Assembly (NCBI GenBank): GCA_003152075.1 | Contig: PLZG01000023.1 | Coordinates: forward strand, 1-56,193 | DNA from: a candidate division FCPU426 bacterium | GTDB lineage: Bacteria; Oederibacteriota; Muellerivitia; Muellerivitales; Muellerivitaceae | Direction of reading: 5' to 3' | DNA length: 56,193 nt | In this document: positions 1-56,193 of the stretch, in pieces | How the letters are laid out: every line of letters starts with the position of its first letter | Numbering within the stretch: the first letter of the stretch is position 1 | Program-made: the position numbers and the translations under genes | Notes under the pieces: model-generated | What the model saw: only the letters and a program-made list of their open reading frames with translations | The model's database searches: none | What the model was told of the DNA's origin: nothing

Positions 1-850
1 GATGAAGCTCATTGATTTGATCCAAGGAGATGGATTCTGGAATGGGGGAGATCTCTTCGGGTGACAAAATTGTTTTAGAGGCTGTTATTTGAGCTGTTTC
101 GAGCGGAAGACCGAATTCCTTTGACAGGACTTTATCGACAAGGTTCTCCAGCGCCTTTTCCATTGCTGAATTTAGCGAGGTGCTTTCCAAAAGTTGGATG
201 GATAAGTTCTCTCCAAGGAAAGGAATGGTAGCGGTGTGGTTTAAATTCTTTGACCAGGTTGCGATGTCCCTTGGGATAGGTTGGGATTGATTTTGTTGGT
301 TGAAAATAATTCCGAATTTTCCCAACTCGAAGTGCGATGACATTAGACGCTTTTCCCATTGTTTTATGGCGGTTAAAGCAGATGGCTCGGATGACGAAAT
401 GAAAAAAAATCGGGAACTATTTTCGAGAAAAGAGAGGTATTGATCACTAGGGAGGGAGGAAAGGTCGACAATTAAACAATCAAACCATTGAGCTATTTTT
501 TGAATCAAGGTGAAAGTCTGAGAAAACAAAAGCCCACCCTCGTCGTTTTGTTTTAATGGGATATAAGCGAGGCCCTCGGGAGACGTTGAAAAATAATTTT
601 GAATCATTTTTGAGGTTAAGTGGTCCTGGTAGGGTTGCAGCTGGAATAGATGATGACTTGGCGCGGCTATTGACAAATAGGATGGTGTTGAGGAATAGGA
701 ATAGGCGTTCCCATCGACAATGGCGATCTTGGTATTACCTTTTTTGGCGATGAATCTGCCCAAGAGGCTCGTTATTGTGGAACAACCCACCCCGCCTTTT
801 GTCCCCAAAAAAGAAATAATATTATTTCGGTTTTTTATTGCTGGTCCCAT
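1..850 (-). CDS. cpaE: CpaE/TadZ-like MinD-superfamily ATPase of the Tad pilus (3' part cut by window edge)
   Basis: I translated this frame by hand; it is open from the ATG at 850 to the window edge (about 283 residues seen). An in-frame ATG at 856 is an alternative start. Near the N-terminus is a deviant Walker A, FLGTKGGVGCST, with the ParA/MinD signature lysine but Cys where the second lysine normally sits. That loss of the canonical lysine is typical of CpaE/TadZ. A hydrophobic strand ending in an aspartate follows (AIVDGN), and later FDCLIVDLSSLP, matching the switch-region strands of MinD folds. In Tad systems this protein localises the pilus machine at the inner membrane. It overlaps the upstream gene by 16 bp, which implies translational coupling. 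The partner genes tadA/cpaF, tadB and tadC are not in the window and probably lie beyond its left edge. Family assignment is confident; ATPase activity is uncertain given the altered Walker A. Confidence 0.85.
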   Translation of the reverse strand, partial: MGPAIKNRNNIISFLGTKGGVGCSTITSLLGRFIAKKGNTKIAIVDGNAYSYSSTPSYLSIAAPSHHLFQLQPYQDHLTSKMIQNYFSTSPEGLAYIPLKQNDEGGLLFSQTFTLIQKIAQWFDCLIVDLSSLPSDQYLSFLENSSRFFFISSSEPSALTAIKQWEKRLMSSHFELGKFGIIFNQQNQSQPIPRDIATWSKNLNHTATIPFLGENLSIQLLESTSLNSAMEKALENLVDKVLSKEFGLPLETAQITASKTILSPEEISPIPESISLDQINELH

Positions 851-1272
851 ACCCATACTTCCCAATAACCGTTGCCATCCGAGTTTTCATGGAAAACGGC
901 TGTTCGAACGATTCCCTCCTCATCCTGAAAAAGAAATTCATGGAGTATTTCCCGGTTTTTATCCGTTAGGGCGAAAATTTGATCTCGATGGTATTGAATC
1001 ACTTTACCCCAGGTTTGGGATGGCATGGGTTTGTGAATCACTAATGTTTTTAGGGTTGTTGGTTGTTTTGCCGATTTTCCTGGAAAGGATTTAGTTTCTG
1101 GCAGAGGGGTTGAAGTGGGTTGAGGTAGGAGTGTTAAAGTCGCGGCGGGGTTGGCTTTTTCAGTTGTGTCCTGATCATCGGTCACGGAGATAGAATTTTG
1201 CTCATACGCCTTAATTGGAAAAAACGAAAAAAGGCTTGCGGCGAGGACAAAAGCCAACAGTTTTAGTTTCAT
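835..1272 (-). CDS. Exported hypothetical protein in Tad locus
   Basis: A 145-residue protein with a clear signal peptide (MKLKLLAFVLAASLFSFF, then cleavage near IKA-YE). The mature part has a Thr/Pro-rich stretch and then a compact C-terminal part ending in GNGYWEVWVWDQQ. I recognise no family. It lies 4 bp after the preceding 421-residue gene, and its end overlaps the start of the CpaE-like gene, so it is almost certainly in the Tad operon. A periplasmic accessory role in pilus assembly is inference from position only. Confidence 0.7.
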   Translation of the reverse strand: MKLKLLAFVLAASLFSFFPIKAYEQNSISVTDDQDTTEKANPAATLTLLPQPTSTPLPETKSFPGKSAKQPTTLKTLVIHKPMPSQTWGKVIQYHRDQIFALTDKNREILHEFLFQDEEGIVRTAVFHENSDGNGYWEVWVWDQQ

Positions 1273-1276
1273 GGGG

Positions 1277-2542
1277 TTATAAGTTTAAATCAACAGGGGC
1301 GGTTTCAATGGTGTTGGAATAACTATCCATCCAAGGGAAATACCCAGCCACATGGAGCAAGTTTTCCAAAGTTAATATTCGACTAGGATCTTCTTCCGTG
1401 GAGAGGGCAGTTGTGGTTGGCGCGGAGCCGGCCGGGGCGGGAAGAGCGGGCGGCGCGGGTTGAGCATTTTCACCGGGTGGTGGGGGGGCTTGCGGGGATT
1501 CGTTGATGTTTTGGGGCATAGGCTCATCGCTTTCTGATTCTCCCTTGTGGGGTGTTTTGGTCACGGCGACCCAACGGGGCCTCAAGTTCCTGACGTCGTC
1601 ATGCATATCCAGGAATTTATAAAAATAATCGGTTTTAAAATCATAAAACATTCTTTCACATATCACGTTAGAGAAATGCTTTTTTTCATTCGAGGAGAAC
1701 ACGGAAAGAACATCCGCGGGATGGCCATATTTGGTTTCGGGGGCTTTTTCATCGGCCCAGACAATGGAAAGGGGCGCGCTTAACATAGCGTGAAGCTTTT
1801 TGTTTGCCGCTACATCCTCGGGGGAGTCGGGTTGAATCGCGTGTAGGACCCGGTATAAACCGAAACCCAATCGAAAGTTGATGCGCTTAATTTTTGGCCC
1901 CGGAGGGATGCTTTCGCGCCATACCGGGTTACCTTTTTCATCAACGTTGACCTGGTAACGGAAATAATCCCAGTGAGTTTGAAGGTTCGCGACCTGATCG
2001 ATCAAGAAAACACAAAAACGGGTTACATAGCCCTTTTTGATAGCGGCACAATTAGGTTCCTTCTTTACTAATAGTTTTAAAGCTTTCACGCAACCGAGGT
2101 AGTCCTCGGTTCGAAAAGCGCATTGAGAGTAATAATACAAGGAATTAGATTTCAAGGCTGGTTGGTTTGTTACCAAAACGATTTTCTTGAAAATCGCCTT
2201 CGCCTTGATGAATTGTTGGGCCGCATAGAGCTCATAAGCGTAATGGTAGGCTGTTACCAGTTGGCTCATGGAAGGGCCACCGGTCGTTTCTTCGGGTTGG
2301 GAAGGAATGGCTGTTTCAGCTAGAGGGGTGGGTTGGGCGGCAATGTGTTTTTTGGTTACTTTCTTGGATTTTTTTGAGGTAGTTTTTTTGGAAGACTTTT
2401 TTGAGGATTTCTTGGAAGATTGGTGGGTGGGAGTGGTTTGACTTGTGGCCGAGTTGTCGGAAATAGCTTTCTCGGGAAATTGAAGGGTTAAAGTGAATAT
2501 AAGGATGGAAGTTGTGAGAAGCTTGGACAGAAGCTTGTTCAT
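1277..2542 (-). CDS. Exported Lys-rich protein with TPR-like region, Tad locus
   Basis: A 421-residue protein with an N-terminal signal peptide. Residues about 40-68 form a basic linker built of SSKK/TSKKSKK repeats. A helical stretch at about 92-165 with the periodicity of TPR helices follows (YHYAYELYAAQQFIKAKAIF and a second copy around YYYSQCAFRTEDYLGCVKAL). The C-terminal third has a Pro/Ala-rich linker (SPQAPPPPGENAQPAPPALP) before a short ending. TadD, the usual TPR lipoprotein of Tad loci, might be its counterpart, but there is no lipobox and I cannot claim orthology. It is followed after 4 bp by another exported protein and then cpaE. Confidence 0.65.
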   Translation of the reverse strand: MNKLLSKLLTTSILIFTLTLQFPEKAISDNSATSQTTPTHQSSKKSSKKSSKKTTSKKSKKVTKKHIAAQPTPLAETAIPSQPEETTGGPSMSQLVTAYHYAYELYAAQQFIKAKAIFKKIVLVTNQPALKSNSLYYYSQCAFRTEDYLGCVKALKLLVKKEPNCAAIKKGYVTRFCVFLIDQVANLQTHWDYFRYQVNVDEKGNPVWRESIPPGPKIKRINFRLGFGLYRVLHAIQPDSPEDVAANKKLHAMLSAPLSIVWADEKAPETKYGHPADVLSVFSSNEKKHFSNVICERMFYDFKTDYFYKFLDMHDDVRNLRPRWVAVTKTPHKGESESDEPMPQNINESPQAPPPPGENAQPAPPALPAPAGSAPTTTALSTEEDPSRILTLENLLHVAGYFPWMDSYSNTIETAPVDLNL

Positions 2543-2664
2543 GAGGACATCTTAAGGCAATGGCTTTGATATCGTCAAATCATTTTCTGCCAAAAACCCT
2601 TTAAAATAAGGGCATTTTGGAGATTTGAAAATTACCCGATTGTGAATTGAGAGGGCACCTTAGG

Positions 2665-3147
2665 ATGACAAAAATTCAAACGAAGAGGACGTCCCTAATA
2701 AAAATAATTTTGCTTTTCGCAACCCTTTTGCTGACCGGTTTTTCTTGCCATGCGGGGTTAAAGTCGGACCTGCCAATTGTCCAATTAAAGTTGGGGGGGA
2801 AGGTAATCAATGTTGAAGTCGCAAACAAAGTCTTCGCGCGTGAAACGGGTTTAATGTTTAGGAAAGAAATGGGGAGGGATAACGGAATGTTGTTTGTGTT
2901 TCCGGATACCGCGCCCCGGGCCTTTTGGATGAAAAATACGGTTATCCCACTGAGCATCGCCTTTTTGGACGAAAAGGGAGCCATTCTCAATGTTTTGGAG
3001 ATGCCACCCGAAACCGAAAACAGCTTTTTATCAAAAGGGGCCGCCAAGTTCGCTTTGGAAATGAACGCTGGATGGTTTGATAGTAATCATTTCAAACCGG
3101 GGGATGTGGTGGAGGGTGTTTTAAACGCTCCAAAGGCGGAGGAGTGA
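2665..3147 (+). CDS. DUF192 family exported protein
   Basis: A 160-residue protein from the ATG at 2665; an in-frame TTG at 2647 would add six residues, but I see no better ribosome site for it. An N-terminal hydrophobic signal (LIKIILLFATLLLTGF) precedes a DUF192 domain covering almost the whole mature chain. Its hallmarks are VARETGLMFRKEM-like and WMKNTVIPLSIAFLD motifs and a C-terminal FKPGDVVEG strand. DUF192 proteins are small secreted or periplasmic beta-rich proteins of unknown biochemical role. It is the only plus-strand gene inside the Tad locus, lying between the secretin gene and the 421-residue gene and leaving only 6 bp to the end of the convergent cpaC. It therefore needs its own promoter. 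Confidence 0.85.
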   Translation: MTKIQTKRTSLIKIILLFATLLLTGFSCHAGLKSDLPIVQLKLGGKVINVEVANKVFARETGLMFRKEMGRDNGMLFVFPDTAPRAFWMKNTVIPLSIAFLDEKGAILNVLEMPPETENSFLSKGAAKFALEMNAGWFDSNHFKPGDVVEGVLNAPKAEE

Positions 3148-3153
3148 GAAGGA

Positions 3154-4161
3154 TCATTCCTCGGTTTGCCCGACGAGGGACGGGGTTACGAAAATGACTA
3201 GTTCGGTTTGTTTTTGCTCATTGTCCGTAAACCGGAAAAGCTCTCCGATGATTGGAATGTCGCTGATAATTGGTATGCCCGATGTCAGTTTTTGGTTTTC
3301 TTCCGATATCAAACCCGCAATCACAAGAGTGCTTCCGCTTTTCATATAGACCGCGGTTTCGACCCATCTGGTTTTTAAAGCGGGCACAACAATCCCTGTG
3401 CCAAGTGCTGTTCCGTTCTGAATATCCAATCCACTCACTTCCGCTCTGAAATTGGCGGATATATTTCCGTCTCCGTCTATGGAAGGTTTAATTTTTAATT
3501 TTACGCCATATGGTTTCCACTGAATGTTAGAGGAACCCAGTTTACTTTCAGTAACATAAGGCACTTCGCCACCGGCTAGAAAACTTGCCTCCTCACCGCT
3601 TACGGCCAATAGTTTAGGCTTGGCTAATATCTTCGCTTTCCCGCGTTCAATCAAAAGCTGAACACTCGCCGATAAAGCTTGGCGAGTTAGGGAACCCACC
3701 GTTAACAGAGGGGGCGGAGTGTTTTCGCTTCCGGAAACGTTGTTTGATGTGATGGATGGGTTTCCGGAAGAACCGGAATTCGAAATGGAGCCCCAACTTA
3801 ACCCAGCTTTTAAAGCGCTTTGAGATTCGATTTCCATGATTTCGACCCCTACCTCAACCATTGATTTCTTAAGGTTGTGGGAAGAGACAATGATGGCACG
3901 GGTTTCTTTTTCGCCGGAGGGGGAAATGAAAATAAGGCTGGTGTTCCCAGCTGACTTGGCTGAAATTAGAATTTCTTGGTCGCTAACCGATGTTACATCC
4001 ACAATTCCCGGGTTTCCGATGGCCACTTTTTTTGCGGATTCTACATGGAGTAATTTCGATTCCCCGAGGGTGAGGCGCAAGGGACTTGATTCTGCGTGAC
4101 AGAAAGCGTTTGCGCCTAAAATAAAAATGAAGGTTAATATTGCGGTTCTTTTCATTTTCAA
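3154..4161 (-). CDS. cpaC: CpaC/RcpA-type secretin of the Tad pilus
   Basis: A 335-residue protein with a signal peptide (ILTFIFILGANAFCHA). The N-terminal pilus-assembly (BON-like/N0) region at about 25-95 contains SAKKVAIGNPGIVDVTSVS. The secretin domain spans about 160-330: AKILAKPKLLAVSGEEASF, the WKPYGVKLKIKPSI strand, and the C-terminal signature SGSTLVIAGLISEE then GIPIISDIPIIGELFR and VIFVTPSLV. It should form the outer-membrane channel for the pilus. At 335 residues it is shorter than typical CpaC (about 400-500), mainly because the N-domains are minimal. Its start overlaps the cpaB stop by 4 bp. Confidence 0.93.
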   Translation of the reverse strand: MKMKRTAILTFIFILGANAFCHAESSPLRLTLGESKLLHVESAKKVAIGNPGIVDVTSVSDQEILISAKSAGNTSLIFISPSGEKETRAIIVSSHNLKKSMVEVGVEIMEIESQSALKAGLSWGSISNSGSSGNPSITSNNVSGSENTPPPLLTVGSLTRQALSASVQLLIERGKAKILAKPKLLAVSGEEASFLAGGEVPYVTESKLGSSNIQWKPYGVKLKIKPSIDGDGNISANFRAEVSGLDIQNGTALGTGIVVPALKTRWVETAVYMKSGSTLVIAGLISEENQKLTSGIPIISDIPIIGELFRFTDNEQKQTELVIFVTPSLVGQTEE

Positions 4162-4952
4162 TCTCCTTGTTTCGAGTTGCCGCGAATTATTTCAATGTTT
4201 TTCCCTTGGATCTTTGGGGTGAAGTGACCCATTTTTGCCATAACCTCTGATTCGCTTTGCGGAGAAATAGAAATTATCTCATTGTCGTTTAGAGCCCTTA
4301 GAACAAGTCTCAAAGGATGTTCTTCCAGGAACATTAGGATTTCAGCCTGTTCGGGAGTAACCGCAAGAGTTACAGTACTGTAACCATTGTTAAATTCGCT
4401 TCCCTGAGAAGAGGCCCCGTTTTGGCTGGGCTTTGGTTGTTTTCTCCAATCGAGCTTTTGACCAACCGCTAAGACCTGAATATTTTGAAATACAAAAGAA
4501 GTAATGTCTCTTTTGTTTGATTCGGTCTTGGTAATTATGTCCACGTGGTTTCCGGGCCGGATGAGATTGCCAACCCCGCTTGTTTCGTTAACTTCGATCG
4601 TATAGGCACGATAACCGGGATTGAGGTCAAAAGCTAAGGATTCTTCTCCAGCTCCGAATTTGTTGGAGAATATTTGCTCGCCCGCCGAAATCGGGACTAA
4701 AGTTAATAATCCGTCAACTTCCTTTATGTCATGAATCGCGCTGGGACTTACAAAGGATTCGGGTACGGCTTTTTTTTCTACCATTTCGGTTTTCAATAAG
4801 CTGCCAGGTGGAATGTAATTGGAAGCGACTAAAATTTCGACTGGGGTCGTCTTTTGCTCGATTTCGGAAGCCTTTTGATAAAGGAGGAAAAAGGCTAATC
4901 CGCCAAATGTTATCCCGGCGATTAAGGCGATAATTGAATTTTTATTTTTCAT
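4158..4952 (-). CDS. cpaB: CpaB/RcpC Flp pilus assembly protein
   Basis: A 264-residue protein with one N-terminal membrane segment (IIALIAGITFGGLAFFLLY) and then a SAF domain (EILVASNYIPPGSLLKTEMV; SAGEQIFSNKF). The RcpC/CpaB-type second half follows, with YTIEVNETSGVGNLIRPGNHVDI and STVTLAVTPEQAEILMFLEE. The family sits in the periplasm and works with the secretin, with proposed peptidoglycan contact through the SAF fold. The next gene, cpaC, overlaps it by four bases, as in many Tad operons. Confidence 0.93.
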   Translation of the reverse strand: MKNKNSIIALIAGITFGGLAFFLLYQKASEIEQKTTPVEILVASNYIPPGSLLKTEMVEKKAVPESFVSPSAIHDIKEVDGLLTLVPISAGEQIFSNKFGAGEESLAFDLNPGYRAYTIEVNETSGVGNLIRPGNHVDIITKTESNKRDITSFVFQNIQVLAVGQKLDWRKQPKPSQNGASSQGSEFNNGYSTVTLAVTPEQAEILMFLEEHPLRLVLRALNDNEIISISPQSESEVMAKMGHFTPKIQGKNIEIIRGNSKQGD

Positions 4953-5052
4953 ATTTCATTTCCTTTTGTGATTCAGAGTAAAATATTTATGTTGATAACC
5001 TCTCAAACCAAAGAAAACCGCTAATTTATTTTGCCGTTCTCCTTGAAATTTG

Positions 5053-5772
5053 TTAACGGTCTAAACAAGCCATGGATATGGAAGTTTGCCCATTTTCGAT
5101 TTCGGAAATGGCTAAGATTTTGATCCTTCCCTTTGTCAAAACGAATATCTTTTTATCGGTTTCGCTGGACAGCAGTTTTTCAGAAAAACCTCTTGTGACA
5201 CAAAGTTGGTGGAAAACATCACCGAATTTATCTTGATAGGGCAAAGAAATCAAACCGATATCAATATTATTTAATTTTTGACAATAGAGACTATTGGAAT
5301 CGGATGGGGGAGTGAACGGTAAATCCCAATGAGTTTTTGCTTGTGAAAGACTAAAAATAGAATCGGGAATTTCACCAACAAAACCATAGGTTTTACCCGC
5401 TCCGACTGGTTCCCATAATCCGAGTGTTTTGTAAAAATCCTTCCGCTGAAAAACTTTTATTAATAAATGTTTTGATGGTTGCTCTGATTCGTCCGCAATT
5501 CCAAGAAGAACGGGAGTTAAGTCCATGTTTTTTCCAACGGAGATCCAGCCTTCTTTTGTTAATTTTTCAAGGATTATTGGAAGCAAGTCGTTTAAATTTC
5601 CTTCGTTAATCCACATAATGTTTTTTTGTTTAAAACCATTTACTTTAGTTTCGAATTCACCAATGATTTTGGGATCGAATCGAACTGGGGCGTAGATAAG
5701 AGGCCAGGTAATTACCGTACATGTAAAAGAGGCCCAAAATATTAAGGTGATCCAAAACCATTTTCTTTTCAT
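5053..5772 (-). CDS. Membrane-anchored hypothetical protein, Tad locus
   Basis: A 239-residue protein with a basic start and one hydrophobic segment at about 5-28 (WFWITLIFWASFTCTVITWP). A soluble, mostly charged extracytoplasmic part follows. I see no recognised motif. It begins 1 bp after the stop of the TadE-like gene and lies about 100 bp before cpaB, so it is co-transcribed with pilus genes. Position and topology suggest a Tad accessory or minor component; this is inference. Confidence 0.65.
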   Translation of the reverse strand: MKRKWFWITLIFWASFTCTVITWPLIYAPVRFDPKIIGEFETKVNGFKQKNIMWINEGNLNDLLPIILEKLTKEGWISVGKNMDLTPVLLGIADESEQPSKHLLIKVFQRKDFYKTLGLWEPVGAGKTYGFVGEIPDSIFSLSQAKTHWDLPFTPPSDSNSLYCQKLNNIDIGLISLPYQDKFGDVFHQLCVTRGFSEKLLSSETDKKIFVLTKGRIKILAISEIENGQTSISMACLDR

Positions 5773-5773
5773 T

Positions 5774-6265
5774 TTAATCCTGGTCGGGATATTTCAAGAC
5801 AGCTAGTTGGGTGTGAAATGGGATTCCTTCGGGGAATATGACTCCGAAAAGGGGAATGGATTTAAAGAATATAATAACCGTCCATTTTTGACCCGAGTAG
5901 TTCAATAAAGAGGATTTAATTTTTGAGATGAGCGGTCCTAGAACACCGCTTTGGCTCAGAAAGTTCTGGGCAATTATGGAAGTTGTAGGCGAAGGAACGG
6001 CTAAAATTGTTTCCTTGCTGAAAAAAACCTGTTCGGATCCTAGATTCTTCCAAATATCCTCTGAAAGTAATGTGGGATCAATTTTTTTAAAGGCATAATC
6101 CCTTGCCGATTGTCCACAGGCGTGCTCAAATGAAATTTTGGCCATGAATAAAAAAGTAAATTGGATCATTCCTGCCGCCAGAAGGAACAACAAAGGAATA
6201 ACAATGATCATTTCGGTCATTGCCTGTCCCGTTGAATTAATTTGAATTGTTTTCGGTTTTGCCAT
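5774..6265 (-). CDS. TadE-like pseudopilin
   Basis: About 163 residues from the ATG at 6265, which overlaps the preceding gene by 29 bp. An upstream start at 6343 would extend the overlap to 107 bp and places 26 residues before the conserved part, so I prefer 6265. The N-terminus has a TadE-type motif GQAMTEMIIVIPLLFLLAAG: a short polar leader, Glu at +5-like position and a hydrophobic helix. TadE/TadF pseudopilins are processed by the TadV-type prepilin peptidase and prime pilus assembly. A globular periplasmic domain follows. No peptidase gene is visible in the window. Confidence 0.8.
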   Translation of the reverse strand: MAKPKTIQINSTGQAMTEMIIVIPLLFLLAAGMIQFTFLFMAKISFEHACGQSARDYAFKKIDPTLLSEDIWKNLGSEQVFFSKETILAVPSPTTSIIAQNFLSQSGVLGPLISKIKSSLLNYSGQKWTVIIFFKSIPLFGVIFPEGIPFHTQLAVLKYPDQD

Positions 6266-7427
6266 TGGTTGCCATGTTGAAAATATTTGAAAATGAAGGT
6301 ATCTGGCCCGAATTTGCGATTTGAGATATTCGCGCTTGAACATTTAATAAATCCGTCAACCTTTCGGGCCCAACTTGAACGAGCTGGGCTTGGTATTTTG
6401 GCGCGTTTAAGTCCCAGGCCGCCAAGCCGTCTCCTTCGATATCGGCTTCACTTATGGTTTTTATGTAGGTAGACCCACCTTTTGAATTTGGAAATTCTGA
6501 ATAAACCATCAAAGAGTGGTCAGGGGGATCATCGTTATCAGTGACGTCTAGCGTGATTTGATCCAGGACATTGGTAAGTCCACCCAACGCTGATTCCATT
6601 TTCATTAAGCTTTCTTTTTTGATGCGTTTTTCAGCATCTTTTTCGGCTTCACTCTCGACCTCTTTTTCCAAAGATACATATCGATTTTTAAAATCAGCAC
6701 TTTTTACCCGCATCTGTCCGGGATTTTGTGAATTGGGGGCAATTTCAACTTCATTCGCTTTAAAGTAATACTTAACCCCGGTCTCCTTTTTCGTTAAGTG
6801 GTAACGTCGTTTTTCCGCCGGCGCTTTATCCATATTGGGGAGAAGAACGGTAGCTTTTCTGAATTTCAAGGCCATGTTTGGAAGGAGGGCCTGAATTGGA
6901 TCCGAAGTTTCATAATTGAAAAGAAAGATGGGGGAAGGCGGTAGGGGGACTTTCCATGATAATTGAGCCGGATTGCCCCAATTGTTTTTAAGTTGATTGT
7001 CTGAAGCCAATGAAAGTCCCTCGGTAAAGATTAGAAATGGATAAGCGCCCGAAGGAAGACCGATGCCAAATAATATTTTTTGAATCAATTGGACTCTACC
7101 ACGAAAGTTTGGATCCGCCGCCTTCCAGATGGACAAATCGGCCCCGCCAGTTAATCCGATTGCCGCCGCTATAATCACAATATCCAAAGCGGCAAATGCC
7201 AAAAGAACTGCGTTGGTAACACGGACTAATTGAAGTCCATTGGCATAGACTGCCCCGGCTGACAAAGCCGTTAAATCGGTTGATCGAGTTGCGCGTTCTT
7301 TGGCGCTATAAACCATTCCGGATTTGTAAAGTCCAATAAACAGAGCGAAAAAAACAAAACAAAAAAAGAGGGTAGCGACTAACGCTTGTCCCGAAGGTTT
7401 TTCAGTCCAAGCCTTAATTCGTATCAT
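6237..7427 (-). CDS. TadG-like protein with pseudopilin N-terminus
   Basis: A 396-residue protein beginning with GQALVATLFFCFVFFALFIG, a TadG/TadE-type membrane helix after a short polar leader. The helix is followed by the alpha-helical RATRSTDLTALSAGA segment typical of the TadG N-terminal domain. The remainder is extracytoplasmic with no von Willebrand A signature that I can see, so it is TadG-like only in its N-terminal half. It lies 17 bp after the upstream TadE-like gene and overlaps the next one. It probably sits in the envelope as a pilus stability factor. Confidence 0.75.
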   Translation of the reverse strand: MIRIKAWTEKPSGQALVATLFFCFVFFALFIGLYKSGMVYSAKERATRSTDLTALSAGAVYANGLQLVRVTNAVLLAFAALDIVIIAAAIGLTGGADLSIWKAADPNFRGRVQLIQKILFGIGLPSGAYPFLIFTEGLSLASDNQLKNNWGNPAQLSWKVPLPPSPIFLFNYETSDPIQALLPNMALKFRKATVLLPNMDKAPAEKRRYHLTKKETGVKYYFKANEVEIAPNSQNPGQMRVKSADFKNRYVSLEKEVESEAEKDAEKRIKKESLMKMESALGGLTNVLDQITLDVTDNDDPPDHSLMVYSEFPNSKGGSTYIKTISEADIEGDGLAAWDLNAPKYQAQLVQVGPERLTDLLNVQARISQIANSGQIPSFSNIFNMATNGKTENNSN

Positions 7428-7444
7428 GGATTTCCATCTCCGAT

Positions 7445-7975
7445 TTATATGGAATTTTCGTCGACCGTACTTGTTGAAAAAGACGAAAGGTGAACATACG
7501 GAAGATTTAATCCGATAAAAGATAGATCAGGCAGAGGTTTCCCGAGAATTTTGAAAGCCATTTGAAGTGAAGAAGTCATCGGCGAAGTTTGAACTGAATT
7601 CAATGAAAGTTTTTGACCGAAGATTTTTCCGACGCCAGGAATCCATATTGGCATCGGGTATATTAACTGTACATGAACGACCTTTCCGTCTGTATTAATA
7701 TCACACTTAGTAGCGAGGACGGTCGCCAAGGCCAGTCGGTTTAATTTTCCCAATGGCGCTAGGCAATAACCTAATTGAAAATAGGGATTGTACGAAGAAG
7801 GGGAATCGGAAGAGGCCGCCTCCCTCGCAATGGCCAAGGTAGCTCTTTGAAGTGCAAACGAAGCATAAGCGCAATAGGCTAATTGGATAACGCAAAAAAA
7901 AATTAAGAAAAGCAAGGGAGCAAGCAAGGAAAATTCAACAGCCGCCTGCCCCTTGTTTGAAATTAATTTTTGCAT
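7445..7975 (-). CDS. TadE-like pseudopilin
   Basis: A 176-residue protein starting MQKLISNKGQAAVEFSLLAP, the classical TadE motif with the conserved Glu after the cleavage region. A hydrophobic helix rich in Leu/Phe and the ALQRATLAIAREAASS helix common in TadE domains follow. The rest is a periplasmic domain of about 120 residues. It follows the prepilin gene by 15 bp and precedes the TadG-like gene by 17 bp, forming a tight pilin-pseudopilin-pseudopilin block. Confidence 0.85.
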   Translation of the reverse strand: MQKLISNKGQAAVEFSLLAPLLFLIFFCVIQLAYCAYASFALQRATLAIAREAASSDSPSSYNPYFQLGYCLAPLGKLNRLALATVLATKCDINTDGKVVHVQLIYPMPIWIPGVGKIFGQKLSLNSVQTSPMTSSLQMAFKILGKPLPDLSFIGLNLPYVHLSSFSTSTVDENSI

Positions 7976-7990
7976 ATTATTGATCTTTGT

Positions 7991-8190
7991 TTAATGACCG
8001 GCAACCGCCCCAGCCGCGCCTTCCGCTGCGGCCCCCTGCACGGCCGCGCCTGTTGCGCCAGCCGCTGTCGTAAAGTTTGCAGCTGTTGAATGCCCAAAAA
8101 ACTTTACCGCTCCGATGACCGCGACAGCGATCAAAGCCACGATTAAGATGTACTCGGTCATCCCTTGGCTTTTTGATTTAGTTTTTTCAT
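7991..8190 (-). CDS. Flp-like prepilin, apparently frameshifted at its start
   Basis: The body SQGMTEYILIVALIAVAVIG is a textbook Flp/Fap prepilin: class III leader, Glu+5-type residue and hydrophobic helix. An Ala/Gly-rich tail follows. The best start, ATG at 8190, has an AAAGGAG Shine-Dalgarno at about 8198-8204. However, that ATG reads MKKLNQKAKG and stops at TGA within ten codons, out of frame with the pilin. Adding one A to the A6 run right after the ATG gives MKKTKSKSQG-MTEY, a perfect 66-residue Flp. In the sequence as given, the only in-frame upstream initiator is a TTG at 8239 with no good ribosome site. This could be a sequencing error in a homopolymer, phase variation or transcript slippage. 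Confidence 0.8.
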
Positions 8191-8222
8191 TTTGCGACTC
8201 CTTTGTCCTTAATAGTTCCTTG

Positions 8223-8393
8223 TTAAAACGGCAGAACAATCATGTCGAACAACAGGGAAAGATAATTCTTTACCTGATTTGAAAAGAGGATGGTTACGCC
8301 CGAGAAAGCAATAAAGACAACGGTCAGCGTCAAAAGATACTCCGTCGCGGCTTGCCCGGAAGCGTTAATTTTGTTTCCTCTTTTATCCAACAT
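8223..8393 (-). CDS. Second small Flp-like prepilin
   Basis: A 56-residue ORF, translated by hand, running from ATG 8393 to TAA 8223. The N-terminus MLDKRGNKINASGQAATEYL has the short basic leader, Gly-Gln-Ala cleavage region and Glu+5-like residue of class III prepilins. A hydrophobic helix (LTVVFIAFSGVTILF) and a short tail ending MIVLPF follow. It precedes the main Flp-like prepilin by about 30 bp and reads like a minor pilin. The ribosome site is weak, but the family pattern is clear. Confidence 0.7.
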   Translation of the reverse strand: MLDKRGNKINASGQAATEYLLTLTVVFIAFSGVTILFSNQVKNYLSLLFDMIVLPF

Positions 8394-8759
8394 TGCTGAC
8401 AACTTATATCCAATTTGTTCCGGGATTCAACCCAAAAATGTTAAATTACGGAAACAAATCTTGGGAAATTGAAAAGTAGATAAATCCAGTTTTAGTTCTA
8501 CGGAACGCTTTTGGCTCGACCCCTTTCCTGTGCAAAATCGGCTTTCGGCAGGCTTCGGTTTGTGGGGTATAATGACGAGGCTTGAGGGGTTCGTTGCCTT
8601 CCCGGTTTGCGGGTAAAAACCAATAAATCTTAACAAGGACCTCAAGAAGGGCCCGGAAAAGTCGTTAGGGAAGCCAGGTATAAACGTGAAAACTTGGGTG
8701 AAAGACCCTAGCCTTCATGGTATAGTTACCCACCTTTTATTATATGGAGATCGATTTAA
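8394..8759. other. Intergenic region between divergent Tad locus and zinc-ribbon gene; structured leader candidate
   Basis: A 366-bp gap without a convincing gene. On the plus strand a TATAAT at 8568-8573 could serve as a -10. Downstream is a run of nested complementary segments: CTTGAGG (8581-8587) with CCTCAAG (8639-8645), a CCCG/CGGG hairpin inside that, GAAGG (from 8646) with CCTTC (to about 8716), CCAGGT with ACTTGG, and a GGGT-GAAAG-ACCC hairpin. This predicts a folded 5' leader of about 180 nt or a separate small RNA before the zinc-ribbon gene. I cannot assign it to a known class. The minus-strand promoter for the Tad locus should lie here too; none stands out. Confidence 0.4.
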
Positions 8760-9230
8760 ATGAAATGCGGACGTTGCGGGACTAAAAACGAAATCAAAGC
8801 CAAGTATTGCTCAGAATGTGGCACTGACCTTGTCGTTGGGACGACGGCGCCACCCGTTGCCACGATATCCGAACTCTATGGTAAGGAAGTCGAGGTTCTT
8901 TTCTTTATCGAAAGCTTCACGGGGAAAATATCGGGGCTCGTTAACCCGACCGAGGACCAAATAGGTCGCTATCGTGAGGGGATTCTCCAAAAGCTCACGA
9001 TTGAAACACCTGTCGCGATCGACACGGACGAGAATATCGGAGCTCTCCTGACGTTTATCCGCCAAAGCAAGGAATACCTGGGCGAGAAATACGATGAGAG
9101 TAATTTCCGCAATTGTTCAACGCCCGAGCTCAAAAAAGAGTACCTGAAACTTTTCGAGAAAATCCTAAGAGTGAAGTCGAAAAATATGGACGCCAAGCCT
9201 CCCTTGCCGGTTATCCCCGAAAAAAAGTAA
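8760..9230 (+). CDS. Zinc-ribbon domain protein
   Basis: A 156-residue protein opening with a zinc ribbon, CGRCGTKNEIKAKYCSECG (two CxxC pairs, residues 3-21). About 120 residues with no recognised motif follow; they are charged and helical in appearance. No signal peptide or membrane segment, so cytoplasmic. A GGAG site at about 8746 sits upstream of the ATG. It stands alone, preceded by a long structured leader and followed by an intrinsic terminator. Function unknown. Confidence 0.75.
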   Translation: MKCGRCGTKNEIKAKYCSECGTDLVVGTTAPPVATISELYGKEVEVLFFIESFTGKISGLVNPTEDQIGRYREGILQKLTIETPVAIDTDENIGALLTFIRQSKEYLGEKYDESNFRNCSTPELKKEYLKLFEKILRVKSKNMDAKPPLPVIPEKK

Positions 9231-9322
9231 TTTTCCACTCCATTCAATTTGTTAATCGTCGCCTTCAAATTTCAATTTTTCCTTTTTTCATGTTCACAAT
9301 AGGGCCATTTTATTGAAAAATA

Positions 9323-9351
9323 TTGGACTCTCCCAGTTGCTGTGTTAGACT
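9323..9351 (+). promoter_or_regulatory. Putative mreB promoter
   Basis: TTGGAC (9323-9328), 17-bp spacer, TAGACT (9346-9351) with an upstream TG one base before the -10 (extended -10). Transcription would start near 9358, upstream of the hairpin at 9392-9420 and about 170 nt before the proposed mreB start. Confidence 0.45.
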
Positions 9352-9390
9352 ACACCCCCAGATTTCAAGGATTTCCTTGTTTTCCAAATT

Positions 9391-9420
9391 TCCCCGGTTT
9401 TTAAACCGGGGTTCTTTTTT
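9391..9420 (+). terminator. Intrinsic terminator hairpin upstream of mreB
   Basis: CCCCGGTTT (9392-9400) pairs with AAACCGGGG (9403-9411), followed by TTCTTTTTT. It would end the zinc-ribbon transcript. It also lies downstream of the putative mreB promoter, so it could attenuate mreB. Confidence 0.75.
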
Positions 9421-9529
9421 TGAGGTGATTCAGGTGTTTTCCGGGGTTATCACGTCTAATCCCTAAGGAAGCTTCGGTGTTTCATAAATGGTTTCGCGAG
9501 AACGCGAAACCCGCATTAAGGAGAATGTT

Positions 9530-10570
9530 TTGCTTAATTTCCTATTAGGTCTTTTTTCAAGCGACGTCGCGATCGATCTCGGTACCGCCACTACCCTTGT
9601 CTATGTCAAGGGGCGTGGAATTGTCCTTCAAGAACCCTCCCTTGTGGTTGTCCACAAGGCCACTAACCAGATATTGGCCGTTGGAAATGACGCCAAATTG
9701 ATGTTGGGCAGGACTCCCGGTTCTATTGTGGCCATTCGACCCATGAAGGACGGGGTTATCGCTGATTTTGAAGTTACCGAAAGAATGTTGCGATACTTTA
9801 TCTCAAAGGTTCACAACCGGCGTTCACTGATTAGGCCCCGGATTGTTGTGGCGATTCCTTCGGGTTGCACAGAAGTCGAAAAAAGGGCCGTGAGGGACTC
9901 GGCTGAGCAAGCGGGGGCGAGGGAAGTCTATCTAGTCGAAGAGCCCATGGCCGCCGCCATTGGAGCCGGTATGCCCATCGCTGAACCGCAAGGTAACATG
10001 ATCGTGGATATCGGGGGCGGAACGACTGAAGTGGCCGTTATTTCCCTCGGCGATATCGTCTATGGAAAGTCCATCCGAACCGCGGGGGACGAGTTGGACG
10101 AAGCCATCATTAATTACGTCAAGAAAACCTATAATATCCTGGTCGGCGAAAGAACCGCGGAAGACGTTAAAATTCAAATCGGTTCCGCCTTTCCACTGGA
10201 GCAGGAACTGCGCATGCAGATCAAGGGCCGTGACCTGGTAACGGGTCTTCCCAAAACAATCGAATTGACCTCTGAGGAAATTCGCGGCGCCCTGGAAGAA
10301 CCCCTGATACCCATCATTGAAGCCATCAAGATGACCCTGGAAAGAACCCCTCCTGAACTTGCCGCCGATATCGTCGATAGGGGCATCATCCTTGCCGGCG
10401 GATCTTCCTTATTAAAAGGCTTGGACGAACGCCTCCGGGATGAAACGGGTGTCCCGGTTAACTTGGCGGACGATCCCACTACGGCGGTTGCCATGGGCGC
10501 GGGCCACTTGTTAGACAGGTCCATGGACTTCCTCAAGCGCGTTTCGGTCCTTGAAAAAGAATACGTCTGA
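9530..10570 (+). CDS. mreB: Rod shape-determining protein MreB
   Basis: Actin-like cytoskeletal ATPase that organises the elongasome under the inner membrane. The chain shows the phosphate-1 motif [36 protein letters not shown], the phosphate-2 motif [18 protein letters not shown] and the adenosine motif [14 protein letters not shown]. An ATG at 9488 would give 360 residues. I prefer the TTG at 9530: AAGGAG lies six bases upstream (9518-9523), and the resulting 346-residue protein starts [12 protein letters not shown], matching the usual length (about 345) and N-terminus of MreB. mreC and mreD follow, separated by two hairpins. Confidence 0.97.
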
Positions 10571-10590
10571 TAAAAGCAATTATTAATTGT

Positions 10591-10671
10591 GTCCCACATG
10601 ACTATTTTAATTGTTTAAATGAAATGTGGGACTATGCCGCCCTCCTTAAAATAGTTTTAATGGAAGGGCGG
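10591..10671. repeat. Two adjacent inverted repeats between mreB and mreC
   Basis: IR1: GTCCCACAT (10591-10599) with ATGTGGGAC (10624-10632). IR2: CCGCCCTCC (10637-10645) with GGAAGGGCGG (10662-10671). Neither has a clear U-tract, so they look like mRNA-stability or partial-termination hairpins that would set the mreB to mreCD ratio. That role is inference. Downstream to 10755 is A+T-rich with repeated ATTCAAAATTCA words. Confidence 0.6.
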
Positions 10672-10773
10672 TATGAATTCCTAATGTTGAATTGATGAAA
10701 TTTCCGATTTCCGCGAAACCGGAAATAACCGACATTCAAAATTCAAAATTCATAATTGCCGTTCCGGGGTCTC

Positions 10774-11604
10774 ATGCTGAAATTTTTCCTTAAAAACCTT
10801 TCCTGGTTTTTCCTAATGGTTTTGCTTGTCTTCTGCGTTTGGCTTATTGTCCACCGCAACTCGAGCCGTTCCAACCGAGCCCGGTCCTTTAAAAGCGAAA
10901 CCCTCGCCGTTTGGCTTCCTTTCCAGGAAACCATTTCATGGCTCATCACCTTCCCCGAGAATACCTTGAACGCGGTTCGGGAGCTTCGAACCCTCCGGCA
11001 GGAAGTCAATCGCCTTCAGTTGGATAACCAATCCCTGCGGCTGGAACTTTCCAATCATAAATCCATTGAGTCGGAATTGGCCCGGCTTCAACAGGTGCTC
11101 GCCCTTAAATCGAAATTTCCCCGCAAAGCGAAAATTTCCAGAATTATCGCCCGTGACCCCAGCACTTGGAATCGAAGTTTTATTATCGACATCGGTGCCG
11201 AGGACGGGGTCTTGGTAGACTCGCCCGCCGTTTCCGAGCAGGGAATCGTAGGGAGGGTGGTGGAGGTTACCGCCCACAACGCAAGGGTCCTCATGACCAC
11301 CGATTCAAACTCGAGCGTCTCGGGTATTGACGCCAGGTCCCGCGTCACGGGTATCGTTCAAGGAACGGGACTCAACCAATTGAAATATGGTTATGTGGAA
11401 GCCAATGAGGACGTTCAAAAAGACGACGTCATCGTGTCATCGGGTTTGGGTGGGGCCTTTCCCAAGGGTTTTGCCATTGGTTCGGTTTTAAAAAAGACCC
11501 AAACGGATAACGGGCTAAATGTTGAAATCGAAGTAGCTCCCGCGGTTGATTTCTCCTCCTTGGATTATGTTTTTATCCTGCCGCCGATCGACGTGTTCCA
11601 ATGA
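10774..11604 (+). CDS. mreC: Rod shape-determining protein MreC
   Basis: 276 residues from the ATG at 10774; a TTG at 10756 is possible but adds an unlikely six residues. The chain has a short cytoplasmic N-terminus, one membrane segment (FFLKNLSWFFLMVLLVFCVW) and a coiled coil at about 80-115 (LRTLRQEVNRLQLDNQSLRLEL). The paired beta-barrel MreC domain follows, with ARDPSTWNRSFIIDIGAEDGV and SVLKKTQTDNGLNVEIEVAPAVDF. MreC is the periplasmic scaffold that activates PBP2-RodA. It overlaps mreD by four bases. Confidence 0.95.
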   Translation: MLKFFLKNLSWFFLMVLLVFCVWLIVHRNSSRSNRARSFKSETLAVWLPFQETISWLITFPENTLNAVRELRTLRQEVNRLQLDNQSLRLELSNHKSIESELARLQQVLALKSKFPRKAKISRIIARDPSTWNRSFIIDIGAEDGVLVDSPAVSEQGIVGRVVEVTAHNARVLMTTDSNSSVSGIDARSRVTGIVQGTGLNQLKYGYVEANEDVQKDDVIVSSGLGGAFPKGFAIGSVLKKTQTDNGLNVEIEVAPAVDFSSLDYVFILPPIDVFQ

Positions 11605-12083
11605 GAGTGACTAAAAAAATTTTATGGATTCTCGCGATATTTTTTGTCCAACAATTGCCCGGTGTCGCCGCTTTGGGCATTGACCTTCCCATTTTATTCG
11701 TGGTCCTGGTCGGTTTGCGGAGCGATATCCCCGGGGCGGCGGGTTGGGGGTTTTTACTGGGGGTTACACAAGATTTGCTCTCGGCTGGTTGGATTGGGCC
11801 CAATACGGTTGCGAAGACCCTTGTCGGGATACTCTCTTGCCTCTCCAAGCGTCATATTTACCGCGAGAGAGTTTTGACCCAGTCTTTCCTCATTTTTTGC
11901 ATGACCTTTTTTCATCAAATTTTTATTTGGTTTTTATTAAGGTGGGACCATTCGGCCCCGAGATTCGCGGACGCTTTTGATATTTGCGCCCGGACGGTAT
12001 TGATGACCTCCCTGGTTGGCGTTGTGGTTTGCTTTTTCGTGGTGAAGTTCCGGCGCCGCCGGTTTGACCCGGCCACGGCGTAA
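11601..12083 (+). CDS. mreD: Rod shape-determining protein MreD
   Basis: A 160-residue polytopic membrane protein with about five hydrophobic segments, including ILWILAIFFVQQLPGVAALG, LPILFVVLVGL and GWGFLLGVTQDLLSAGWIG. The last pattern, an aromatic/Gly-rich stretch with D-L-L, is characteristic of MreD. ATGA overlap with mreC and the position before mrdA support the assignment even though MreD is poorly conserved. It forms the membrane complex with MreC. Confidence 0.9.
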   Translation: MRVTKKILWILAIFFVQQLPGVAALGIDLPILFVVLVGLRSDIPGAAGWGFLLGVTQDLLSAGWIGPNTVAKTLVGILSCLSKRHIYRERVLTQSFLIFCMTFFHQIFIWFLLRWDHSAPRFADAFDICARTVLMTSLVGVVVCFFVVKFRRRRFDPATA

Positions 12084-12090
12084 AGAAAAA

Positions 12091-12276
12091 TTTCACCGCC
12101 ATGACGCCAAGTCCGCCAAGAAAAACGAGAGAAAATAGAATTATGAATCAAGATGAAGAACTGATTGTTAAAAAATTTCCATAAGAAATATTTTTTTAAT
12201 CTGTGTTAATCCCATTCATCTGTGGCTAACTTGAGTTTGGTTGTTCTTGGTGGGCTTGGCGTCTTGGCGGTGAAAT
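12091..12276. repeat. Long imperfect inverted repeat with inner dispersed-repeat word
   Basis: The left arm (12091-12126) contains TTTCACCGCC, GACGCCAAG and CCGCCAAGAA. The right arm (12243-12276) reads back as TTCTTGG, GGCTTGGCGTC and TTGGCGGTGAAAT. Between the arms, at 12198-12230, lies AATCTGTGTTAATCCCATTC-type sequence ending ATCTGTGGCTAAC. Both words resemble dispersed intergenic repeats I have seen in unrelated environmental genomes. No gene is visible in this 234-bp gap between mreD and mrdA. Confidence 0.7.
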
Positions 12277-12317
12277 AAGTCTTTTTGGAATAACGCGTTT
12301 AGTTTGAAGGAGCGGAA

Positions 12318-14228
12318 GTGGCTTTAAAGTTCACCCATCCCAAGTTCGCCGGTTCACCCGATAAAAAGATGGGTTATTTGCTGGCCTTTATCACCCTCGC
12401 CTTTTCGGTCATATTCCTGAAGCTTTTTTATCTCCAGATTCTCAATTACCCGTTTTACCGGGGCATGTCAGATTCCAATAGCCTACGCCTGATTCCCCAA
12501 AAGGCCCCCAGGGGCATCATCACCGATCGAAATGGGGAAATACTGGCGACCAATGTGCCCACCTACTCGCTTTTCCTGGTTCCGGCGGAAATGAAGGCCT
12601 ATCAAACCACTTTGATCCGCTTGAGCCAGATCTTGGGTGAGCCCCTGGAGTCCATGGAAATGCTGGTGGAGAGCCGGCGCCAAAGGCGAAAGTTTGAGCC
12701 CATCAAGCTGGAATCCCACTTGGACGACGAAACCATCGCGAAGATCGAGGAAAACCGCGTGCATTTACCCGGGGTTTATTTGCAAATGGAACCGGAACGC
12801 TTCTACCCCCATGGAAGTTTGGCTTCCCATATCCTGGGCTACATAGGAGAAATCAGCGAGGGGGACCTGACAAGGTTAAGGGATACGGGTTACACGGTGG
12901 GGGATACGGTCGGTAAAAAAGGCGTTGAGCGGTCATACGACCGGATATTGCGCGGGCAGAACGGCGGGGTTGAGGTTGAGGTGGACGCTTCGGGTGTCCA
13001 GCGTCGAATCTTGGATTATAAAAACCCCATTCAGGGCCAGACCCTCATGCTTTCCATTGACTGGAAACTTCAAAGCCTGGCCGAGGACCTAATGGGTGAC
13101 CAAATCGGATCGGTCGTCGTGGTCAACCCCAAAAACGGTGAAATTCTCGCCATGGTCAGCCATCCCAATTACGATCCCAATGAGTTCGTCAGCGGCATTT
13201 CCTACAAGGCTTGGGATAAGTACATGAAGGACAAAACCCATCCCCTCCAAAACCGGGCCATCCAGGGTCAATACCCGCCGGGTTCGATTTTCAAGCTGAT
13301 CACCACCCTGGCCGCGCTGGAGGATAAGGTGCTGGACTTGGACATGAAGAAAGTATTTCTTTGCCGGGGCATCTACTGGTACAAGACCTGGCCTTACCGC
13401 TGCGATAATGCCTCCGGCCACGGTTGGGTGAACCTGGAAAGGGCGATCGTCGAGTCCTGCAATATTTTCTTTTACCAGCTGGGGCTCCAGGTGAAGGTCG
13501 ACGAGATTTACCGCATGGCGCGAAAATTTGGGCTAGGCAGCAAGACCCGGGTGGACCTGGATTCGGAAGTGCCCGGGTTGGTTCCCAATCCCCGTTGGAA
13601 GGAAAGCACCCAGCACATGCCATGGTTTCCGGGGAACACCATTCAAATGAGCATCGGCCAATCCTATCTCTTGACGACCCCCTTGCAGATGCTGGATATG
13701 GTCGCCGGGGTTTCCATGAACGGTAAAATTTACAAACCGCACCTGATGTACCGGGTGCTGGACCAGAACACGGGCCGGGCGGTTTTCGAGAAGCAAGGTG
13801 AGTTATTGCTGGAAGCGGAGATTGACCAGAAGTACCTGGATTTTTTGAGGGCCACCATGGAAAAGGTTGTTAGTTCGGACAGGGGAACCGGCAAGAAGGC
13901 CCGAATTAAGGGAGTGAGGGTGGCGGGGAAGACGGGAACATCCGAAAACCCCCATGGCGACGCCCACTCCTGGTTTACGGCTTTCGCGCCCGCGGAAGAC
14001 CCCAAGGTGGCGGTGATCGCTTTGGTGGAAAACGGAGGCTATGGCGCCGTTGTTTCCGCCCCCATCGTCAAGCGCATGATAGAACAGGAGTTGGGCCAGG
14101 ATGTGACCCCATGGCAGACCCCGACGCCCGGAGTGCTCTTGACCCCCGGTGGTACGCCGCCACCCGTTGAGGCAACACCAACACCGGTTGATACTCCGAC
14201 GCCCGTACCACCGGCCGCACCCCAATGA
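12318..14228 (+). CDS. mrdA: Penicillin-binding protein 2 (peptidoglycan transpeptidase)
   Basis: 636 residues from a GTG with AAGGAG five bases upstream. One N-terminal membrane segment (YLLAFITLAFSVIFLKLFYLQ) is followed by a PBP dimerisation/pedestal domain (APRGIITDRNGEILATNVPTY) and a transpeptidase domain. The active site shows SIFK (Ser near residue 322), SCN (near 379) and KTGT (near 538). It crosslinks lateral-wall peptidoglycan with RodA. Unusually, after the catalytic domain there is a Pro/Thr-rich tail of about 35 residues (TPTPGVLLTPGGTPPPVEAT and TPTPVDTPTPVPP). It directly follows mreD; rodA lies about 3.2 kb further on rather than next to it. Confidence 0.96.
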   Translation: MALKFTHPKFAGSPDKKMGYLLAFITLAFSVIFLKLFYLQILNYPFYRGMSDSNSLRLIPQKAPRGIITDRNGEILATNVPTYSLFLVPAEMKAYQTTLIRLSQILGEPLESMEMLVESRRQRRKFEPIKLESHLDDETIAKIEENRVHLPGVYLQMEPERFYPHGSLASHILGYIGEISEGDLTRLRDTGYTVGDTVGKKGVERSYDRILRGQNGGVEVEVDASGVQRRILDYKNPIQGQTLMLSIDWKLQSLAEDLMGDQIGSVVVVNPKNGEILAMVSHPNYDPNEFVSGISYKAWDKYMKDKTHPLQNRAIQGQYPPGSIFKLITTLAALEDKVLDLDMKKVFLCRGIYWYKTWPYRCDNASGHGWVNLERAIVESCNIFFYQLGLQVKVDEIYRMARKFGLGSKTRVDLDSEVPGLVPNPRWKESTQHMPWFPGNTIQMSIGQSYLLTTPLQMLDMVAGVSMNGKIYKPHLMYRVLDQNTGRAVFEKQGELLLEAEIDQKYLDFLRATMEKVVSSDRGTGKKARIKGVRVAGKTGTSENPHGDAHSWFTAFAPAEDPKVAVIALVENGGYGAVVSAPIVKRMIEQELGQDVTPWQTPTPGVLLTPGGTPPPVEATPTPVDTPTPVPPAAPQ

Positions 14229-14240
14229 GAATATAATTAC

Positions 14241-14390
14241 TGTCATTGCGAGGAATCTTCGAACCATGTCGTAATAACTGCTGTCATCCCGAGGAGCTGC
14301 CCCAATCGGGGCGTTTAGCGACGTGGGGATCCCAGTTATGTTTTTGTTAGTCGGGGCGATTGCCGACGAAGTAATCTCAGTTATTTGGCC
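14241..14390. repeat. Dispersed TGTCAT-type intergenic repeat cluster
   Basis: Related units in tandem: TGTCATTGCGAGGAATC at 14241, CTGTCATCCCGAGGAGCTG at 14281 followed by GTTTAGCGACGTGGGGATCC, then GATTGCCGACGAAGTAATCTC. The same family recurs at 19170-19200 (inverted) and as an inverted pair at 40296-40459. These are non-coding and belong to a widespread class of dispersed intergenic repeats. Confidence 0.75.
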
Positions 14391-14411
14391 GTTTGTTAGA
14401 AGAGGTATTTA

Positions 14412-14738
14412 ATGATTATTAAAACAGTACTATTTCTCGCGATTCTTTTGGGCCTCGGGGTTTGGATCGAAACATCTTCTTTCGCGGCCTTTTTACGCGG
14501 TGAAGCCGTGTATGAAGGGAAAGATTATTCCCAAGCGATGAAGTTCTTTCAAAAGGCCGCAAGCGGCGGTAACCCCTATGCCGAATTCTATATTGGCGTT
14601 GAGTATGAAATGGGCCAGGGTGTTTCAATGGATTACCCAGAAGCCCTGAATTGGTATCAAAAATCGGTGGCCCATGGGTGTAAAGACGCCCAGAAAAGAA
14701 TTGAAATTTTAAAACGGAAAATGGCAGGGGCTAAGTAG
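14412..14738 (+). CDS. Sel1-like repeat protein
   Basis: A 108-residue protein with an N-terminal hydrophobic helix (TVLFLAILLGLGVWIETSSF), either a signal or an anchor. One to two Sel1-type TPR repeats follow: GEAVYEGKDYSQAMKFFQKA and EMGQGVSMDYPEALNWYQKS, with the AA-GGNPYAEFYIG linker typical of Sel1. Such proteins act as protein-protein scaffolds in the periplasm. It is first in the accessory patch between mrdA and rodA. No partner is evident. Confidence 0.8.
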   Translation: MIIKTVLFLAILLGLGVWIETSSFAAFLRGEAVYEGKDYSQAMKFFQKAASGGNPYAEFYIGVEYEMGQGVSMDYPEALNWYQKSVAHGCKDAQKRIEILKRKMAGAK

Positions 14739-14806
14739 CTTGATAAAAAGCATTGTTTTGTATGGTGTATTTGACTGGTTCGAGTCCAACATGGGGAGGC
14801 ATCATC

Positions 14807-14959
14807 TTGAAATCAAAAGACCTAGAAAAATTGCCCGTTGAGGTGCGGTACATTCCCTTGCCGAAAGAAGAAGCCGCCAAAAAACAAAAGAAACTAATGT
14901 CTCTCCTCGTTGAAGGAGCGATCAGAAGCTCCCACCCCCCGCCAGAAAACGATTCCTGA
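14807..14959 (+). CDS. Small hypothetical protein
   Basis: A 50-residue protein from a TTG at 14807 with GGGGAGG seven bases upstream; it starts MKSKDLEKLPVEVRYIPLPK and ends HPPPENDS. Basic, with no membrane segment. I recognise no family. An upstream in-frame TTG at 14753 would add 18 residues but has no ribosome site, and the added part runs through the shared GACTGG-TCGAGTC repeat word, so I reject it. The good ribosome site and charged composition argue for a real gene. Confidence 0.45.
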   Translation: MKSKDLEKLPVEVRYIPLPKEEAAKKQKKLMSLLVEGAIRSSHPPPENDS

Positions 14960-15057
14960 AATTCCCTGAAAATCCCTTCAGAACCCTATTTAAATCACCC
15001 CTTTGGAACGATAGGGTTAAACTATAAATCCTCAGGGGTTATTTGCTGGAGGTTTCT

Positions 15058-15882
15058 ATGCGTCGATCACTTTATCTGCTGGGCCTTATTTTATTATCCT
15101 TTTCATTCTTGGGATTTTTCCCGGTCGGCTGTAATAGCAATAAGAACCCCACTGGCCCTCCCCCCCCATCCGAAATCGCGACCTTTACTCCAACCATTTC
15201 CCCTACTCGGACTTTAACCCCTGTTATTACGAATACACTTACGAAAACACCAACTAACACACCTTCCGAAACACCCAGCAATACGACAACCACTACCGCC
15301 ACCAATACCTTAACTAATACGGTTACACTCACCATCACCCCTAATCTTTCACCAAGTCCTACTCAAACCGTGACAAACACCGCTACCGCTTGTCCCACCG
15401 ATACTCCGACGACTACCCCTTCTGATACTCCCACAAACAGTTTCACTCCGACGGGTTCGGCCACACCGACCCCTACTATTACCCTTACCGAAACCTTAAC
15501 TTTCACCATTTCGAATACCCCAACACTTACGTTTACTCTCACCATCACCTCTATACCCACTCAAACATTCACCCCAACAATCTCCTACACTCCAACCAAC
15601 ACCTACACTTTCCAACCGACTTATACCCCGACGTATACTTACACGCCAACTTTTACACCAAGCCCCACCGACACTTTACCGCCGGGAACATATACCCCGA
15701 CTCCCGCGGATACTAGCACTTTTACCTATACCTACACTCCAACCCTTACCTATACCCCTACCCTGTCTTACACCCCGACCTTTACAATGACGAATACCTT
15801 GCCACCAGGGTCTAACACCGCTACCCCGGCTGATACTTACACTTTTACGCCGCCTTACACGACACCTACGGTTCAAAAATAG
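15058..15882 (+). CDS. Thr/Pro-repeat lipoprotein
   Basis: 274 residues from ATG 15058 with GGAGG just upstream. The signal peptide ends in a lipobox (FFPVGC), giving an outer- or inner-membrane lipoprotein. After NSNKNPTGPPPP the whole remaining chain is low-complexity Thr/Pro repeat (units such as TPTxTPT, YTPTLTYTPT, TFTPT) with two PPG interruptions. Unlike the other Thr/Pro proteins here it has no C-terminal FlgD-like domain and simply ends TTPTVQK. It may be a stalk whose head has been lost, or an extended cell-surface spacer. O-glycosylation of the Thr residues is possible but not shown. Confidence 0.75.
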   Translation: MRRSLYLLGLILLSFSFLGFFPVGCNSNKNPTGPPPPSEIATFTPTISPTRTLTPVITNTLTKTPTNTPSETPSNTTTTTATNTLTNTVTLTITPNLSPSPTQTVTNTATACPTDTPTTTPSDTPTNSFTPTGSATPTPTITLTETLTFTISNTPTLTFTLTITSIPTQTFTPTISYTPTNTYTFQPTYTPTYTYTPTFTPSPTDTLPPGTYTPTPADTSTFTYTYTPTLTYTPTLSYTPTFTMTNTLPPGSNTATPADTYTFTPPYTTPTVQK

Positions 15883-15942
15883 ATGAAAATTAAATGGGGT
15901 TAATATGAAATGACGATAAACAGCGGGTCACTTTTATCGGTT

Positions 15943-16125
15943 TATAAGGAATTTAATGGTTCGAAAAGTTTGGCCCGCCTGACGAAGCCTAGGCGTAGTC
16001 AGGACGGAATGGGGAGGGAGCAACTTCAATTTTGAATTCTGAATGTTGAGTTTTGAATTAAAAGCATGCGGAGAAGGGCTTAAAGTAAAAGAAATCGAGG
16101 ACTGGGTCGAGTCCAACCCGGGGAG
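15943..16125 (+). repeat. Repeat-bearing gap upstream of NicO-like gene
   Basis: Non-coding gap. At 15955-16019 is a module beginning ATGGTTCG, with a hairpin (CCTGACGAAGCC / GGCGTAGTCAGG) and ending ACGGAATGGGGAGGG. At 16021-16062 are AATTTTGAATTC words like those before mreC. At 16093-16125 lies GACTGGGTCGAGTCCAACCC with GGGGAGG, which supplies the ribosome site of the next gene. A near copy of the last word precedes the small gene at 14807, and a copy of the first precedes the GNAT gene. Confidence 0.65.
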
Positions 16126-16133
16126 GTATGAAA

Positions 16134-16832
16134 ATGAACTACAATCCACAATTATTATTGATCGGTGCCGTTGCTGTCGTGGGTGTTTTGCATACTATGG
16201 TTCCAGACCATTGGGTACTAATCACTTTAATTGCCCGTCAAAGGGGTTGGTCAAAAGCTGAAACAGTAAGAGCCTCAATAAAAGCGGGAACCGGCCATGT
16301 CCTTTCGACCTTACTCATCGCTTTGGTGGTTTGGGGTGCGGGTGTGGCTGTGGCTACCCATTTTGGCCATCTAGTGGATTTGGCTTCGAGCATCGCGCTG
16401 ATAGCATTTGGTCTTTGGATCGCGGTTTCATCTTGGTTGGAAATGCGCGATGAAAATCATGCACATAGCCATGGTCATGATCATCCCCATCCGCATGATG
16501 AACACACTCGACATGACGACCATTCCCATTCACATGATCGTCACACTCAAACAAACAATCGAACAGCTCTGATACTAATTCTTGGGTCTTCACCCATGGT
16601 CGAAGGAATTCCGGCTTTTTTCGCCGCAGGAAAATATGGTTTTGGTTTGATCGCTTTAATGTCCGTGATATTTGCCATCAGCACGATTGTTACATATGTC
16701 CTTCTTTGTGTTTATTCAACGGCAGGGCTTAAACGGGTTAACTTGGGGGCTTTTGAACGTTATGGTGAGGTATTTAGTGGTGCATTCATTGCGCTGGTTG
16801 GTTTGGTGTTCTGGATTTGGCCTGTTCTTTAG
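16134..16832 (+). CDS. NicO/RcnA-like divalent metal transporter with His-rich loop
   Basis: 232 residues from ATG 16134; an ATG at 16128 is only two bases from the GGGGAGG site and less likely. Six or so membrane segments. The first carries HTMVPDH, the H-x4-DH type signature of nickel/cobalt transporters of the NicO/RcnA group, and another contains GTGHVLSTLLIAL. A cytoplasmic loop at about 108-145 holds more than a dozen histidines (HAHSHGHDHPHPHDEH and similar), a metal buffer or sensor. The predicted role is Ni/Co (or other divalent cation) movement across the inner membrane; direction is not determinable. Located in the accessory patch inside the shape cluster. Confidence 0.75.
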   Translation: MNYNPQLLLIGAVAVVGVLHTMVPDHWVLITLIARQRGWSKAETVRASIKAGTGHVLSTLLIALVVWGAGVAVATHFGHLVDLASSIALIAFGLWIAVSSWLEMRDENHAHSHGHDHPHPHDEHTRHDDHSHSHDRHTQTNNRTALILILGSSPMVEGIPAFFAAGKYGFGLIALMSVIFAISTIVTYVLLCVYSTAGLKRVNLGAFERYGEVFSGAFIALVGLVFWIWPVL

Positions 16833-16868
16833 CAGGAATTTAAATTTAAAGCCGAATTACCTGGAATT

Positions 16869-16934
16869 TGATGGTTCGCAAATCCTCCTACGCTAAAGCT
16901 TCGGAGGACAGGTCGTACGGAATGGGGGGGGCAA
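16869..16934 (+). repeat. Repeat module upstream of GNAT gene
   Basis: Begins GATGGTTCGCAAATCC, contains a hairpin CCTCCTACGC / GCTTCGGAGG, and ends TACGGAATGGGG followed by Gs that act as the ribosome site for the ATG at 16939. Same architecture as 15955-16019. Related CTACGC..CTTCGG words occur at 19125 and 23888. Confidence 0.65.
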
Positions 16935-16938
16935 TTTC

Positions 16939-17463
16939 ATGTTAATTCATGGCAAGTCATTCGTCCTCAGGCCTTGGAAGCGCGGGGATGAAGCGTCATT
17001 GGCCGAAAATGCTAACAACCCTAAAATTGCGGGTAACCTTACGGAGACTTTTCCGCATCCCTACTTGATGAAAGACGCGAGAGAATTTGTCATGAGTTCA
17101 AACCCAAAGAATCTCGGAAGTGAAAATTTTGCTATTGTTGTCGAAGGAAGGGCTGTTGGAAGTATTGGGATTAAAAAGCTGTCGGATCCACACAATGGCA
17201 CCTTTGAGATCGGTTATTGGCTGGGTGAGAGTTATTGGGGGCGCGGCATTGTTTCACAGGCGGTTAAACTTGTTACCGCCTATGCCTTTCGCCGTTACAA
17301 GCCAGTTCGCCTACAAGCTGGCGTTTCTTCGTGGAACCTTGCCTCGGCACGGGTGCTTAAAAAGGCCGGTTTTAAACGTGAGGCTGTCCTTAAAAGGTAT
17401 ATCTTGAGCAGGGGCAAACGTGGTGACGAATGGATTTTTGTCAAATTCCCGAATGGAAAATGA
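16939..17463 (+). CDS. GNAT family N-acetyltransferase (RimJ/RimL type)
   Basis: A 174-residue cytoplasmic protein. It opens with the RimJ/RimL-like strand FVLRPWKRGDEASLAENANN. It has IGYWLGESYWGRGIVSQAVK, the acetyl-CoA pyrophosphate-binding segment (R/Q-x-x-G-x-G/A equivalent YWGRGI), and then LQAGVSSWNLASARVLKKAG, motif B with the conserved Asn-x-Ala-Ser. It ends close to the usual length for this family (about 180). Substrate unknown: a protein N-terminus or small amine. Ends 9 bp before rodA. Confidence 0.9.
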   Translation: MLIHGKSFVLRPWKRGDEASLAENANNPKIAGNLTETFPHPYLMKDAREFVMSSNPKNLGSENFAIVVEGRAVGSIGIKKLSDPHNGTFEIGYWLGESYWGRGIVSQAVKLVTAYAFRRYKPVRLQAGVSSWNLASARVLKKAGFKREAVLKRYILSRGKRGDEWIFVKFPNGK

Positions 17464-17472
17464 AGGGTATGT

Positions 17473-18591
17473 ATGAACAGCGCGGTTAGAACCTACCTCA
17501 AAGGCGTGGACTGGGTGCTGATTTCCGAGGTGTTTTCACTCTCGATCATCGGCTTTTTCATCGTCTATTCCGCTACCTACCACAACTTTGAAATTTCCCA
17601 GCTCTGGAAGAAGCAATTGTTCTGGTTCAGCATTTCCTTCCTGGGTATGTTCGTATTTTCCAAGATCGACTACCGCTTTTGGATTGAGGCTTCTTATATC
17701 TTCTATTGGATCGCCATTTTCTCCCTGCTTGTGGTTTTGTTCCTCGGTGACGAAACCAACGGGGCCAAACGGTGGATTAGGCTTGGGGTCCTGTCTTACC
17801 AGCCTTCCGAATTGGCGAAATTAGGGGTGCTGCTAGTATTAGCCCGATATATAGGAAGCCGAACGGTTGAACTCTTTTTTCTGGGTCGACTATTTTTCAT
17901 CCTGGCCATGTTGGGCCTGCCCCTACTCCTGATTTTGAAACAACCCGATCTGGGTTCGGCGCTTTTACTGGTGCCTGTCTCCTTTATCATTATGTACGTG
18001 GGGGGAATCCAGGTCCGGTGGCTGATGTGGCTGTTCATCCTAAGCGCGGCATCCCTTCCTTTGATTTGGCACTTTTTAAAGGATTACCAGCGGGAAAGGA
18101 TGTTCGTCTTTATCAACCCGCAGGATGACCCGCTGGGGGCGGGGTATAACATCATCCAATCCGTTATCGCAATTGGTTCGGGTGGTATTACGGGCAAGGG
18201 TTACCTGCATGGCACCCAAACCCAACTTTCCTTTATCCCCGAGCACCATACGGATTTTATATTTTCAGTGGTGGGGGAGGAATGGGGCTTTCTGGGTTGT
18301 GCCCTCATTTTGTTTCTTTATTATTTAATGATCCAGAAATCCTTCGAGATTGCCCGGAAGGCACGGGACCGGGAAGGTTCCTTGCTGGCGCTGGGAATTG
18401 CCAGCATGTTCGCCGTACAGATCGTGATCAACGTGGGGATGACGGTTGGCCTTCTACCTGTTACGGGGTTGACCCTGCCTTTCATTAGTTACGGCGGATC
18501 CTCACTGGTCTTCAGTTACGTCGCCATTGGAATACTTTTAAATATTTCTTACGCCAATCGGCGTCCCGTGTTGGTGACAGGCAAGGGATAA
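17473..18591 (+). CDS. rodA: SEDS peptidoglycan glycosyltransferase RodA
   Basis: A 372-residue polytopic protein with about ten membrane segments. SEDS signatures: VYSATYHN early, AKRWIRLGVLSYQPSELAKL in the middle and GLTLPFISYGGSSLVFSYVAIG near the end. The conserved essential Asp region lies in GFLG/EHHTDFIFSVVGEEWG. RodA polymerises glycan strands with PBP2 (mrdA, 3.2 kb upstream) in the elongasome. In many genomes mrdA and rodA are adjacent; here five accessory genes separate them. Confidence 0.96.
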   Translation: MNSAVRTYLKGVDWVLISEVFSLSIIGFFIVYSATYHNFEISQLWKKQLFWFSISFLGMFVFSKIDYRFWIEASYIFYWIAIFSLLVVLFLGDETNGAKRWIRLGVLSYQPSELAKLGVLLVLARYIGSRTVELFFLGRLFFILAMLGLPLLLILKQPDLGSALLLVPVSFIIMYVGGIQVRWLMWLFILSAASLPLIWHFLKDYQRERMFVFINPQDDPLGAGYNIIQSVIAIGSGGITGKGYLHGTQTQLSFIPEHHTDFIFSVVGEEWGFLGCALILFLYYLMIQKSFEIARKARDREGSLLALGIASMFAVQIVINVGMTVGLLPVTGLTLPFISYGGSSLVFSYVAIGILLNISYANRRPVLVTGKG

Positions 18592-18666
18592 GGCCTTTTT
18601 GCCCCTGATTTCTTCATTTTTGATATACTCATCCAACTTTTAACCTAATTTCTTCACGGGGAAGCC

Positions 18667-19101
18667 ATGGATTCCAAAGGAAAAACAACACAATTGACCT
18701 GGAAGAACGGCCTGATGATTTTCGCCGCTTGCTGGGTTGTGACCGCAGGCGCGGTTTATCTTTTACGCCAGGCCCTGATCCCCAAGGATGAGATGGATTG
18801 CTACCACCGAATTGACACTCTGCAAAAGGCGGTCAACCAATGGAATGCCGCTCACCCCGACAAGATCATTAATGATGAAATCGACGAAGTAGCTTTAGCT
18901 AAAGAGGGTTTTCTACAAGCCCAAACCTATGACCATGAGAAACATTATTATTTCGTCGGCGAAACGGCCCACGGAATGAAGGTGAAGTGCAATAAACACG
19001 AGGATAACCCCTTTGTCTTAAGATTGACCGGGGATTTTTTGCTGGCGGTTTTGGTGTTTATTGTTTTTTGCATAAACCGTCGATACGTTTTATTTGATTA
19101 A
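18667..19101 (+). CDS. Hypothetical membrane protein, two TM segments
   Basis: A 144-residue protein with a membrane segment at about 14-33 (LMIFAACWVVTAGAVYLLRQ) and another near the C-terminus (LLAVLVFIVFCINR). Between them is a helical extracytoplasmic part of about 80 residues containing CYHRIDTLQKAVNQWNAAHP. The pattern is loosely reminiscent of pseudopilin helices, but there is no prepilin cleavage site. No family recognised. Stands alone between rodA and the kinase gene. Confidence 0.65.
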   Translation: MDSKGKTTQLTWKNGLMIFAACWVVTAGAVYLLRQALIPKDEMDCYHRIDTLQKAVNQWNAAHPDKIINDEIDEVALAKEGFLQAQTYDHEKHYYFVGETAHGMKVKCNKHEDNPFVLRLTGDFLLAVLVFIVFCINRRYVLFD

Positions 19102-19109
19102 AACTGGGG

Positions 19110-19200
19110 TTGCCGTCCCCCTTCGCCAAGGCTTCGGGGGAAAGGTCGCCCGCTTCCCTGTCTGGCAAAGCTTTAGCGAAGCCAGATCGCAATGACAGCA
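19110..19200 (+). repeat. Composite dispersed repeat before the kinase gene
   Basis: Contains CCCCCTTCGCCAAGGCTTCGGGGG (hairpin, 19125-19142 region) and then a CTGGCAAAG..CTTTAGCGAAGCCAG hairpin and ATCGCAATGACAG, the inverse of the TGTCATTGCGA family. It is in frame with the kinase gene and could be mistaken for an N-terminal extension. Confidence 0.65.
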
Positions 19201-19220
19201 AATTTTTAAAGGAGTTTTGT

Positions 19221-20138
19221 ATGTCCGAAGTATTGATTGTAGGGTCAGTGGCTTATGACGGTCTTAAAACGCCCTATGGTTCCGCCGAAAGGGCCCTTGG
19301 TGGCGCGGCAACCTATTCCAGCCTGGCGGCATCCTTGTTCGCCCCCGTGCGAATGGTAGGCGTGGTGGGGGACGATTTCAAAAAGGCCGATCTGGACATG
19401 CTGAAACGCCACAAAATTAATACCGACCTAGTGACCCATGAAAAAGGGAAGACCTTCTATTGGAAGGGTTATTACGAGAACGACATGGCCTTGGCCCATA
19501 CGGTCAAGCTCGACTTGGGCGTTTTCGAGCGCTTTAACCCGCACATTACGGGAAAGGCCCGAACTGTACCCTTCGTTTTTCTGGCGGCTATCCACCCTGA
19601 CTTGCAGATGACGGTTCTCAAACAAATGGTAAAACCAAAGTTCGTGGTGCTGGATACCCGCGACCTTTGGATTAATATCACCAAGCCCTCCCTGTTAAAA
19701 GTCCTGAAGAAAACCGATTTGGCGGTCGTGAACGACCAGGAAATCCGCCTTTTAACCGGGGAAATGCACCTAATGAAGGGCGCGAGGGCGTTGCAAAAGA
19801 TGGGGCCCAAGATCGTCATCGTGAAAAAGGGGGAACATGGGGCCATGTTGTTTGGCCCGGGCTGGACCTTCCTTTCGCCGGCCGTGCCTTTGGACTACGT
19901 GGTTGATCCCACTGGGGCGGGGGATACTTTCGCGGGGGCTTTCATTGGCTATTTGGCCAGGGCCGGAAAGGTTAATGAACAACTTTTAAAACAAGCGGTC
20001 ATCGCGGGAAACCTGGTAGCTTCCTATACGGTCCAGGGCTTTGGAACCAAGTCTATTGCCGCGCTTAATAAAGCTAAGTTGAAAAAGCGGTCGGTGGATT
20101 ACCACCGTTTCGCGAGCATTCCAAAGGTTAAGATTTAA
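19221..20138 (+). CDS. PfkB family carbohydrate/nucleoside kinase
   Basis: 305 residues from ATG 19221 with AAAGGAG upstream; the earlier in-frame ATG at 19110 lies in repeat DNA. Ribokinase fold: VGSVAYDGLKTPYG at the N-terminus, ALGGAATYSSLAASL (sugar-binding G-G motif), and the C-terminal signature DPTGAGDTFAGAFIG with the catalytic Asp and anion hole. It phosphorylates a sugar, nucleoside or related alcohol using ATP; the substrate cannot be read from sequence. Family members annotated as sugar kinases often have this length. It is followed by aminotransferase genes, with no obvious pathway link. Confidence 0.9.
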   Translation: MSEVLIVGSVAYDGLKTPYGSAERALGGAATYSSLAASLFAPVRMVGVVGDDFKKADLDMLKRHKINTDLVTHEKGKTFYWKGYYENDMALAHTVKLDLGVFERFNPHITGKARTVPFVFLAAIHPDLQMTVLKQMVKPKFVVLDTRDLWINITKPSLLKVLKKTDLAVVNDQEIRLLTGEMHLMKGARALQKMGPKIVIVKKGEHGAMLFGPGWTFLSPAVPLDYVVDPTGAGDTFAGAFIGYLARAGKVNEQLLKQAVIAGNLVASYTVQGFGTKSIAALNKAKLKKRSVDYHRFASIPKVKI

Positions 20139-20144
20139 TTATTC

Positions 20145-20172
20145 CTGACAGCTGATAACTGACAGCTGGGAA
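20145..20172. repeat. CTGACAGCTG repeat upstream of alaC
   Basis: CTGACAGCTGATAACTGACA continuing GCTG: two copies of a self-complementary word in a 44-bp gap. A related inverted repeat precedes the other aminotransferase gene at 21602. Confidence 0.6.
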
Positions 20173-20182
20173 CTGGTGTTAA

Positions 20183-21364
20183 ATGCCTCTACAAACCGAA
20201 GCAAACCTCATAAAAAAATTTCCTCCCTATCTTTTCGCGCGTCTCAACGCGGAGAAGCTGGCCGCGCGCCACAAGGGGGAAGATGTTATCGACTTTAGCA
20301 TGGGGAATCCCGACAACCCGACCCCCCAGCCTATTGTGGATAAGCTTGTCGAGGTTGTGCGGGACAAGAAGTCCCACCGCTATTCGACCTCCAAGGGCAT
20401 CCCGGCCTTCTTGAAGGCCGTTTCCCGCTGGTACGACCGTAAGTACGGTGTTTCCATCAATCCTTATACCGAGGCGGTCTCGGCCATTGGTTCGAAGGAA
20501 GGCCTGGCCCATTTGGGGCTGGCGGTCATCAACCGGGGGGACAAGGTTATCACTCCCACGCCGACCTATCCCATTCACCATTACAGTGTCATCATCGCCG
20601 GGGGAACCCTGGTGCCGATTTCCATCTTGGACGGTCCGGAAGCTTTTCTAAGGAACTTGAGTAAGGCTTTCTCGAAAGCCCGGCCCAAACCCAAATTACT
20701 GATTATTAATTTTCCTCACAATCCCACCACGGTTTGTGTGGATGCCGAGTTTTTCAAGGAAATCGTCAAATGGGCCAAGAAAAACAATGTGCTAGTTGTC
20801 CACGATCTAGCCTACGCCGACATCGTTTTCGACGGGTACAAATCCCCCAGTTTTCTCGCCACTCCCGGCGCTAAGGATATTGGTGTGGAGTCCTTTACCC
20901 TTTCCAAGTCCTACAACATGGCGGGGTGGAGGGTTGGGTTCATCGCGGGAAACCCGAAAGTGATCGCTTCCTTGGCAAAGATCAAAAGCTATATGGACTA
21001 CGGCATCTTCACGCCCATCCAGGTGGCGGCCATCACCGCCCTGGATAGCCCCGAGGAAAACTTGAGGAAATTAGCGGCCATTTACCAGGAACGCAGGGAC
21101 ATCATGGCCGATGGGATGAACAGGATGGGTTGGCCCGTTGATAAACCCAAGGCGGCCATGTACCTTTGGGCCAAGATACCCCAACGCTACACCAAGATGA
21201 ACTCGCTCGATTTTTCCATGATGTTGTTGAAAGAAGCGGCCGTGTCGATTTCGCCCGGTTCGGGTTTTGGAGCGATGGGCGAGGGTTATGTGCGCATTGC
21301 CCTGGTGGAAAACAAGGATCGAATTCGTCAGGCCTTGAGGAATATCAAAAAACTATTTACATAG
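20183..21364 (+). CDS. alaC: Alanine/glutamate-pyruvate aminotransferase (AlaC-like)
   Basis: A 393-residue fold-type I PLP enzyme. It matches E. coli AlaC along its length: RRGEDIIDFSMGNPD-like KGEDVIDFSMGNPDN, YSTSKGIPAFLKAVSRWYD, AIGSKEGLAHLGLAVINRGD, VVHDLAYADIVFDGYKSPS and the PLP-lysine segment TLSKSYNMAGWRVGFIAGN. The C-terminus has VRIALVENKDRIRQALRNIK. It makes alanine from pyruvate and glutamate. Some close relatives act as LL-diaminopimelate or methionine aminotransferases, so substrate range is uncertain. A second aminotransferase lies 280 bp downstream. Confidence 0.9.
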   Translation: MPLQTEANLIKKFPPYLFARLNAEKLAARHKGEDVIDFSMGNPDNPTPQPIVDKLVEVVRDKKSHRYSTSKGIPAFLKAVSRWYDRKYGVSINPYTEAVSAIGSKEGLAHLGLAVINRGDKVITPTPTYPIHHYSVIIAGGTLVPISILDGPEAFLRNLSKAFSKARPKPKLLIINFPHNPTTVCVDAEFFKEIVKWAKKNNVLVVHDLAYADIVFDGYKSPSFLATPGAKDIGVESFTLSKSYNMAGWRVGFIAGNPKVIASLAKIKSYMDYGIFTPIQVAAITALDSPEENLRKLAAIYQERRDIMADGMNRMGWPVDKPKAAMYLWAKIPQRYTKMNSLDFSMMLLKEAAVSISPGSGFGAMGEGYVRIALVENKDRIRQALRNIKKLFT

Positions 21365-21390
21365 ACGCAATTCTCGACTGGAGATTATGG

Positions 21391-21582
21391 ATGTTCAGGG
21401 AACAGGATAGGGTTATATTGAAAAAAGCCATGCCCAGCCATGATTTGAATCGTGGCGCCATTGGATCGATCGTGAAGGTTCATACCAAAAGCGCGGGATA
21501 CGAAGTTGAGTTTGTCGCGCCCAAAGGAAAAGAGACGACCATTGTTTCGCTGAAATCGTCCGATATTCGTGCGGTGGATTAG
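21391..21582 (+). CDS. DUF4926 domain protein
   Basis: A 63-residue protein from ATG 21391 with GGAG seven bases upstream. The whole chain matches DUF4926: REQDRVILKKAMPSHDLNRG, GAIGSIVKVH and YEVEFVAPKGKETTIVSLKS. It looks like a small SH3-like beta barrel and is cytoplasmic. Such genes are often found singly or next to other small proteins of unknown use. It sits between the two aminotransferase genes, 26 bp after alaC. Confidence 0.8.
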   Translation: MFREQDRVILKKAMPSHDLNRGAIGSIVKVHTKSAGYEVEFVAPKGKETTIVSLKSSDIRAVD

Positions 21583-21601
21583 CAGAAAGTCGTTTGAATC
21601 T

Positions 21602-21625
21602 TAACTGATAGCCCAAGCTGTCAGT
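21602..21625. repeat. Inverted repeat upstream of aspC-like gene
   Basis: AACTGATAGC-CCAA-GCTGTCAGTT, a 10-bp imperfect stem with a four-base loop, 18 bp before the next start codon. Related to the CTGACAGCTG words before alaC. Confidence 0.6.
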
Positions 21626-21643
21626 TGAAAGCCGGAGTGTAAA

Positions 21644-22807
21644 ATGGACATAGCCGAGAGAATGAAACTTATCACCCCGTCGATGACATTAGCCATTGAC
21701 GCGAAGGCGAAGAAACTCAAGGAAGAGGGGGTGGATGTCCTCAATTTCGGGGCCGGGGAACCGGACTTCAATACCCCGCAGGTCATCTGTGACGCCGCTA
21801 AAAAAGGGATCGACGCAGGGCATCATAAATATACCGCCGCAGCGGGAACGCTGGAACTGCGCAAGGCCATAGGCCAATACCTGAACCAACAATATAAAGT
21901 TCAATACGAGCCTGGGGATATTGTGGTCTCGGGTGGCGCCAAGCATTCCCTTTACAACGCCTTTTTAGCCCTGGTGAACCCCGGGGACGAGGTTTTGATC
22001 CCTTCGCCCTATTGGGTGAGCTATCCCGAACAAGTGAAATTCGCGGGCGGTGTCCCGGTTTACGTGGAATGCTCGGAGGCCGACGAGTTCAAATTAACTC
22101 CGGCCGCCTTGAAAGCCAAGATCACTTCCAAAACCAAGGTGTTGATCCTCAATTCCCCCAGCAACCCCACTGGCGCGGTGGTGGGGCGGAAAGCTATGGA
22201 GGGGATCGCCGAATTGGCCCTCAAACATAAGTTCTGGGTAATCTCCGACGAGATATACGCAAAGCTTATTTATGGAGAGGAGCATGTTTGTTTTCCCTCC
22301 CTGTCCAAAGAAGTTGCCGCCCAAACTATTCTCGTCAATGGAATGTCCAAGGCCTATGCCATGACGGGTTGGCGATTGGGTTACGCGGCAGGCCCTTCCA
22401 AAATTATGAAGTCAATAGCGGACTTCCAAAGCCATTCCACTTCTAACGCCACAGCGATTGTCCAAGACGCTGGCGTGGCGGCGCTGGCTATGCCTGATTC
22501 GGAAATACAAAAGATGGTTGAGGTTTTCCGCAAACGACGGGATATGATCGTCGATGGGCTTAATGCCATTCCGGGTATCAAGTGTTTGAGGCCGGCCGGC
22601 GCTTTTTACGTGTTTCCCAACGTAAAGGGGCTTTTGAAGCCAGGACGCTCCAATTCCATGGAACTCTCCGAATATCTTTTGGAAAAGGCGAAGGTTGCCC
22701 TGACGCCTGGCATTGCCTTTGGGGCGGAAGGTTATATGCGGCTTTCTTACGCCACTAGCGAGAAAGGTATCCAAGAAGGCCTGAAGCGGATCAAAGAAGC
22801 GGTATAA
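21644..22807 (+). CDS. aspC: Aspartate aminotransferase (class I, AspC/AatA-like)
   Basis: A 387-residue PLP enzyme: VLNFGAGEPDFNTPQVICDA, HHKYTAAAGTLELRKAI, LIPSPYWVSYPEQVKFAGG, ILNSPSNPTGAV, VISDEIYAKLIYG and the PLP-lysine segment GMSKAYAMTGWRLGYAAG. The C-terminal arginine region is LSYATSEKGIQEGLKRIKEA. It resembles the Bacillus/Thermus-type aspartate aminotransferases, which transaminate oxaloacetate with glutamate and sometimes prephenate. Its product, aspartate, feeds the hom-thrC-lysC operon that starts 1.1 kb downstream. Confidence 0.9.
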   Translation: MDIAERMKLITPSMTLAIDAKAKKLKEEGVDVLNFGAGEPDFNTPQVICDAAKKGIDAGHHKYTAAAGTLELRKAIGQYLNQQYKVQYEPGDIVVSGGAKHSLYNAFLALVNPGDEVLIPSPYWVSYPEQVKFAGGVPVYVECSEADEFKLTPAALKAKITSKTKVLILNSPSNPTGAVVGRKAMEGIAELALKHKFWVISDEIYAKLIYGEEHVCFPSLSKEVAAQTILVNGMSKAYAMTGWRLGYAAGPSKIMKSIADFQSHSTSNATAIVQDAGVAALAMPDSEIQKMVEVFRKRRDMIVDGLNAIPGIKCLRPAGAFYVFPNVKGLLKPGRSNSMELSEYLLEKAKVALTPGIAFGAEGYMRLSYATSEKGIQEGLKRIKEAV

Positions 22808-22863
22808 GCGGTAAAATATTCTGGTGGACTTTCCTCAAACTATTCAACTCTCGAGCGTGGCTT

Positions 22864-23715
22864 ATGAAATGGTTCCTCACTTTTTGCCTTCTGTTTTCAC
22901 TGACCGCCACCGCGATGGGGAGTTGGGAAGAAAAATGGCATCAGGATAAACTTTTGCCCAACAAGCCCGAACCATTGCTTTATTCCAGCTCAGACTTTTG
23001 GGCCAATGTTTCGATTGGCTACAGCTTTTGCTCTTTAGAGGCCATTCGAAAAACCACCAACGACTGGAACTATTATTTGGGTACTTTTGGGAGCTCTTCC
23101 GCCCAACCTGATTTGGATGGGTTGAATATGGGATTGGAAGGCGGGTGGTTGTTCGACGGATTGAATGGCCTTTCCCTCAGCGTTGAAAATATCCAGGTGT
23201 CCCAAACCTCCTATAATTTTGCCACCCCTTCCACCAGCATTTCCGCCGATATTCAACCCACCGTTTACGGGTTTTCGGCGAATTACTACCATTTCATTGA
23301 CCAAACGCCAAACGCCCAAACCTACATTGCCCTTGGGGTTGGTTACTATTTGGGAGGGGCATCTTACGCCCAATACCAATACATTAACGGGGTCCTGACC
23401 CAGTCGGACCAGGGCCGTTGGGAGGGCGGAACCTTTGGCGGTACCCTTGGGGCTGGAGCCAGGATCAACGCGGGAAAAAGGTTTGGGATTCAACTCGATG
23501 CACGGGGGCGATACGCCAATATCCCGAAGGTCACCACGGACTATACGGACAACAAGACCCAAAAAAATTATGTCAGCGTCCTGGCGGTTAATCGAAACGG
23601 GATTATTTTGCAAGAGAACCAGGACAACTTGGGTAACGGCGGCAATCAGGATCAACCTTTGAATTTTGACTTTTCGGGGTTTGACATAAATATCGGTATC
23701 TTTTATCACTTCTGA
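22864..23715 (+). CDS. Outer-membrane beta-barrel protein, hypothetical
   Basis: A 283-residue protein with signal peptide MKWFLTFCLLFSLTATAMGS. Alternating hydrophobic strands with Tyr/Phe girdles follow (FWANVSIGYSF, SANYYHF, YIALGVGYYLGG). The final strand ends in FDINIGIFYHF; a C-terminal Phe is the usual outer-membrane insertion signal. The size fits an 8-12 strand barrel. No specific family recognised. An acidic/Gln-rich turn (ENQDNLGNGGNQDQPL) precedes the last strand. Confidence 0.8.
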   Translation: MKWFLTFCLLFSLTATAMGSWEEKWHQDKLLPNKPEPLLYSSSDFWANVSIGYSFCSLEAIRKTTNDWNYYLGTFGSSSAQPDLDGLNMGLEGGWLFDGLNGLSLSVENIQVSQTSYNFATPSTSISADIQPTVYGFSANYYHFIDQTPNAQTYIALGVGYYLGGASYAQYQYINGVLTQSDQGRWEGGTFGGTLGAGARINAGKRFGIQLDARGRYANIPKVTTDYTDNKTQKNYVSVLAVNRNGIILQENQDNLGNGGNQDQPLNFDFSGFDINIGIFYHF

Positions 23716-23760
23716 GTTTTGAGCGGTTCCTCTTTCTCCCTGATTTCCCAAGGTCTTTGG

Positions 23761-23787
23761 TTGAAAAGGCCTTTATTTTCCTATAAT
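23761..23787 (+). promoter_or_regulatory. Putative promoter of hom operon
   Basis: A perfect -10 TATAAT (23782-23787) with TTGAAA 15 bp upstream (23761-23766), a short spacer. The transcript would run through the hairpin at 23804-23840 before hom. Confidence 0.4.
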
Positions 23788-23803
23788 CTATGGCCCTATT
23801 AAC

Positions 23804-23840
23804 AAAACGCCCCGGCTTTTTGGCAAGCGCGGGGCGTTTT
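23804..23840. terminator. Strong bidirectional terminator-like hairpin
   Basis: AAAACGCCCCG (23804-23814) with CGGGGCGTTTT (23830-23840), an 11-bp perfect stem with a further GCTT/AAGC inner pairing. A-tract and T-tract are part of the stem on both sides. It would end the barrel-protein transcript and sits after the TATAAT, so it may attenuate hom. Confidence 0.7.
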
Positions 23841-23936
23841 GCTATTTAGACGACCTCCCAGGTTATTTAAGAAAAAGGGTCGTCTAATCCCCCGAAGCCT
23901 TGGCGTAGGGGGATGGGAACACTTTTGGGAGAAGTT

Positions 23937-25256
23937 ATGGCTGAGAAATCCATCATACAGATCGGCATGATCGGCTTCGGCAACGTGGGGCAGGGGGTTT
24001 ATCGCCTACTGGAAAAAAACCGCTCGCTCATCGAGGCCAAGGTCGGCGCCCAAATGCGCATCAAAAAGATCGTGGTGCGGGACCTAGCCAAACAGCGGGA
24101 GGTTTCCGTTCCCGAAGGCATGCTGACGACCAATTTCGACGATGTCGTCAGCGACCCCGAGATTGATGTCGTCCTTGAACTCATGGGCGGCTACGAACCT
24201 GCCCGTACTTACCTGTTGGACGCCATGCGCCGGGGAAAACAGATTGTCACGGCTAATAAGGCCGTGCTCTCGGTCCATTGGGACGAGATCATCCAGACCG
24301 CTCGCGACCACAAGGTGGACATTTATTTCGAGGCCGCTGTCTGCGGTGGGATCCCGGTCATCCAGGCCATCAACGACGGATTGGCCGCCAACAACATCAC
24401 CTCTATTTACGGTATCGTGAACGGCACGACCAATTTCATCCTTCAAAAGATGACCGAGGAAAAAAAGAGTTTCAAGGAAGCCCTCCAAATGGCCCAAAAG
24501 AAGGGCCTGGCCGAGGCTGACCCGACGCTGGACATTAACGGTATGGACGCGGCTCATAAGCTGGCCATTCTGGCCTCCCTGGCTTTTTCCAAAAGGGTCA
24601 AGGTGGAGGACATCTACGTGGAAGGGATTGACAGGATCACCGTTCAGGATATTGAGTTCGCCAAGGAAGAGTTCGGACGGGTGGTCAAGCTTTTCGCCAT
24701 CGCCGAAGTAGAAGGCGACGAATTGGAAGTGCGGGTCCATCCGACCTTGATCCCCGAGGACCATTTATTGGCAAAGGTCGACGGCGAGTACAACGGCGTG
24801 CTCGTTACCGGCGATTTCGTGGGAACTACTATGTATTACGGGCTTGGCGCGGGAAGTAAACCAACGGCCTCAGCGGTTATGAGTGACCTGATCTACGTCG
24901 GTCGGAGCGTGCATGATAACGTAGCGGGTGAAATTTCCAATTGTTGGTTCTTGAACGATAATCCCCAGATCAAGCGCTTGAAAAAGATGGGCGACATCAA
25001 GTCCCGTTATTACCTGAAATTCACCGTTTTAGACCAGGTGGGGGTGCTTTCGGCCATTTCCCGCATCTTGGGCGAAAATCAAATTTCTATCGCCTCGGTC
25101 ATTCAGAAAGAGCAAAAGAAGGGCGACAAGGTGCCGGTCGTGATTGTCACTTATGAGGCCTTGGAGAAAAACGTGCAGGAAGCCCTGAAAAAGATCAATG
25201 GCCTTCCTTTTGTCCAAGAGGAGACGCTCCTCATCCGCATGGACCGGGGAGAATAA
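23937..25256 (+). CDS. hom: Homoserine dehydrogenase with C-terminal ACT domain
   Basis: 439 residues from ATG 23937, preceded by GGGAGAAG; the upstream ATG at 23913 is less well placed. The Rossmann motif is IGMIGFGNVGQGVYRLLE. The catalytic region has LAEADPTLDINGMDAAHKLAILASLAF (the conserved Asp-Asn/Gly-x-D and Lys). The ACT domain near the C-terminus is KFTVLDQVGVLSAISRILGE, the usual site of threonine feedback. It reduces aspartate semialdehyde to homoserine. It heads hom-thrC-lysC-cimA-murI, with 1-14 bp gaps or overlaps. Confidence 0.96.
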   Translation: MAEKSIIQIGMIGFGNVGQGVYRLLEKNRSLIEAKVGAQMRIKKIVVRDLAKQREVSVPEGMLTTNFDDVVSDPEIDVVLELMGGYEPARTYLLDAMRRGKQIVTANKAVLSVHWDEIIQTARDHKVDIYFEAAVCGGIPVIQAINDGLAANNITSIYGIVNGTTNFILQKMTEEKKSFKEALQMAQKKGLAEADPTLDINGMDAAHKLAILASLAFSKRVKVEDIYVEGIDRITVQDIEFAKEEFGRVVKLFAIAEVEGDELEVRVHPTLIPEDHLLAKVDGEYNGVLVTGDFVGTTMYYGLGAGSKPTASAVMSDLIYVGRSVHDNVAGEISNCWFLNDNPQIKRLKKMGDIKSRYYLKFTVLDQVGVLSAISRILGENQISIASVIQKEQKKGDKVPVVIVTYEALEKNVQEALKKINGLPFVQEETLLIRMDRGE

Positions 25257-25257
25257 C

Positions 25258-26319
25258 ATGGCCTATTGGAAAGGTTTAATCGAGGAATACCGGCCTTATT
25301 TGCCCGTGACGGATAAAACCCCTGTTATCACCCTCAAAGAGGGTGATACTCCGCTTCTCTTCGGCCCTAGGATTTCAAAAAAACTGGGTAATGGTCTCAA
25401 ACTTTTTTTCAAATTCGAGGGTCTCAATCCCACCGGTTCCTTCAAAGACCGTGGAATGACGATGGCCATGTCGAAGGCCGTGGAAGCGGGCGCCAAGACC
25501 GTGGTTTGCGCTTCCACCGGAAACACCTCGGCCTCCGCTGCCGCTTACGCGGCCCATGCCGGCATTGCCTGCGCCGTCTTTCTGCCCCACGGGTCCATTG
25601 CCCTGGGCAAGCTTGCCCAGTCCATGATCTATGGGGCCAAAGTTTTAGCGGTTGAGGGAAATTTCGACCAGGCCTTAAAACTGACCCGGGAATTGGCGGA
25701 CAAATATCCTGTTACGATGGTGAATTCAAATAATCCCTTCCGTATCGAGGGTCAGAAGACCGCGGCTTTTGAAATCGTGGATACGATTGGGGACGCCCCC
25801 GAATATCACGCCATTCCCGTCGGGAATGCCGGCAATATAACCGCCTATTGGAAAGGCTACAAGGAATACAAGGAAAAGGGGATTTCCAAGAGTTTGCCGC
25901 GCATGTGCGGGTTCCAAGCCGCTGGAGCGGCCCCGATTGTCGAGAAAAGGGTGGTCGAAAATCCACAAACCATCGCGACAGCCATCAAGATCGGGAATCC
26001 TTTTTCTTGGAAAAAGGCGGAAGCGGCCCGTGACGAGTCAAAAGGCCTCATTGAGGCGGTGACCGACGAGGAAATTTTACTGGCTTACGAACTATTAGCA
26101 TCCCTCGAAGGCATCTTTTGTGAGCCAGCTTCGGCGGCTTCCTTAGCGGGGGTTATCAAAAAGAACCAGAAAGGTTATTTTACTGAGGGTGAACGAAGAG
26201 TCGTTTGTACCCTGACTGGCCACGGGTTAAAAGATCCGGACACGGCCATATTGAGGAGCTCGAAACCCACGGTTATCAAGCCGGACATGACCGAGATATT
26301 AAAGGCATTGAAACTTTAA
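25258..26319 (+). CDS. thrC: Threonine synthase (short form, no zinc ribbon)
   Basis: 353 residues from ATG 25258, one base after the hom stop, with GGGGAG as ribosome site. Fold-type II PLP enzyme: EGDTPLLFGPRISKKLG, the PLP-lysine segment NPTGSFKDRGMTMAMSKA, CASTGNTSASAAAYAAHAG and GNAGNITAYWKGYKEY for the phosphate cup. It converts O-phosphohomoserine to threonine. It resembles Bacillus-type ThrC (about 350 residues). A second, longer threonine-synthase-like gene under SAM control lies at 33172, so this operonic copy is the likelier housekeeping enzyme. Confidence 0.95.
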   Translation: MAYWKGLIEEYRPYLPVTDKTPVITLKEGDTPLLFGPRISKKLGNGLKLFFKFEGLNPTGSFKDRGMTMAMSKAVEAGAKTVVCASTGNTSASAAAYAAHAGIACAVFLPHGSIALGKLAQSMIYGAKVLAVEGNFDQALKLTRELADKYPVTMVNSNNPFRIEGQKTAAFEIVDTIGDAPEYHAIPVGNAGNITAYWKGYKEYKEKGISKSLPRMCGFQAAGAAPIVEKRVVENPQTIATAIKIGNPFSWKKAEAARDESKGLIEAVTDEEILLAYELLASLEGIFCEPASAASLAGVIKKNQKGYFTEGERRVVCTLTGHGLKDPDTAILRSSKPTVIKPDMTEILKALKL

Positions 26320-26333
26320 CCAGGATTATTGAA

Positions 26334-27557
26334 ATGGCACTGATTGTTCAAAAATTCGGCGGGTCATCGGTAGCGGACGCTTCCAAAATGATGGAAGTTG
26401 CCCGTCGTATCGCCAAAACACGTAAAAAAGGCCACCAAGTAGTTGTGGTCGTTTCCGCCCCGGGGGACACAACTGACGACCTCATTGCCATGGCCCACAA
26501 GATCACTGACAGTCCTGATGTCCGGGAGATGGATATGCTTTTGGCTACCGGCGAACAACAATCAATCGCCCTTTTAGCTCTGGCTATTCAAGCTGCCGGG
26601 TGCGACGCGGTATCTTTTACCGGCCCACAGGTGGGGATTGTCACGGATAACGTGCATACCAAGGCCCGAATCGTGAAAGTGGGGGATTCAACTATTCGCA
26701 AGGCCCTTTCCCAGGGAAAGGTGGTCGTGGTGGCGGGTTTCCAGGGAATGAATAAGGCTCGCGAGATCACAACTCTTGGTCGTGGGGGTAGCGACTTGAC
26801 GGCAGTAGCCATCGCTGCGGCTTTGAAGGCTGATGTTTGCGAATTTTATAAGGATGTGGATGGGGTTTTTACGGCCAATCCGGGGTTGGTTAAGGACGCC
26901 CGGAAGCTTTCCGCTGTCAGTTATGATGAAATGCTTGAAATGGCCAGCGCCGGGGCCCAGGTTTTGAACGCCCGGTCGGTGGAGTTCGCGAAAAACTTCG
27001 GCATCAAGATTCACGTCAGGCCGACATTTAATGAAAAAGAAGGGACGATCGTCATGCAGGAAACCAAAGCAATGGAAAAGGTAGTCATCAGCGGAGTGAC
27101 CTATCATAAAAACGAGGCGAAGATCACGGTACGGGGCGTGCCTGACCGGCCTGGGGTCGCTTCCATCCTCTTCTCCAAACTGGGGGCGGCTGGTGTGAAC
27201 GTGGACATGATCATCCAAAATATCGGTGAGAAGGGTCATTCGGACGTTTCTTTCACCGTGGACCGATCGGAATTCAAAAAGGCCATGAAGGTGGTCCAAG
27301 AAGCCGCGAAGGCCCTGCGGCCCGCTGGCGTGATTTCGGACGAGAACATCGCCAAAGTTTCCGTGGTCGGGGTCGGCATGCGTTCCCATTCGGGTGTGGC
27401 GGCCAAGATGTTCCAGGCGTTGGCGGAAGCGGGTGTGAATATTGAGATGATTTCCACCTCCGAAATCAAGATTTCAGTCGTGATCGACCAGAAGGATGTG
27501 GCTAAGGCGGTTTCGGCCATTCACAAAAAGTTCAAGTTGGGCAAAGGCGGAAAATAG
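26334..27557 (+). CDS. lysC: Aspartate kinase
   Basis: 407 residues from ATG 26334, 14 bp after thrC. It starts ALIVQKFGGSSVADASKMME, the KFGGSSV kinase motif. The substrate-binding segment is LGRGGSDLTAVAIAAAL, and the Bacillus LysC-type EFYKDVDGVFTANPGLVKDA follows. Two C-terminal ACT domains (about 265-400), including VPDRPGVASILFSKLGAAGV and VGVGMRSHSGVAAKMFQALA, imply allosteric control by lysine and/or threonine. It makes aspartyl phosphate, the first step of the Lys/Thr/Met/Ile pathway served by its operon. Confidence 0.97.
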   Translation: MALIVQKFGGSSVADASKMMEVARRIAKTRKKGHQVVVVVSAPGDTTDDLIAMAHKITDSPDVREMDMLLATGEQQSIALLALAIQAAGCDAVSFTGPQVGIVTDNVHTKARIVKVGDSTIRKALSQGKVVVVAGFQGMNKAREITTLGRGGSDLTAVAIAAALKADVCEFYKDVDGVFTANPGLVKDARKLSAVSYDEMLEMASAGAQVLNARSVEFAKNFGIKIHVRPTFNEKEGTIVMQETKAMEKVVISGVTYHKNEAKITVRGVPDRPGVASILFSKLGAAGVNVDMIIQNIGEKGHSDVSFTVDRSEFKKAMKVVQEAAKALRPAGVISDENIAKVSVVGVGMRSHSGVAAKMFQALAEAGVNIEMISTSEIKISVVIDQKDVAKAVSAIHKKFKLGKGGK

Positions 27558-27558
27558 G

Positions 27559-29151
27559 TTGGATAAGAAACTGGTTCTTTATGACGCATTATTGAGGGAA
27601 GGCCCCCAAACCCAGGGAATTAACCTGTCGGTGAAGGATAAGTTGCGTTTGGCAGAGGTCTTGGATTCTTTAGGAATCCACTATATCGAGGGCGGATGGC
27701 CAGGAGCAAATCCCAAGGATACGGCATTCTTTCAAGAAGTCCGGTCATTAAAGTTGAAGGCCAGGCTCGCGGCTTTTGGAATGACACGCCGTGTCAAGAA
27801 CAAGGCCCACGAAGACATCAATCTTCTAAATCTTCTCAAGGCCAAGACCCCGACAATCACTGTTGTGGGGAAGACCTGGGATTTTCATGTGACCAAGGCA
27901 CTAGGCATCACTCTGGAACAAAACCTGGAAATCATCCACGATTCGGTGAAGTTCCTCAAATCCAAAGTGGATGAGGTTTTTTATGACGCTGAGCACTTTT
28001 TCGATGGTTACGCCGCGAACCCTGAGTTCACTTTCAAATGCCTGGAAGCGGTTCTTCAAGCCGGGACTGATTGCCTGGTGCTGTGTGACACCAATGGCGG
28101 TTCACTGCCTGAGGATATCGAGGCGGTGGTAACCCAGGTGCGCCAACGGTTCCCGGAAGCGGTTTTGGGGATTCACTGCCATAACGATAGCGACATGGCG
28201 GTTGCCAACAGCCTGGCCGCAGTTGAGGCGGGTGCCGTCCAAATCCAAGGTTGCGTGAACGGTTACGGCGAAAGGATCGGAAACGTCAATTTAACTTCCC
28301 TCATTCCCACACTGATCTTTAAAAAGAAAGCCTCGTTTGTAAGACCGGTTAATTTGAAAAAACTCACGGAAGTTTCCAGGCAAGTGGATGAAATTCTGAA
28401 CGTTACTCCCAGGCCCAACGCGCCTTATGTTGGAAAGAGCGCCTTTACCCACAAGGGGGGGATGCACATTTCCGCTGTGCGAAAAGCCACCAGCTCCTAT
28501 GAGCATATTGACCCCGAAATGGTTGGCAACAGCCGGACGATTTTGGTGTCCGATCAATCGGGTCTTTCGTCGATCTTCCATAAGTCGGGAAAACAAAAAT
28601 TCAAGTTCAAGGATAAGGAAGCGGCGAAGGCCATTATCGAAAACGTCAAAAAGATGGAAAGCGAAGGCTACCAATTTGAGGGTGCGGAAGCTTCCTTCGA
28701 GCTCCTCCTCAAGAAGGCATTGGGACAGCACCGTAATTTTTTTGATTTGGTGAGCTTCCGTGTCATTGTTGAAAACCGCGGCGACGGGAAATTGGTGAGT
28801 GAAGCCACTATCAAGGTGAAGGTGAACGGCGTGCTGGAAAACACCGTGGGAGAGGGTGATGGGCCAATCAACGCCTTGGACCAGGCCCTGCGGAAGGCCT
28901 TAACTAAATTTTATCCCTCGTTGAAAGAAGTCCGCTTGACGGATTTCAAGGTTCGGGTACTAGACGCGAAGGAAGGAACGGCCGCCAAGGTGCGCGTCCT
29001 GATCGAGAGTCGTGATACCAAAGATACCTGGGGAACGGTTGGCGTCTCCGAGAACATCATCGAAGCCTCGTGGGAAGCTCTAGTGGATTCCATTGACTAT
29101 AAGCTGATGAAAGATAGCGGTAAAAAAAGCGCTAAACGAGCGGGCCGTTGA
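27559..29151 (+). CDS. cimA: (R)-citramalate synthase
   Basis: 530 residues from a TTG at 27559, two bases after lysC. The N-terminal TIM barrel shows YDALLREGPQTQGINLSV (the metal-binding R-D/E-G motif), IHYIEGGWPGANPKDTAFF, and HCHNDSDMAVANSLAAVEAGA with the conserved HCHND. The C-terminal LeuA-type regulatory domain starts near 400 (FRVIVENRGDGKLVSEATIK). The length and GGWPGANPKD sequence fit the long citramalate-synthase family better than leuA. It condenses pyruvate and acetyl-CoA for threonine-independent isoleucine synthesis, which makes sense beside threonine genes. It overlaps murI by four bases. Confidence 0.92.
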   Translation: MDKKLVLYDALLREGPQTQGINLSVKDKLRLAEVLDSLGIHYIEGGWPGANPKDTAFFQEVRSLKLKARLAAFGMTRRVKNKAHEDINLLNLLKAKTPTITVVGKTWDFHVTKALGITLEQNLEIIHDSVKFLKSKVDEVFYDAEHFFDGYAANPEFTFKCLEAVLQAGTDCLVLCDTNGGSLPEDIEAVVTQVRQRFPEAVLGIHCHNDSDMAVANSLAAVEAGAVQIQGCVNGYGERIGNVNLTSLIPTLIFKKKASFVRPVNLKKLTEVSRQVDEILNVTPRPNAPYVGKSAFTHKGGMHISAVRKATSSYEHIDPEMVGNSRTILVSDQSGLSSIFHKSGKQKFKFKDKEAAKAIIENVKKMESEGYQFEGAEASFELLLKKALGQHRNFFDLVSFRVIVENRGDGKLVSEATIKVKVNGVLENTVGEGDGPINALDQALRKALTKFYPSLKEVRLTDFKVRVLDAKEGTAAKVRVLIESRDTKDTWGTVGVSENIIEASWEALVDSIDYKLMKDSGKKSAKRAGR

Positions 29152-29951
29152 GGCACCGCCCCATTGGCATCTTCGACTCCGGCTTGGGTGGTTTGACGGT
29201 CGTAAAGGCCATCCAAAAGGAACTTCCCCGGGAAAAACTCGTCTATTTTGGGGACACCGCACGCATACCCTACGGTACCAAAAGCCCTGACACGATCATT
29301 CGTTACGCCCGCCAAATCATCCGATTCTTTCGCAAGGAACAAAATGTCAAGTGCGTCGTTGTGGCTTGTAATACCTCTTCCGCATGGGCCTTAGAGAAGG
29401 TTCGGGGGGAATTCCCTATTCCGATTTTGGGTGTGATTGAACCGGGCGCCTATGCCGCGGTGGAAGCTACCCGGAATGGCCGCATTGGGGTCATTGGGAC
29501 CGAGGGGACAATCGCCTCATGCGCTTACGTTAAGGCCATCCGTCATTTGATGCCCAAGGCCAAGGTCTTTTCAAAGGCCTGTCCTTTATTCGTTCCACTC
29601 GTAGAGGAGGGGAAAACATCCGGCCCCGTGACGGAAGCCGTGGTTCGGGAATACCTGAAACCCCTCACCAAGGCGAAGATTGACACTTTAGTCCTGGGAT
29701 GCACCCATTACCCCCTGCTCAAGCGGACCATTTCCAAGGTCGCGGGCAAAAGGGTCAGGATCGTGGACTCGGCGGAGGAGACGGCTCGTAATCTCCATCG
29801 GAACTTGGACATCCACGGCATCGAACTTTCCGGCCACGGGGGGGGGAAGTATTATGTCAGCGACCTTTCGAGAAAATTCAAAGAACAGGCCCAAAGATTT
29901 TTAGGAAAGCATATTCCGAAGGTTGAGAAAATCTTTATTGAGAAGTACTGA
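29148..29951 (+). CDS. murI: Glutamate racemase
   Basis: 267 residues from a TTG overlapping the cimA stop (TTGA). Motifs: IGIFDSGLGGLTVVKAI, VYFGDTARIPYGTKSP, VVACNTSSAWAL with catalytic Cys near 74, and LVLGCTHYPLLKRTI with catalytic Cys near 185. It makes D-glutamate for peptidoglycan in the cytoplasm. It is the last gene of the aspartate-family operon; a promoter for the next gene begins 12 bp after its stop. Confidence 0.96.
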   Translation: MRHRPIGIFDSGLGGLTVVKAIQKELPREKLVYFGDTARIPYGTKSPDTIIRYARQIIRFFRKEQNVKCVVVACNTSSAWALEKVRGEFPIPILGVIEPGAYAAVEATRNGRIGVIGTEGTIASCAYVKAIRHLMPKAKVFSKACPLFVPLVEEGKTSGPVTEAVVREYLKPLTKAKIDTLVLGCTHYPLLKRTISKVAGKRVRIVDSAEETARNLHRNLDIHGIELSGHGGGKYYVSDLSRKFKEQAQRFLGKHIPKVEKIFIEKY

Positions 29952-29962
29952 CGCCCCTGTTA

Positions 29963-29990
29963 TTGACATTAATCCGCTAAACTCTACAAT
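29963..29990 (+). promoter_or_regulatory. Promoter for the beta-barrel gene after murI
   Basis: TTGACA (29963-29968), 16-bp spacer, TACAAT (29985-29990): the best sigma-70-type match in this region. Expected start near 29997, only a few bases before a CGGAGG ribosome site at 30001-30006. Confidence 0.65.
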
Positions 29991-30012
29991 TAAAGAAAAC
30001 CGGAGGCTTCCC

Positions 30013-30735
30013 GTTAAACTTTCCAAACTATTCATTATGCTTTTATTAGTTTTTGCCGTTCCACTGGTTTGGGCCAAGGGTGACGTGGTCGCTGGTCCCA
30101 CCAACTATGAAATGGTGGAAGCTCCAACCGCCTATACCTTGGCGCATGGGGGCTATGATTTTGTCACCAAATTGTACGAGAACGGTGGGTTGTTTCTCAG
30201 GGCCAACGTGGGTTTTCAGGATTTTTTCATGTTTGGTTTCTCGGGTAACGCCACCAATGTTATCGGACAGGGTACTATCCAGATTCAAACTCCCCGACTC
30301 TTCCTCAAATTTAAAGTGCTTGATCAGAAGACCGCCCCGATGGCTTTGGCGGTGGCATGGGACGACCGGGGTTACGGAACAGAAGTGGCTGGGCGATTTA
30401 CTCCTGGACTCCAAAAGGGTTTTTATTCCGTGATCAGCCGTGAGTTTCCGGAGCTCGGGTTTCTTCAACTCCATGGCGGGTTCAACGCGGTGAAATTTGA
30501 TAATTTCAACGCCAGCCAGGACCTGGGAGCCTTTTTGGGTACCTCATTCGCCGTCGCGCCACCCCTCGCCTTTAATTTTGAGTTAGATAAACTTTTTACC
30601 AATTATTGGCAATTCAACGCTAACGTTGTATTTAACGTGGACAACCCCTTAAGGGTGGGCTTTGATTTCCGGGATATCAACAACGGTGTAGCCTTTTCCC
30701 GGATAGTTCGAGTTCAATATGTGGGCTTCTTTTAA
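30013..30735 (+). CDS. Outer-membrane protein, hypothetical; possible GTT start
   Basis: About 240 residues. The signal peptide (KLSKLFIMLLLVFAVPLVWA) is complete only if translation starts at the GTT codon at 30013. That codon lies six bases after a strong CGGAGG and directly follows a good promoter. The first canonical in-frame start downstream is ATG 30037, inside the hydrophobic core. Upstream in-frame starts lie before the promoter. The mature chain has beta-strand patterns (GLFLRANVGFQDFFMFGFSG, FNANVVFNVDNPLRVGFDF) and ends YVGFF with a terminal Phe, as in barrel proteins. Some YjbH/DUF-type barrels look similar; no firm family. Confidence 0.7.
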   Translation, partial: VKLSKLFIMLLLVFAVPLVWAKGDVVAGPTNYEMVEAPTAYTLAHGGYDFVTKLYENGGLFLRANVGFQDFFMFGFSGNATNVIGQGTIQIQTPRLFLKFKVLDQKTAPMALAVAWDDRGYGTEVAGRFTPGLQKGFYSVISREFPELGFLQLHGGFNAVKFDNFNASQDLGAFLGTSFAVAPPLAFNFELDKLFTNYWQFNANVVFNVDNPLRVGFDFRDINNGVAFSRIVRVQYVGFF

Positions 30736-30800
30736 GTCCGGCTGATAGTGGGAAGATATCATTCGATCGAAATTAATATGTCCCGAAAAGCAGGTGCCTT

Positions 30801-31322
30801 TTGAAGAAAATAATTTTTTTCCTACTTGTCATGGGATTCCTAGTGGGCTGCGGATCGAGTGACAATGGCGTTGAATTAATTTCGCCGGGAAGTCGAACCT
30901 CCGCCGCGGAAATTCAAGCGGACTTTTTGAATTATTCAGGAACCGCCCCGATTTTGGGCCAATTAAAGGGAAAAGTGGTCGTCCTGGATTTTTGGGCCAC
31001 TTGGTGCGGCCCCTGCCGAATGGAACTGCCGTCGCTAGTGAAACTGTATAACACCTACCACTCCAGAGGGCTTGAAATCCTGGGTCTCTCAGTGGAACTT
31101 AACGACAGCAAACCTAAGGATTTCTTTCGCCAGTTCATGGGCAACTATGGGATTAATTACCCAGTCGGTTTGGCGAGCATCGATACCTTGAAAAACTACG
31201 GGATTAATCCCATCCCCTCCACATTTTTTATTGATAAAAGTGGAAAGGTTGCTCTCTCCTTCGTAGGAGTCCATCCGGAAGAGCAATTTACTAGTGCCGT
31301 CGAGAAACTCCTAGCTGAATGA
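30801..31322 (+). CDS. TlpA/ResA-like thioredoxin lipoprotein
   Basis: 173 residues from TTG 30801. The signal peptide ends in lipobox FLVGC, followed by a thioredoxin fold: VVLDFWATWCGPCRMELPSL with WCGPC near residues 69-73, and the cis-Pro region YGINPIPSTFFIDKSGKVAL. It is a periplasmic membrane-tethered disulfide reductase, as in cytochrome c maturation or protection from oxidation; no cytochrome genes are nearby. A weak ribosome site precedes the TTG. Confidence 0.9.
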   Translation: MKKIIFFLLVMGFLVGCGSSDNGVELISPGSRTSAAEIQADFLNYSGTAPILGQLKGKVVVLDFWATWCGPCRMELPSLVKLYNTYHSRGLEILGLSVELNDSKPKDFFRQFMGNYGINYPVGLASIDTLKNYGINPIPSTFFIDKSGKVALSFVGVHPEEQFTSAVEKLLAE

Positions 31323-31391
31323 GATTATCTTACATGTGCTTTTAGTTGTTAACTATGGGCCGACCGCTTCGGGGCTGGTGTTGGGCAAGCC

Positions 31392-31419
31392 TTGCTTGAG
31401 GGGTGAAAAGGGGTATAAT
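31392..31419 (+). promoter_or_regulatory. Putative promoter of the 144-residue hypothetical gene
   Basis: TTGCTT (31392-31397), 16-bp spacer, TATAAT (31414-31419), about 28 bp before the ATG at 31447, which has GGGGG as ribosome site. Confidence 0.55.
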
Positions 31420-31446
31420 TCCTAAAAGGCTTGATCGGGGGGAACC

Positions 31447-31881
31447 ATGGGACTTTCACAGGACTCCGATGTTCGGGAAAGCTTTTTGGAGCTTTACCGG
31501 GAACTTTTTTCGCATGTTTCTTACTTGGAAGTCTTAATCGAACGGCTTGTTCACGGCCAACATATCGACCGAGCGATGCTTGAGAACCATCTGGGCCAAA
31601 TGATCGCCTCCATTTCGATCAATCAAAAGAAATATTCCCGTCCCAAGACCTTTAAAAGGGTTCGAAGGGACCATCCGGATTATTTCCGAAACGAGATGTT
31701 GAGGGTTTCCAAGGTCATCAAGGGACAATTGTCCGTGCTTTTGAAAACATCCTTTTTGGTGGAAAGTCGAGAGGTGGAAGAGGACTATCTTCAAACCTTA
31801 AGCGATGTCACTGATAATATCGCAGGCGCCTTCCAACATGTTGTCCGGTCCAATGTTCTGATGCCAGTCATGCTAAATTAA
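31447..31881 (+). CDS. Hypothetical helical cytoplasmic protein
   Basis: A 144-residue protein with no signal or membrane segment. It appears all-helical, with heptad-like hydrophobic spacing (FLELYRELFSHVSYLEVLIE; LRVSKVIKGQLSVLLKTSFL). No motif recognised. It has its own promoter and precedes the Fur-family regulator by 52 bp, so the two may be co-transcribed. Function unknown. Confidence 0.6.
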   Translation: MGLSQDSDVRESFLELYRELFSHVSYLEVLIERLVHGQHIDRAMLENHLGQMIASISINQKKYSRPKTFKRVRRDHPDYFRNEMLRVSKVIKGQLSVLLKTSFLVESREVEEDYLQTLSDVTDNIAGAFQHVVRSNVLMPVMLN

Positions 31882-31933
31882 TTCCTGTTTAAACCATTGA
31901 AAAAACCCTTATGTTGGCGAAGGATATTCCGTT

Positions 31934-32392
31934 ATGAAAATTTTGACCAAGGATAAGGGCCGGGAATACGAGGTCTTCAGCCACTATTTGAAGGAAAAGG
32001 ACCTGAAGTTGACTGCCCAACGTGAGCTTATTTTGCGGACCTTCTTGAGCCACCGGGGCCATATTTCCGCCGAGGAACTTTACCAAAGGGCAAAGGAAAA
32101 GCTGGCGCACGTTGGTTTCGCTACTGTTTATCGGACTCTCAAGCATATGACCCAATGTGGGCTGGCCAGGGAGTTGGATTTTGGGAATGGCAGGATCCAA
32201 TATGAACCCGATTTCAACCGCGAGCATCACGACCATATGATCTGCACCAAGTGTGACACCTACATCGAGTTTTTGAACCCGCAGATCGAGGAACTGCAGG
32301 AGCAAGTCAGCCGGAAACATGGTTTTAAGATCACTTTCCACCGGATGCAGCTTTACGGGCTGTGCCAAAAGTGCCAGAAGAGCGGCAAATAA
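31934..32392 (+). CDS. fur: Fur family transcriptional regulator
   Basis: A 152-residue protein. The winged-helix N-terminus is LTAQRELILRTFLSHRGHIS then GFATVYRTLKHMTQCGLARE, the Fur recognition helix. The metal site is HHDHMICTKCDTYIEF, and a second CxxC at the C-terminus (GLCQKCQKSG) gives the structural Cys4 zinc site. It senses iron, zinc, manganese or peroxide; the subtype cannot be decided by eye. The upstream site is AAGGA. It is followed 24 bp later by greA. Confidence 0.92.
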   Translation: MKILTKDKGREYEVFSHYLKEKDLKLTAQRELILRTFLSHRGHISAEELYQRAKEKLAHVGFATVYRTLKHMTQCGLARELDFGNGRIQYEPDFNREHHDHMICTKCDTYIEFLNPQIEELQEQVSRKHGFKITFHRMQLYGLCQKCQKSGK

Positions 32393-32416
32393 CCAAGTCC
32401 ATTTCAGGAGAATAAC

Positions 32417-32899
32417 ATGGCAGATTTTTTAGTTTCCCGGGCTACCCGAGACAAGCTCCAGGAAGAACTAGATAAATTGAAAATTGTCCGGCGTCCGCTG
32501 ATAGCTAAGGCTCTAGAAGAGGCTCGGGCGCACGGAGACCTGAAGGAAAACGCCGAATATGACGCCGCGAAACAGGAGCAGGGCTTGCTCGAAGCCCGGA
32601 TTCGGGAATTGGGGGACAAACTCTCCCGGGCCCGCATTTTGGAAGACGAAAATATCACGGGCGAACATGTTTCGATCGGTTGTATCGTTACGGTTAAAGA
32701 TTTAAAAACCAAGCAGGAAGAGATTTACCGTATCGTGGGCGAGGAGGAGGCGAACTTCGCCGAAAATAAAATCTCCCTGCGTACACCTATTGCCATGGGC
32801 ATGATCGGGAAGAAAGTCGGCGAGAAGGTGAATATCCAGGTTCCGGCGGGACTCTTACAATATCAGATATTGAAAATCGAGGTGGCGACGGGAGCCTGA
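32417..32899 (+). CDS. greA: Transcription elongation factor GreA
   Basis: 160 residues, the standard length. The N-terminal coiled coil carries the catalytic acidic tip in AHGDLKENAEYDAAKQEQG, and the C-terminal FKBP-like domain has ISLRTPIAMGMIGKKVGEKV. It rescues backtracked RNA polymerase by stimulating transcript cleavage. A good AGGAG precedes the ATG. Confidence 0.97.
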   Translation: MADFLVSRATRDKLQEELDKLKIVRRPLIAKALEEARAHGDLKENAEYDAAKQEQGLLEARIRELGDKLSRARILEDENITGEHVSIGCIVTVKDLKTKQEEIYRIVGEEEANFAENKISLRTPIAMGMIGKKVGEKVNIQVPAGLLQYQILKIEVATGA

Positions 32900-32909
32900 G
32901 GCCCTTCTA

Positions 32910-32938
32910 TTGACAGCCGTGGGGACTCTGAGTAAACT
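32910..32938 (+). promoter_or_regulatory. Promoter of the SAM-riboswitch operon
   Basis: TTGACA (32910-32915), 17-bp spacer, TAAACT (32933-32938). The expected start near 32945 is about ten bases before the riboswitch P1 stem. Confidence 0.65.
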
Positions 32939-32955
32939 CAGCTTACAATTTAACG

Positions 32956-33077
32956 CTCTTATCGAGAGTGGCGGAGGGACAGGCCCTATGAAGCCACGGC
33001 AACCAGATTCCCTATGGGGATTGTTAGGTGCCAATTCCTGCTCCGGTCTTTAACTTTGAACCGGAGTAAGATGAGAG
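32956..33077 (+). promoter_or_regulatory. SAM-I (S-box) riboswitch
   Basis: It contains the S-box core: P1 CTCTTATC (from 32956) pairing with GATGAGAG (33070-33077), AGAGTGGCGGAGGGAC, GGCCCTATGAAGCC, CGGCAACC and the P3 region TTGTTAGGTGCCAATTCCTGC. A P4 hairpin (CTCCGG / CCGGAG) follows. Binding SAM stabilises P1. GAGATGG (33075-33081) can otherwise pair with CCATCTC (33103-33109) in the terminator, acting as an antiterminator. High SAM should therefore switch the downstream operon off. Confidence 0.96.
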
Positions 33078-33094
33078 ATGGAAAACCAAATTTA

Positions 33095-33131
33095 AAAGGC
33101 TTCCATCTCACGATGGAGGCCTTTTTTTATT
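33095..33131 (+). terminator. Riboswitch-controlled intrinsic terminator
   Basis: AAAGGCTTCCATC (33095-33107) pairs with GATGGAGGCCTTT (33112-33124), one G-U wobble, loop TCAC, then a T-rich tract. This is the expression platform of the S-box. Confidence 0.93.
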
Positions 33132-33171
33132 TTTGATAAGGCCCCAGCGGAGAGCGGAAGGGGAGAAGCGG

Positions 33172-34401
33172 ATGAGTTGGGTAAAATCGTTGAAATGCCG
33201 GGAATGCGGCCAGGAATACGAGAAAACCGCCAAATATGTTTGCGAGTTTTGTTTTGGCCCCCTGGAAGCGGCCTATGACTATGAAAAAATAAAAAAGGAT
33301 ATTTCCCGGGAAAAAATCGCCTCCCGTCCCCTGAATATCTGGCGTTACCGGGAGCTTCTTCCGGTCGAGGGAACCACCTACAACACCTTGGAAGAGGGCT
33401 ATACGCCGCTCATCCGCGCCGACCGGCTTGGGAAAGAACTGGGCCTTTCCAACCTCTATATCAAGAACGATTGCGCCAATCCGACCCACTCTTTCAAGGA
33501 CCGCGTGGTGGCGGTAGCTTCCACCCGGGCCCTGGAACTGGGCTTTGACACCTTGGCCTGCGCCTCCACGGGCAACCTGGCCAACGCTGTTGCGGCTTAC
33601 GGCGCCAGGGGTAAGCTTAAGCGCTACGTTTTTATTCCCTCTGACCTGGAAAAAGGCAAGGTCATTGGATCTTTGATATACGATCCAAACCTGATCGGGG
33701 TGAAGGGTAATTACGACGACGTGAACCGCCTCTGCAGCGAGATCGCGGGTAAATACAAATGGGCTTTCGTCAATATCAATATGAGGCCCTATTACGCCGA
33801 AGGTTCCAAGACCTTGGCTTTCGAGACGGCCGAGCAATTGGGGTGGAAGGCCCCGGATCAGGTGGTGGTGCCGGTGGCTTCTGGGTCACTCCTGACAAAA
33901 ATTTGGAAAGGCACTCAGGAATTCATCAAGGTTGGTCTTATTCCCGACAAGAAAATGCGGGTCTTCGCGGCCCAGGCATCGGGTTGTTCGCCGGTCACCA
34001 CGGCTTACAAGGCCAAGACCGACACTTTCCGACCGGTGAAACCCAATACTATCGCCAAATCCCTAGCCATCGGCAATCCGGCTGACGGATATTATGCCCT
34101 CAAAACTATCTCGGACACCGATGGAGGGGCCGAAATGGCCACCGACGAGGAAATTGTCGAGGGCATTAAGTTATTAGCCAGGACCGAGGGAATATTCGCT
34201 GAGACGGCCGGGGGTGTGACCGTGGCTTGCTTGAAAAAACTGGCTGAGTCGGGCGCCTTGAATCCCAAGGCGTTAACGGTGGCCTATATCACGGGTACAG
34301 GTCTTAAGACCCAAGAAGCGGTGGCGGACCATTTGAAAAGCGTCACGGTTATTCAACCCAACATGGAAGCGTTTGAGGCGGCTCATTTAGTGCCGGCTTG
34401 A
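33172..34401 (+). CDS. Threonine synthase-like PLP enzyme with zinc ribbon, SAM-regulated
   Basis: 409 residues from ATG 33172 with GGGGAG upstream. An N-terminal zinc ribbon (LKCRECGQEYEK and YVCEFCFGP) precedes a fold-type II PLP domain: EGYTPLIRADRLGKELG, NPTHSFKDRVVAVAS with the PLP lysine, CASTGNLANAVAAYGARG and VPVASGSLLTKIWKG. This is the archaeal/plant-like class of threonine synthase. It is a paralogue of the operonic thrC at 25258. As the first gene after a SAM riboswitch in an operon with sulfur-carrier and cysteine-synthase genes, it may instead use O-phosphohomoserine to make homocysteine, or serve the methionine branch. That functional shift is inference. Confidence 0.85.
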   Translation: MSWVKSLKCRECGQEYEKTAKYVCEFCFGPLEAAYDYEKIKKDISREKIASRPLNIWRYRELLPVEGTTYNTLEEGYTPLIRADRLGKELGLSNLYIKNDCANPTHSFKDRVVAVASTRALELGFDTLACASTGNLANAVAAYGARGKLKRYVFIPSDLEKGKVIGSLIYDPNLIGVKGNYDDVNRLCSEIAGKYKWAFVNINMRPYYAEGSKTLAFETAEQLGWKAPDQVVVPVASGSLLTKIWKGTQEFIKVGLIPDKKMRVFAAQASGCSPVTTAYKAKTDTFRPVKPNTIAKSLAIGNPADGYYALKTISDTDGGAEMATDEEIVEGIKLLARTEGIFAETAGGVTVACLKKLAESGALNPKALTVAYITGTGLKTQEAVADHLKSVTVIQPNMEAFEAAHLVPA

Positions 34402-34457
34402 GGCCTGTAAAGCCTCGTTGTTCCTAAAATAATTCAATAAGCGAGAAATTCTTGCCC

Positions 34458-35063
34458 ATGTTTCCCTCGAACCGTGTCCGGCGATTCATGGTGGCTTTGG
34501 CGATTTTAAGCCTGGCGGTTTGGGCCCGCCCCGCGAGGGCTGAAACCAACGTGGATTGGGATTCCTTGAGAGCCGCTTACGCCCTTTACTCGAAAGCTCC
34601 AACCGACACAACCGCCGCAAAGGTATGCTCCTATTTACCTCGTGACCTGGGGTATTCGGCGCCTCCGGTGGCCCGGACGAACCACGCTGAAACTGAGAAA
34701 TTTATTTTGAAGGGCCTGGGGGCATTGGAAGGGCAAATTTTCAGGAGCAAAGCCAATTCGGTGATGCTGGCTTTCAAGCTTTACACTATCGCGGATGGGA
34801 AATTCGCCGAGTCCCTGGATGTCACCCTGGGAAAACTCATCTGCCGCAATCCCAGGCTTTTCCTCCAACAGTTGAAGGCCAACCGCCATTTGGTGGCCCG
34901 GTTAGACACTTTATTGATGAATTATGGGGCCGATTTCGCTGATGATGACCAGGCGCAAGCGGCAGAGTATAGGCATCGCCTGAAGTGCATCCGGAAAGTC
35001 CGTGACAGGGAACTGCAGGACATCAGGGATGAATGCGTGGAGTTCATGGAAGAGAATCCTTGA
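34458..35063 (+). CDS. Exported hypothetical protein
   Basis: About 201 residues from ATG 34458 (a TTG at 34452 is possible). A signal peptide (RRFMVALAILSLAVWARPARA-type) is followed by a soluble, helical mature part with two Cys (VCSYLPRDLG, KLICRNPRLF) and a charged C-terminus. No family recognised. It sits in the SAM-controlled run of genes, 56 bp after the threonine-synthase-like gene and 11 bp before a TPR gene; I see no functional link with sulfur. Confidence 0.65.
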   Translation: MFPSNRVRRFMVALAILSLAVWARPARAETNVDWDSLRAAYALYSKAPTDTTAAKVCSYLPRDLGYSAPPVARTNHAETEKFILKGLGALEGQIFRSKANSVMLAFKLYTIADGKFAESLDVTLGKLICRNPRLFLQQLKANRHLVARLDTLLMNYGADFADDDQAQAAEYRHRLKCIRKVRDRELQDIRDECVEFMEENP

Positions 35064-35074
35064 GGAGTTCATCG

Positions 35075-35521
35075 ATGGGAAAAGTATTTATGTTCTTGGC
35101 ATTCGTTTTAGGAACCGTTCCGTCTTGGGCGACTTCCCCGGAGGATTACTACAACGCCGGAATGGATTTAATGAAACAGAAGGATTACGAGAAAGCCGTC
35201 CAATATTTCCGCGCCGCCGTGGACCAAAGACCGGACTATTGGCAAGCCTATCAATTTCTCGGAGAGGCCTATTACCAATCGGCCAACCGTACCGAAGCAG
35301 TGGTGGCCATGCAGGAAAGCTTACGGCTTCATCCGGACAATTTAGATCTCCGGCAGTTTATGGAAAAGATAAAGAAAAGCAGTCCTTGGATAGCGTCAGG
35401 GTCTTGGAAGGATAAATTACAGCTCTTTTCCATCATTCTTTCCCTTCTGACCCTTGGCTGGACATTTTATTCGACCTCTCGGTACAGACCGAAAAGGAAT
35501 GACGCACCCCCCCGGGGTTGA
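35075..35521 (+). CDS. TPR protein with signal peptide and C-terminal membrane segment
   Basis: 148 residues from ATG 35075 with GAGGAG upstream. It has a signal-like N-terminus (VFMFLAFVLGTVPSWA), then two TPR units (YYNAGMDLMKQKDYEKAVQY; AYQFLGEAYYQSANRTEAVV) and a C-terminal membrane helix (LFSIILSLLTLGWTFY). The TPRs are extracytoplasmic, probably a small scaffold. Its stop overlaps a possible TTG start of the next gene. Confidence 0.75.
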   Translation: MGKVFMFLAFVLGTVPSWATSPEDYYNAGMDLMKQKDYEKAVQYFRAAVDQRPDYWQAYQFLGEAYYQSANRTEAVVAMQESLRLHPDNLDLRQFMEKIKKSSPWIASGSWKDKLQLFSIILSLLTLGWTFYSTSRYRPKRNDAPPRG

Positions 35522-35523
35522 CC

Positions 35524-36276
35524 ATGATCCAAAAGATCGTGGCAATCGGTGGCGGAAAACTGGGATGGGGTCCGGCCAAGTCTGAGGTAACACCTATCAG
35601 CCGTGAAATCATCCGGCTTTCCAACAAGAAGAATCCCCGTTTACTATTCCTGCCCACGGCCACTTCGGACGATCCGGCTTATGTCCGGACGGTCAGAAAC
35701 CACTTTGGGCGGAAAATGGGTTGCCGGGTGGACACTCTTTTTTTGATCAAGGAAAAACCTTCCCGCGCCGAAATTAGCCGAAAAATCCTAAGCGCTGACA
35801 TTGTTTACGTAGGCGGGGGTAATACCCTGCTGATGATGAACCGGTGGAAGAAGCTGGGTGTGGATAAGGTTTTGGGAAAAGCACATCGATTAGGAAAGGT
35901 TTTGTGCGGTCCAAGCGCGGGAGCCATTTGCTGGTTCAGGCAGGGAAATTCGGATTCCCGCAAGTTCCGTAAACCTAAAGCTAAACTCATCAAGGTCACG
36001 GGATTGGGTTTTATTGACGCCTTGGCTTGTCCTCATTATGACGTTGAGAAAGAAAGGAAACCGGAATTGAAGGAAATGATGAAGATGGCTCCCGGGGTCG
36101 CCATCGCCATGGACAATTGCGCCGCTCTTGAGGTGGTGGGGGAAAAGGCCCGGGTTATCGCTTCCAAGCCTGACGCCAATGTCTATCGGGTTTACTGGTC
36201 CGGGGGTAAATACCACCGGGTGAAAATCGAGAAGGGAAGGGGTTGGGGTCTATTAGCGGATTTGATTTTACCCTAG
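35524..36276 (+). CDS. Peptidase E-like (family S51) protein
   Basis: 250 residues from ATG 35524 (TTG 35518 is an alternative overlapping the previous stop). The class I glutaminase-like fold of S51 peptidases is seen in IVAIGGGKLGWG, LLFLPTATSDDPAYV, ADIVYVGGGNTLLMMNRWKK, LCGPSAGAICWF with the nucleophile Ser, and LACPHYDVEKERKPELKEMM with the His. Peptidase E cleaves Asp-X dipeptides; cyanophycinases are related. It lies just upstream of the sulfur-carrier gene whose product needs a C-terminal trim, but S51 enzymes are not known for that reaction. Confidence 0.88.
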   Translation: MIQKIVAIGGGKLGWGPAKSEVTPISREIIRLSNKKNPRLLFLPTATSDDPAYVRTVRNHFGRKMGCRVDTLFLIKEKPSRAEISRKILSADIVYVGGGNTLLMMNRWKKLGVDKVLGKAHRLGKVLCGPSAGAICWFRQGNSDSRKFRKPKAKLIKVTGLGFIDALACPHYDVEKERKPELKEMMKMAPGVAIAMDNCAALEVVGEKARVIASKPDANVYRVYWSGGKYHRVKIEKGRGWGLLADLILP

Positions 36277-36335
36277 AAAAACTGAGCCCTTTTCGGTCAT
36301 AATTCATCGGTCACCTAACTCCAGGAGGATTTTTC

Positions 36336-36623
36336 ATGGCCGTGAAAGTACTGATTCCCACACCCTTGCGGAATTTGACGAACAATCAAGCCGAAGTGAA
36401 CGCCGAGGGCGCCACTGTCGGCGACCTGATCAATGACTTGGGCAAAAACTATAACGGATTGAAGGACCGCATTTGCGACGAAAAGGGCAATATTCGCCGG
36501 TTCGTGAATATTTACTTGAACGAGGAAGACATCCGTTTCCTTCAGGGGGAAGCCACCGCGGTGAAGGCCGGGGATCAGGTTTCTATCGTTCCGGCCATCG
36601 CAGGCGGGCTCAACCTTTTTTAA
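36336..36623 (+). CDS. CysO/MoaD/ThiS-like sulfur-carrier protein with blocked C-terminus
   Basis: A 95-residue beta-grasp protein. It matches mycobacterial CysO from memory over its length: [54 protein letters not shown] and [13 protein letters not shown]. In CysO the chain ends at Gly-Gly, which becomes a thiocarboxylate that gives sulfur to cysteine synthase. Here four extra residues, LNLF, follow the GG, so the tail would have to be cleaved first, as described for QbsE and HcyS. A good AGGAGG precedes the ATG. The partner genes (ThiF-like, cysteine synthase) follow directly. Confidence 0.9.
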
Positions 36624-36671
36624 TTCCCTAAACTTTAATTTTTAATTCTGTTTTAAAAGCAGGAGCTTCCC

Positions 36672-36917
36672 GTGCCCATCATGAAAAAACTCGTCGAGCT
36701 GGATTATCCCAACAACTTGGTAACTGAACCCGTCCTTTCCAAGATAATTAAAAAGTACGACATTACGGTCAATGTCCGCCGGGCCAGCATTACTAAGGGG
36801 TTTGGCTACGTTCAGATGGAAATTGCCGGAGAAGAAAAGGTGGTCAAAGAGGCCTTGGCCGAACTTTCAAGTCAGGGCATTGACGTCAATCCCATCGAAA
36901 AAGATGTCGTCGAGTAA
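36672..36917 (+). CDS. Stand-alone NIL domain protein
   Basis: 81 residues from a GTG at 36672 with GGAG seven bases upstream. The whole chain is a NIL domain: VELDYPNNLVTEPVLSKIIK, ITVNVRRASITKGFGYVQME and VVKEALAELSSQGIDVNPIE. NIL domains bind methionine at the C-terminus of MetN transporters and also occur in ferredoxin-NIL proteins implicated in homocysteine synthesis. Alone, it could be a methionine sensor or a chaperone for the carrier. Its location between carrier and ThiF-like genes supports a methionine/homocysteine role. Confidence 0.88.
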   Translation: MPIMKKLVELDYPNNLVTEPVLSKIIKKYDITVNVRRASITKGFGYVQMEIAGEEKVVKEALAELSSQGIDVNPIEKDVVE

Positions 36918-36922
36918 TTTTT

Positions 36923-37525
36923 ATGGCGACACCGGATTTGAACGAGCGATTTTCCCGCCAGGTTATTCTTCCCTCGGTCGGGATGGCAGGCCAAAAAAAG
37001 TGGGAATCTTCCACTGTTTTATTAGCGGGCGAGGGCGTTACCCTTCAAGCGGCCCAAAAGGCGCTTGAGTCGACGGGCCTTTCAAAAATCATTGTGGTCG
37101 ACTCCCCGCCATCCCAGCTTTCCTCCTTTTCCTTGGCCATAGTCGTCACTGAAAAAACCGATCTTCGCCGAGAGATAAGCCGGCAATTGCGTGCCCAATC
37201 CAAGCCAACTCTATTTGCCTGGCTTTCCGGAAGTGGATATTCCCTTTTTTTGACGAAGCACCTGAATGGGCAATGTCCTTGCCTGGAGTGTTTTGAGGTG
37301 ATGAATCCCAAGGCTTTTGCTCAGGCCGAACCAACGGTTCAAAGAATTTTAGGGGCAATGGCTGCCTCGGAAGCCCTTCTATGGATTTTAAATGAACAAT
37401 CGCCCCTTGAAGGCCGGGTTTGGATTAATTCTCTCGAAGAAGGAACTTCTTTCAGGCACGAAGTCCGGTCAAGTCCCAAGTGTCCCGCGCTACTTCTTGA
37501 CGAGGGCGTGGTGGTGACCCCGTGA
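36923..37525 (+). CDS. Degenerate ThiF/MoeB-like E1 protein
   Basis: A 200-residue protein. The N-terminus RFSRQVILPSVGMAGQKKW is the typical MoeB/ThiF opening. The nucleotide-binding GxGGxG is replaced by LLAGEGVTLQAAQKALESTG, the D-x-NL-x-R-Q segment is missing, and of the two zinc CxxC pairs only CPCLEC is kept; the second reads PKCPAL. It is shorter than the usual 240-390 residues. It may be an inactive scaffold that docks the carrier. A complete E1-like enzyme is encoded at 45555. It overlaps the cysteine synthase gene by four bases. Confidence 0.8.
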   Translation: MATPDLNERFSRQVILPSVGMAGQKKWESSTVLLAGEGVTLQAAQKALESTGLSKIIVVDSPPSQLSSFSLAIVVTEKTDLRREISRQLRAQSKPTLFAWLSGSGYSLFLTKHLNGQCPCLECFEVMNPKAFAQAEPTVQRILGAMAASEALLWILNEQSPLEGRVWINSLEEGTSFRHEVRSSPKCPALLLDEGVVVTP

Positions 37526-38481
37526 CTTACAACCGTTACCCCCTTGCCACCAATATCACCCACCTGATCGGCAATACACCGCTTTTGAAACTCCAACGCA
37601 TTTCCGAAAATGGCCATGCCCAGATCCTTTGCAAGCTAGAGTTTTATAACCCGGGTGGGAGCGTGAAAGACCGTATCGCCTTGGCCATGATCGAGGACGC
37701 GGAAAAAAGGGGAGTTTTAAAAGCCGGGGGGACCCTGGTGGAGCCCACCAGCGGCAACACGGGCATTGGGTTGGCAATGGTATGCGCCCAAAGGGGATAC
37801 AAACTCATTTTGGTCATGCCAGAGGATATGAGCCAGGAACGTCGAGTACTTTTGAAGGCTTATGGTGCCGAGTTGGTCCTGACTCCCGCCAGGGGTCTTA
37901 TGACCGAAGCGCTCAAAAAAGCCAAGGAGATCAAGGACCAAAATCCCCACTATTTTATGCCCGAACAGTTTGCCAACCGCGCCAATCCAGAAGCTCACAA
38001 AAAAAGCACCGCCCCCGAAATTGAGAAAGATACTGAGGGGAAATTTGATGTCTTTGTGGCGGGTATTGGAACGGGAGGCACGATCACTGGAGTGGGGGAA
38101 TACTTTAAAGAAAAGCGTCCGAAAGTGAAAATCATCGGAGTGGAGCCAACGGCCTCGGCGGTTTTGTCGGGCGGCAAACCCGGGGTTCACCGAATCCAGG
38201 GTATTGGCGCGGGTTTTATTCCCACGGTTTTAAATCGTTCGGTATTGGATGAGGTCATTACCATCGAGGACAAAGAAGCTTTCGCAATGACTAAGCGATT
38301 GGCGAGGGAAGAGGGTTTGCTTTTGGGGATATCCTCAGGCGCCAACGTGGCGGCAGCCCTGAAAATTGCGAAAAAATTCGGCCCTGAGGCGCGAATTGTT
38401 ACTATTTGCTGTGACATGGGCGAACGCTATTTCAGTTTGGAAGATGAGTTTGAAGCTGCCAGCCATACGGATAGTGTTTAA
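37522..38481 (+). CDS. Cysteine synthase (CysK/CysM family)
   Basis: 319 residues from a GTG overlapping the previous stop (GTGA). Fold-type II PLP enzyme with HLIGNTPLLKLQRISENG, the PLP lysine in NPGGSVKDRIALAMIEDA (Lys near 49), the PTSGNTGIGLAMVCAQRGYK substrate loop and FVAGIGTGGTITGVGEYFKE. It makes cysteine from an activated serine and sulfide, or, like mycobacterial CysM, from a carrier thiocarboxylate. Neighbouring CysO-like and ThiF-like genes favour the CysM-type route, but I cannot fix this from sequence. Last gene of the SAM-controlled run. Confidence 0.93.
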   Translation: MTYNRYPLATNITHLIGNTPLLKLQRISENGHAQILCKLEFYNPGGSVKDRIALAMIEDAEKRGVLKAGGTLVEPTSGNTGIGLAMVCAQRGYKLILVMPEDMSQERRVLLKAYGAELVLTPARGLMTEALKKAKEIKDQNPHYFMPEQFANRANPEAHKKSTAPEIEKDTEGKFDVFVAGIGTGGTITGVGEYFKEKRPKVKIIGVEPTASAVLSGGKPGVHRIQGIGAGFIPTVLNRSVLDEVITIEDKEAFAMTKRLAREEGLLLGISSGANVAAALKIAKKFGPEARIVTICCDMGERYFSLEDEFEAASHTDSV

Positions 38482-38508
38482 TCATCTACCAGTTAGCGAG
38501 CCTTGGGA

Positions 38509-38748
38509 TCATCGGCCGCTGCTGTAAAGATCGCCTGCCGCCTGGGCACCTTGAACCGCCGCCGCGGCAGGGGACCCAGCTTTCGCTTCTCCGGGTGTGG
38601 GGGTGGCGTCGGCGGAAGCGGATTGGCTCCCTGGGCCTGACACCATTGGCCATAGAAATATATAGCCTGCATAAAGGGCTCCTGCGAGAATGAATAACAA
38701 AAGGATAGTTTTTAAAGCACCTTCGCCCTTTTGACTTATTGTTTTCAT
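38509..38748 (-). CDS. Small membrane protein
   Basis: 79 residues from the ATG at 38748 with AAAGGAGG just upstream; an upstream in-frame start at 38787 is unneeded. One membrane segment (LKTILLLFILAGALYAGYIF) is followed by a Pro/Ala/Ser-rich extracytoplasmic tail with TPTPGEA. Function unknown. It lies convergent to the cysteine synthase gene and divergent from the methyltransferase. Confidence 0.65.
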   Translation of the reverse strand: MKTISQKGEGALKTILLLFILAGALYAGYIFLWPMVSGPGSQSASADATPTPGEAKAGSPAAAAVQGAQAAGDLYSSGR

Positions 38749-38897
38749 GAAAATCCTCCTTTGCGCGGCATCAACACCACACCCCAATCATACCAAACTG
38801 TTTTATCAGTAAGTTTTTGCTGAATCTCCAAAATGGGTTTTAAACCAAGGAGAATTGTTAAAATGGCCAAGGGATATAGTGCCTGGAAGGATGAGTA

Positions 38898-39641
38898 ATG
38901 AGCGGCTACGGGGAAGATTTCGCTCGATTTTACGACCGGTTTTTCGGGGATTACGCCGAAAAAGCAGCCCCGATTCTCTTGAGATTCTTCGCCTCAAAGG
39001 CGGCTGCCGCCCGGAATCCAAAGGTGCTTGATCTTGGGTGCGGCACGGGACGCCTTGCCTTAAGGTTCCTGGAAGCCGGCTACGAGGTTACCGGCCTCGA
39101 TCTTTCGGCCGATATGTTGGCCCTGGCGGAAATCCGTTGCGCTAAGCATAGAATCAGAGGAGAGGCCGGTTTCATTCAGGGGGACATCTCGGGCTTTGAT
39201 TTGGCAGGCCCTTTCGGCCTCGTTTTTTCCACCTACAACTCTATGAACCACCTAGACCGAAAAGAAAAGTTAAAAGGTTGTTTCGCCTCAGTGAAAAAGT
39301 GCATGGCTAGGGACGGTTATTTTCTTTTCGACTATCATACGGTCAAGGGTCTTCGGGAGTGGGTTTACGCTGAATCCACACAATGGGATGAAGGCCAAAT
39401 GGAGGCCACGGGAACCTTCGAGGAATCCGCCGGAAAGGCTGTCATGCGGCTGAAGGGAAATTTCCAAGGCCGCTCCATGGACGAATCCTTGTCCAATTAT
39501 ACCTTTCCCTTGGAAAGTATCGCCGGGTGGCTGAAGGAATCGGGATTCGCTCAGGTGATTTTTGCGAATATGGAAAACTTGGAATTGCCAATAGCTGATC
39601 CGGAAGGGCAAAAACGTGTTGTAGTGATCGCGACCCTATAA
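38898..39641 (+). CDS. Class I SAM-dependent methyltransferase
   Basis: A 247-residue protein. The SAM-binding motif I is VLDLGCGTGRLALRFLEAGY, motif II is VTGLDLSADMLALAE, and FGLVFSTYNSMNHL follows (post-II/III). The C-terminal half has IAGWLKESGFAQVIFANMEN, typical of small-molecule methyltransferases of this type. Substrate unknown. Its end overlaps the convergent miaE end by a few bases. Confidence 0.88.
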   Translation: MSGYGEDFARFYDRFFGDYAEKAAPILLRFFASKAAAARNPKVLDLGCGTGRLALRFLEAGYEVTGLDLSADMLALAEIRCAKHRIRGEAGFIQGDISGFDLAGPFGLVFSTYNSMNHLDRKEKLKGCFASVKKCMARDGYFLFDYHTVKGLREWVYAESTQWDEGQMEATGTFEESAGKAVMRLKGNFQGRSMDESLSNYTFPLESIAGWLKESGFAQVIFANMENLELPIADPEGQKRVVVIATL

Positions 39642-40301
39642 CGTGCCGCTATGAATGCGGGGCCCGGAAGCCTGGGCTTGGATAATTTTGGCTTCTTCTT
39701 CCAACAACTTATCCCAACGGTTTTCCACTTCCCTGGGCGCCAAGACCTTCATGGCCATGTCGACGAATAATTGGTAATGGCCATTTTCCGAAGCGATGAG
39801 ACCAGCATAAAATTTCGAAAGTTCGCTGTCTTTGGACGATTCTGCCAAACGCTCAAATCGCTCGCAGGAACGGGCCTCGATGAGGGCCGAGACCAGAAGA
39901 CGGTCGGCCAGTTCCTGACCTCCCTTACCCTTCCGGACGAGCGTTCTCAAATCCAAGGCATAAGGGTTTTTATGCGACCGGGCCAGGACTCCACCCTTTT
40001 TTTCCAGTAGTTTTAACACCGCTTTGAGATGTGACGTCTCGTCCTGGGCGATGGTGGCGATGGAGGAGAGCCAATGATCCGGGGGGCCGGCGCTGGGCCA
40101 GAGATTCAAAAATTCCAGGGCGTTATTAGCTGCCTTTTTTTCGAGATAGGCCTGGTCGGAAAGCAATTCGAGAGGTTCCAACAGAACCCCCTCGGCCCAT
40201 TCGGGTGGGGTTTGGTAACGCAAGGGAAGGGTTTTAGGAATTCGCACGAGGCCTCTTGGGAAAGTGGGTAGTGTATTAGTTTGGAAAATGTTATCTGTCA
40301 T
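39636..40301 (-). CDS. miaE: tRNA-(ms2io6A37) hydroxylase-like, MiaE
   Basis: A 221-residue ferritin-like diiron protein. Iron ligands are visible as LSDQAYLEKKAANNALEFL (Glu), IAQDETSHLKAVLKLLEKKG (Glu-x-x-His), ALIEARSCERFERLAESS (Glu) and LIASENGHYQLFVDMA (Glu-x-x-His). The motif LIEARSCERFE is diagnostic of MiaE. It hydroxylates the isopentenyl group of ms2i6A37 in tRNA. The ATG at 40301 lies inside a TGTCATTGCGAGG dispersed repeat; a GTG about 20 codons in is an alternative. miaA and miaB are not in the window. Confidence 0.88.
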   Translation of the reverse strand: MTDNIFQTNTLPTFPRGLVRIPKTLPLRYQTPPEWAEGVLLEPLELLSDQAYLEKKAANNALEFLNLWPSAGPPDHWLSSIATIAQDETSHLKAVLKLLEKKGGVLARSHKNPYALDLRTLVRKGKGGQELADRLLVSALIEARSCERFERLAESSKDSELSKFYAGLIASENGHYQLFVDMAMKVLAPREVENRWDKLLEEEAKIIQAQASGPRIHSGTL

Positions 40302-40459
40302 TGCGAGGAGCGTCTTTCATAGGTGTTAGCGACGCGGCAACCTCAGTTTATGGGGGTAATAAATACGCCTTTTGAAGTTGGTTTGACGTTCCGTTTAAAA
40401 GCGAAAATAACCCATGAACTTGGGTTGCTTCGTCACGAAGTTCGTTCCTCGCAATGACA
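40296..40459. repeat. Inverted pair of TGTCATTGCGAGG repeats
   Basis: TGTCATTGCGAGGAG (40296-40310) is mirrored by TTCCTCGCAATGACA (40445-40459). Inner similar words GCGACGCGGCAACCTCAG and GGGTTGCTTCGTCACGAAG lie between. The left arm contains the miaE start codon. Same family as 14241-14390. Confidence 0.8.
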
Positions 40460-40498
40460 AACTGAGACGCTACCGAAAAGTATAAGCTTTTTTCTTTA

Positions 40499-41491
40499 GT
40501 GTTTGTTTCGCTTACAATGGCTTTATTCTACCTTTTGGATGGAGATCTTTTGGCGAATTATTTTCACAGTCACAAACGATTCGTTTCCCGGAAAAGTCCG
40601 CTGGACGATTTAAAGTTCCTCGCCAGGGCCGTCATGAATGTCCTGAGTAAATCGCCGAACAAGATGCAAGGGCATAAGCGCCTTTACGCCAGTTCGTTGG
40701 CTTTTAAGACGGCCCTTACCCTGGTGCCCGCGCTAGCGGTCATCATGGCGGTTCTCGCGGGTGACGCTTTTTCCCAAAAAAGGGAACAACTTCTGGACAA
40801 GATTGTGGACGTTCTTTACCCCGTGGACACGGTAGCCAAGGATTCGGGGCTGGATCCATCCGAAAAGCAAAGCCTTCAAGAGTTGAACCAGGCTGGCAAA
40901 CAACAAATCCGGCGGTCGGTTCAAAAATTCGCCATTCATGCCCATAAGGCCGGGTGGTTGGGATTGTTCGGGTTTGCGATGGTGGTTTTCCTTCTTTTGC
41001 GTGATGTGGAAGGTTCCTTCAACTACCTGTGGGGTTTAGAAAAGGGAAGGCCCCTAGTGTCCCAAATAACGCGGCACACAATTTTTTTAATAGGGGCCCC
41101 GCTTTTGGCCAGCTTGATTCTTACCATGAAAGGCTGGGTGAAGGCAATCGGCTTTTTCCAACCCATGATGGAAGGGTGGTTTTTTTCTATTTTTCTCCCA
41201 TTTCTGGCCCTGTGGGCCATTTGTTCCTGGATGTACCTCTGGATTCCCAATACCAAAGTGGACCGGCGATCGGCTTTCTGGACGGGGCTCCTGGTCGCGT
41301 TCCTGCTGGAAGCGGCTCAGGCCACCATGAACTGGTACACCTTGCACGTGCTGGCGGGCTCGCGGGTTTATGGGGCGCTTTGGGTTATTCCCATGATCTT
41401 GATCTGGTTTTACCTGTCGTGGACGGTGGTTTTGTTCGGGGCCGAGGTTACTTTTTTCATGCACCAAAACCGGATGGAAGCGAAGCGGTAA
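40499..41491 (+). CDS. YihY/BrkB family inner-membrane protein
   Basis: Up to 330 residues from a GTG at 40499; ATG 40517 gives 324 and is equally plausible, and neither has a clear ribosome site. Six membrane segments. Family motifs: YASSLAFKTALTLVPALAVI at the first helix pair, FVLLLRDVEGSFNYLWGLEK-like VFLLLRDVEGSFNYLWGL and the final GALWVIPMILIWFYLSWTVV then LFGAEVTFFM. Once called RNase BN, the family has no proven RNase activity; a role in envelope transport has been suggested. Convergent with the FecR gene, 40 bp away. Confidence 0.9.
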   Translation: MFVSLTMALFYLLDGDLLANYFHSHKRFVSRKSPLDDLKFLARAVMNVLSKSPNKMQGHKRLYASSLAFKTALTLVPALAVIMAVLAGDAFSQKREQLLDKIVDVLYPVDTVAKDSGLDPSEKQSLQELNQAGKQQIRRSVQKFAIHAHKAGWLGLFGFAMVVFLLLRDVEGSFNYLWGLEKGRPLVSQITRHTIFLIGAPLLASLILTMKGWVKAIGFFQPMMEGWFFSIFLPFLALWAICSWMYLWIPNTKVDRRSAFWTGLLVAFLLEAAQATMNWYTLHVLAGSRVYGALWVIPMILIWFYLSWTVVLFGAEVTFFMHQNRMEAKR

Positions 41492-41531
41492 ACTCATGGG
41501 CTTTATTTTTTGAAACTTCAGAAGTTCCGGC

Positions 41532-42833
41532 CTACCTATTTTTATTTTCCTCTTCCCTTTTTTTCTTGTTATCCGGTTTTTGCTTGTTCTTAGGCTGTTG
41601 TTTGTTTTTTTGCGTTTGTAATGGCTTCCGGGGAGTGGATAAGGTGCCGTTGGGATGTTTTTGGAGCTGGGGCTGGCCCTGGTACCTATTGGGAGGGTTT
41701 TGAAGTTTTCGAGAAAGGGATTTTTGTACTTGCCGTTTTTTCAAACCTTGGAGCGGACGGTTCTTTCCGGGTTGATGCTTTTGATTTGGTCTTGACTGAA
41801 AGGAATTAGGTTTCGGATTTGGGCGGGCTCTTTGTAGAGATCGCGGCCTTTCCTGAAGGGGTTCTTTCTTTCCGGGTTTAAGGAGAGCCTTTTTCCCGAT
41901 ATTAAGGCTTTCAACACGATTTTTCCCTAATTCCTGGCGCATGATTTTCAAACGGTTCCTTGACTTGGCCTGGCCCATCTTTTGGAGGACCAGACTTCTT
42001 TCCTCGGGTGTGAGCCGGTTCATGGACTGGTGAAGGGTTTGCCTTTGCCGGAACCTTTCTTGAACCATGGCTTTTTGCTTTAACCAAACCTTGTAATGGC
42101 TCCTTTCGGCGGGCTTAAGGACCCTGTTCGGAAGAAAGGCACCCCTCTTGATTAAAAAGGCGGAATGCTCATTAGCGTTCACCCGTTGGACGAGAGCGCC
42201 CTTTTTCATTTCGACAACCCCGTGGAAAGTGCTCATATGAACGGTGCCTTCCTGGTTTTGTACCTCGAAAGCCGTTCCCCGGACGCCGCAAACCACCCCG
42301 CCCGAATTGACCTCGAAAGTGGAATCACTTTGGGCGAGTTTTTCCACCTCTGAAAGGATTTTTCCGGCCCGCAATTCCAGCCGGCTGATGAAGCCGTTTG
42401 AGTTATTCCAAAGCAATTGACTAACCTTGACGTCGCTGTTGGGGCCCAGGTGGAACATGGTGTTTTCATCCAAGGTCAAGGAGACTTCCGAATTGTTCTT
42501 GGTAATGATCTCGTCACCGCCTTCAACGGTCTCTTCCTCTTCGGCTTCCTCCGGAGCCGTTGAATCCTGGTTTTTGATGAGCACCGTTCCTTTGATCTTT
42601 TCCATGACATATTCGGGTGGTTCAGGAGTCCCCTCAAAAGGCGTCGGGGACTTCGTTAGGGTTTGGGTGGGAAGCAGGGCCGCGATTTGGGCCGGGGTTG
42701 AAACAGGCTTGTCCAGGTCGATAGACATGAAGGTCGTAGGGGTTGGGGTGGACTGGGAAGAGGGCTGTTGTTTGGAGCAGGAAAGAGCCGTTATGATGAG
42801 AAAAACTATTGCCCAAGGAAATGTTTTTTTCAT
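41532..42833 (-). CDS. FecR-domain lipoprotein with basic tail
   Basis: 433 residues from the ATG at 42833. The signal peptide ends ITALSCSK (lipobox-like), followed by a Thr/Pro linker. A FecR domain spans about 90-230: KGTVLIKNQDSTAPEEAEEE, GDEIITKNNSEVSLTLDENT, RLELRAGKILSEVEKLAQSD and GGVVCGVRGTAFEVQNQEGT. The C-terminal half is very basic, rich in Lys, Arg, Gln, Asn and Pro with no fold evident. FecR domains of this type are found in surface proteins without a sigma-factor partner, and none is nearby here. Confidence 0.85.
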   Translation of the reverse strand: MKKTFPWAIVFLIITALSCSKQQPSSQSTPTPTTFMSIDLDKPVSTPAQIAALLPTQTLTKSPTPFEGTPEPPEYVMEKIKGTVLIKNQDSTAPEEAEEEETVEGGDEIITKNNSEVSLTLDENTMFHLGPNSDVKVSQLLWNNSNGFISRLELRAGKILSEVEKLAQSDSTFEVNSGGVVCGVRGTAFEVQNQEGTVHMSTFHGVVEMKKGALVQRVNANEHSAFLIKRGAFLPNRVLKPAERSHYKVWLKQKAMVQERFRQRQTLHQSMNRLTPEERSLVLQKMGQAKSRNRLKIMRQELGKNRVESLNIGKKALLKPGKKEPLQERPRSLQRARPNPKPNSFQSRPNQKHQPGKNRPLQGLKKRQVQKSLSRKLQNPPNRYQGQPQLQKHPNGTLSTPRKPLQTQKNKQQPKNKQKPDNKKKREEENKNR

Positions 42834-44268
42834 GGCCCTTATTTTATCCCCTTTCTCCATTCCGTTGTTTAAAACCGGCACAATCATAAGACGGTTGGCT
42901 GGGCCAAAAGTTCTCAAAGTTTCCGGTTTTTTCGCCATTCTGATTTTTCTGGGGGTGCTCTCTCCTTTGCGAGCACAGGTTTCCAGCCCCTATTTGACCG
43001 CGGCCACTTTTTATATCTCGGTGGATGATTGGGCGGATATTTCGCTCAATGGCATTCCAATTATTGATAGCGTTCCTCGAACTGGGGCCGATAAAGGCCC
43101 CCAAAAAACTATTGCGATTCCTAAGTCTCTTTGCCTTTTTAAGGGAAATAATGTTCTTGCGATTGAAGTAGATGACAGCACAATGCCGGTTGATCCAAAC
43201 AACGATTTTGTGGGTATCGCTTATGTACTTCTAATGAAATTTTCGGACGGCACAAAGAAGATATTGTCGAGCAATGAGGCGGACCAACATCAGGCTTATT
43301 ACAATCCAAATTATCAGATGGGAAATCCAACAGGTTGGCAGAGGTTCAATTACGATGATAGTTCCTGGGTGTTGGCCCGAAACACCGGGAACAGTATTCC
43401 CGGTCTTGCGATCCTGAATCTCGCTCAATTTGGCGGATTGTTCCAGTTTCTTTCGGCTTCTTCTTTTTCCCCAAAAGTCCGGACGGTGGGAGAAAAACAC
43501 CTTTTCCGGCGGAAATTTTTACTCGATATTTCCCCAAATCCCAATTGCGATACCATCACTAAGAGCCCAGGGGTTAAGCCGGTCGTCGTTAGCCACCCCG
43601 GCCCACGGCTTTCGGTGCCGGCTCCTCCTCCGACCCCCACCGTCACTCAGGTTTTCAGGATTGAGCCGATCGTCGTTACCCAACCCGACTTGAGGCATTC
43701 GGTGCGGTTGCCCACACCGACACCCACCCCAATTGCGACCTCAAGAGCGCTTCCTCCGGTAATGTTAGGCGTTGCTCCCACCTGGACGCCAATTCCACTT
43801 CGGGTTTATCCACGCCCCGTTTTAAGGGTGAAAAGAACAAGAACGTCTTGGATAACGCCCACGCCAACAATGGCTTTTACCCAAACCGCAACAGCTACTT
43901 CACAGGAGGAAACCGCTCCGATTACGGACCTTAAGGTCATTCCCCCCACTTGGACTCCCGTTTTTACCGTGGTTCCGCTTACATCGGGTGGACAAACCAT
44001 TGTGTTTGGCATCCCTCCTGCTAACATTTACATGAGTTTCGCCGACGGCCCGGGTTTTTACCGGCTTGAGATTTTCGATAGGGAGGGCCACCATTTGAGG
44101 AACCTTTTTGAAAAAAAGGTCGTGGCTGAAGAAGACGACTGGGCGGAATGGGACGGCAAGAACGATGAGGGACAAGATTCGCCGCCGGGAATGTATTATG
44201 TGGTTTATTCCAAAGGTGGAAGGGAATTGAGGAAAATGATCTTGGTGAGAACTGGAACTGGCAAATAA
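42832..44268 (+). CDS. Exported protein with galactose-binding-like domain, Thr/Pro linker and FlgD-like domain
   Basis: About 478 residues from ATG 42832; a TTG at 42895 would give a tidier signal peptide (VSGFFAILIFLGVLSPLRA). Residues about 55-185 read as a jelly-roll/galactose-binding-like domain: DDWADISLNGIPIIDSV, KGNNVLAIEVDDS and GWQRFNYDDSSWVLA. A Thr/Pro and PTPTPT-type linker follows. The C-terminal domain is FlgD-like Ig (PGFYRLEIFDREGHHLRNLF, WDGKNDEGQDSPPGMYYVVY), ending KMILVRTGTGK. Probably exported and held at the surface. Its ATG shares the CATG palindrome with the divergent FecR start. Confidence 0.75.
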   Translation: MALILSPFSIPLFKTGTIIRRLAGPKVLKVSGFFAILIFLGVLSPLRAQVSSPYLTAATFYISVDDWADISLNGIPIIDSVPRTGADKGPQKTIAIPKSLCLFKGNNVLAIEVDDSTMPVDPNNDFVGIAYVLLMKFSDGTKKILSSNEADQHQAYYNPNYQMGNPTGWQRFNYDDSSWVLARNTGNSIPGLAILNLAQFGGLFQFLSASSFSPKVRTVGEKHLFRRKFLLDISPNPNCDTITKSPGVKPVVVSHPGPRLSVPAPPPTPTVTQVFRIEPIVVTQPDLRHSVRLPTPTPTPIATSRALPPVMLGVAPTWTPIPLRVYPRPVLRVKRTRTSWITPTPTMAFTQTATATSQEETAPITDLKVIPPTWTPVFTVVPLTSGGQTIVFGIPPANIYMSFADGPGFYRLEIFDREGHHLRNLFEKKVVAEEDDWAEWDGKNDEGQDSPPGMYYVVYSKGGRELRKMILVRTGTGK

Positions 44269-44280
44269 GGAGAGGGGTTA

Positions 44281-45264
44281 ATGAAACAGAGACCATTTGG
44301 CAAGACGGGGATTCCTGTGTCGGAAGTGGGGGTGGGAACCTGGCAATTTGGGGGCGATTGGGGTGATGTGACTGAGGAAGTAGCTTTGAAAATCCTGAAG
44401 GCGTCGGTGGAAGCCGGCATTAATTTTTTTGACACAGCGGACGTTTACGGCGTGGGCCGAAGCGAGAGCATCATTGGAAAATTCCTTAAGGAATCCAAGG
44501 CGAAGGTTTTTGTCGCCACCAAGCTCATCCGGTACCCGGACCCGGGATGGCCCAAAAATGTTTCCTGGGACGCCTTTCGAAAGCATACCGAAGCCTCGCT
44601 CCAAAGGTTAGGCGTGGATTCACTGGACCTAACCCAGCTCCATTGCCCTTCCTTTGAGGTCTTTAAAAAAGGTGAAGTGTTTGAGTGGTTAAGAATGTTA
44701 AAGAAAGAAGGGAAGATCAAAAATTTTGGCGCCAGCGTTGAAACCGTGGAGGAGGGACTCTTCTGCCTTGAACAAGAGGGTGTGGCATCCCTCCAGATAA
44801 TCTTCAACATCTTCCGGCAAAAACCTATTGATGTTTTATTTGAAAAAGCGAAGGCCAAAGGCATCGCGTTGATCGTTCGGTTGCCATTGGCAAGCGGCCT
44901 TTTGGCCGGTAAATACAAGAAAGACACCCAATTCGCGCCGGGGGACCACCGGACTTATAACCGGAACGGAGACGCTTTTAACGTCGGGGAGACGTTCGCG
45001 GGGTTGCCATTCGAGAAGGGTGTGGAGCTAGCGGATAAACTCAAGTTGATGGTGCCGGCCGGAATGACCCTAAGCCAAATGGCAAATCGTTGGTGCCTGG
45101 ATTTTGACGCGGTGACGACCATTATCCCAGGGGCAAAAAATCCCGGGCAGGCTATCGAAAACGCTAAGGCGAGTGACCTGCCGCCCTTGTCGAGAGACCT
45201 GCACCAAAAATTAAGTGAATTTTATAAGAAAGAAGTGGCGTCGCACATTCGGGGGGCTTATTGA
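44281..45264 (+). CDS. Aldo/keto reductase
   Basis: A 327-residue TIM-barrel oxidoreductase. Motifs: FGKTGIPVSEVGVGTWQFGG, INFFDTADVYGVGRSESIIG with the catalytic Asp and Tyr, FVATKLIRYPDPGW with the catalytic Lys, and SLDLTQLHCPSFEVF with the His. The C-terminal NADPH-binding region is TIIPGAKNPGQAIENAKASD. It reduces an aldehyde or ketone using NAD(P)H; substrate unknown. A good AAGGAG precedes the ATG; it may be co-transcribed with the gene before it (12-bp gap). Confidence 0.92.
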   Translation: MKQRPFGKTGIPVSEVGVGTWQFGGDWGDVTEEVALKILKASVEAGINFFDTADVYGVGRSESIIGKFLKESKAKVFVATKLIRYPDPGWPKNVSWDAFRKHTEASLQRLGVDSLDLTQLHCPSFEVFKKGEVFEWLRMLKKEGKIKNFGASVETVEEGLFCLEQEGVASLQIIFNIFRQKPIDVLFEKAKAKGIALIVRLPLASGLLAGKYKKDTQFAPGDHRTYNRNGDAFNVGETFAGLPFEKGVELADKLKLMVPAGMTLSQMANRWCLDFDAVTTIIPGAKNPGQAIENAKASDLPPLSRDLHQKLSEFYKKEVASHIRGAY

Positions 45265-45358
45265 TGTTGAGAGGGCCCTTGAAAAGGTGAAAAGGGGTCC
45301 TGGATTTTGAAAAATTCAGGATATCGAACAATACAAGTTATTGGGTGGTTTGAAAATC

Positions 45359-45547
45359 ATGGGAAATGTCATGGCGGGTCTGGGTTTGGCCCTTTTGGGG
45401 GTTATTTTTTTTCAAGTGGCCCAAACTTTCTTTTTTTATCCGGCCAAAACCGAAGTAAATTCCGGGTGGGCCTATTACGCGTTAAAAGGTACCGCATACA
45501 TTCTTTTTGGAGTGGGGGCCATATTTATCGTGATGGCCTATTTGTGA
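45359..45547 (+). CDS. Small two-TM membrane protein
   Basis: 62 residues from ATG 45359 (a TTG at 45341 is possible). Two hydrophobic segments: VMAGLGLALLGVIFFQVAQT and GTAYILFGVGAIFIVMAYL, joined by a short loop with FYPAKTEVNSGW. No family recognised. Ends 7 bp before the ThiF-like gene; co-transcription is likely. Confidence 0.6.
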   Translation: MGNVMAGLGLALLGVIFFQVAQTFFFYPAKTEVNSGWAYYALKGTAYILFGVGAIFIVMAYL

Positions 45548-45554
45548 GGGAATA

Positions 45555-46256
45555 GTGGGAAAATTGAGAATACTTATTGTTGGGGTTGGAGGCCTTGGCT
45601 GTCCCGCCTCGCTCGCCTTGGCGGAGGAGGGAGTGGAGACGCTTGGCCTGATGGACCCGGATAAGGTCGAGTTATCCAACCTGCACCGGCAGATTCTTTA
45701 CTCGGATAAGGATTTGGGCCGTTTCAAAGTGGAAGCAGCCTCCGAGTATCTTAAAACCCATTATCCAAAAACGAAAACCATTCTTATACCTCAAGCATTT
45801 GGCGCTGAAAACGCCGAAAAATATTTGAATGAATATGATCTGGTTATCGATGGTTTGGACCGGCTTGAAAAGAAGTTTTTCCTGAATGACTGGTGCGTGA
45901 AGTTGAGGAAACCCTTTGCGCACGCCGGCGTCGTAAAATTCGAAGGACAGGTTTTGCCCGTCCTTCCGGGCCAAACGGCCTGCCTGCGTTGTTTGATTCC
46001 CAAAATTCCACCACCCTTTGCCATGGCCACTTGCCAGGAAGCAGGGGTGCTTGGTTCCTTTTCACAGGCCATTGGATATTTGCAGGCCCGTGAAGCCTTG
46101 AGACTGGCCTCGGGAAAGGGTCCTTTCCGCCTTTGGAAAGTGGATGCGCAGAAAAGGGAAATAAGATCCATAGTTCCACAGAGAAATCAAAATTGCGGGG
46201 CTTGCGGTCTCGGATTTATAGAGAGAGAATCTTCGTCTGTCAGGTGTTCCGCTTGA
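45555..46256 (+). CDS. ThiF/MoeB family adenylyltransferase (E1-like)
   Basis: 233 residues from a GTG at 45555 with GAGGGAA upstream. A full E1 core: ILIVGVGGLGCPASLALAEE (ATP site), LMDPDKVELSNLHRQILYSD (D-x-V-x-x-NLxRQ), DLVIDGLDRLEKKFFLNDWC, and zinc ligands CLRCL and NCGACGLG. It should adenylate the C-terminal Gly of a sulfur-carrier such as the CysO-like protein encoded at 36336, or ThiS/MoaD elsewhere. Lacks the rhodanese domain of MoeZ. The length fits the short MoeB/ThiF group. Confidence 0.92.
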   Translation: MGKLRILIVGVGGLGCPASLALAEEGVETLGLMDPDKVELSNLHRQILYSDKDLGRFKVEAASEYLKTHYPKTKTILIPQAFGAENAEKYLNEYDLVIDGLDRLEKKFFLNDWCVKLRKPFAHAGVVKFEGQVLPVLPGQTACLRCLIPKIPPPFAMATCQEAGVLGSFSQAIGYLQAREALRLASGKGPFRLWKVDAQKREIRSIVPQRNQNCGACGLGFIERESSSVRCSA

Positions 46257-46358
46257 TTTAACCCGCATGTAATCATGCTTTACTAGCTCCTTGTTTTCCT
46301 GGGGCCGGGCTGTAAAATGCCAGCATAAATAAATCCAAAGTCGAGAGGTTGGACAACG

Positions 46359-46964
46359 ATGGATAACACTTCGGTTTTATCAAGCTATAAGTTTTTCGCG
46401 CGTTTTTATGTTTTCGGGTTGAACCCTGGCCGGGCGGAAGCCGTAAGACGAATGGAGCTCAAAAGCGGCCATCGGGTTTTGGAAATTGGGATTGGAACCG
46501 GGTTGTCCCTGCCGCTCTATCCCTCAAACATCGATATCACCGGAATCGACCTGACGGCTGAAATGCTTGAACAGGCACAACAACGGGTCGACCATATGGG
46601 CCTGGACAACGTACAGCTTCATTTGATGGACGCCCAAAAGTTGGATTTTCAGGATAATTCCTTCGACAGGAGCATCGCCATGTTCGTGGCTTCGGTTACG
46701 CCCGATCCGGTGGCCATGATCAGGGAAATGAAAAGGGTAACCCGCCCCAATGGATCTATTTTTATCCTGAACCACTTCAGCCAAAAAAGATCCGTTTCGA
46801 GTGTAATCGAGGGTGCCTTGAGTCCCCTGGCGCCCCTCCTGGGTTTTGAACCCCTCTTTTACTTGGACGAGTTTCTGAACAAGGCCGGATTGAACGGCTC
46901 GAAAGACATTCCCATCCAGCCGTTTGGTTATTGGCGGTTGCTTTGTTTCAAAAATAAAAAATAA
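46359..46964 (+). CDS. Class I SAM-dependent methyltransferase (PmtA/UbiE-like)
   Basis: A 201-residue protein. Motif I is HRVLEIGIGTGLSLPLYP; the region GIDLTAEMLEQAQQRVDHMG and LHLMDAQKLDFQDNSFDRSI follow, then VTRPNGSIFILNHFSQKRSV. The spacing and the N-terminal YKFFARFYVFGLNPGRAEAV resemble phosphatidylethanolamine N-methyltransferase PmtA. Substrate is not certain; phospholipid or quinone are possible. It precedes the cysteine-cluster gene by 27 bp. Confidence 0.85.
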   Translation: MDNTSVLSSYKFFARFYVFGLNPGRAEAVRRMELKSGHRVLEIGIGTGLSLPLYPSNIDITGIDLTAEMLEQAQQRVDHMGLDNVQLHLMDAQKLDFQDNSFDRSIAMFVASVTPDPVAMIREMKRVTRPNGSIFILNHFSQKRSVSSVIEGALSPLAPLLGFEPLFYLDEFLNKAGLNGSKDIPIQPFGYWRLLCFKNKK

Positions 46965-46991
46965 ATCTCCCGTGAACCCCGATGGGAAACC

Positions 46992-47651
46992 ATGGGGTGG
47001 CATGGCGGACAGTGGAAAAAATCCCTTAAGTCGCTGTCCCGCGCGTGGAGTTTGTGTTTGAAACGAAAAATAATCCCCCTGAGATCAAAACGATTGCCCC
47101 TTGGAAAGGGGAAGCCCTCGACAAGTGAAAGTAAACGAGTTGTCGGCATTGACCTAAAGGCGATCTGTTCCATTGATCATGAATGCAGGGGTTGTTCCGA
47201 GGTTTCCGAGTCTTGCTGCGCGAAATATGACGTTTGCGTAAGTGAAGAGGGTTTAAAAAAGATCATCCCCTACTTGCCCGAAGCCGCGAAGTTCTGCCCG
47301 CATCTTAAAACGGACGATGGGTTCGCCAATGTCTTTGAAAAAGCGGAGAAGGGTGTTTACGCGATCGACACGCATGATAATGGCCTTTGTGTTTTTGCCT
47401 ATGAGGCGAATGGATTGATTCGCTGTTCATTGCACACCATTGAGAAAAATCTTGATTTGCCCTTGGGAACTATAAAACCGGAAGTTTGCATCCTTTGGCC
47501 GCTTACTTTTTCAGATTCGGGTGATGTATTAACCCTTCATGACGACGCTCTTTCCTGCGCCTGCAGTTCGCCGAGAGAAATACCCTCAATCCGAATTTCC
47601 CCTGATTTATTAAAGACAATTCAACATTTTGGTGGGGAAACTTCGACGTAA
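46992..47651 (+). CDS. YkgJ/DUF3109-like cysteine-cluster protein
   Basis: A 219-residue protein with a basic N-terminus of about 45 residues. A cysteine-rich core follows: [46 protein letters not shown] and [10 protein letters not shown]. The C-x-x-C, CC and Cys-Pro-Leu/His pattern is that of the YkgJ zinc/iron-cluster family and of DUF3109. Function unknown. An ATG at 46992 is used for lack of a better start; the basic N-terminal extension has no homology that I recognise. Confidence 0.7.
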
Positions 47652-47710
47652 TCCGCATTCCATTCATTGTGGGCCTTCATTGTTCAGGGAAACTGCCGTT
47701 AGAAAAGCAT

Positions 47711-50125
47711 ATGGTTTCTTCAACACGAGCTTTTAAACTCCTCAAAATACTTTTGATTTCCTTGATTTGCGCCGGCGTTTGGGGTGCTGGTGTCACCTTG
47801 GCTGGGGCCGCCATTACCAGCAAGGGAACCGAGTTTTGGCTGTCCTTTCCCCGTGGTTTTGGCGGGGGAAGCACTCCCACTACCCTTCAATTATTCATCT
47901 CCAGCGCTACAGATAATTCGGGACAAGTCCAGATACCCGGTTTGGGGTTCACCGCACCCTACACAGTGGCCGCGGGCGCTTCCACTCAAATTTTTATACC
48001 TACCGCCGCCGAAGCCACCTCGGCCGATGGAATCGCGGCAATTGGCATTCACGTGACGGCTATCAACCAGGTCTCGGTTTATGGATTGAACTATGTTCAA
48101 TTCGCCAGTGACGGCTATACCGGTTTGCCAGTTGAGGCATTGGGCACTAGCTACATGGTTTGCTCTTATAAGAATGAAACTTACAGTAGCTCGTCCCTTA
48201 TCAGCACCGAGTTCGCGGTAGTGGGTACCCAGGATTGCACCCACGTGACCATTACCCCCCGTATCAAGGTGGGAAGCCACCTACCGGGAGTTCCGTACGT
48301 TATTACTTTGTATCAAGGGGATGTATACCAACTCCAAGATTCCACGGTCCCGGATGACCTAACCGGAACCCAAATATCTTCCGATAAACCTGTAGCCGTT
48401 TTTGGGGCCCATGCTTGTGATTTTGTTCCGGCGGGTGTTCCTTCCTGTAACCACTTAGTTGAGGAGCTTTGGCCCCTTCAATATTGGGGAACCGAATTCC
48501 TCACGATGCCCCTGGCCACCCGCACAGGTGGGGATACTATTCGTTTTATTTCCTCTTCCAACGCGACTACCGTGACGGTCAATGGAACGGCTCTTCTACC
48601 CCTTCAAAAGGGATGGTCCGTGGACCAAAACGAGATCATTCCACTTTATGTCACATCCAACAATCCGATTTATGTTATGCAATTCTCCAATGGAGGAACT
48701 CAGGACAATTCGGGTTTGACCTACATCGCCGACCCGACGATGATTTCCATACCCCCTATCAACGAATTCGATACGGATTACCTAATTTCTATTCCTACGA
48801 CTGTTTTCACTGGGAATTACGAGAATGTGGTGACGTCCATCGCGGGAAGCGTGACCTTTGACGGCGCGCCCATCTCTGGCGCTTCCTACAGTTCCATACA
48901 AGGGGCCTATTGGGGCGTCCAGCTTTCCGTCAGCCCGGGCGTCCATCATTTGACTTCCTCCATCCCTTTTGGGGTGGTGGCCTATGGTTATGGTAATGCG
49001 GACGCCTATGGGTACCCGGGCGGAATTTATTTCAGTTCCAATACTCCCGTGCCGACTTTTACCCCAGGAGGGAGTTGCGCCTCGCCAACTCCAACCAATA
49101 GTCCAACCCTCACCCCTACTTTAACCCTCACCAATACTTGGACCGTTACACGCACCCGGACACCCACATTAACTTTTACTTCCACACAAACCTTTACGCC
49201 GACCTGGACTTTCACTATTACCTTAACCCCTACACTGACCTTGACACCTAGTCCCACTTATTCTCCGACACCGACCAGGACACCCACCGATACGCTCACT
49301 TTCACGCCAACCTTCACTCCCACACCAACTTTTACCCCAACTCCCACTTTCACCCCTACGAACACAGACACTCCCACCTTTACCCCAACCATTACCAACA
49401 CGCCTACTCCCACCGATACCCCCACACCCACTTCCTCAACATCCAATACACCGACTCTCACACCTACCCCAACCTTAACCCCAACCATTACTCCTACCGA
49501 TTCTCCTACCAATACACCTACACCGACCCCTTCATCAACCCCAAGCCCAACTTTCACCATGACTTTTTCTCAAACCCTATCCAACACCCCGACGAACAGC
49601 CCCACCACAACACCGACAACAACTCCCACTGTTTCGATAACCTCCACGCCGACCCTTACTCCAAGCGCGACATCTTCAAATACCCCGACCCTTTCCTTGA
49701 CTTCGACCGGGACGCCTTCTCTCACGCCCACGAGTACCCCAACGCCCAGCCCGACTCCTTCAGCAACGCCGGCACCAAGCTTTACTCCCACCGATACCCC
49801 CACGGGATCCTATACTCCGACCCCGACCGTGACTTTGACACCGCCAGCCTCGCCATGTGAAATTCACGTTTGGCCTAATCCCTTTAACCCCAGCAAAGGT
49901 GACGGGGTTTTAAAAATATCCTGTGTTCCCGACAGGGGGGAAGTCGATGTTTATACTCTTTCGGGCGAGTTAGCCCGAAATTTGGCGCCGCTGGCCAACA
50001 TGTGCACTTGGGATGGTCGCAACAACAACGGGGCACCGGTTTCACCTGGAATTTATTTTTACGTTGTTCAAAAGGGAGGGCAGGGACTTCAAGTAGGCAA
50101 GCTGCTCGTGTTGATTGAAAATTAG
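47711..50125 (+). CDS. IgGFc-binding-domain surface protein with Thr/Pro stalk and FlgD-like domain
   Basis: 804 residues from ATG 47711 (a TTG at 47669 adds 14). The signal peptide is [18 protein letters not shown]-type. Residues about 35-435 form an IgGFc-binding N-terminal domain: [53 protein letters not shown] and [20 protein letters not shown]. Residues about 440-715 are Thr/Pro repeat ([11 protein letters not shown] types). The C-terminus is a FlgD-like domain ([40 protein letters not shown]), probably for envelope attachment or sorting. It is most likely a surface-display protein and the longest gene here. Confidence 0.85.
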
Positions 50126-50201
50126 AACTTAGTTCAAAAATAAAATTTTGGGTAAAACCCGGTTAGTTTGGTCATTTTTTATTTATTGTTCAAATTCATT
50201 C

Positions 50202-50230
50202 TTGACATTGAGCAGCGGTAACGGTATCTT
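50202..50230 (+). promoter_or_regulatory. Promoter of the sulfate-uptake operon leader
   Basis: TTGACA (50202-50207), 17-bp spacer, TATCTT (50225-50230). Expected start near 50237, about 12 bases before the first structured element. Confidence 0.7.
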
Positions 50231-50248
50231 TCAAATCATCAAACGCGG

Positions 50249-50312
50249 GCTTTAAGTTTCCAACTTGCTCCGGCGTGCTTCCCGAAAGGGGGCGAACAGC
50301 GAGCTAAAGCGG
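50249..50312 (+). promoter_or_regulatory. Structured leader element, copy 1 (candidate riboswitch aptamer)
   Basis: GCTTTA (50249-50254) can pair with TAAAGC (50305-50310) to close the element. Inside are CCAACTTGC (50260-50268), CCGGC-GTG, a CCC-GAAA-GGG hairpin (50281-50290), AACAG (50295-50299) and GCTAAAGCGG. AGCGG (50308-50312) is complementary to CCGCT (50344-50348) in the following terminator, so closing the element would release the terminator. The 3' end AACAG..GCTAAAG recalls the SAM-II aptamer, but the rest does not match it as I know it. Confidence 0.65.
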
Positions 50313-50334
50313 TAAAAGGTTAAGAGATTTCTCC

Positions 50335-50371
50335 AAACCCGATCCGCTGATAAAGCGGTTCGGGTTTTTTG
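50335..50371 (+). terminator. Intrinsic terminator of leader copy 1
   Basis: AAACCCGA-T-CCGCT (50335-50348), loop GATAA, AGCGG-T-TCGGGTTT (50354-50367), then a T tract. Same shape as the second terminator. Confidence 0.93.
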
Positions 50372-50407
50372 TTTTTGGGTGTTTTTTAGGAAAAATACCC
50401 CGGCGAG

Positions 50408-50489
50408 GCTTTAATCACCAACTTGCCCCGGCCGTGTCCCTCTCTGCATCAGGCTTCAAAGAGGCGGGATCAACAGGGTGCTAAAGCGG
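50408..50489 (+). promoter_or_regulatory. Structured leader element, copy 2 (candidate riboswitch aptamer)
   Basis: Same conserved words as copy 1 in the same order: GCTTTAA (50408-50414), CCAACTTGC (50418-50426), CCGGCCGTG, a longer inner stem CCTCT (50439-50443) / AGAGG (50460-50464), AACAG (50472-50476), GCTAAAGCGG to 50489. The inner hairpin has changed in sequence and length but stays paired, which argues for RNA structure. GCGG (50486-50489) is complementary to CCGC (50522-50525) of terminator 2. Confidence 0.65.
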
Positions 50490-50512
50490 AGTTGTGATTA
50501 TTGGACTTCCAT

Positions 50513-50549
50513 AATCCCGGCCCGCGGTAAGCGGGGTCCGGGATTTTTT
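50513..50549 (+). terminator. Intrinsic terminator of leader copy 2
   Basis: AATCCCGG-CCCGC (50513-50525), loop GGTAA, GCGGG-GT-CCGGGATT (50531-50545), then TTTT. It stands 41 bp before the porin ATG. Confidence 0.93.
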
Positions 50550-50590
50550 GTTTTAGGACCCCAAAATTTAAAGAAAAGGGGTTCAAAATC

Positions 50591-51871
50591 ATGAAAAAGC
50601 TACTGCCTTTTTTGGTTGCTTTGTTGTTGGGCGTGCAGGGGACGACGGTCAAGGTTTGGGCTGAGAATGAGTCGAAGCAGGATTCGGATTCACAGGATAG
50701 CCCGCCGGTGGTTACGGTATCGGACCTGGAAGCTTTAAATAACAGGATTTCGGCCATTGAAAAGTCCAATGTGAAGGTGGGCGTTAACTTGCAGTTTTGG
50801 TATACCCACGTCAGCAACGGTTCAGCGTCCTCCGGTGGGCTTTACCCCAGTTCCAAAAACCAATGGGATGCCTTTTCATTTAAACGGGGTGAAATTTCAA
50901 TCGGATCGGAAATGGGTACCGACCCCAAAATCAGCTGGCTGATTAAACTGGACCCAACCCAGGCCAGCTTCAATGGAGTTGGTGGCAACCAGGCCACCCT
51001 TTTGAGTTATGAAACGGCCCCGGGTATCGGGCCTGTTACGGTGAATGGGAAGTCCGCCACGATTAAAGAAGACGCAGTAAACCCGTTTACCATCGCCAAG
51101 GACTTGTTTGGGAAGGTTTCCTATAGCCCTCTCGCGACATTGATTTTCGGCCAAAACAAATTTGCCCAGGATTTGGAAGGCCGCCAAGCCACCAACGATC
51201 TGGACTTCAACAATTATTCCAACATCGGAGGGAACGCTTTCGGAAACAAAAGAGACATTGGCGTTCAACTGACAGGAACGGGAATTCCCTTGGGGCCACT
51301 TCAAGTGGAATATGTCCTTTCCGTCATTCAGGGTTCGGGCCAAAGCACCGTAGACAACAACGTGGACAAGGATTTCGCGGGACGGGTCAGCGTTACCTAC
51401 GACAAAAACCTCTTCATCGGCGCTTCGGCCTATGACGGCTGGGAACCGAATGGTGCCCGTTGGGATATCGGGTTTGAAGGCCGTTGGACCTATAACGGTT
51501 TGAAAATTCAGGCTGAGTTCATCGAGGGAAACTTGAATACCTTGGACAATAATGCCGCTAATAACAGTTTATGGACACCCTCAGTGCCTTCGGCTTTTTC
51601 AACTCCTGCCGGCCAAATTAACCCCACGGGTTATTACGTCTCGGCCAACTATCGCTATAAGGATTTTCGCTTGGGTGCCCGTTGGGACGGCTATAACTTC
51701 AACCAATGGCCTAATGATCCAGCTAATACGGAGTGGGACACGTTCACGGTTGGTTTGGATTGGTTCCAAGGCAAGGATACCTACAAACTGAGCCTTAACT
51801 GGGAGAATCATTTGTTGGCGGGTGTGGATGAATACAATGTTTGGACCTTGCAGTCCCAAATATCCCTCTAA
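50591..51871 (+). CDS. Outer-membrane porin (OprO/OprP- or DcaP-like)
   Basis: A 426-residue protein with signal peptide MKKLLPFLVALLLGVQGTTV-type. A short helical/coiled segment follows (VSDLEALNNRISAIEKSNVK), then a barrel of alternating strands: FKRGEISIGSEMGTDPKISW, PLATLIFGQNKFAQDL, VSVTYDKNLFIGASAYDGWE-type and SLNWENHLLAGVDEYN; the C-terminus is QSQISL. The coil followed by barrel recalls anion-selective porins. First gene of the sulfate operon, so a sulfate or sulfonate pore is plausible by context. Confidence 0.8.
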   Translation: MKKLLPFLVALLLGVQGTTVKVWAENESKQDSDSQDSPPVVTVSDLEALNNRISAIEKSNVKVGVNLQFWYTHVSNGSASSGGLYPSSKNQWDAFSFKRGEISIGSEMGTDPKISWLIKLDPTQASFNGVGGNQATLLSYETAPGIGPVTVNGKSATIKEDAVNPFTIAKDLFGKVSYSPLATLIFGQNKFAQDLEGRQATNDLDFNNYSNIGGNAFGNKRDIGVQLTGTGIPLGPLQVEYVLSVIQGSGQSTVDNNVDKDFAGRVSVTYDKNLFIGASAYDGWEPNGARWDIGFEGRWTYNGLKIQAEFIEGNLNTLDNNAANNSLWTPSVPSAFSTPAGQINPTGYYVSANYRYKDFRLGARWDGYNFNQWPNDPANTEWDTFTVGLDWFQGKDTYKLSLNWENHLLAGVDEYNVWTLQSQISL

Positions 51872-51889
51872 ATCAAAAGGAGAACCAAA

Positions 51890-52900
51890 ATGAAAAAATA
51901 CACATGGTTATTGAGTTTGTTACTGTTGTTCACCCCCTTGTCATTTAGCTTGGCTGAAACGGGCAAGGTCACGCTGTTAAATGTTTCTTACGATCCCACG
52001 CGGGAGTTGTACCAAGATTTTGACGCGGCTTTTGCCAAGTATTGGAAAGCCAAAACCGGGCAGGACGTGGAGATCAATCTTTCCAACGGTGGGTCGGGCA
52101 AACAGGCTCGGGCCATCATCGACGGGTTGGAGGCCGACGTGGCCACGCTGGGATTGGCCTATGACATCGATGTCATCGCCGAGCGGGCCAAGTTGTTGCC
52201 AGAGGATTGGCAAAAGCGCCTGCCTGATCACAGCACGCCCTACACGTCCACCATTGTTTTTCTGGTGCACAAGGGAAACCCCAAGGGCATCAAGGATTGG
52301 GGGGACTTGGTGAAGCCCGGTGTCTCCGTCATCACGCCCAACCCGAAGACCTCTGGAGGGGCCCGGTGGAATTTCCTGGCGGCTTGGGGTTACGCTTTGC
52401 AGAAATATAAGAGCGAAGAAAAAGCCCGGGAATTCGTGACAAGCCTCTATAAGAATGTGCCGGTCTTGGATTCGGGGGCCCGGGGGTCCACTACTACTTT
52501 CGTGCAAAGGGGAGTTGGGGATGTCTTGATTGCCTGGGAGAACGAGGCCTTCCTAGCCGTGAATGAATTGGGCAAGGACCAGTTTGAGATCGTGGACCCC
52601 TCGGTCAGTATCCTGGCAGAACCTCCGGTGGCCTTGGTGGACAAGGTGGCGGCCAAACATGGGACTACTGAGGTGGCGCAAGCCTATCTCCAGTATCTTT
52701 ATTCTGCCGAGGGCCAAGACATCATCGCTAAGAATTATTACCGACCCCATTCGAAATCGGCTACGGCCAAGTACGCGAAGCGTTTTTCGAAGATCAAACT
52801 ATTCACGATCGATAAGGTTTTCGGCGGCTGGAAGAAAGCCCAACAGGCTTTCTTCGCCGATAACGGGGTTTTTGACCAAATTTATCTGCCTGGGAAGTAA
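51890..52900 (+). CDS. sbp: Sulfate ABC transporter substrate-binding protein
   Basis: 336 residues with a signal peptide ([19 protein letters not shown]). Sbp/CysP motifs: [80 protein letters not shown] and [20 protein letters not shown]. It binds periplasmic sulfate or thiosulfate for CysTWA. A strong AAAAGGAG precedes the ATG. The porin upstream and permease downstream are within 30 bp. Confidence 0.97.
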
Positions 52901-52930
52901 ACTAACGGGGCGTTAGTTAAAGGAGATGCG

Positions 52931-53758
52931 ATGAAGCTGAAATCAACAGGGGTTTTGCCGGGGTTCGGACTCACGATGGGATTTACCGTGACCTATTTGT
53001 GCCTCATCGTCCTTATCCCACTGGGTGCCCTTATTTTAAAAGCCACCAGTCTCAGCTGGGGCCAGTTTTTGGATACGGTCACTAGCCCCCGAGTTTTGGC
53101 CTCCTACCGCTTGAGTTTTGGGGCGGCTTTTATCGGGGCCCTCATCAATTCCATCTTTGGTTTTATGGTGGCTTGGGTACTTGTTCGTTATGAGTTTCCG
53201 GGGAAAAGGCTGGTGGACGCCATGGTGGACTTGCCCTTCGCCTTGCCGACTGCGGTAGCCGGCATCGCTTTGACCGCTCTTTACACGACCAACGGATGGT
53301 TGGGGAGATGGTTGGAGCCATTGGGTATCCATGTGGCTTTCACACCCTTAGGCGTCATCGTGGCGGTGACCTTTATCGGCCTTCCATTTGTGGTAAGGAC
53401 CCTCCAACCCGTCTTGGAATCGCTGGATCCGGAAATGGAAAAGGCCGCGGTTAGCCTGGGCGCCAACCGTTGGTATACCTTGAGCCGGGTGGTTTTTCCC
53501 TCCCTGGTTCCGGCCTGGATCACGGGTTTTTCCTTGGCCTTCGCCCGGGCGGTGGGGGAATACGGTTCGGTGATTTTTATCTCAGGCAACATGCCTATGA
53601 AAACTGAAATTGCCCCTTTGCTGATCATCACGAAACTCGAGCAATATGATTATGCCGGTGCAACGGCCATCGCGGTGGTGATGCTGGTGGTCTCTTTTTT
53701 CTTACTTCTGGGGGTCAATTGGCTGCAGGCAAGGACAGGGCGACACCGTGCCACATAA
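52931..53758 (+). CDS. cysT: Sulfate ABC transporter permease CysT
   Basis: A 275-residue protein with six membrane segments. CysT/CysU hallmarks: LPGFGLTMGFTVTYLCLIVL, FGFMVAWVLVRYEFPGKRLV, DLPFALPTAVAGIALTALYT, and the EAA loop EKAAVSLGANRWYTLSRVVF ending with YGSVIFISGNMP. It forms the channel with CysW. AAAGGAG lies just upstream of the ATG. Confidence 0.97.
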   Translation: MKLKSTGVLPGFGLTMGFTVTYLCLIVLIPLGALILKATSLSWGQFLDTVTSPRVLASYRLSFGAAFIGALINSIFGFMVAWVLVRYEFPGKRLVDAMVDLPFALPTAVAGIALTALYTTNGWLGRWLEPLGIHVAFTPLGVIVAVTFIGLPFVVRTLQPVLESLDPEMEKAAVSLGANRWYTLSRVVFPSLVPAWITGFSLAFARAVGEYGSVIFISGNMPMKTEIAPLLIITKLEQYDYAGATAIAVVMLVVSFFLLLGVNWLQARTGRHRAT

Positions 53759-53779
53759 AGTTCGGTTGGAAATGAAACT

Positions 53780-54694
53780 ATGAGCAATGAGAACCAGGAA
53801 GTTATTATCAATCCCCGGCAATCGGGCTATGACCCGACCCGAGCCTTGACCGAACCACCGATGGTCCGGTTCATTCTGATCGCACTGTCGCTTTTGTTCT
53901 TGGGCCTTTTTCTTTTCGTGCCCTTGGCGGTTGTTTTCGCCACGGCTTTGGAAAAGGGAATCCAGGCTTATGGGGAGGCGGTCCTGGAAAGGGACGCCCT
54001 TTCAGCTATTCGCTTAACCCTGCTGACGACTTTTATTTCGGTTGTTCTCAACACCCTGTTTGGGGTGGCTTCGGCCTGGGCTATTACCCGGTTCCAATTT
54101 CCAGGCAAAAACATTTTGATCACCCTTATTGACCTTCCCTTTACCGTTTCTCCGGTGGTTTCGGGCCTTGTTTTCGTTCTGCTCTTCGGGCTTCAAGGCT
54201 ATTTTGGGCATTGGCTGGCCGACCATAATTTAAAAGTGATCTTCGCCACGCCGGGGATTGTCTTGGCTACCGTTTTTATTACTTTTCCCTTCATCTCCAG
54301 GGAGCTTATTCCCCTCATGCAGGAACAGGGACCGGAGGAGGAGGAGGCTGGTATGGTTTTGGGAGCCAGCGGGTGGCAAATATTCTGGAAGGTCACCTTG
54401 CCCAACATCAAGTGGGGCCTTCTCTATGGAATCATCCTTTGCAACGCCAGAGCCATGGGTGAATTTGGCGCGGTGTCTGTAGTTTCCGGCCATATCCGGG
54501 GCCTGACCAATACTATGCCTCTTCACGTGGAAATCCTTTATAACGAGTATAACTTCACAGCGGCTTTCGCTGTGGCGTCCCTGCTGGCCTTCCTGGCCCT
54601 TTTAACATTAGTAGCCAAAGCTTTTATTGAAACTCACGCACAAGATGAAAAAATAGCCTTGCCGCCAGCACACGAACAGTCGAGGACACCATGA
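53780..54694 (+). CDS. cysW: Sulfate ABC transporter permease CysW
   Basis: A 304-residue protein with about 30 polar residues before the first membrane segment, then six helices. Motifs: [40 protein letters not shown], the EAA loop [20 protein letters not shown], and [20 protein letters not shown], which distinguishes CysW. Its stop overlaps the cysA start (ATGA). Confidence 0.97.
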
Positions 54695-55737
54695 GCATCG
54701 AAGTTCGAAACCTCAGCAAAAGGTTTAATGGTTTTCAGGCCGTCAAGGATACCAACCTGAAATTGGAGTCGGGTTCCCTGACGGCCCTCCTAGGCCCCTC
54801 GGGATCGGGGAAAAGCACCCTGCTTCGGATGATCGCCGGGCTGGAAGTGCCTGACACCGGGGCGATCCACCTGACCGGCCGGGAGGCTACCCATGTTTCC
54901 GCAAAGGAAAGGAATGTGGGGTTCGTGTTCCAACATTACGCACTGTTCAAGCATATGACGGTTTTCGAGAACATCGCATTCGGGCTCCGGGTGCGCAAAC
55001 AAAAAGAAAGCGAAATCCTGGAGAGGGTGTACGAACTTTTAAGCTTGATTCAATTGACCGGATATGACAAAAGATTTCCCGCTCAATTGTCCGGGGGCCA
55101 AAGGCAAAGGGTGGCGGTGGCCCGGGCCCTCGCTCCTCGGCCCGAAGTTTTGCTTTTGGACGAGCCTTTCGGGGCCTTGGACGCGAAGGTGCGGGAAGAA
55201 CTGCGGGAATGGATACTGAAACTTCACGAGGAAAGCCATGTCACGACCCTTTTCGTTACCCATGACCAGCAGGAAGCCTTGGAGGTGGCCAGCCGAATTT
55301 TGATCATGAACCACGGGGCCATCGAGCAGGATGGCACGCCAATCGAGATATTCGACAAGCCCGCTTCCCACTTCATCGCCCAGTTCGTGGGGGAAACCAA
55401 CTATATTGACACCGAAGTTTCCGAAAAAGGCCTGGCGGTTTGGGGTCCTTTCCGCTTTCCTGTCAACCCAACCCTGCCCCTGAAGCAGAAAATCCGCATT
55501 TACTTCCGGCCAAACGATGTTTACATGACCGCTCAGTTCGAGACTCTGCAGGTCAGGGCACGGATTGCCAAGGCCCGTTTTAAGGGAACGATCATCGAGT
55601 ACAAGTTGGATATTGGGGAAGATAAACATATTTCTGCACAGATTCCTAAAGGGGTGGCCTTGGCCAGCGGGTTCAAAGATGGGCAAGAAGTTTATGCCGC
55701 CATCACGGCCTTCCACGTGTTTCCCATTGAGTCTTAA
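54691..55737 (+). CDS. cysA: Sulfate ABC transporter ATP-binding protein CysA
   Basis: A 348-residue protein. ATPase motifs: Walker [20 protein letters not shown]-loop [20 protein letters not shown], signature [17 protein letters not shown], Walker [13 protein letters not shown] and the H-loop [14 protein letters not shown]. The C-terminal TOBE-like domain (about 240-348) includes [19 protein letters not shown]. It powers CysTW. ATGA overlap with cysW. Confidence 0.97.
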
Positions 55738-55819
55738 GCTTGAGTAAAAAGATGAAAAAGTGTATTTTTGTTGGGTTTTTGGCCCGCTCACTGGATTTCA
55801 TGCCGCTGAAGCCTGAATA

Positions 55820-56193
55820 ATGACTGGAAAAGACGAAAGAAAAGCCATGCCAACCACAATCGAACCTAAGACCCTCTCCCACCTAAAACAGCTGGAGGCG
55901 GAAAGCATTTTTATTATCCGGGAAGTGGCCGCCGAGTTCAAAAACCCGGTCATGCTCTATTCCGTGGGCAAAGACTCCAGCGTCATGGTGCGCCTAGCCC
56001 AGAAGGCCTTTCACCCCGGCAAGATTCCCTTTCCCCTCCTGCATGTGGACACGGGCTACAAATTCCCCGAGATGTACGAGTTCCGGGACAAGTTCATAAA
56101 GGACATCGGCGCAAAGTTGATTGTGGAGCGCAACGAGGAAGCCATCGCGGGTGGGTCCAGCCCCTTCAAGTACGGGGTCCAGAAATGCTGCGG
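55820..56193 (+). CDS. cysD: Sulfate adenylyltransferase subunit 2, CysD (3' end cut by window edge)
   Basis: Open to the window end; 124 residues seen from ATG 55820 (ATG 55847 is an alternative). It carries [20 protein letters not shown], the PP-loop [20 protein letters not shown] and [20 protein letters not shown], all typical of CysD. With CysN it makes adenosine 5'-phosphosulfate from ATP and sulfate. It follows cysA by 82 bp and completes the uptake-to-activation order; cysN and reductases are probably beyond the edge. Confidence 0.95.

Follow-up and report, generated by a model that had tools for sequence, protein, structure and literature searches.

The leader and the operon it precedes

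The window, i.e. the whole stretch of 56,193 nucleotides that was analysed, comes from an uncultured FCPU426 bacterium and contains a leader with two copies of one RNA element upstream of a sulfate-import operon, all on the plus strand. An earlier reading made from the letters (the sequence-only reading) had proposed the gene order porin-sbp-cysT-cysW-cysA-cysD. Five of these genes are identified by NCBIfam: sbp, the sulfate-binding protein (51890-52900; NF008022, E 6e-156), the sulfate permeases cysT (52931-53758; TIGR02139, E 1e-125) and cysW (53780-54694; TIGR02140, E 6e-121), the sulfate ABC ATPase cysA (54691-55737; TIGR00968, E 1e-110), and cysD (55847-56193; NF003587, E 2e-45), which is truncated where the window ends and encodes a subunit of sulfate adenylyltransferase. 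The first controlled gene (50591-51871) is an ORF for a porin-like outer membrane protein that has homologues behind the element in relatives and no Pfam match. Directly upstream of the leader, positions 47669-50125 encode a large protein that combines an IgGFc-binding domain with a long stretch rich in threonine and proline.

The leader opens with a promoter-like site, TTGACA-17-TATCTT (50202-50230), matching the consensus at 10 of 12 positions, in keeping with the good promoter claimed earlier; a TTGACA box is found at a similar spacing upstream of the first copies in relatives, e.g. L008 and L011. Between promoter and operon lie the two aptamer copies, at 50243-50313 (72.9 bits, E 2e-16) and 50401-50490 (71.2 bits, E 6e-16), as scored by covariance model R2 (25 sequences), whose E-values, like those of the four-sequence model R1, are rough. 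Each copy is followed by its own intrinsic terminator, as the sequence-only reading had it: the first at 50335-50375 (stem 50335-50348/50354-50367, folding z -4.81) and the second at 50513-50552 (stem 50513-50526/50532-50545, folding z -3.47), both continuing into a U tract. The conserved words listed in that reading are likewise all present, in the same order, in both copies, and two repeat families run across the copies (D1, 30 nt, 73%; D3, 18 nt, 89%). A covariance-model search of the bacterium's own genome returned these two copies (E 6e-19 and 1e-15) and no third, the next best match standing at 0.8. Such scores, together with the presence of the copies here alone in the genome, indicate that the element is not due to chance.

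A strong Rfam match had been named as the sign of a known class. Rfam 15 gives no riboswitch match at the element, either with E-values as high as 10 admitted or with a query of 260 bases, and scans of relatives and of whole genomes likewise assign the element to no known family. Neither SAM-II (RF00521) nor SAM-V (RF01826) matches the elements even with E relaxed to 10, let alone reaches its curated cut-off; RF00521 gave no match in genome searches either, its best weak matches lying elsewhere than the element. Matches to NrrF, Trp_leader and similar families are terminator look-alikes below threshold and were discarded.

Fold, covariation and probable kinship with SAM-II and SAM-V

In copy 1, the loop of hairpin P1 (50243-50246/50273-50276) contains the third strand CUUUAA (50250-50255), the CC of P2a (50260-50261), which pairs with GG 50311-50312, and the 5' strand of the pseudoknot P2, UUGCUC(C) (50265-50271), which pairs with (C)GAGC-U-AA (50300-50307) leaving U50305 bulged. 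A P3 hairpin (50277-50293) follows P1, and A50295-A50296 precede P2; the minimum free energy (MFE) fold reproduces P1 and P3. Copy 2 has the same layout, with P1 at 50401-50404/50431-50434, the third strand CUUUAA at 50409-50414, P2a formed by CC 50418-50419 and GG 50488-50489, P2 formed by UUGCCCC (50423-50429) and GGUGC-U-AA (50477-50484), and a P3 that includes UCCC 50437-50440/GGGA 50466-50469.

Hairpin P1, the P3 hairpin and the pseudoknot P2 are supported by covariation. The structure tested on alignment A5 (MAFFT, 25 sequences) comprised P1, P3, P2, P2a and two U-A pairs: 86.6% of the cells are paired versus 77.1 +/- 1.2 after shuffling, with 0 of 500 shuffles as high, and 45 cells are changed on both sides versus 19.4, counts that here and below are not strict probabilities because the aligned sequences are related, although the changes nonetheless span distant phyla. 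Control structures slid along A5 give 31-57% paired cells. P1 forms 121 bp, versus 85.6 +/- 5.8 when permuted between copies (0 of 2000 permutations as high), and all four of its pairs show double changes, e.g. ACGC/GCGT, CGGC/GCCG, TTAT/ATAA (L021) and CGGT/ACCG (L015). P3 varies in length and sequence while its complementarity is kept, with double changes at five pairs; it is absent, as in SAM-II, from L021, L022, L066 and many of the copies found before metH. P2 was never part of the search or alignment model, and its statistics come from an alignment not fitted to it: over 52 copies, 222 of 312 possible pairs form, versus 204 +/- 2.5 on permutation, and 0 of 5000 permutations are as high. 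Exchanges include TTGC..GC-TAA to TTGG..CC-TAA in six copies (C-G to G-C) and TTGT..AC-TAA in one (U-A). At the third P2 position, 31 of the 52 copies have a mismatch; the paired ones read C-G 11 times, U-A eight times, and A-U and U-G once each. P2a (pairs 18-89 and 19-88) is 100% paired over the 25 sequences, with one C-G to U-G change. Four loci (L011 390-450, L015 1266-1407, L017 1302-1426, L018 1268-1408), with copies before peroxiredoxin genes, and one Elusimicrobiota copy (L135) carry 16-50 extra nucleotides between the third strand and P2a that are partly hairpin-forming.

The helix GCTTTA/TAAAGC, proposed earlier, was rejected: it shows no covariation, as many relatives have GATTTAA or GTTTTAA on the 5' side and still an unchanged CTAAAG on the 3' side. 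Its letters match instead the triplex strands of SAM-II and SAM-V. The claim that the overall order does not fit SAM-II falls with it, since the order fits SAM-II/SAM-V once P1 is moved one step outward (ACGC/GCGT, CGGC/GCCG) and GCTTTAA is taken to be a strand of the triplex, not of a helix.

In the crystal structure of SAM-V, U8-U10 form a third strand in the P2 groove, P2 itself consisting of U20-A48, U19-A49 and G21-C46 to C24-G43, with a bulge at U47; of the ligand S-adenosylmethionine (SAM), the adenine pairs with U47, the sulfonium faces U9 and U20, and the amino-acid end is held by A50, while a P3 hairpin and A's precede P2 and two P2a base pairs close the fold on its 3' side (PMC6061858). 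Copy 1 possesses counterparts of these parts in U50251-U50253, in U50265, U50266 and G50267, and in G50303, C50304, U50305 and A50306-A50308, as well as in P3 (50277-50293), A50295, A50296 and C50260-C50261 with G50311-G50312. Over 52 distinct copies, UUU is retained in 51, UUG, UAAA and CC in all 52, and GG in 51; in SAM-V (PMC6061858) and in the SAM-II consensus, these letters make the contacts to SAM or the pairs of P2a. The position of SAM-V A18, which contacts the amino-acid end, is C50264 in copy 1 and C in most copies, A occurring in L008b, L021, L126, L130, L132 and others; the Rfam SAM-II consensus also has C there (GGCUUG..GCUAAAgAGGCC). The metH copies of Elusimicrobiota (GAUUU..CCGAAUUGCCCC..GCUAAAGAGG) are closer still to the SAM-II consensus.

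The features that define the SAM-II/SAM-V superfamily are thus found: an H-type pseudoknot in which the P1 loop pairs with a 3' strand (P2), the SAM-contacting letters (third-strand UUU, the UU-G of P2, and G-C-U-A-A-A with its bulged U), and a P2a joining the loop CC to the GG 3' of UAAAG, as well as the P3 stem-loop followed by conserved A's of SAM-V. From these correspondences, the element most likely works like SAM-II and SAM-V and belongs to their superfamily. With SAM-II (RF00521, SAM_alpha) it shares the order P1 - UUU third strand - P2a strand - UUGC - P1' - GCUAAAG - GG, the C before UUG, the intrinsic terminator that follows, and metX among other sulfur and methionine targets; it differs in having a P3 in most copies, a longer P2 (UUGCNCC/GGNGC-U-AA), a P2a that is shorter, with 2 invariant pairs, a freely varying P1 of 4 bp, and hosts among FCPU426, Elusimicrobiota and Desantisbacteria instead of Alphaproteobacteria. 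With SAM-V (RF01826) it has in common a P3 between P1 and the A's before P2, a 2-bp P2a, a P2 made up of some five pairs and a further two U-A pairs, one U being bulged (PMC6061858), and, in relative L126, a Shine-Dalgarno sequence in P2a. Unlike SAM-V, which is translational and occurs in other phyla, it is predicted to be transcriptional in nearly all copies, and it reads CC-A-A-C-UUG where SAM-V has ACUGUAUUG. The best reading is a superfamily variant mixing features of both classes, and not a new fold; the earlier suggestion left a choice between a new class and a distant variant, of which the latter applies.

Distribution and target genes

Homologues, which the sequence-only reading looked for upstream of sulfur genes, were found throughout the window's family and in further phyla. 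With R1 the element was detected in 8 of 8 genomes of the family and in three others of the same phylum (G008, G017, G018). In two genomes of the same family it lies upstream of porin homologues: L008 has a tandem there, and L011 has a single copy in addition to a tandem, the latter before a 1-Cys peroxiredoxin (Pfam). A pattern scan of GTDB genomes located it in FCPU426 (including L053, which holds the copy from a genome of the same genus), Elusimicrobia, Desantisbacteria and MAGs labelled Acidobacteria. R2 matched 12 of 384 genomes, just one of them, from Desantisbacteria, being outside the phylum among some 340 such genomes, a sign that false positives are few. In the Elusimicrobia phylum, 21 of 295 genomes were matched. 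Several matches were set aside: one in Treponema (L051) lies within a coding region and is due to chance, R1 matches at E 0.02-0.1 in other families of the phylum (L024, L025, L026, L034, L041) are chance-like, and so is the R2 match L143. A degenerate copy with a broken P1 (2 bp), possibly a decayed element, lies beside an apparent porin-gene 3' end (L032 / L052, G005:C24:662123-662185). Viral contigs searched for the patterns of SAM-V, SAM-II and the Elusimicrobiota form gave no match in any of the three scans, and five megaplasmid records contained no genuine alphaproteobacterial SAM-II upstream of metX. The open-access literature on FCPU426 or Elusimicrobi* with SAM riboswitches yielded no relevant paper; an earlier description may exist elsewhere.

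The genes behind the element belong largely to methionine and sulfur metabolism. metK follows two copies in L136 (NCBIfam E 2e-57), metH is found at seven loci, metX-metW in L124, and metY at four (L065, L126, L127, L129) as well as behind a pair in L119. Besides the sulfate operon, cysT (L128), cysD (L059), a hexapeptide transferase that is probably a serine acetyltransferase (L061), sulfonate/nitrate-type ABC ATPases (L019, L022), peroxiredoxin and a DsrE-like protein are targets. These names rest on NCBIfam or Pfam for one representative each of metK, metH, metX, metY, cysD, peroxiredoxin and DsrE, and on the translation for the others. Among MAGs labelled Acidobacteria, L056 and L058 have the element before the gene of a small conserved protein (95 aa and without a Pfam match in L056), a candidate new member of the sulfur/SAM regulon. 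Elusimicrobiota copies of the TTGG/CCTAAAG type (L131, L137, L140, L144) stand before TPR proteins and a small protein with no evident sulfur role.

Switching, ligand and significance

Each terminator is matched by a competing antiterminator fold, which, like the element, its conservation, the covariation of P1, P3 and P2, the targets and the terminators, is computed. In copy 1 (50308-50348), AGCGG 50308-50312 pairs with CCGCU 50344-50348 around an inner hairpin GGUU/AACC plus GAG/CUC, and this is both the MFE and the centroid structure of 50300-50349 (-14.3 kcal/mol, z -2.61). In copy 2 (50486-50525), GCGG 50486-50489 pairs with CCGC 50522-50525 around GAUUA/UAAUC within the MFE of 50478-50527 (-18.1 kcal/mol, z -3.05). 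The inner hairpin lies between the aptamer end and the terminator arm, and its 3' side is the terminator base. For both copies, the MFE of a transcript ending at the terminator 5' arm holds the antiterminator, and the full transcript folds the terminator.

Among relatives, a script places terminators behind 45 of 52 copies, and the 3' end of the aptamer, UAAAGCGG(U), is complementary to the terminator 5' arm. The contiguous run reaches nine pairs in L015, L011 and L018 and eight in several others, and averages 5.1 versus 3.7 with the arm shuffled. The GCGG:CCGC antiterminator claimed earlier is present as complementarity in both copies of the window (5 and 4 bp), a pairing that on its own is within chance (p 0.14 and 0.55); it gains significance only when relatives are compared and the conserved inner hairpin is taken into account (z -2.6 and -3.1). 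In metH copies 4-18 nt separate the aptamer from the terminator, and no antiterminator is evident; these copies may use another antiterminator partner. L126 has no terminator, and an AGGAG in its P2a strand lies a few bases before the ATG, as in SAM-V, which suggests the translational mode of that class.

Read together with the fold, these elements make it very likely that each copy is a SAM-binding riboswitch of the SAM-II/SAM-V superfamily working as a transcriptional OFF switch. At low SAM levels, the nascent AGCGG/GCGG would pair with the CCGC(U) of the terminator 5' arm, the antiterminator would form, and RNA polymerase would go on to transcribe the sulfate-uptake genes. At high levels, SAM would sit in the triplex of third-strand UUU, UUG and GC-U-AAA and lock the 3' letters of the aptamer into P2 and P2a; the terminator would then form and sulfate uptake would stop. 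We infer the OFF direction because the antiterminator and the ligand-bound P2/P2a share letters, so that the ligand should favour termination. Two full copies in series would give a steeper, lower-leak response. Tandem SAM-II riboswitches in which each copy has a terminator have been termed pseudo-cooperative (PMC9481103). The leader resembles those tandem SAM-II and SAM-II/SAM-V arrangements in placing two SAM riboswitches of one superfamily serially; it differs from them in aptamer variant and host phyla, in having two transcriptional copies before sulfate uptake, and in that tandems of this variant also precede metK (L136) and metY (L119).

The ligand is very probably SAM, because the element precedes metK and methionine genes and has the SAM-II/SAM-V pocket. 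The same genome also carries a SAM-I riboswitch (S-box, RF00162) on the same contig at 32956-33077 (89.6 bits), with a terminator behind it and then a gene that reads as threonine synthase. SAM-I is presumed to bind the same ligand; its four-way-junction fold is unrelated to that of the element and its sequence shows no resemblance to it. Exactly one SAM-I is found per genome in 7 of 8 family genomes (the exception, G003, is 65% complete), and in several of them it shares a contig with the sulfate operon; the genome thus seems to use two unrelated SAM riboswitch folds. To note, a sub-threshold SAM-I match (31.4 bits) also occurs 3' of metK in L136 (2932-3037).

This coexistence leaves some room for a division of labour in which the FCPU426 branch keeps the fold but senses SAH, cysteine, O-acetylserine, APS or sulfate, SAM being left to SAM-I. 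Riboswitch variants with a changed ligand are known in general, and the FCPU426 targets are sulfate, cysteine and peroxiredoxin genes (sulfate uptake, cysD, the probable serine acetyltransferase, peroxiredoxin) rather than met genes. However, the ligand-contact letters are identical in FCPU426 and in the Elusimicrobiota metK, metH and metX copies, with no branch-specific change, and a tandem responding to a non-SAM sulfur signal, or with altered pocket selectivity, that complements SAM-I is improbable. Less probable still is a structured leader bound by a protein such as a sulfur regulator: tandem copies could also be protein sites, but near-invariant pocket letters that are the same as in SAM-II/SAM-V, pseudoknot covariation and conservation across phyla are typical of aptamers and not of hairpins bound by protein. 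A peptide-coding attenuator, hinted at by RF00513 Trp_leader (18.1 bits, cut-off 41), can hardly be entertained, as that match lies after the terminator and below threshold, the leader contains no plus-strand ORF of at least 80 aa, and what is conserved is RNA structure with compensatory changes, not codons. Two ordinary terminators with chance repeats between them, genuine as the terminators are, are refuted by covariation and by the distribution of the core, present in 8 of 8 family genomes and 21 of 295 of another phylum and hardly ever in unrelated genomes.

A tandem transcriptional riboswitch for a sulfur metabolite, as the sequence-only reading put it, is well supported by relatives, covariation, targets, and terminators with their antiterminators. 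In the literature, SAM-II and SAM-V are mainly reported from Alphaproteobacteria, SAM-V also from marine Bacteroidetes; the element, which escapes the Rfam models, would extend their superfamily to FCPU426, Elusimicrobiota, Desantisbacteria and some MAGs labelled Acidobacteria. It combines the P3 and long P2 of SAM-V with the terminator control of SAM-II, plus one putatively translational copy; these being features by which SAM-II and SAM-V were told apart, the variant bears on whether they are two classes or one continuous superfamily. It also predicts a SAM regulon (metK, metH, metX, metY and sulfate uptake) for phyla with few or no cultures, and the present genome seemingly assigns two unrelated SAM riboswitch folds to different branches of its sulfur metabolism.
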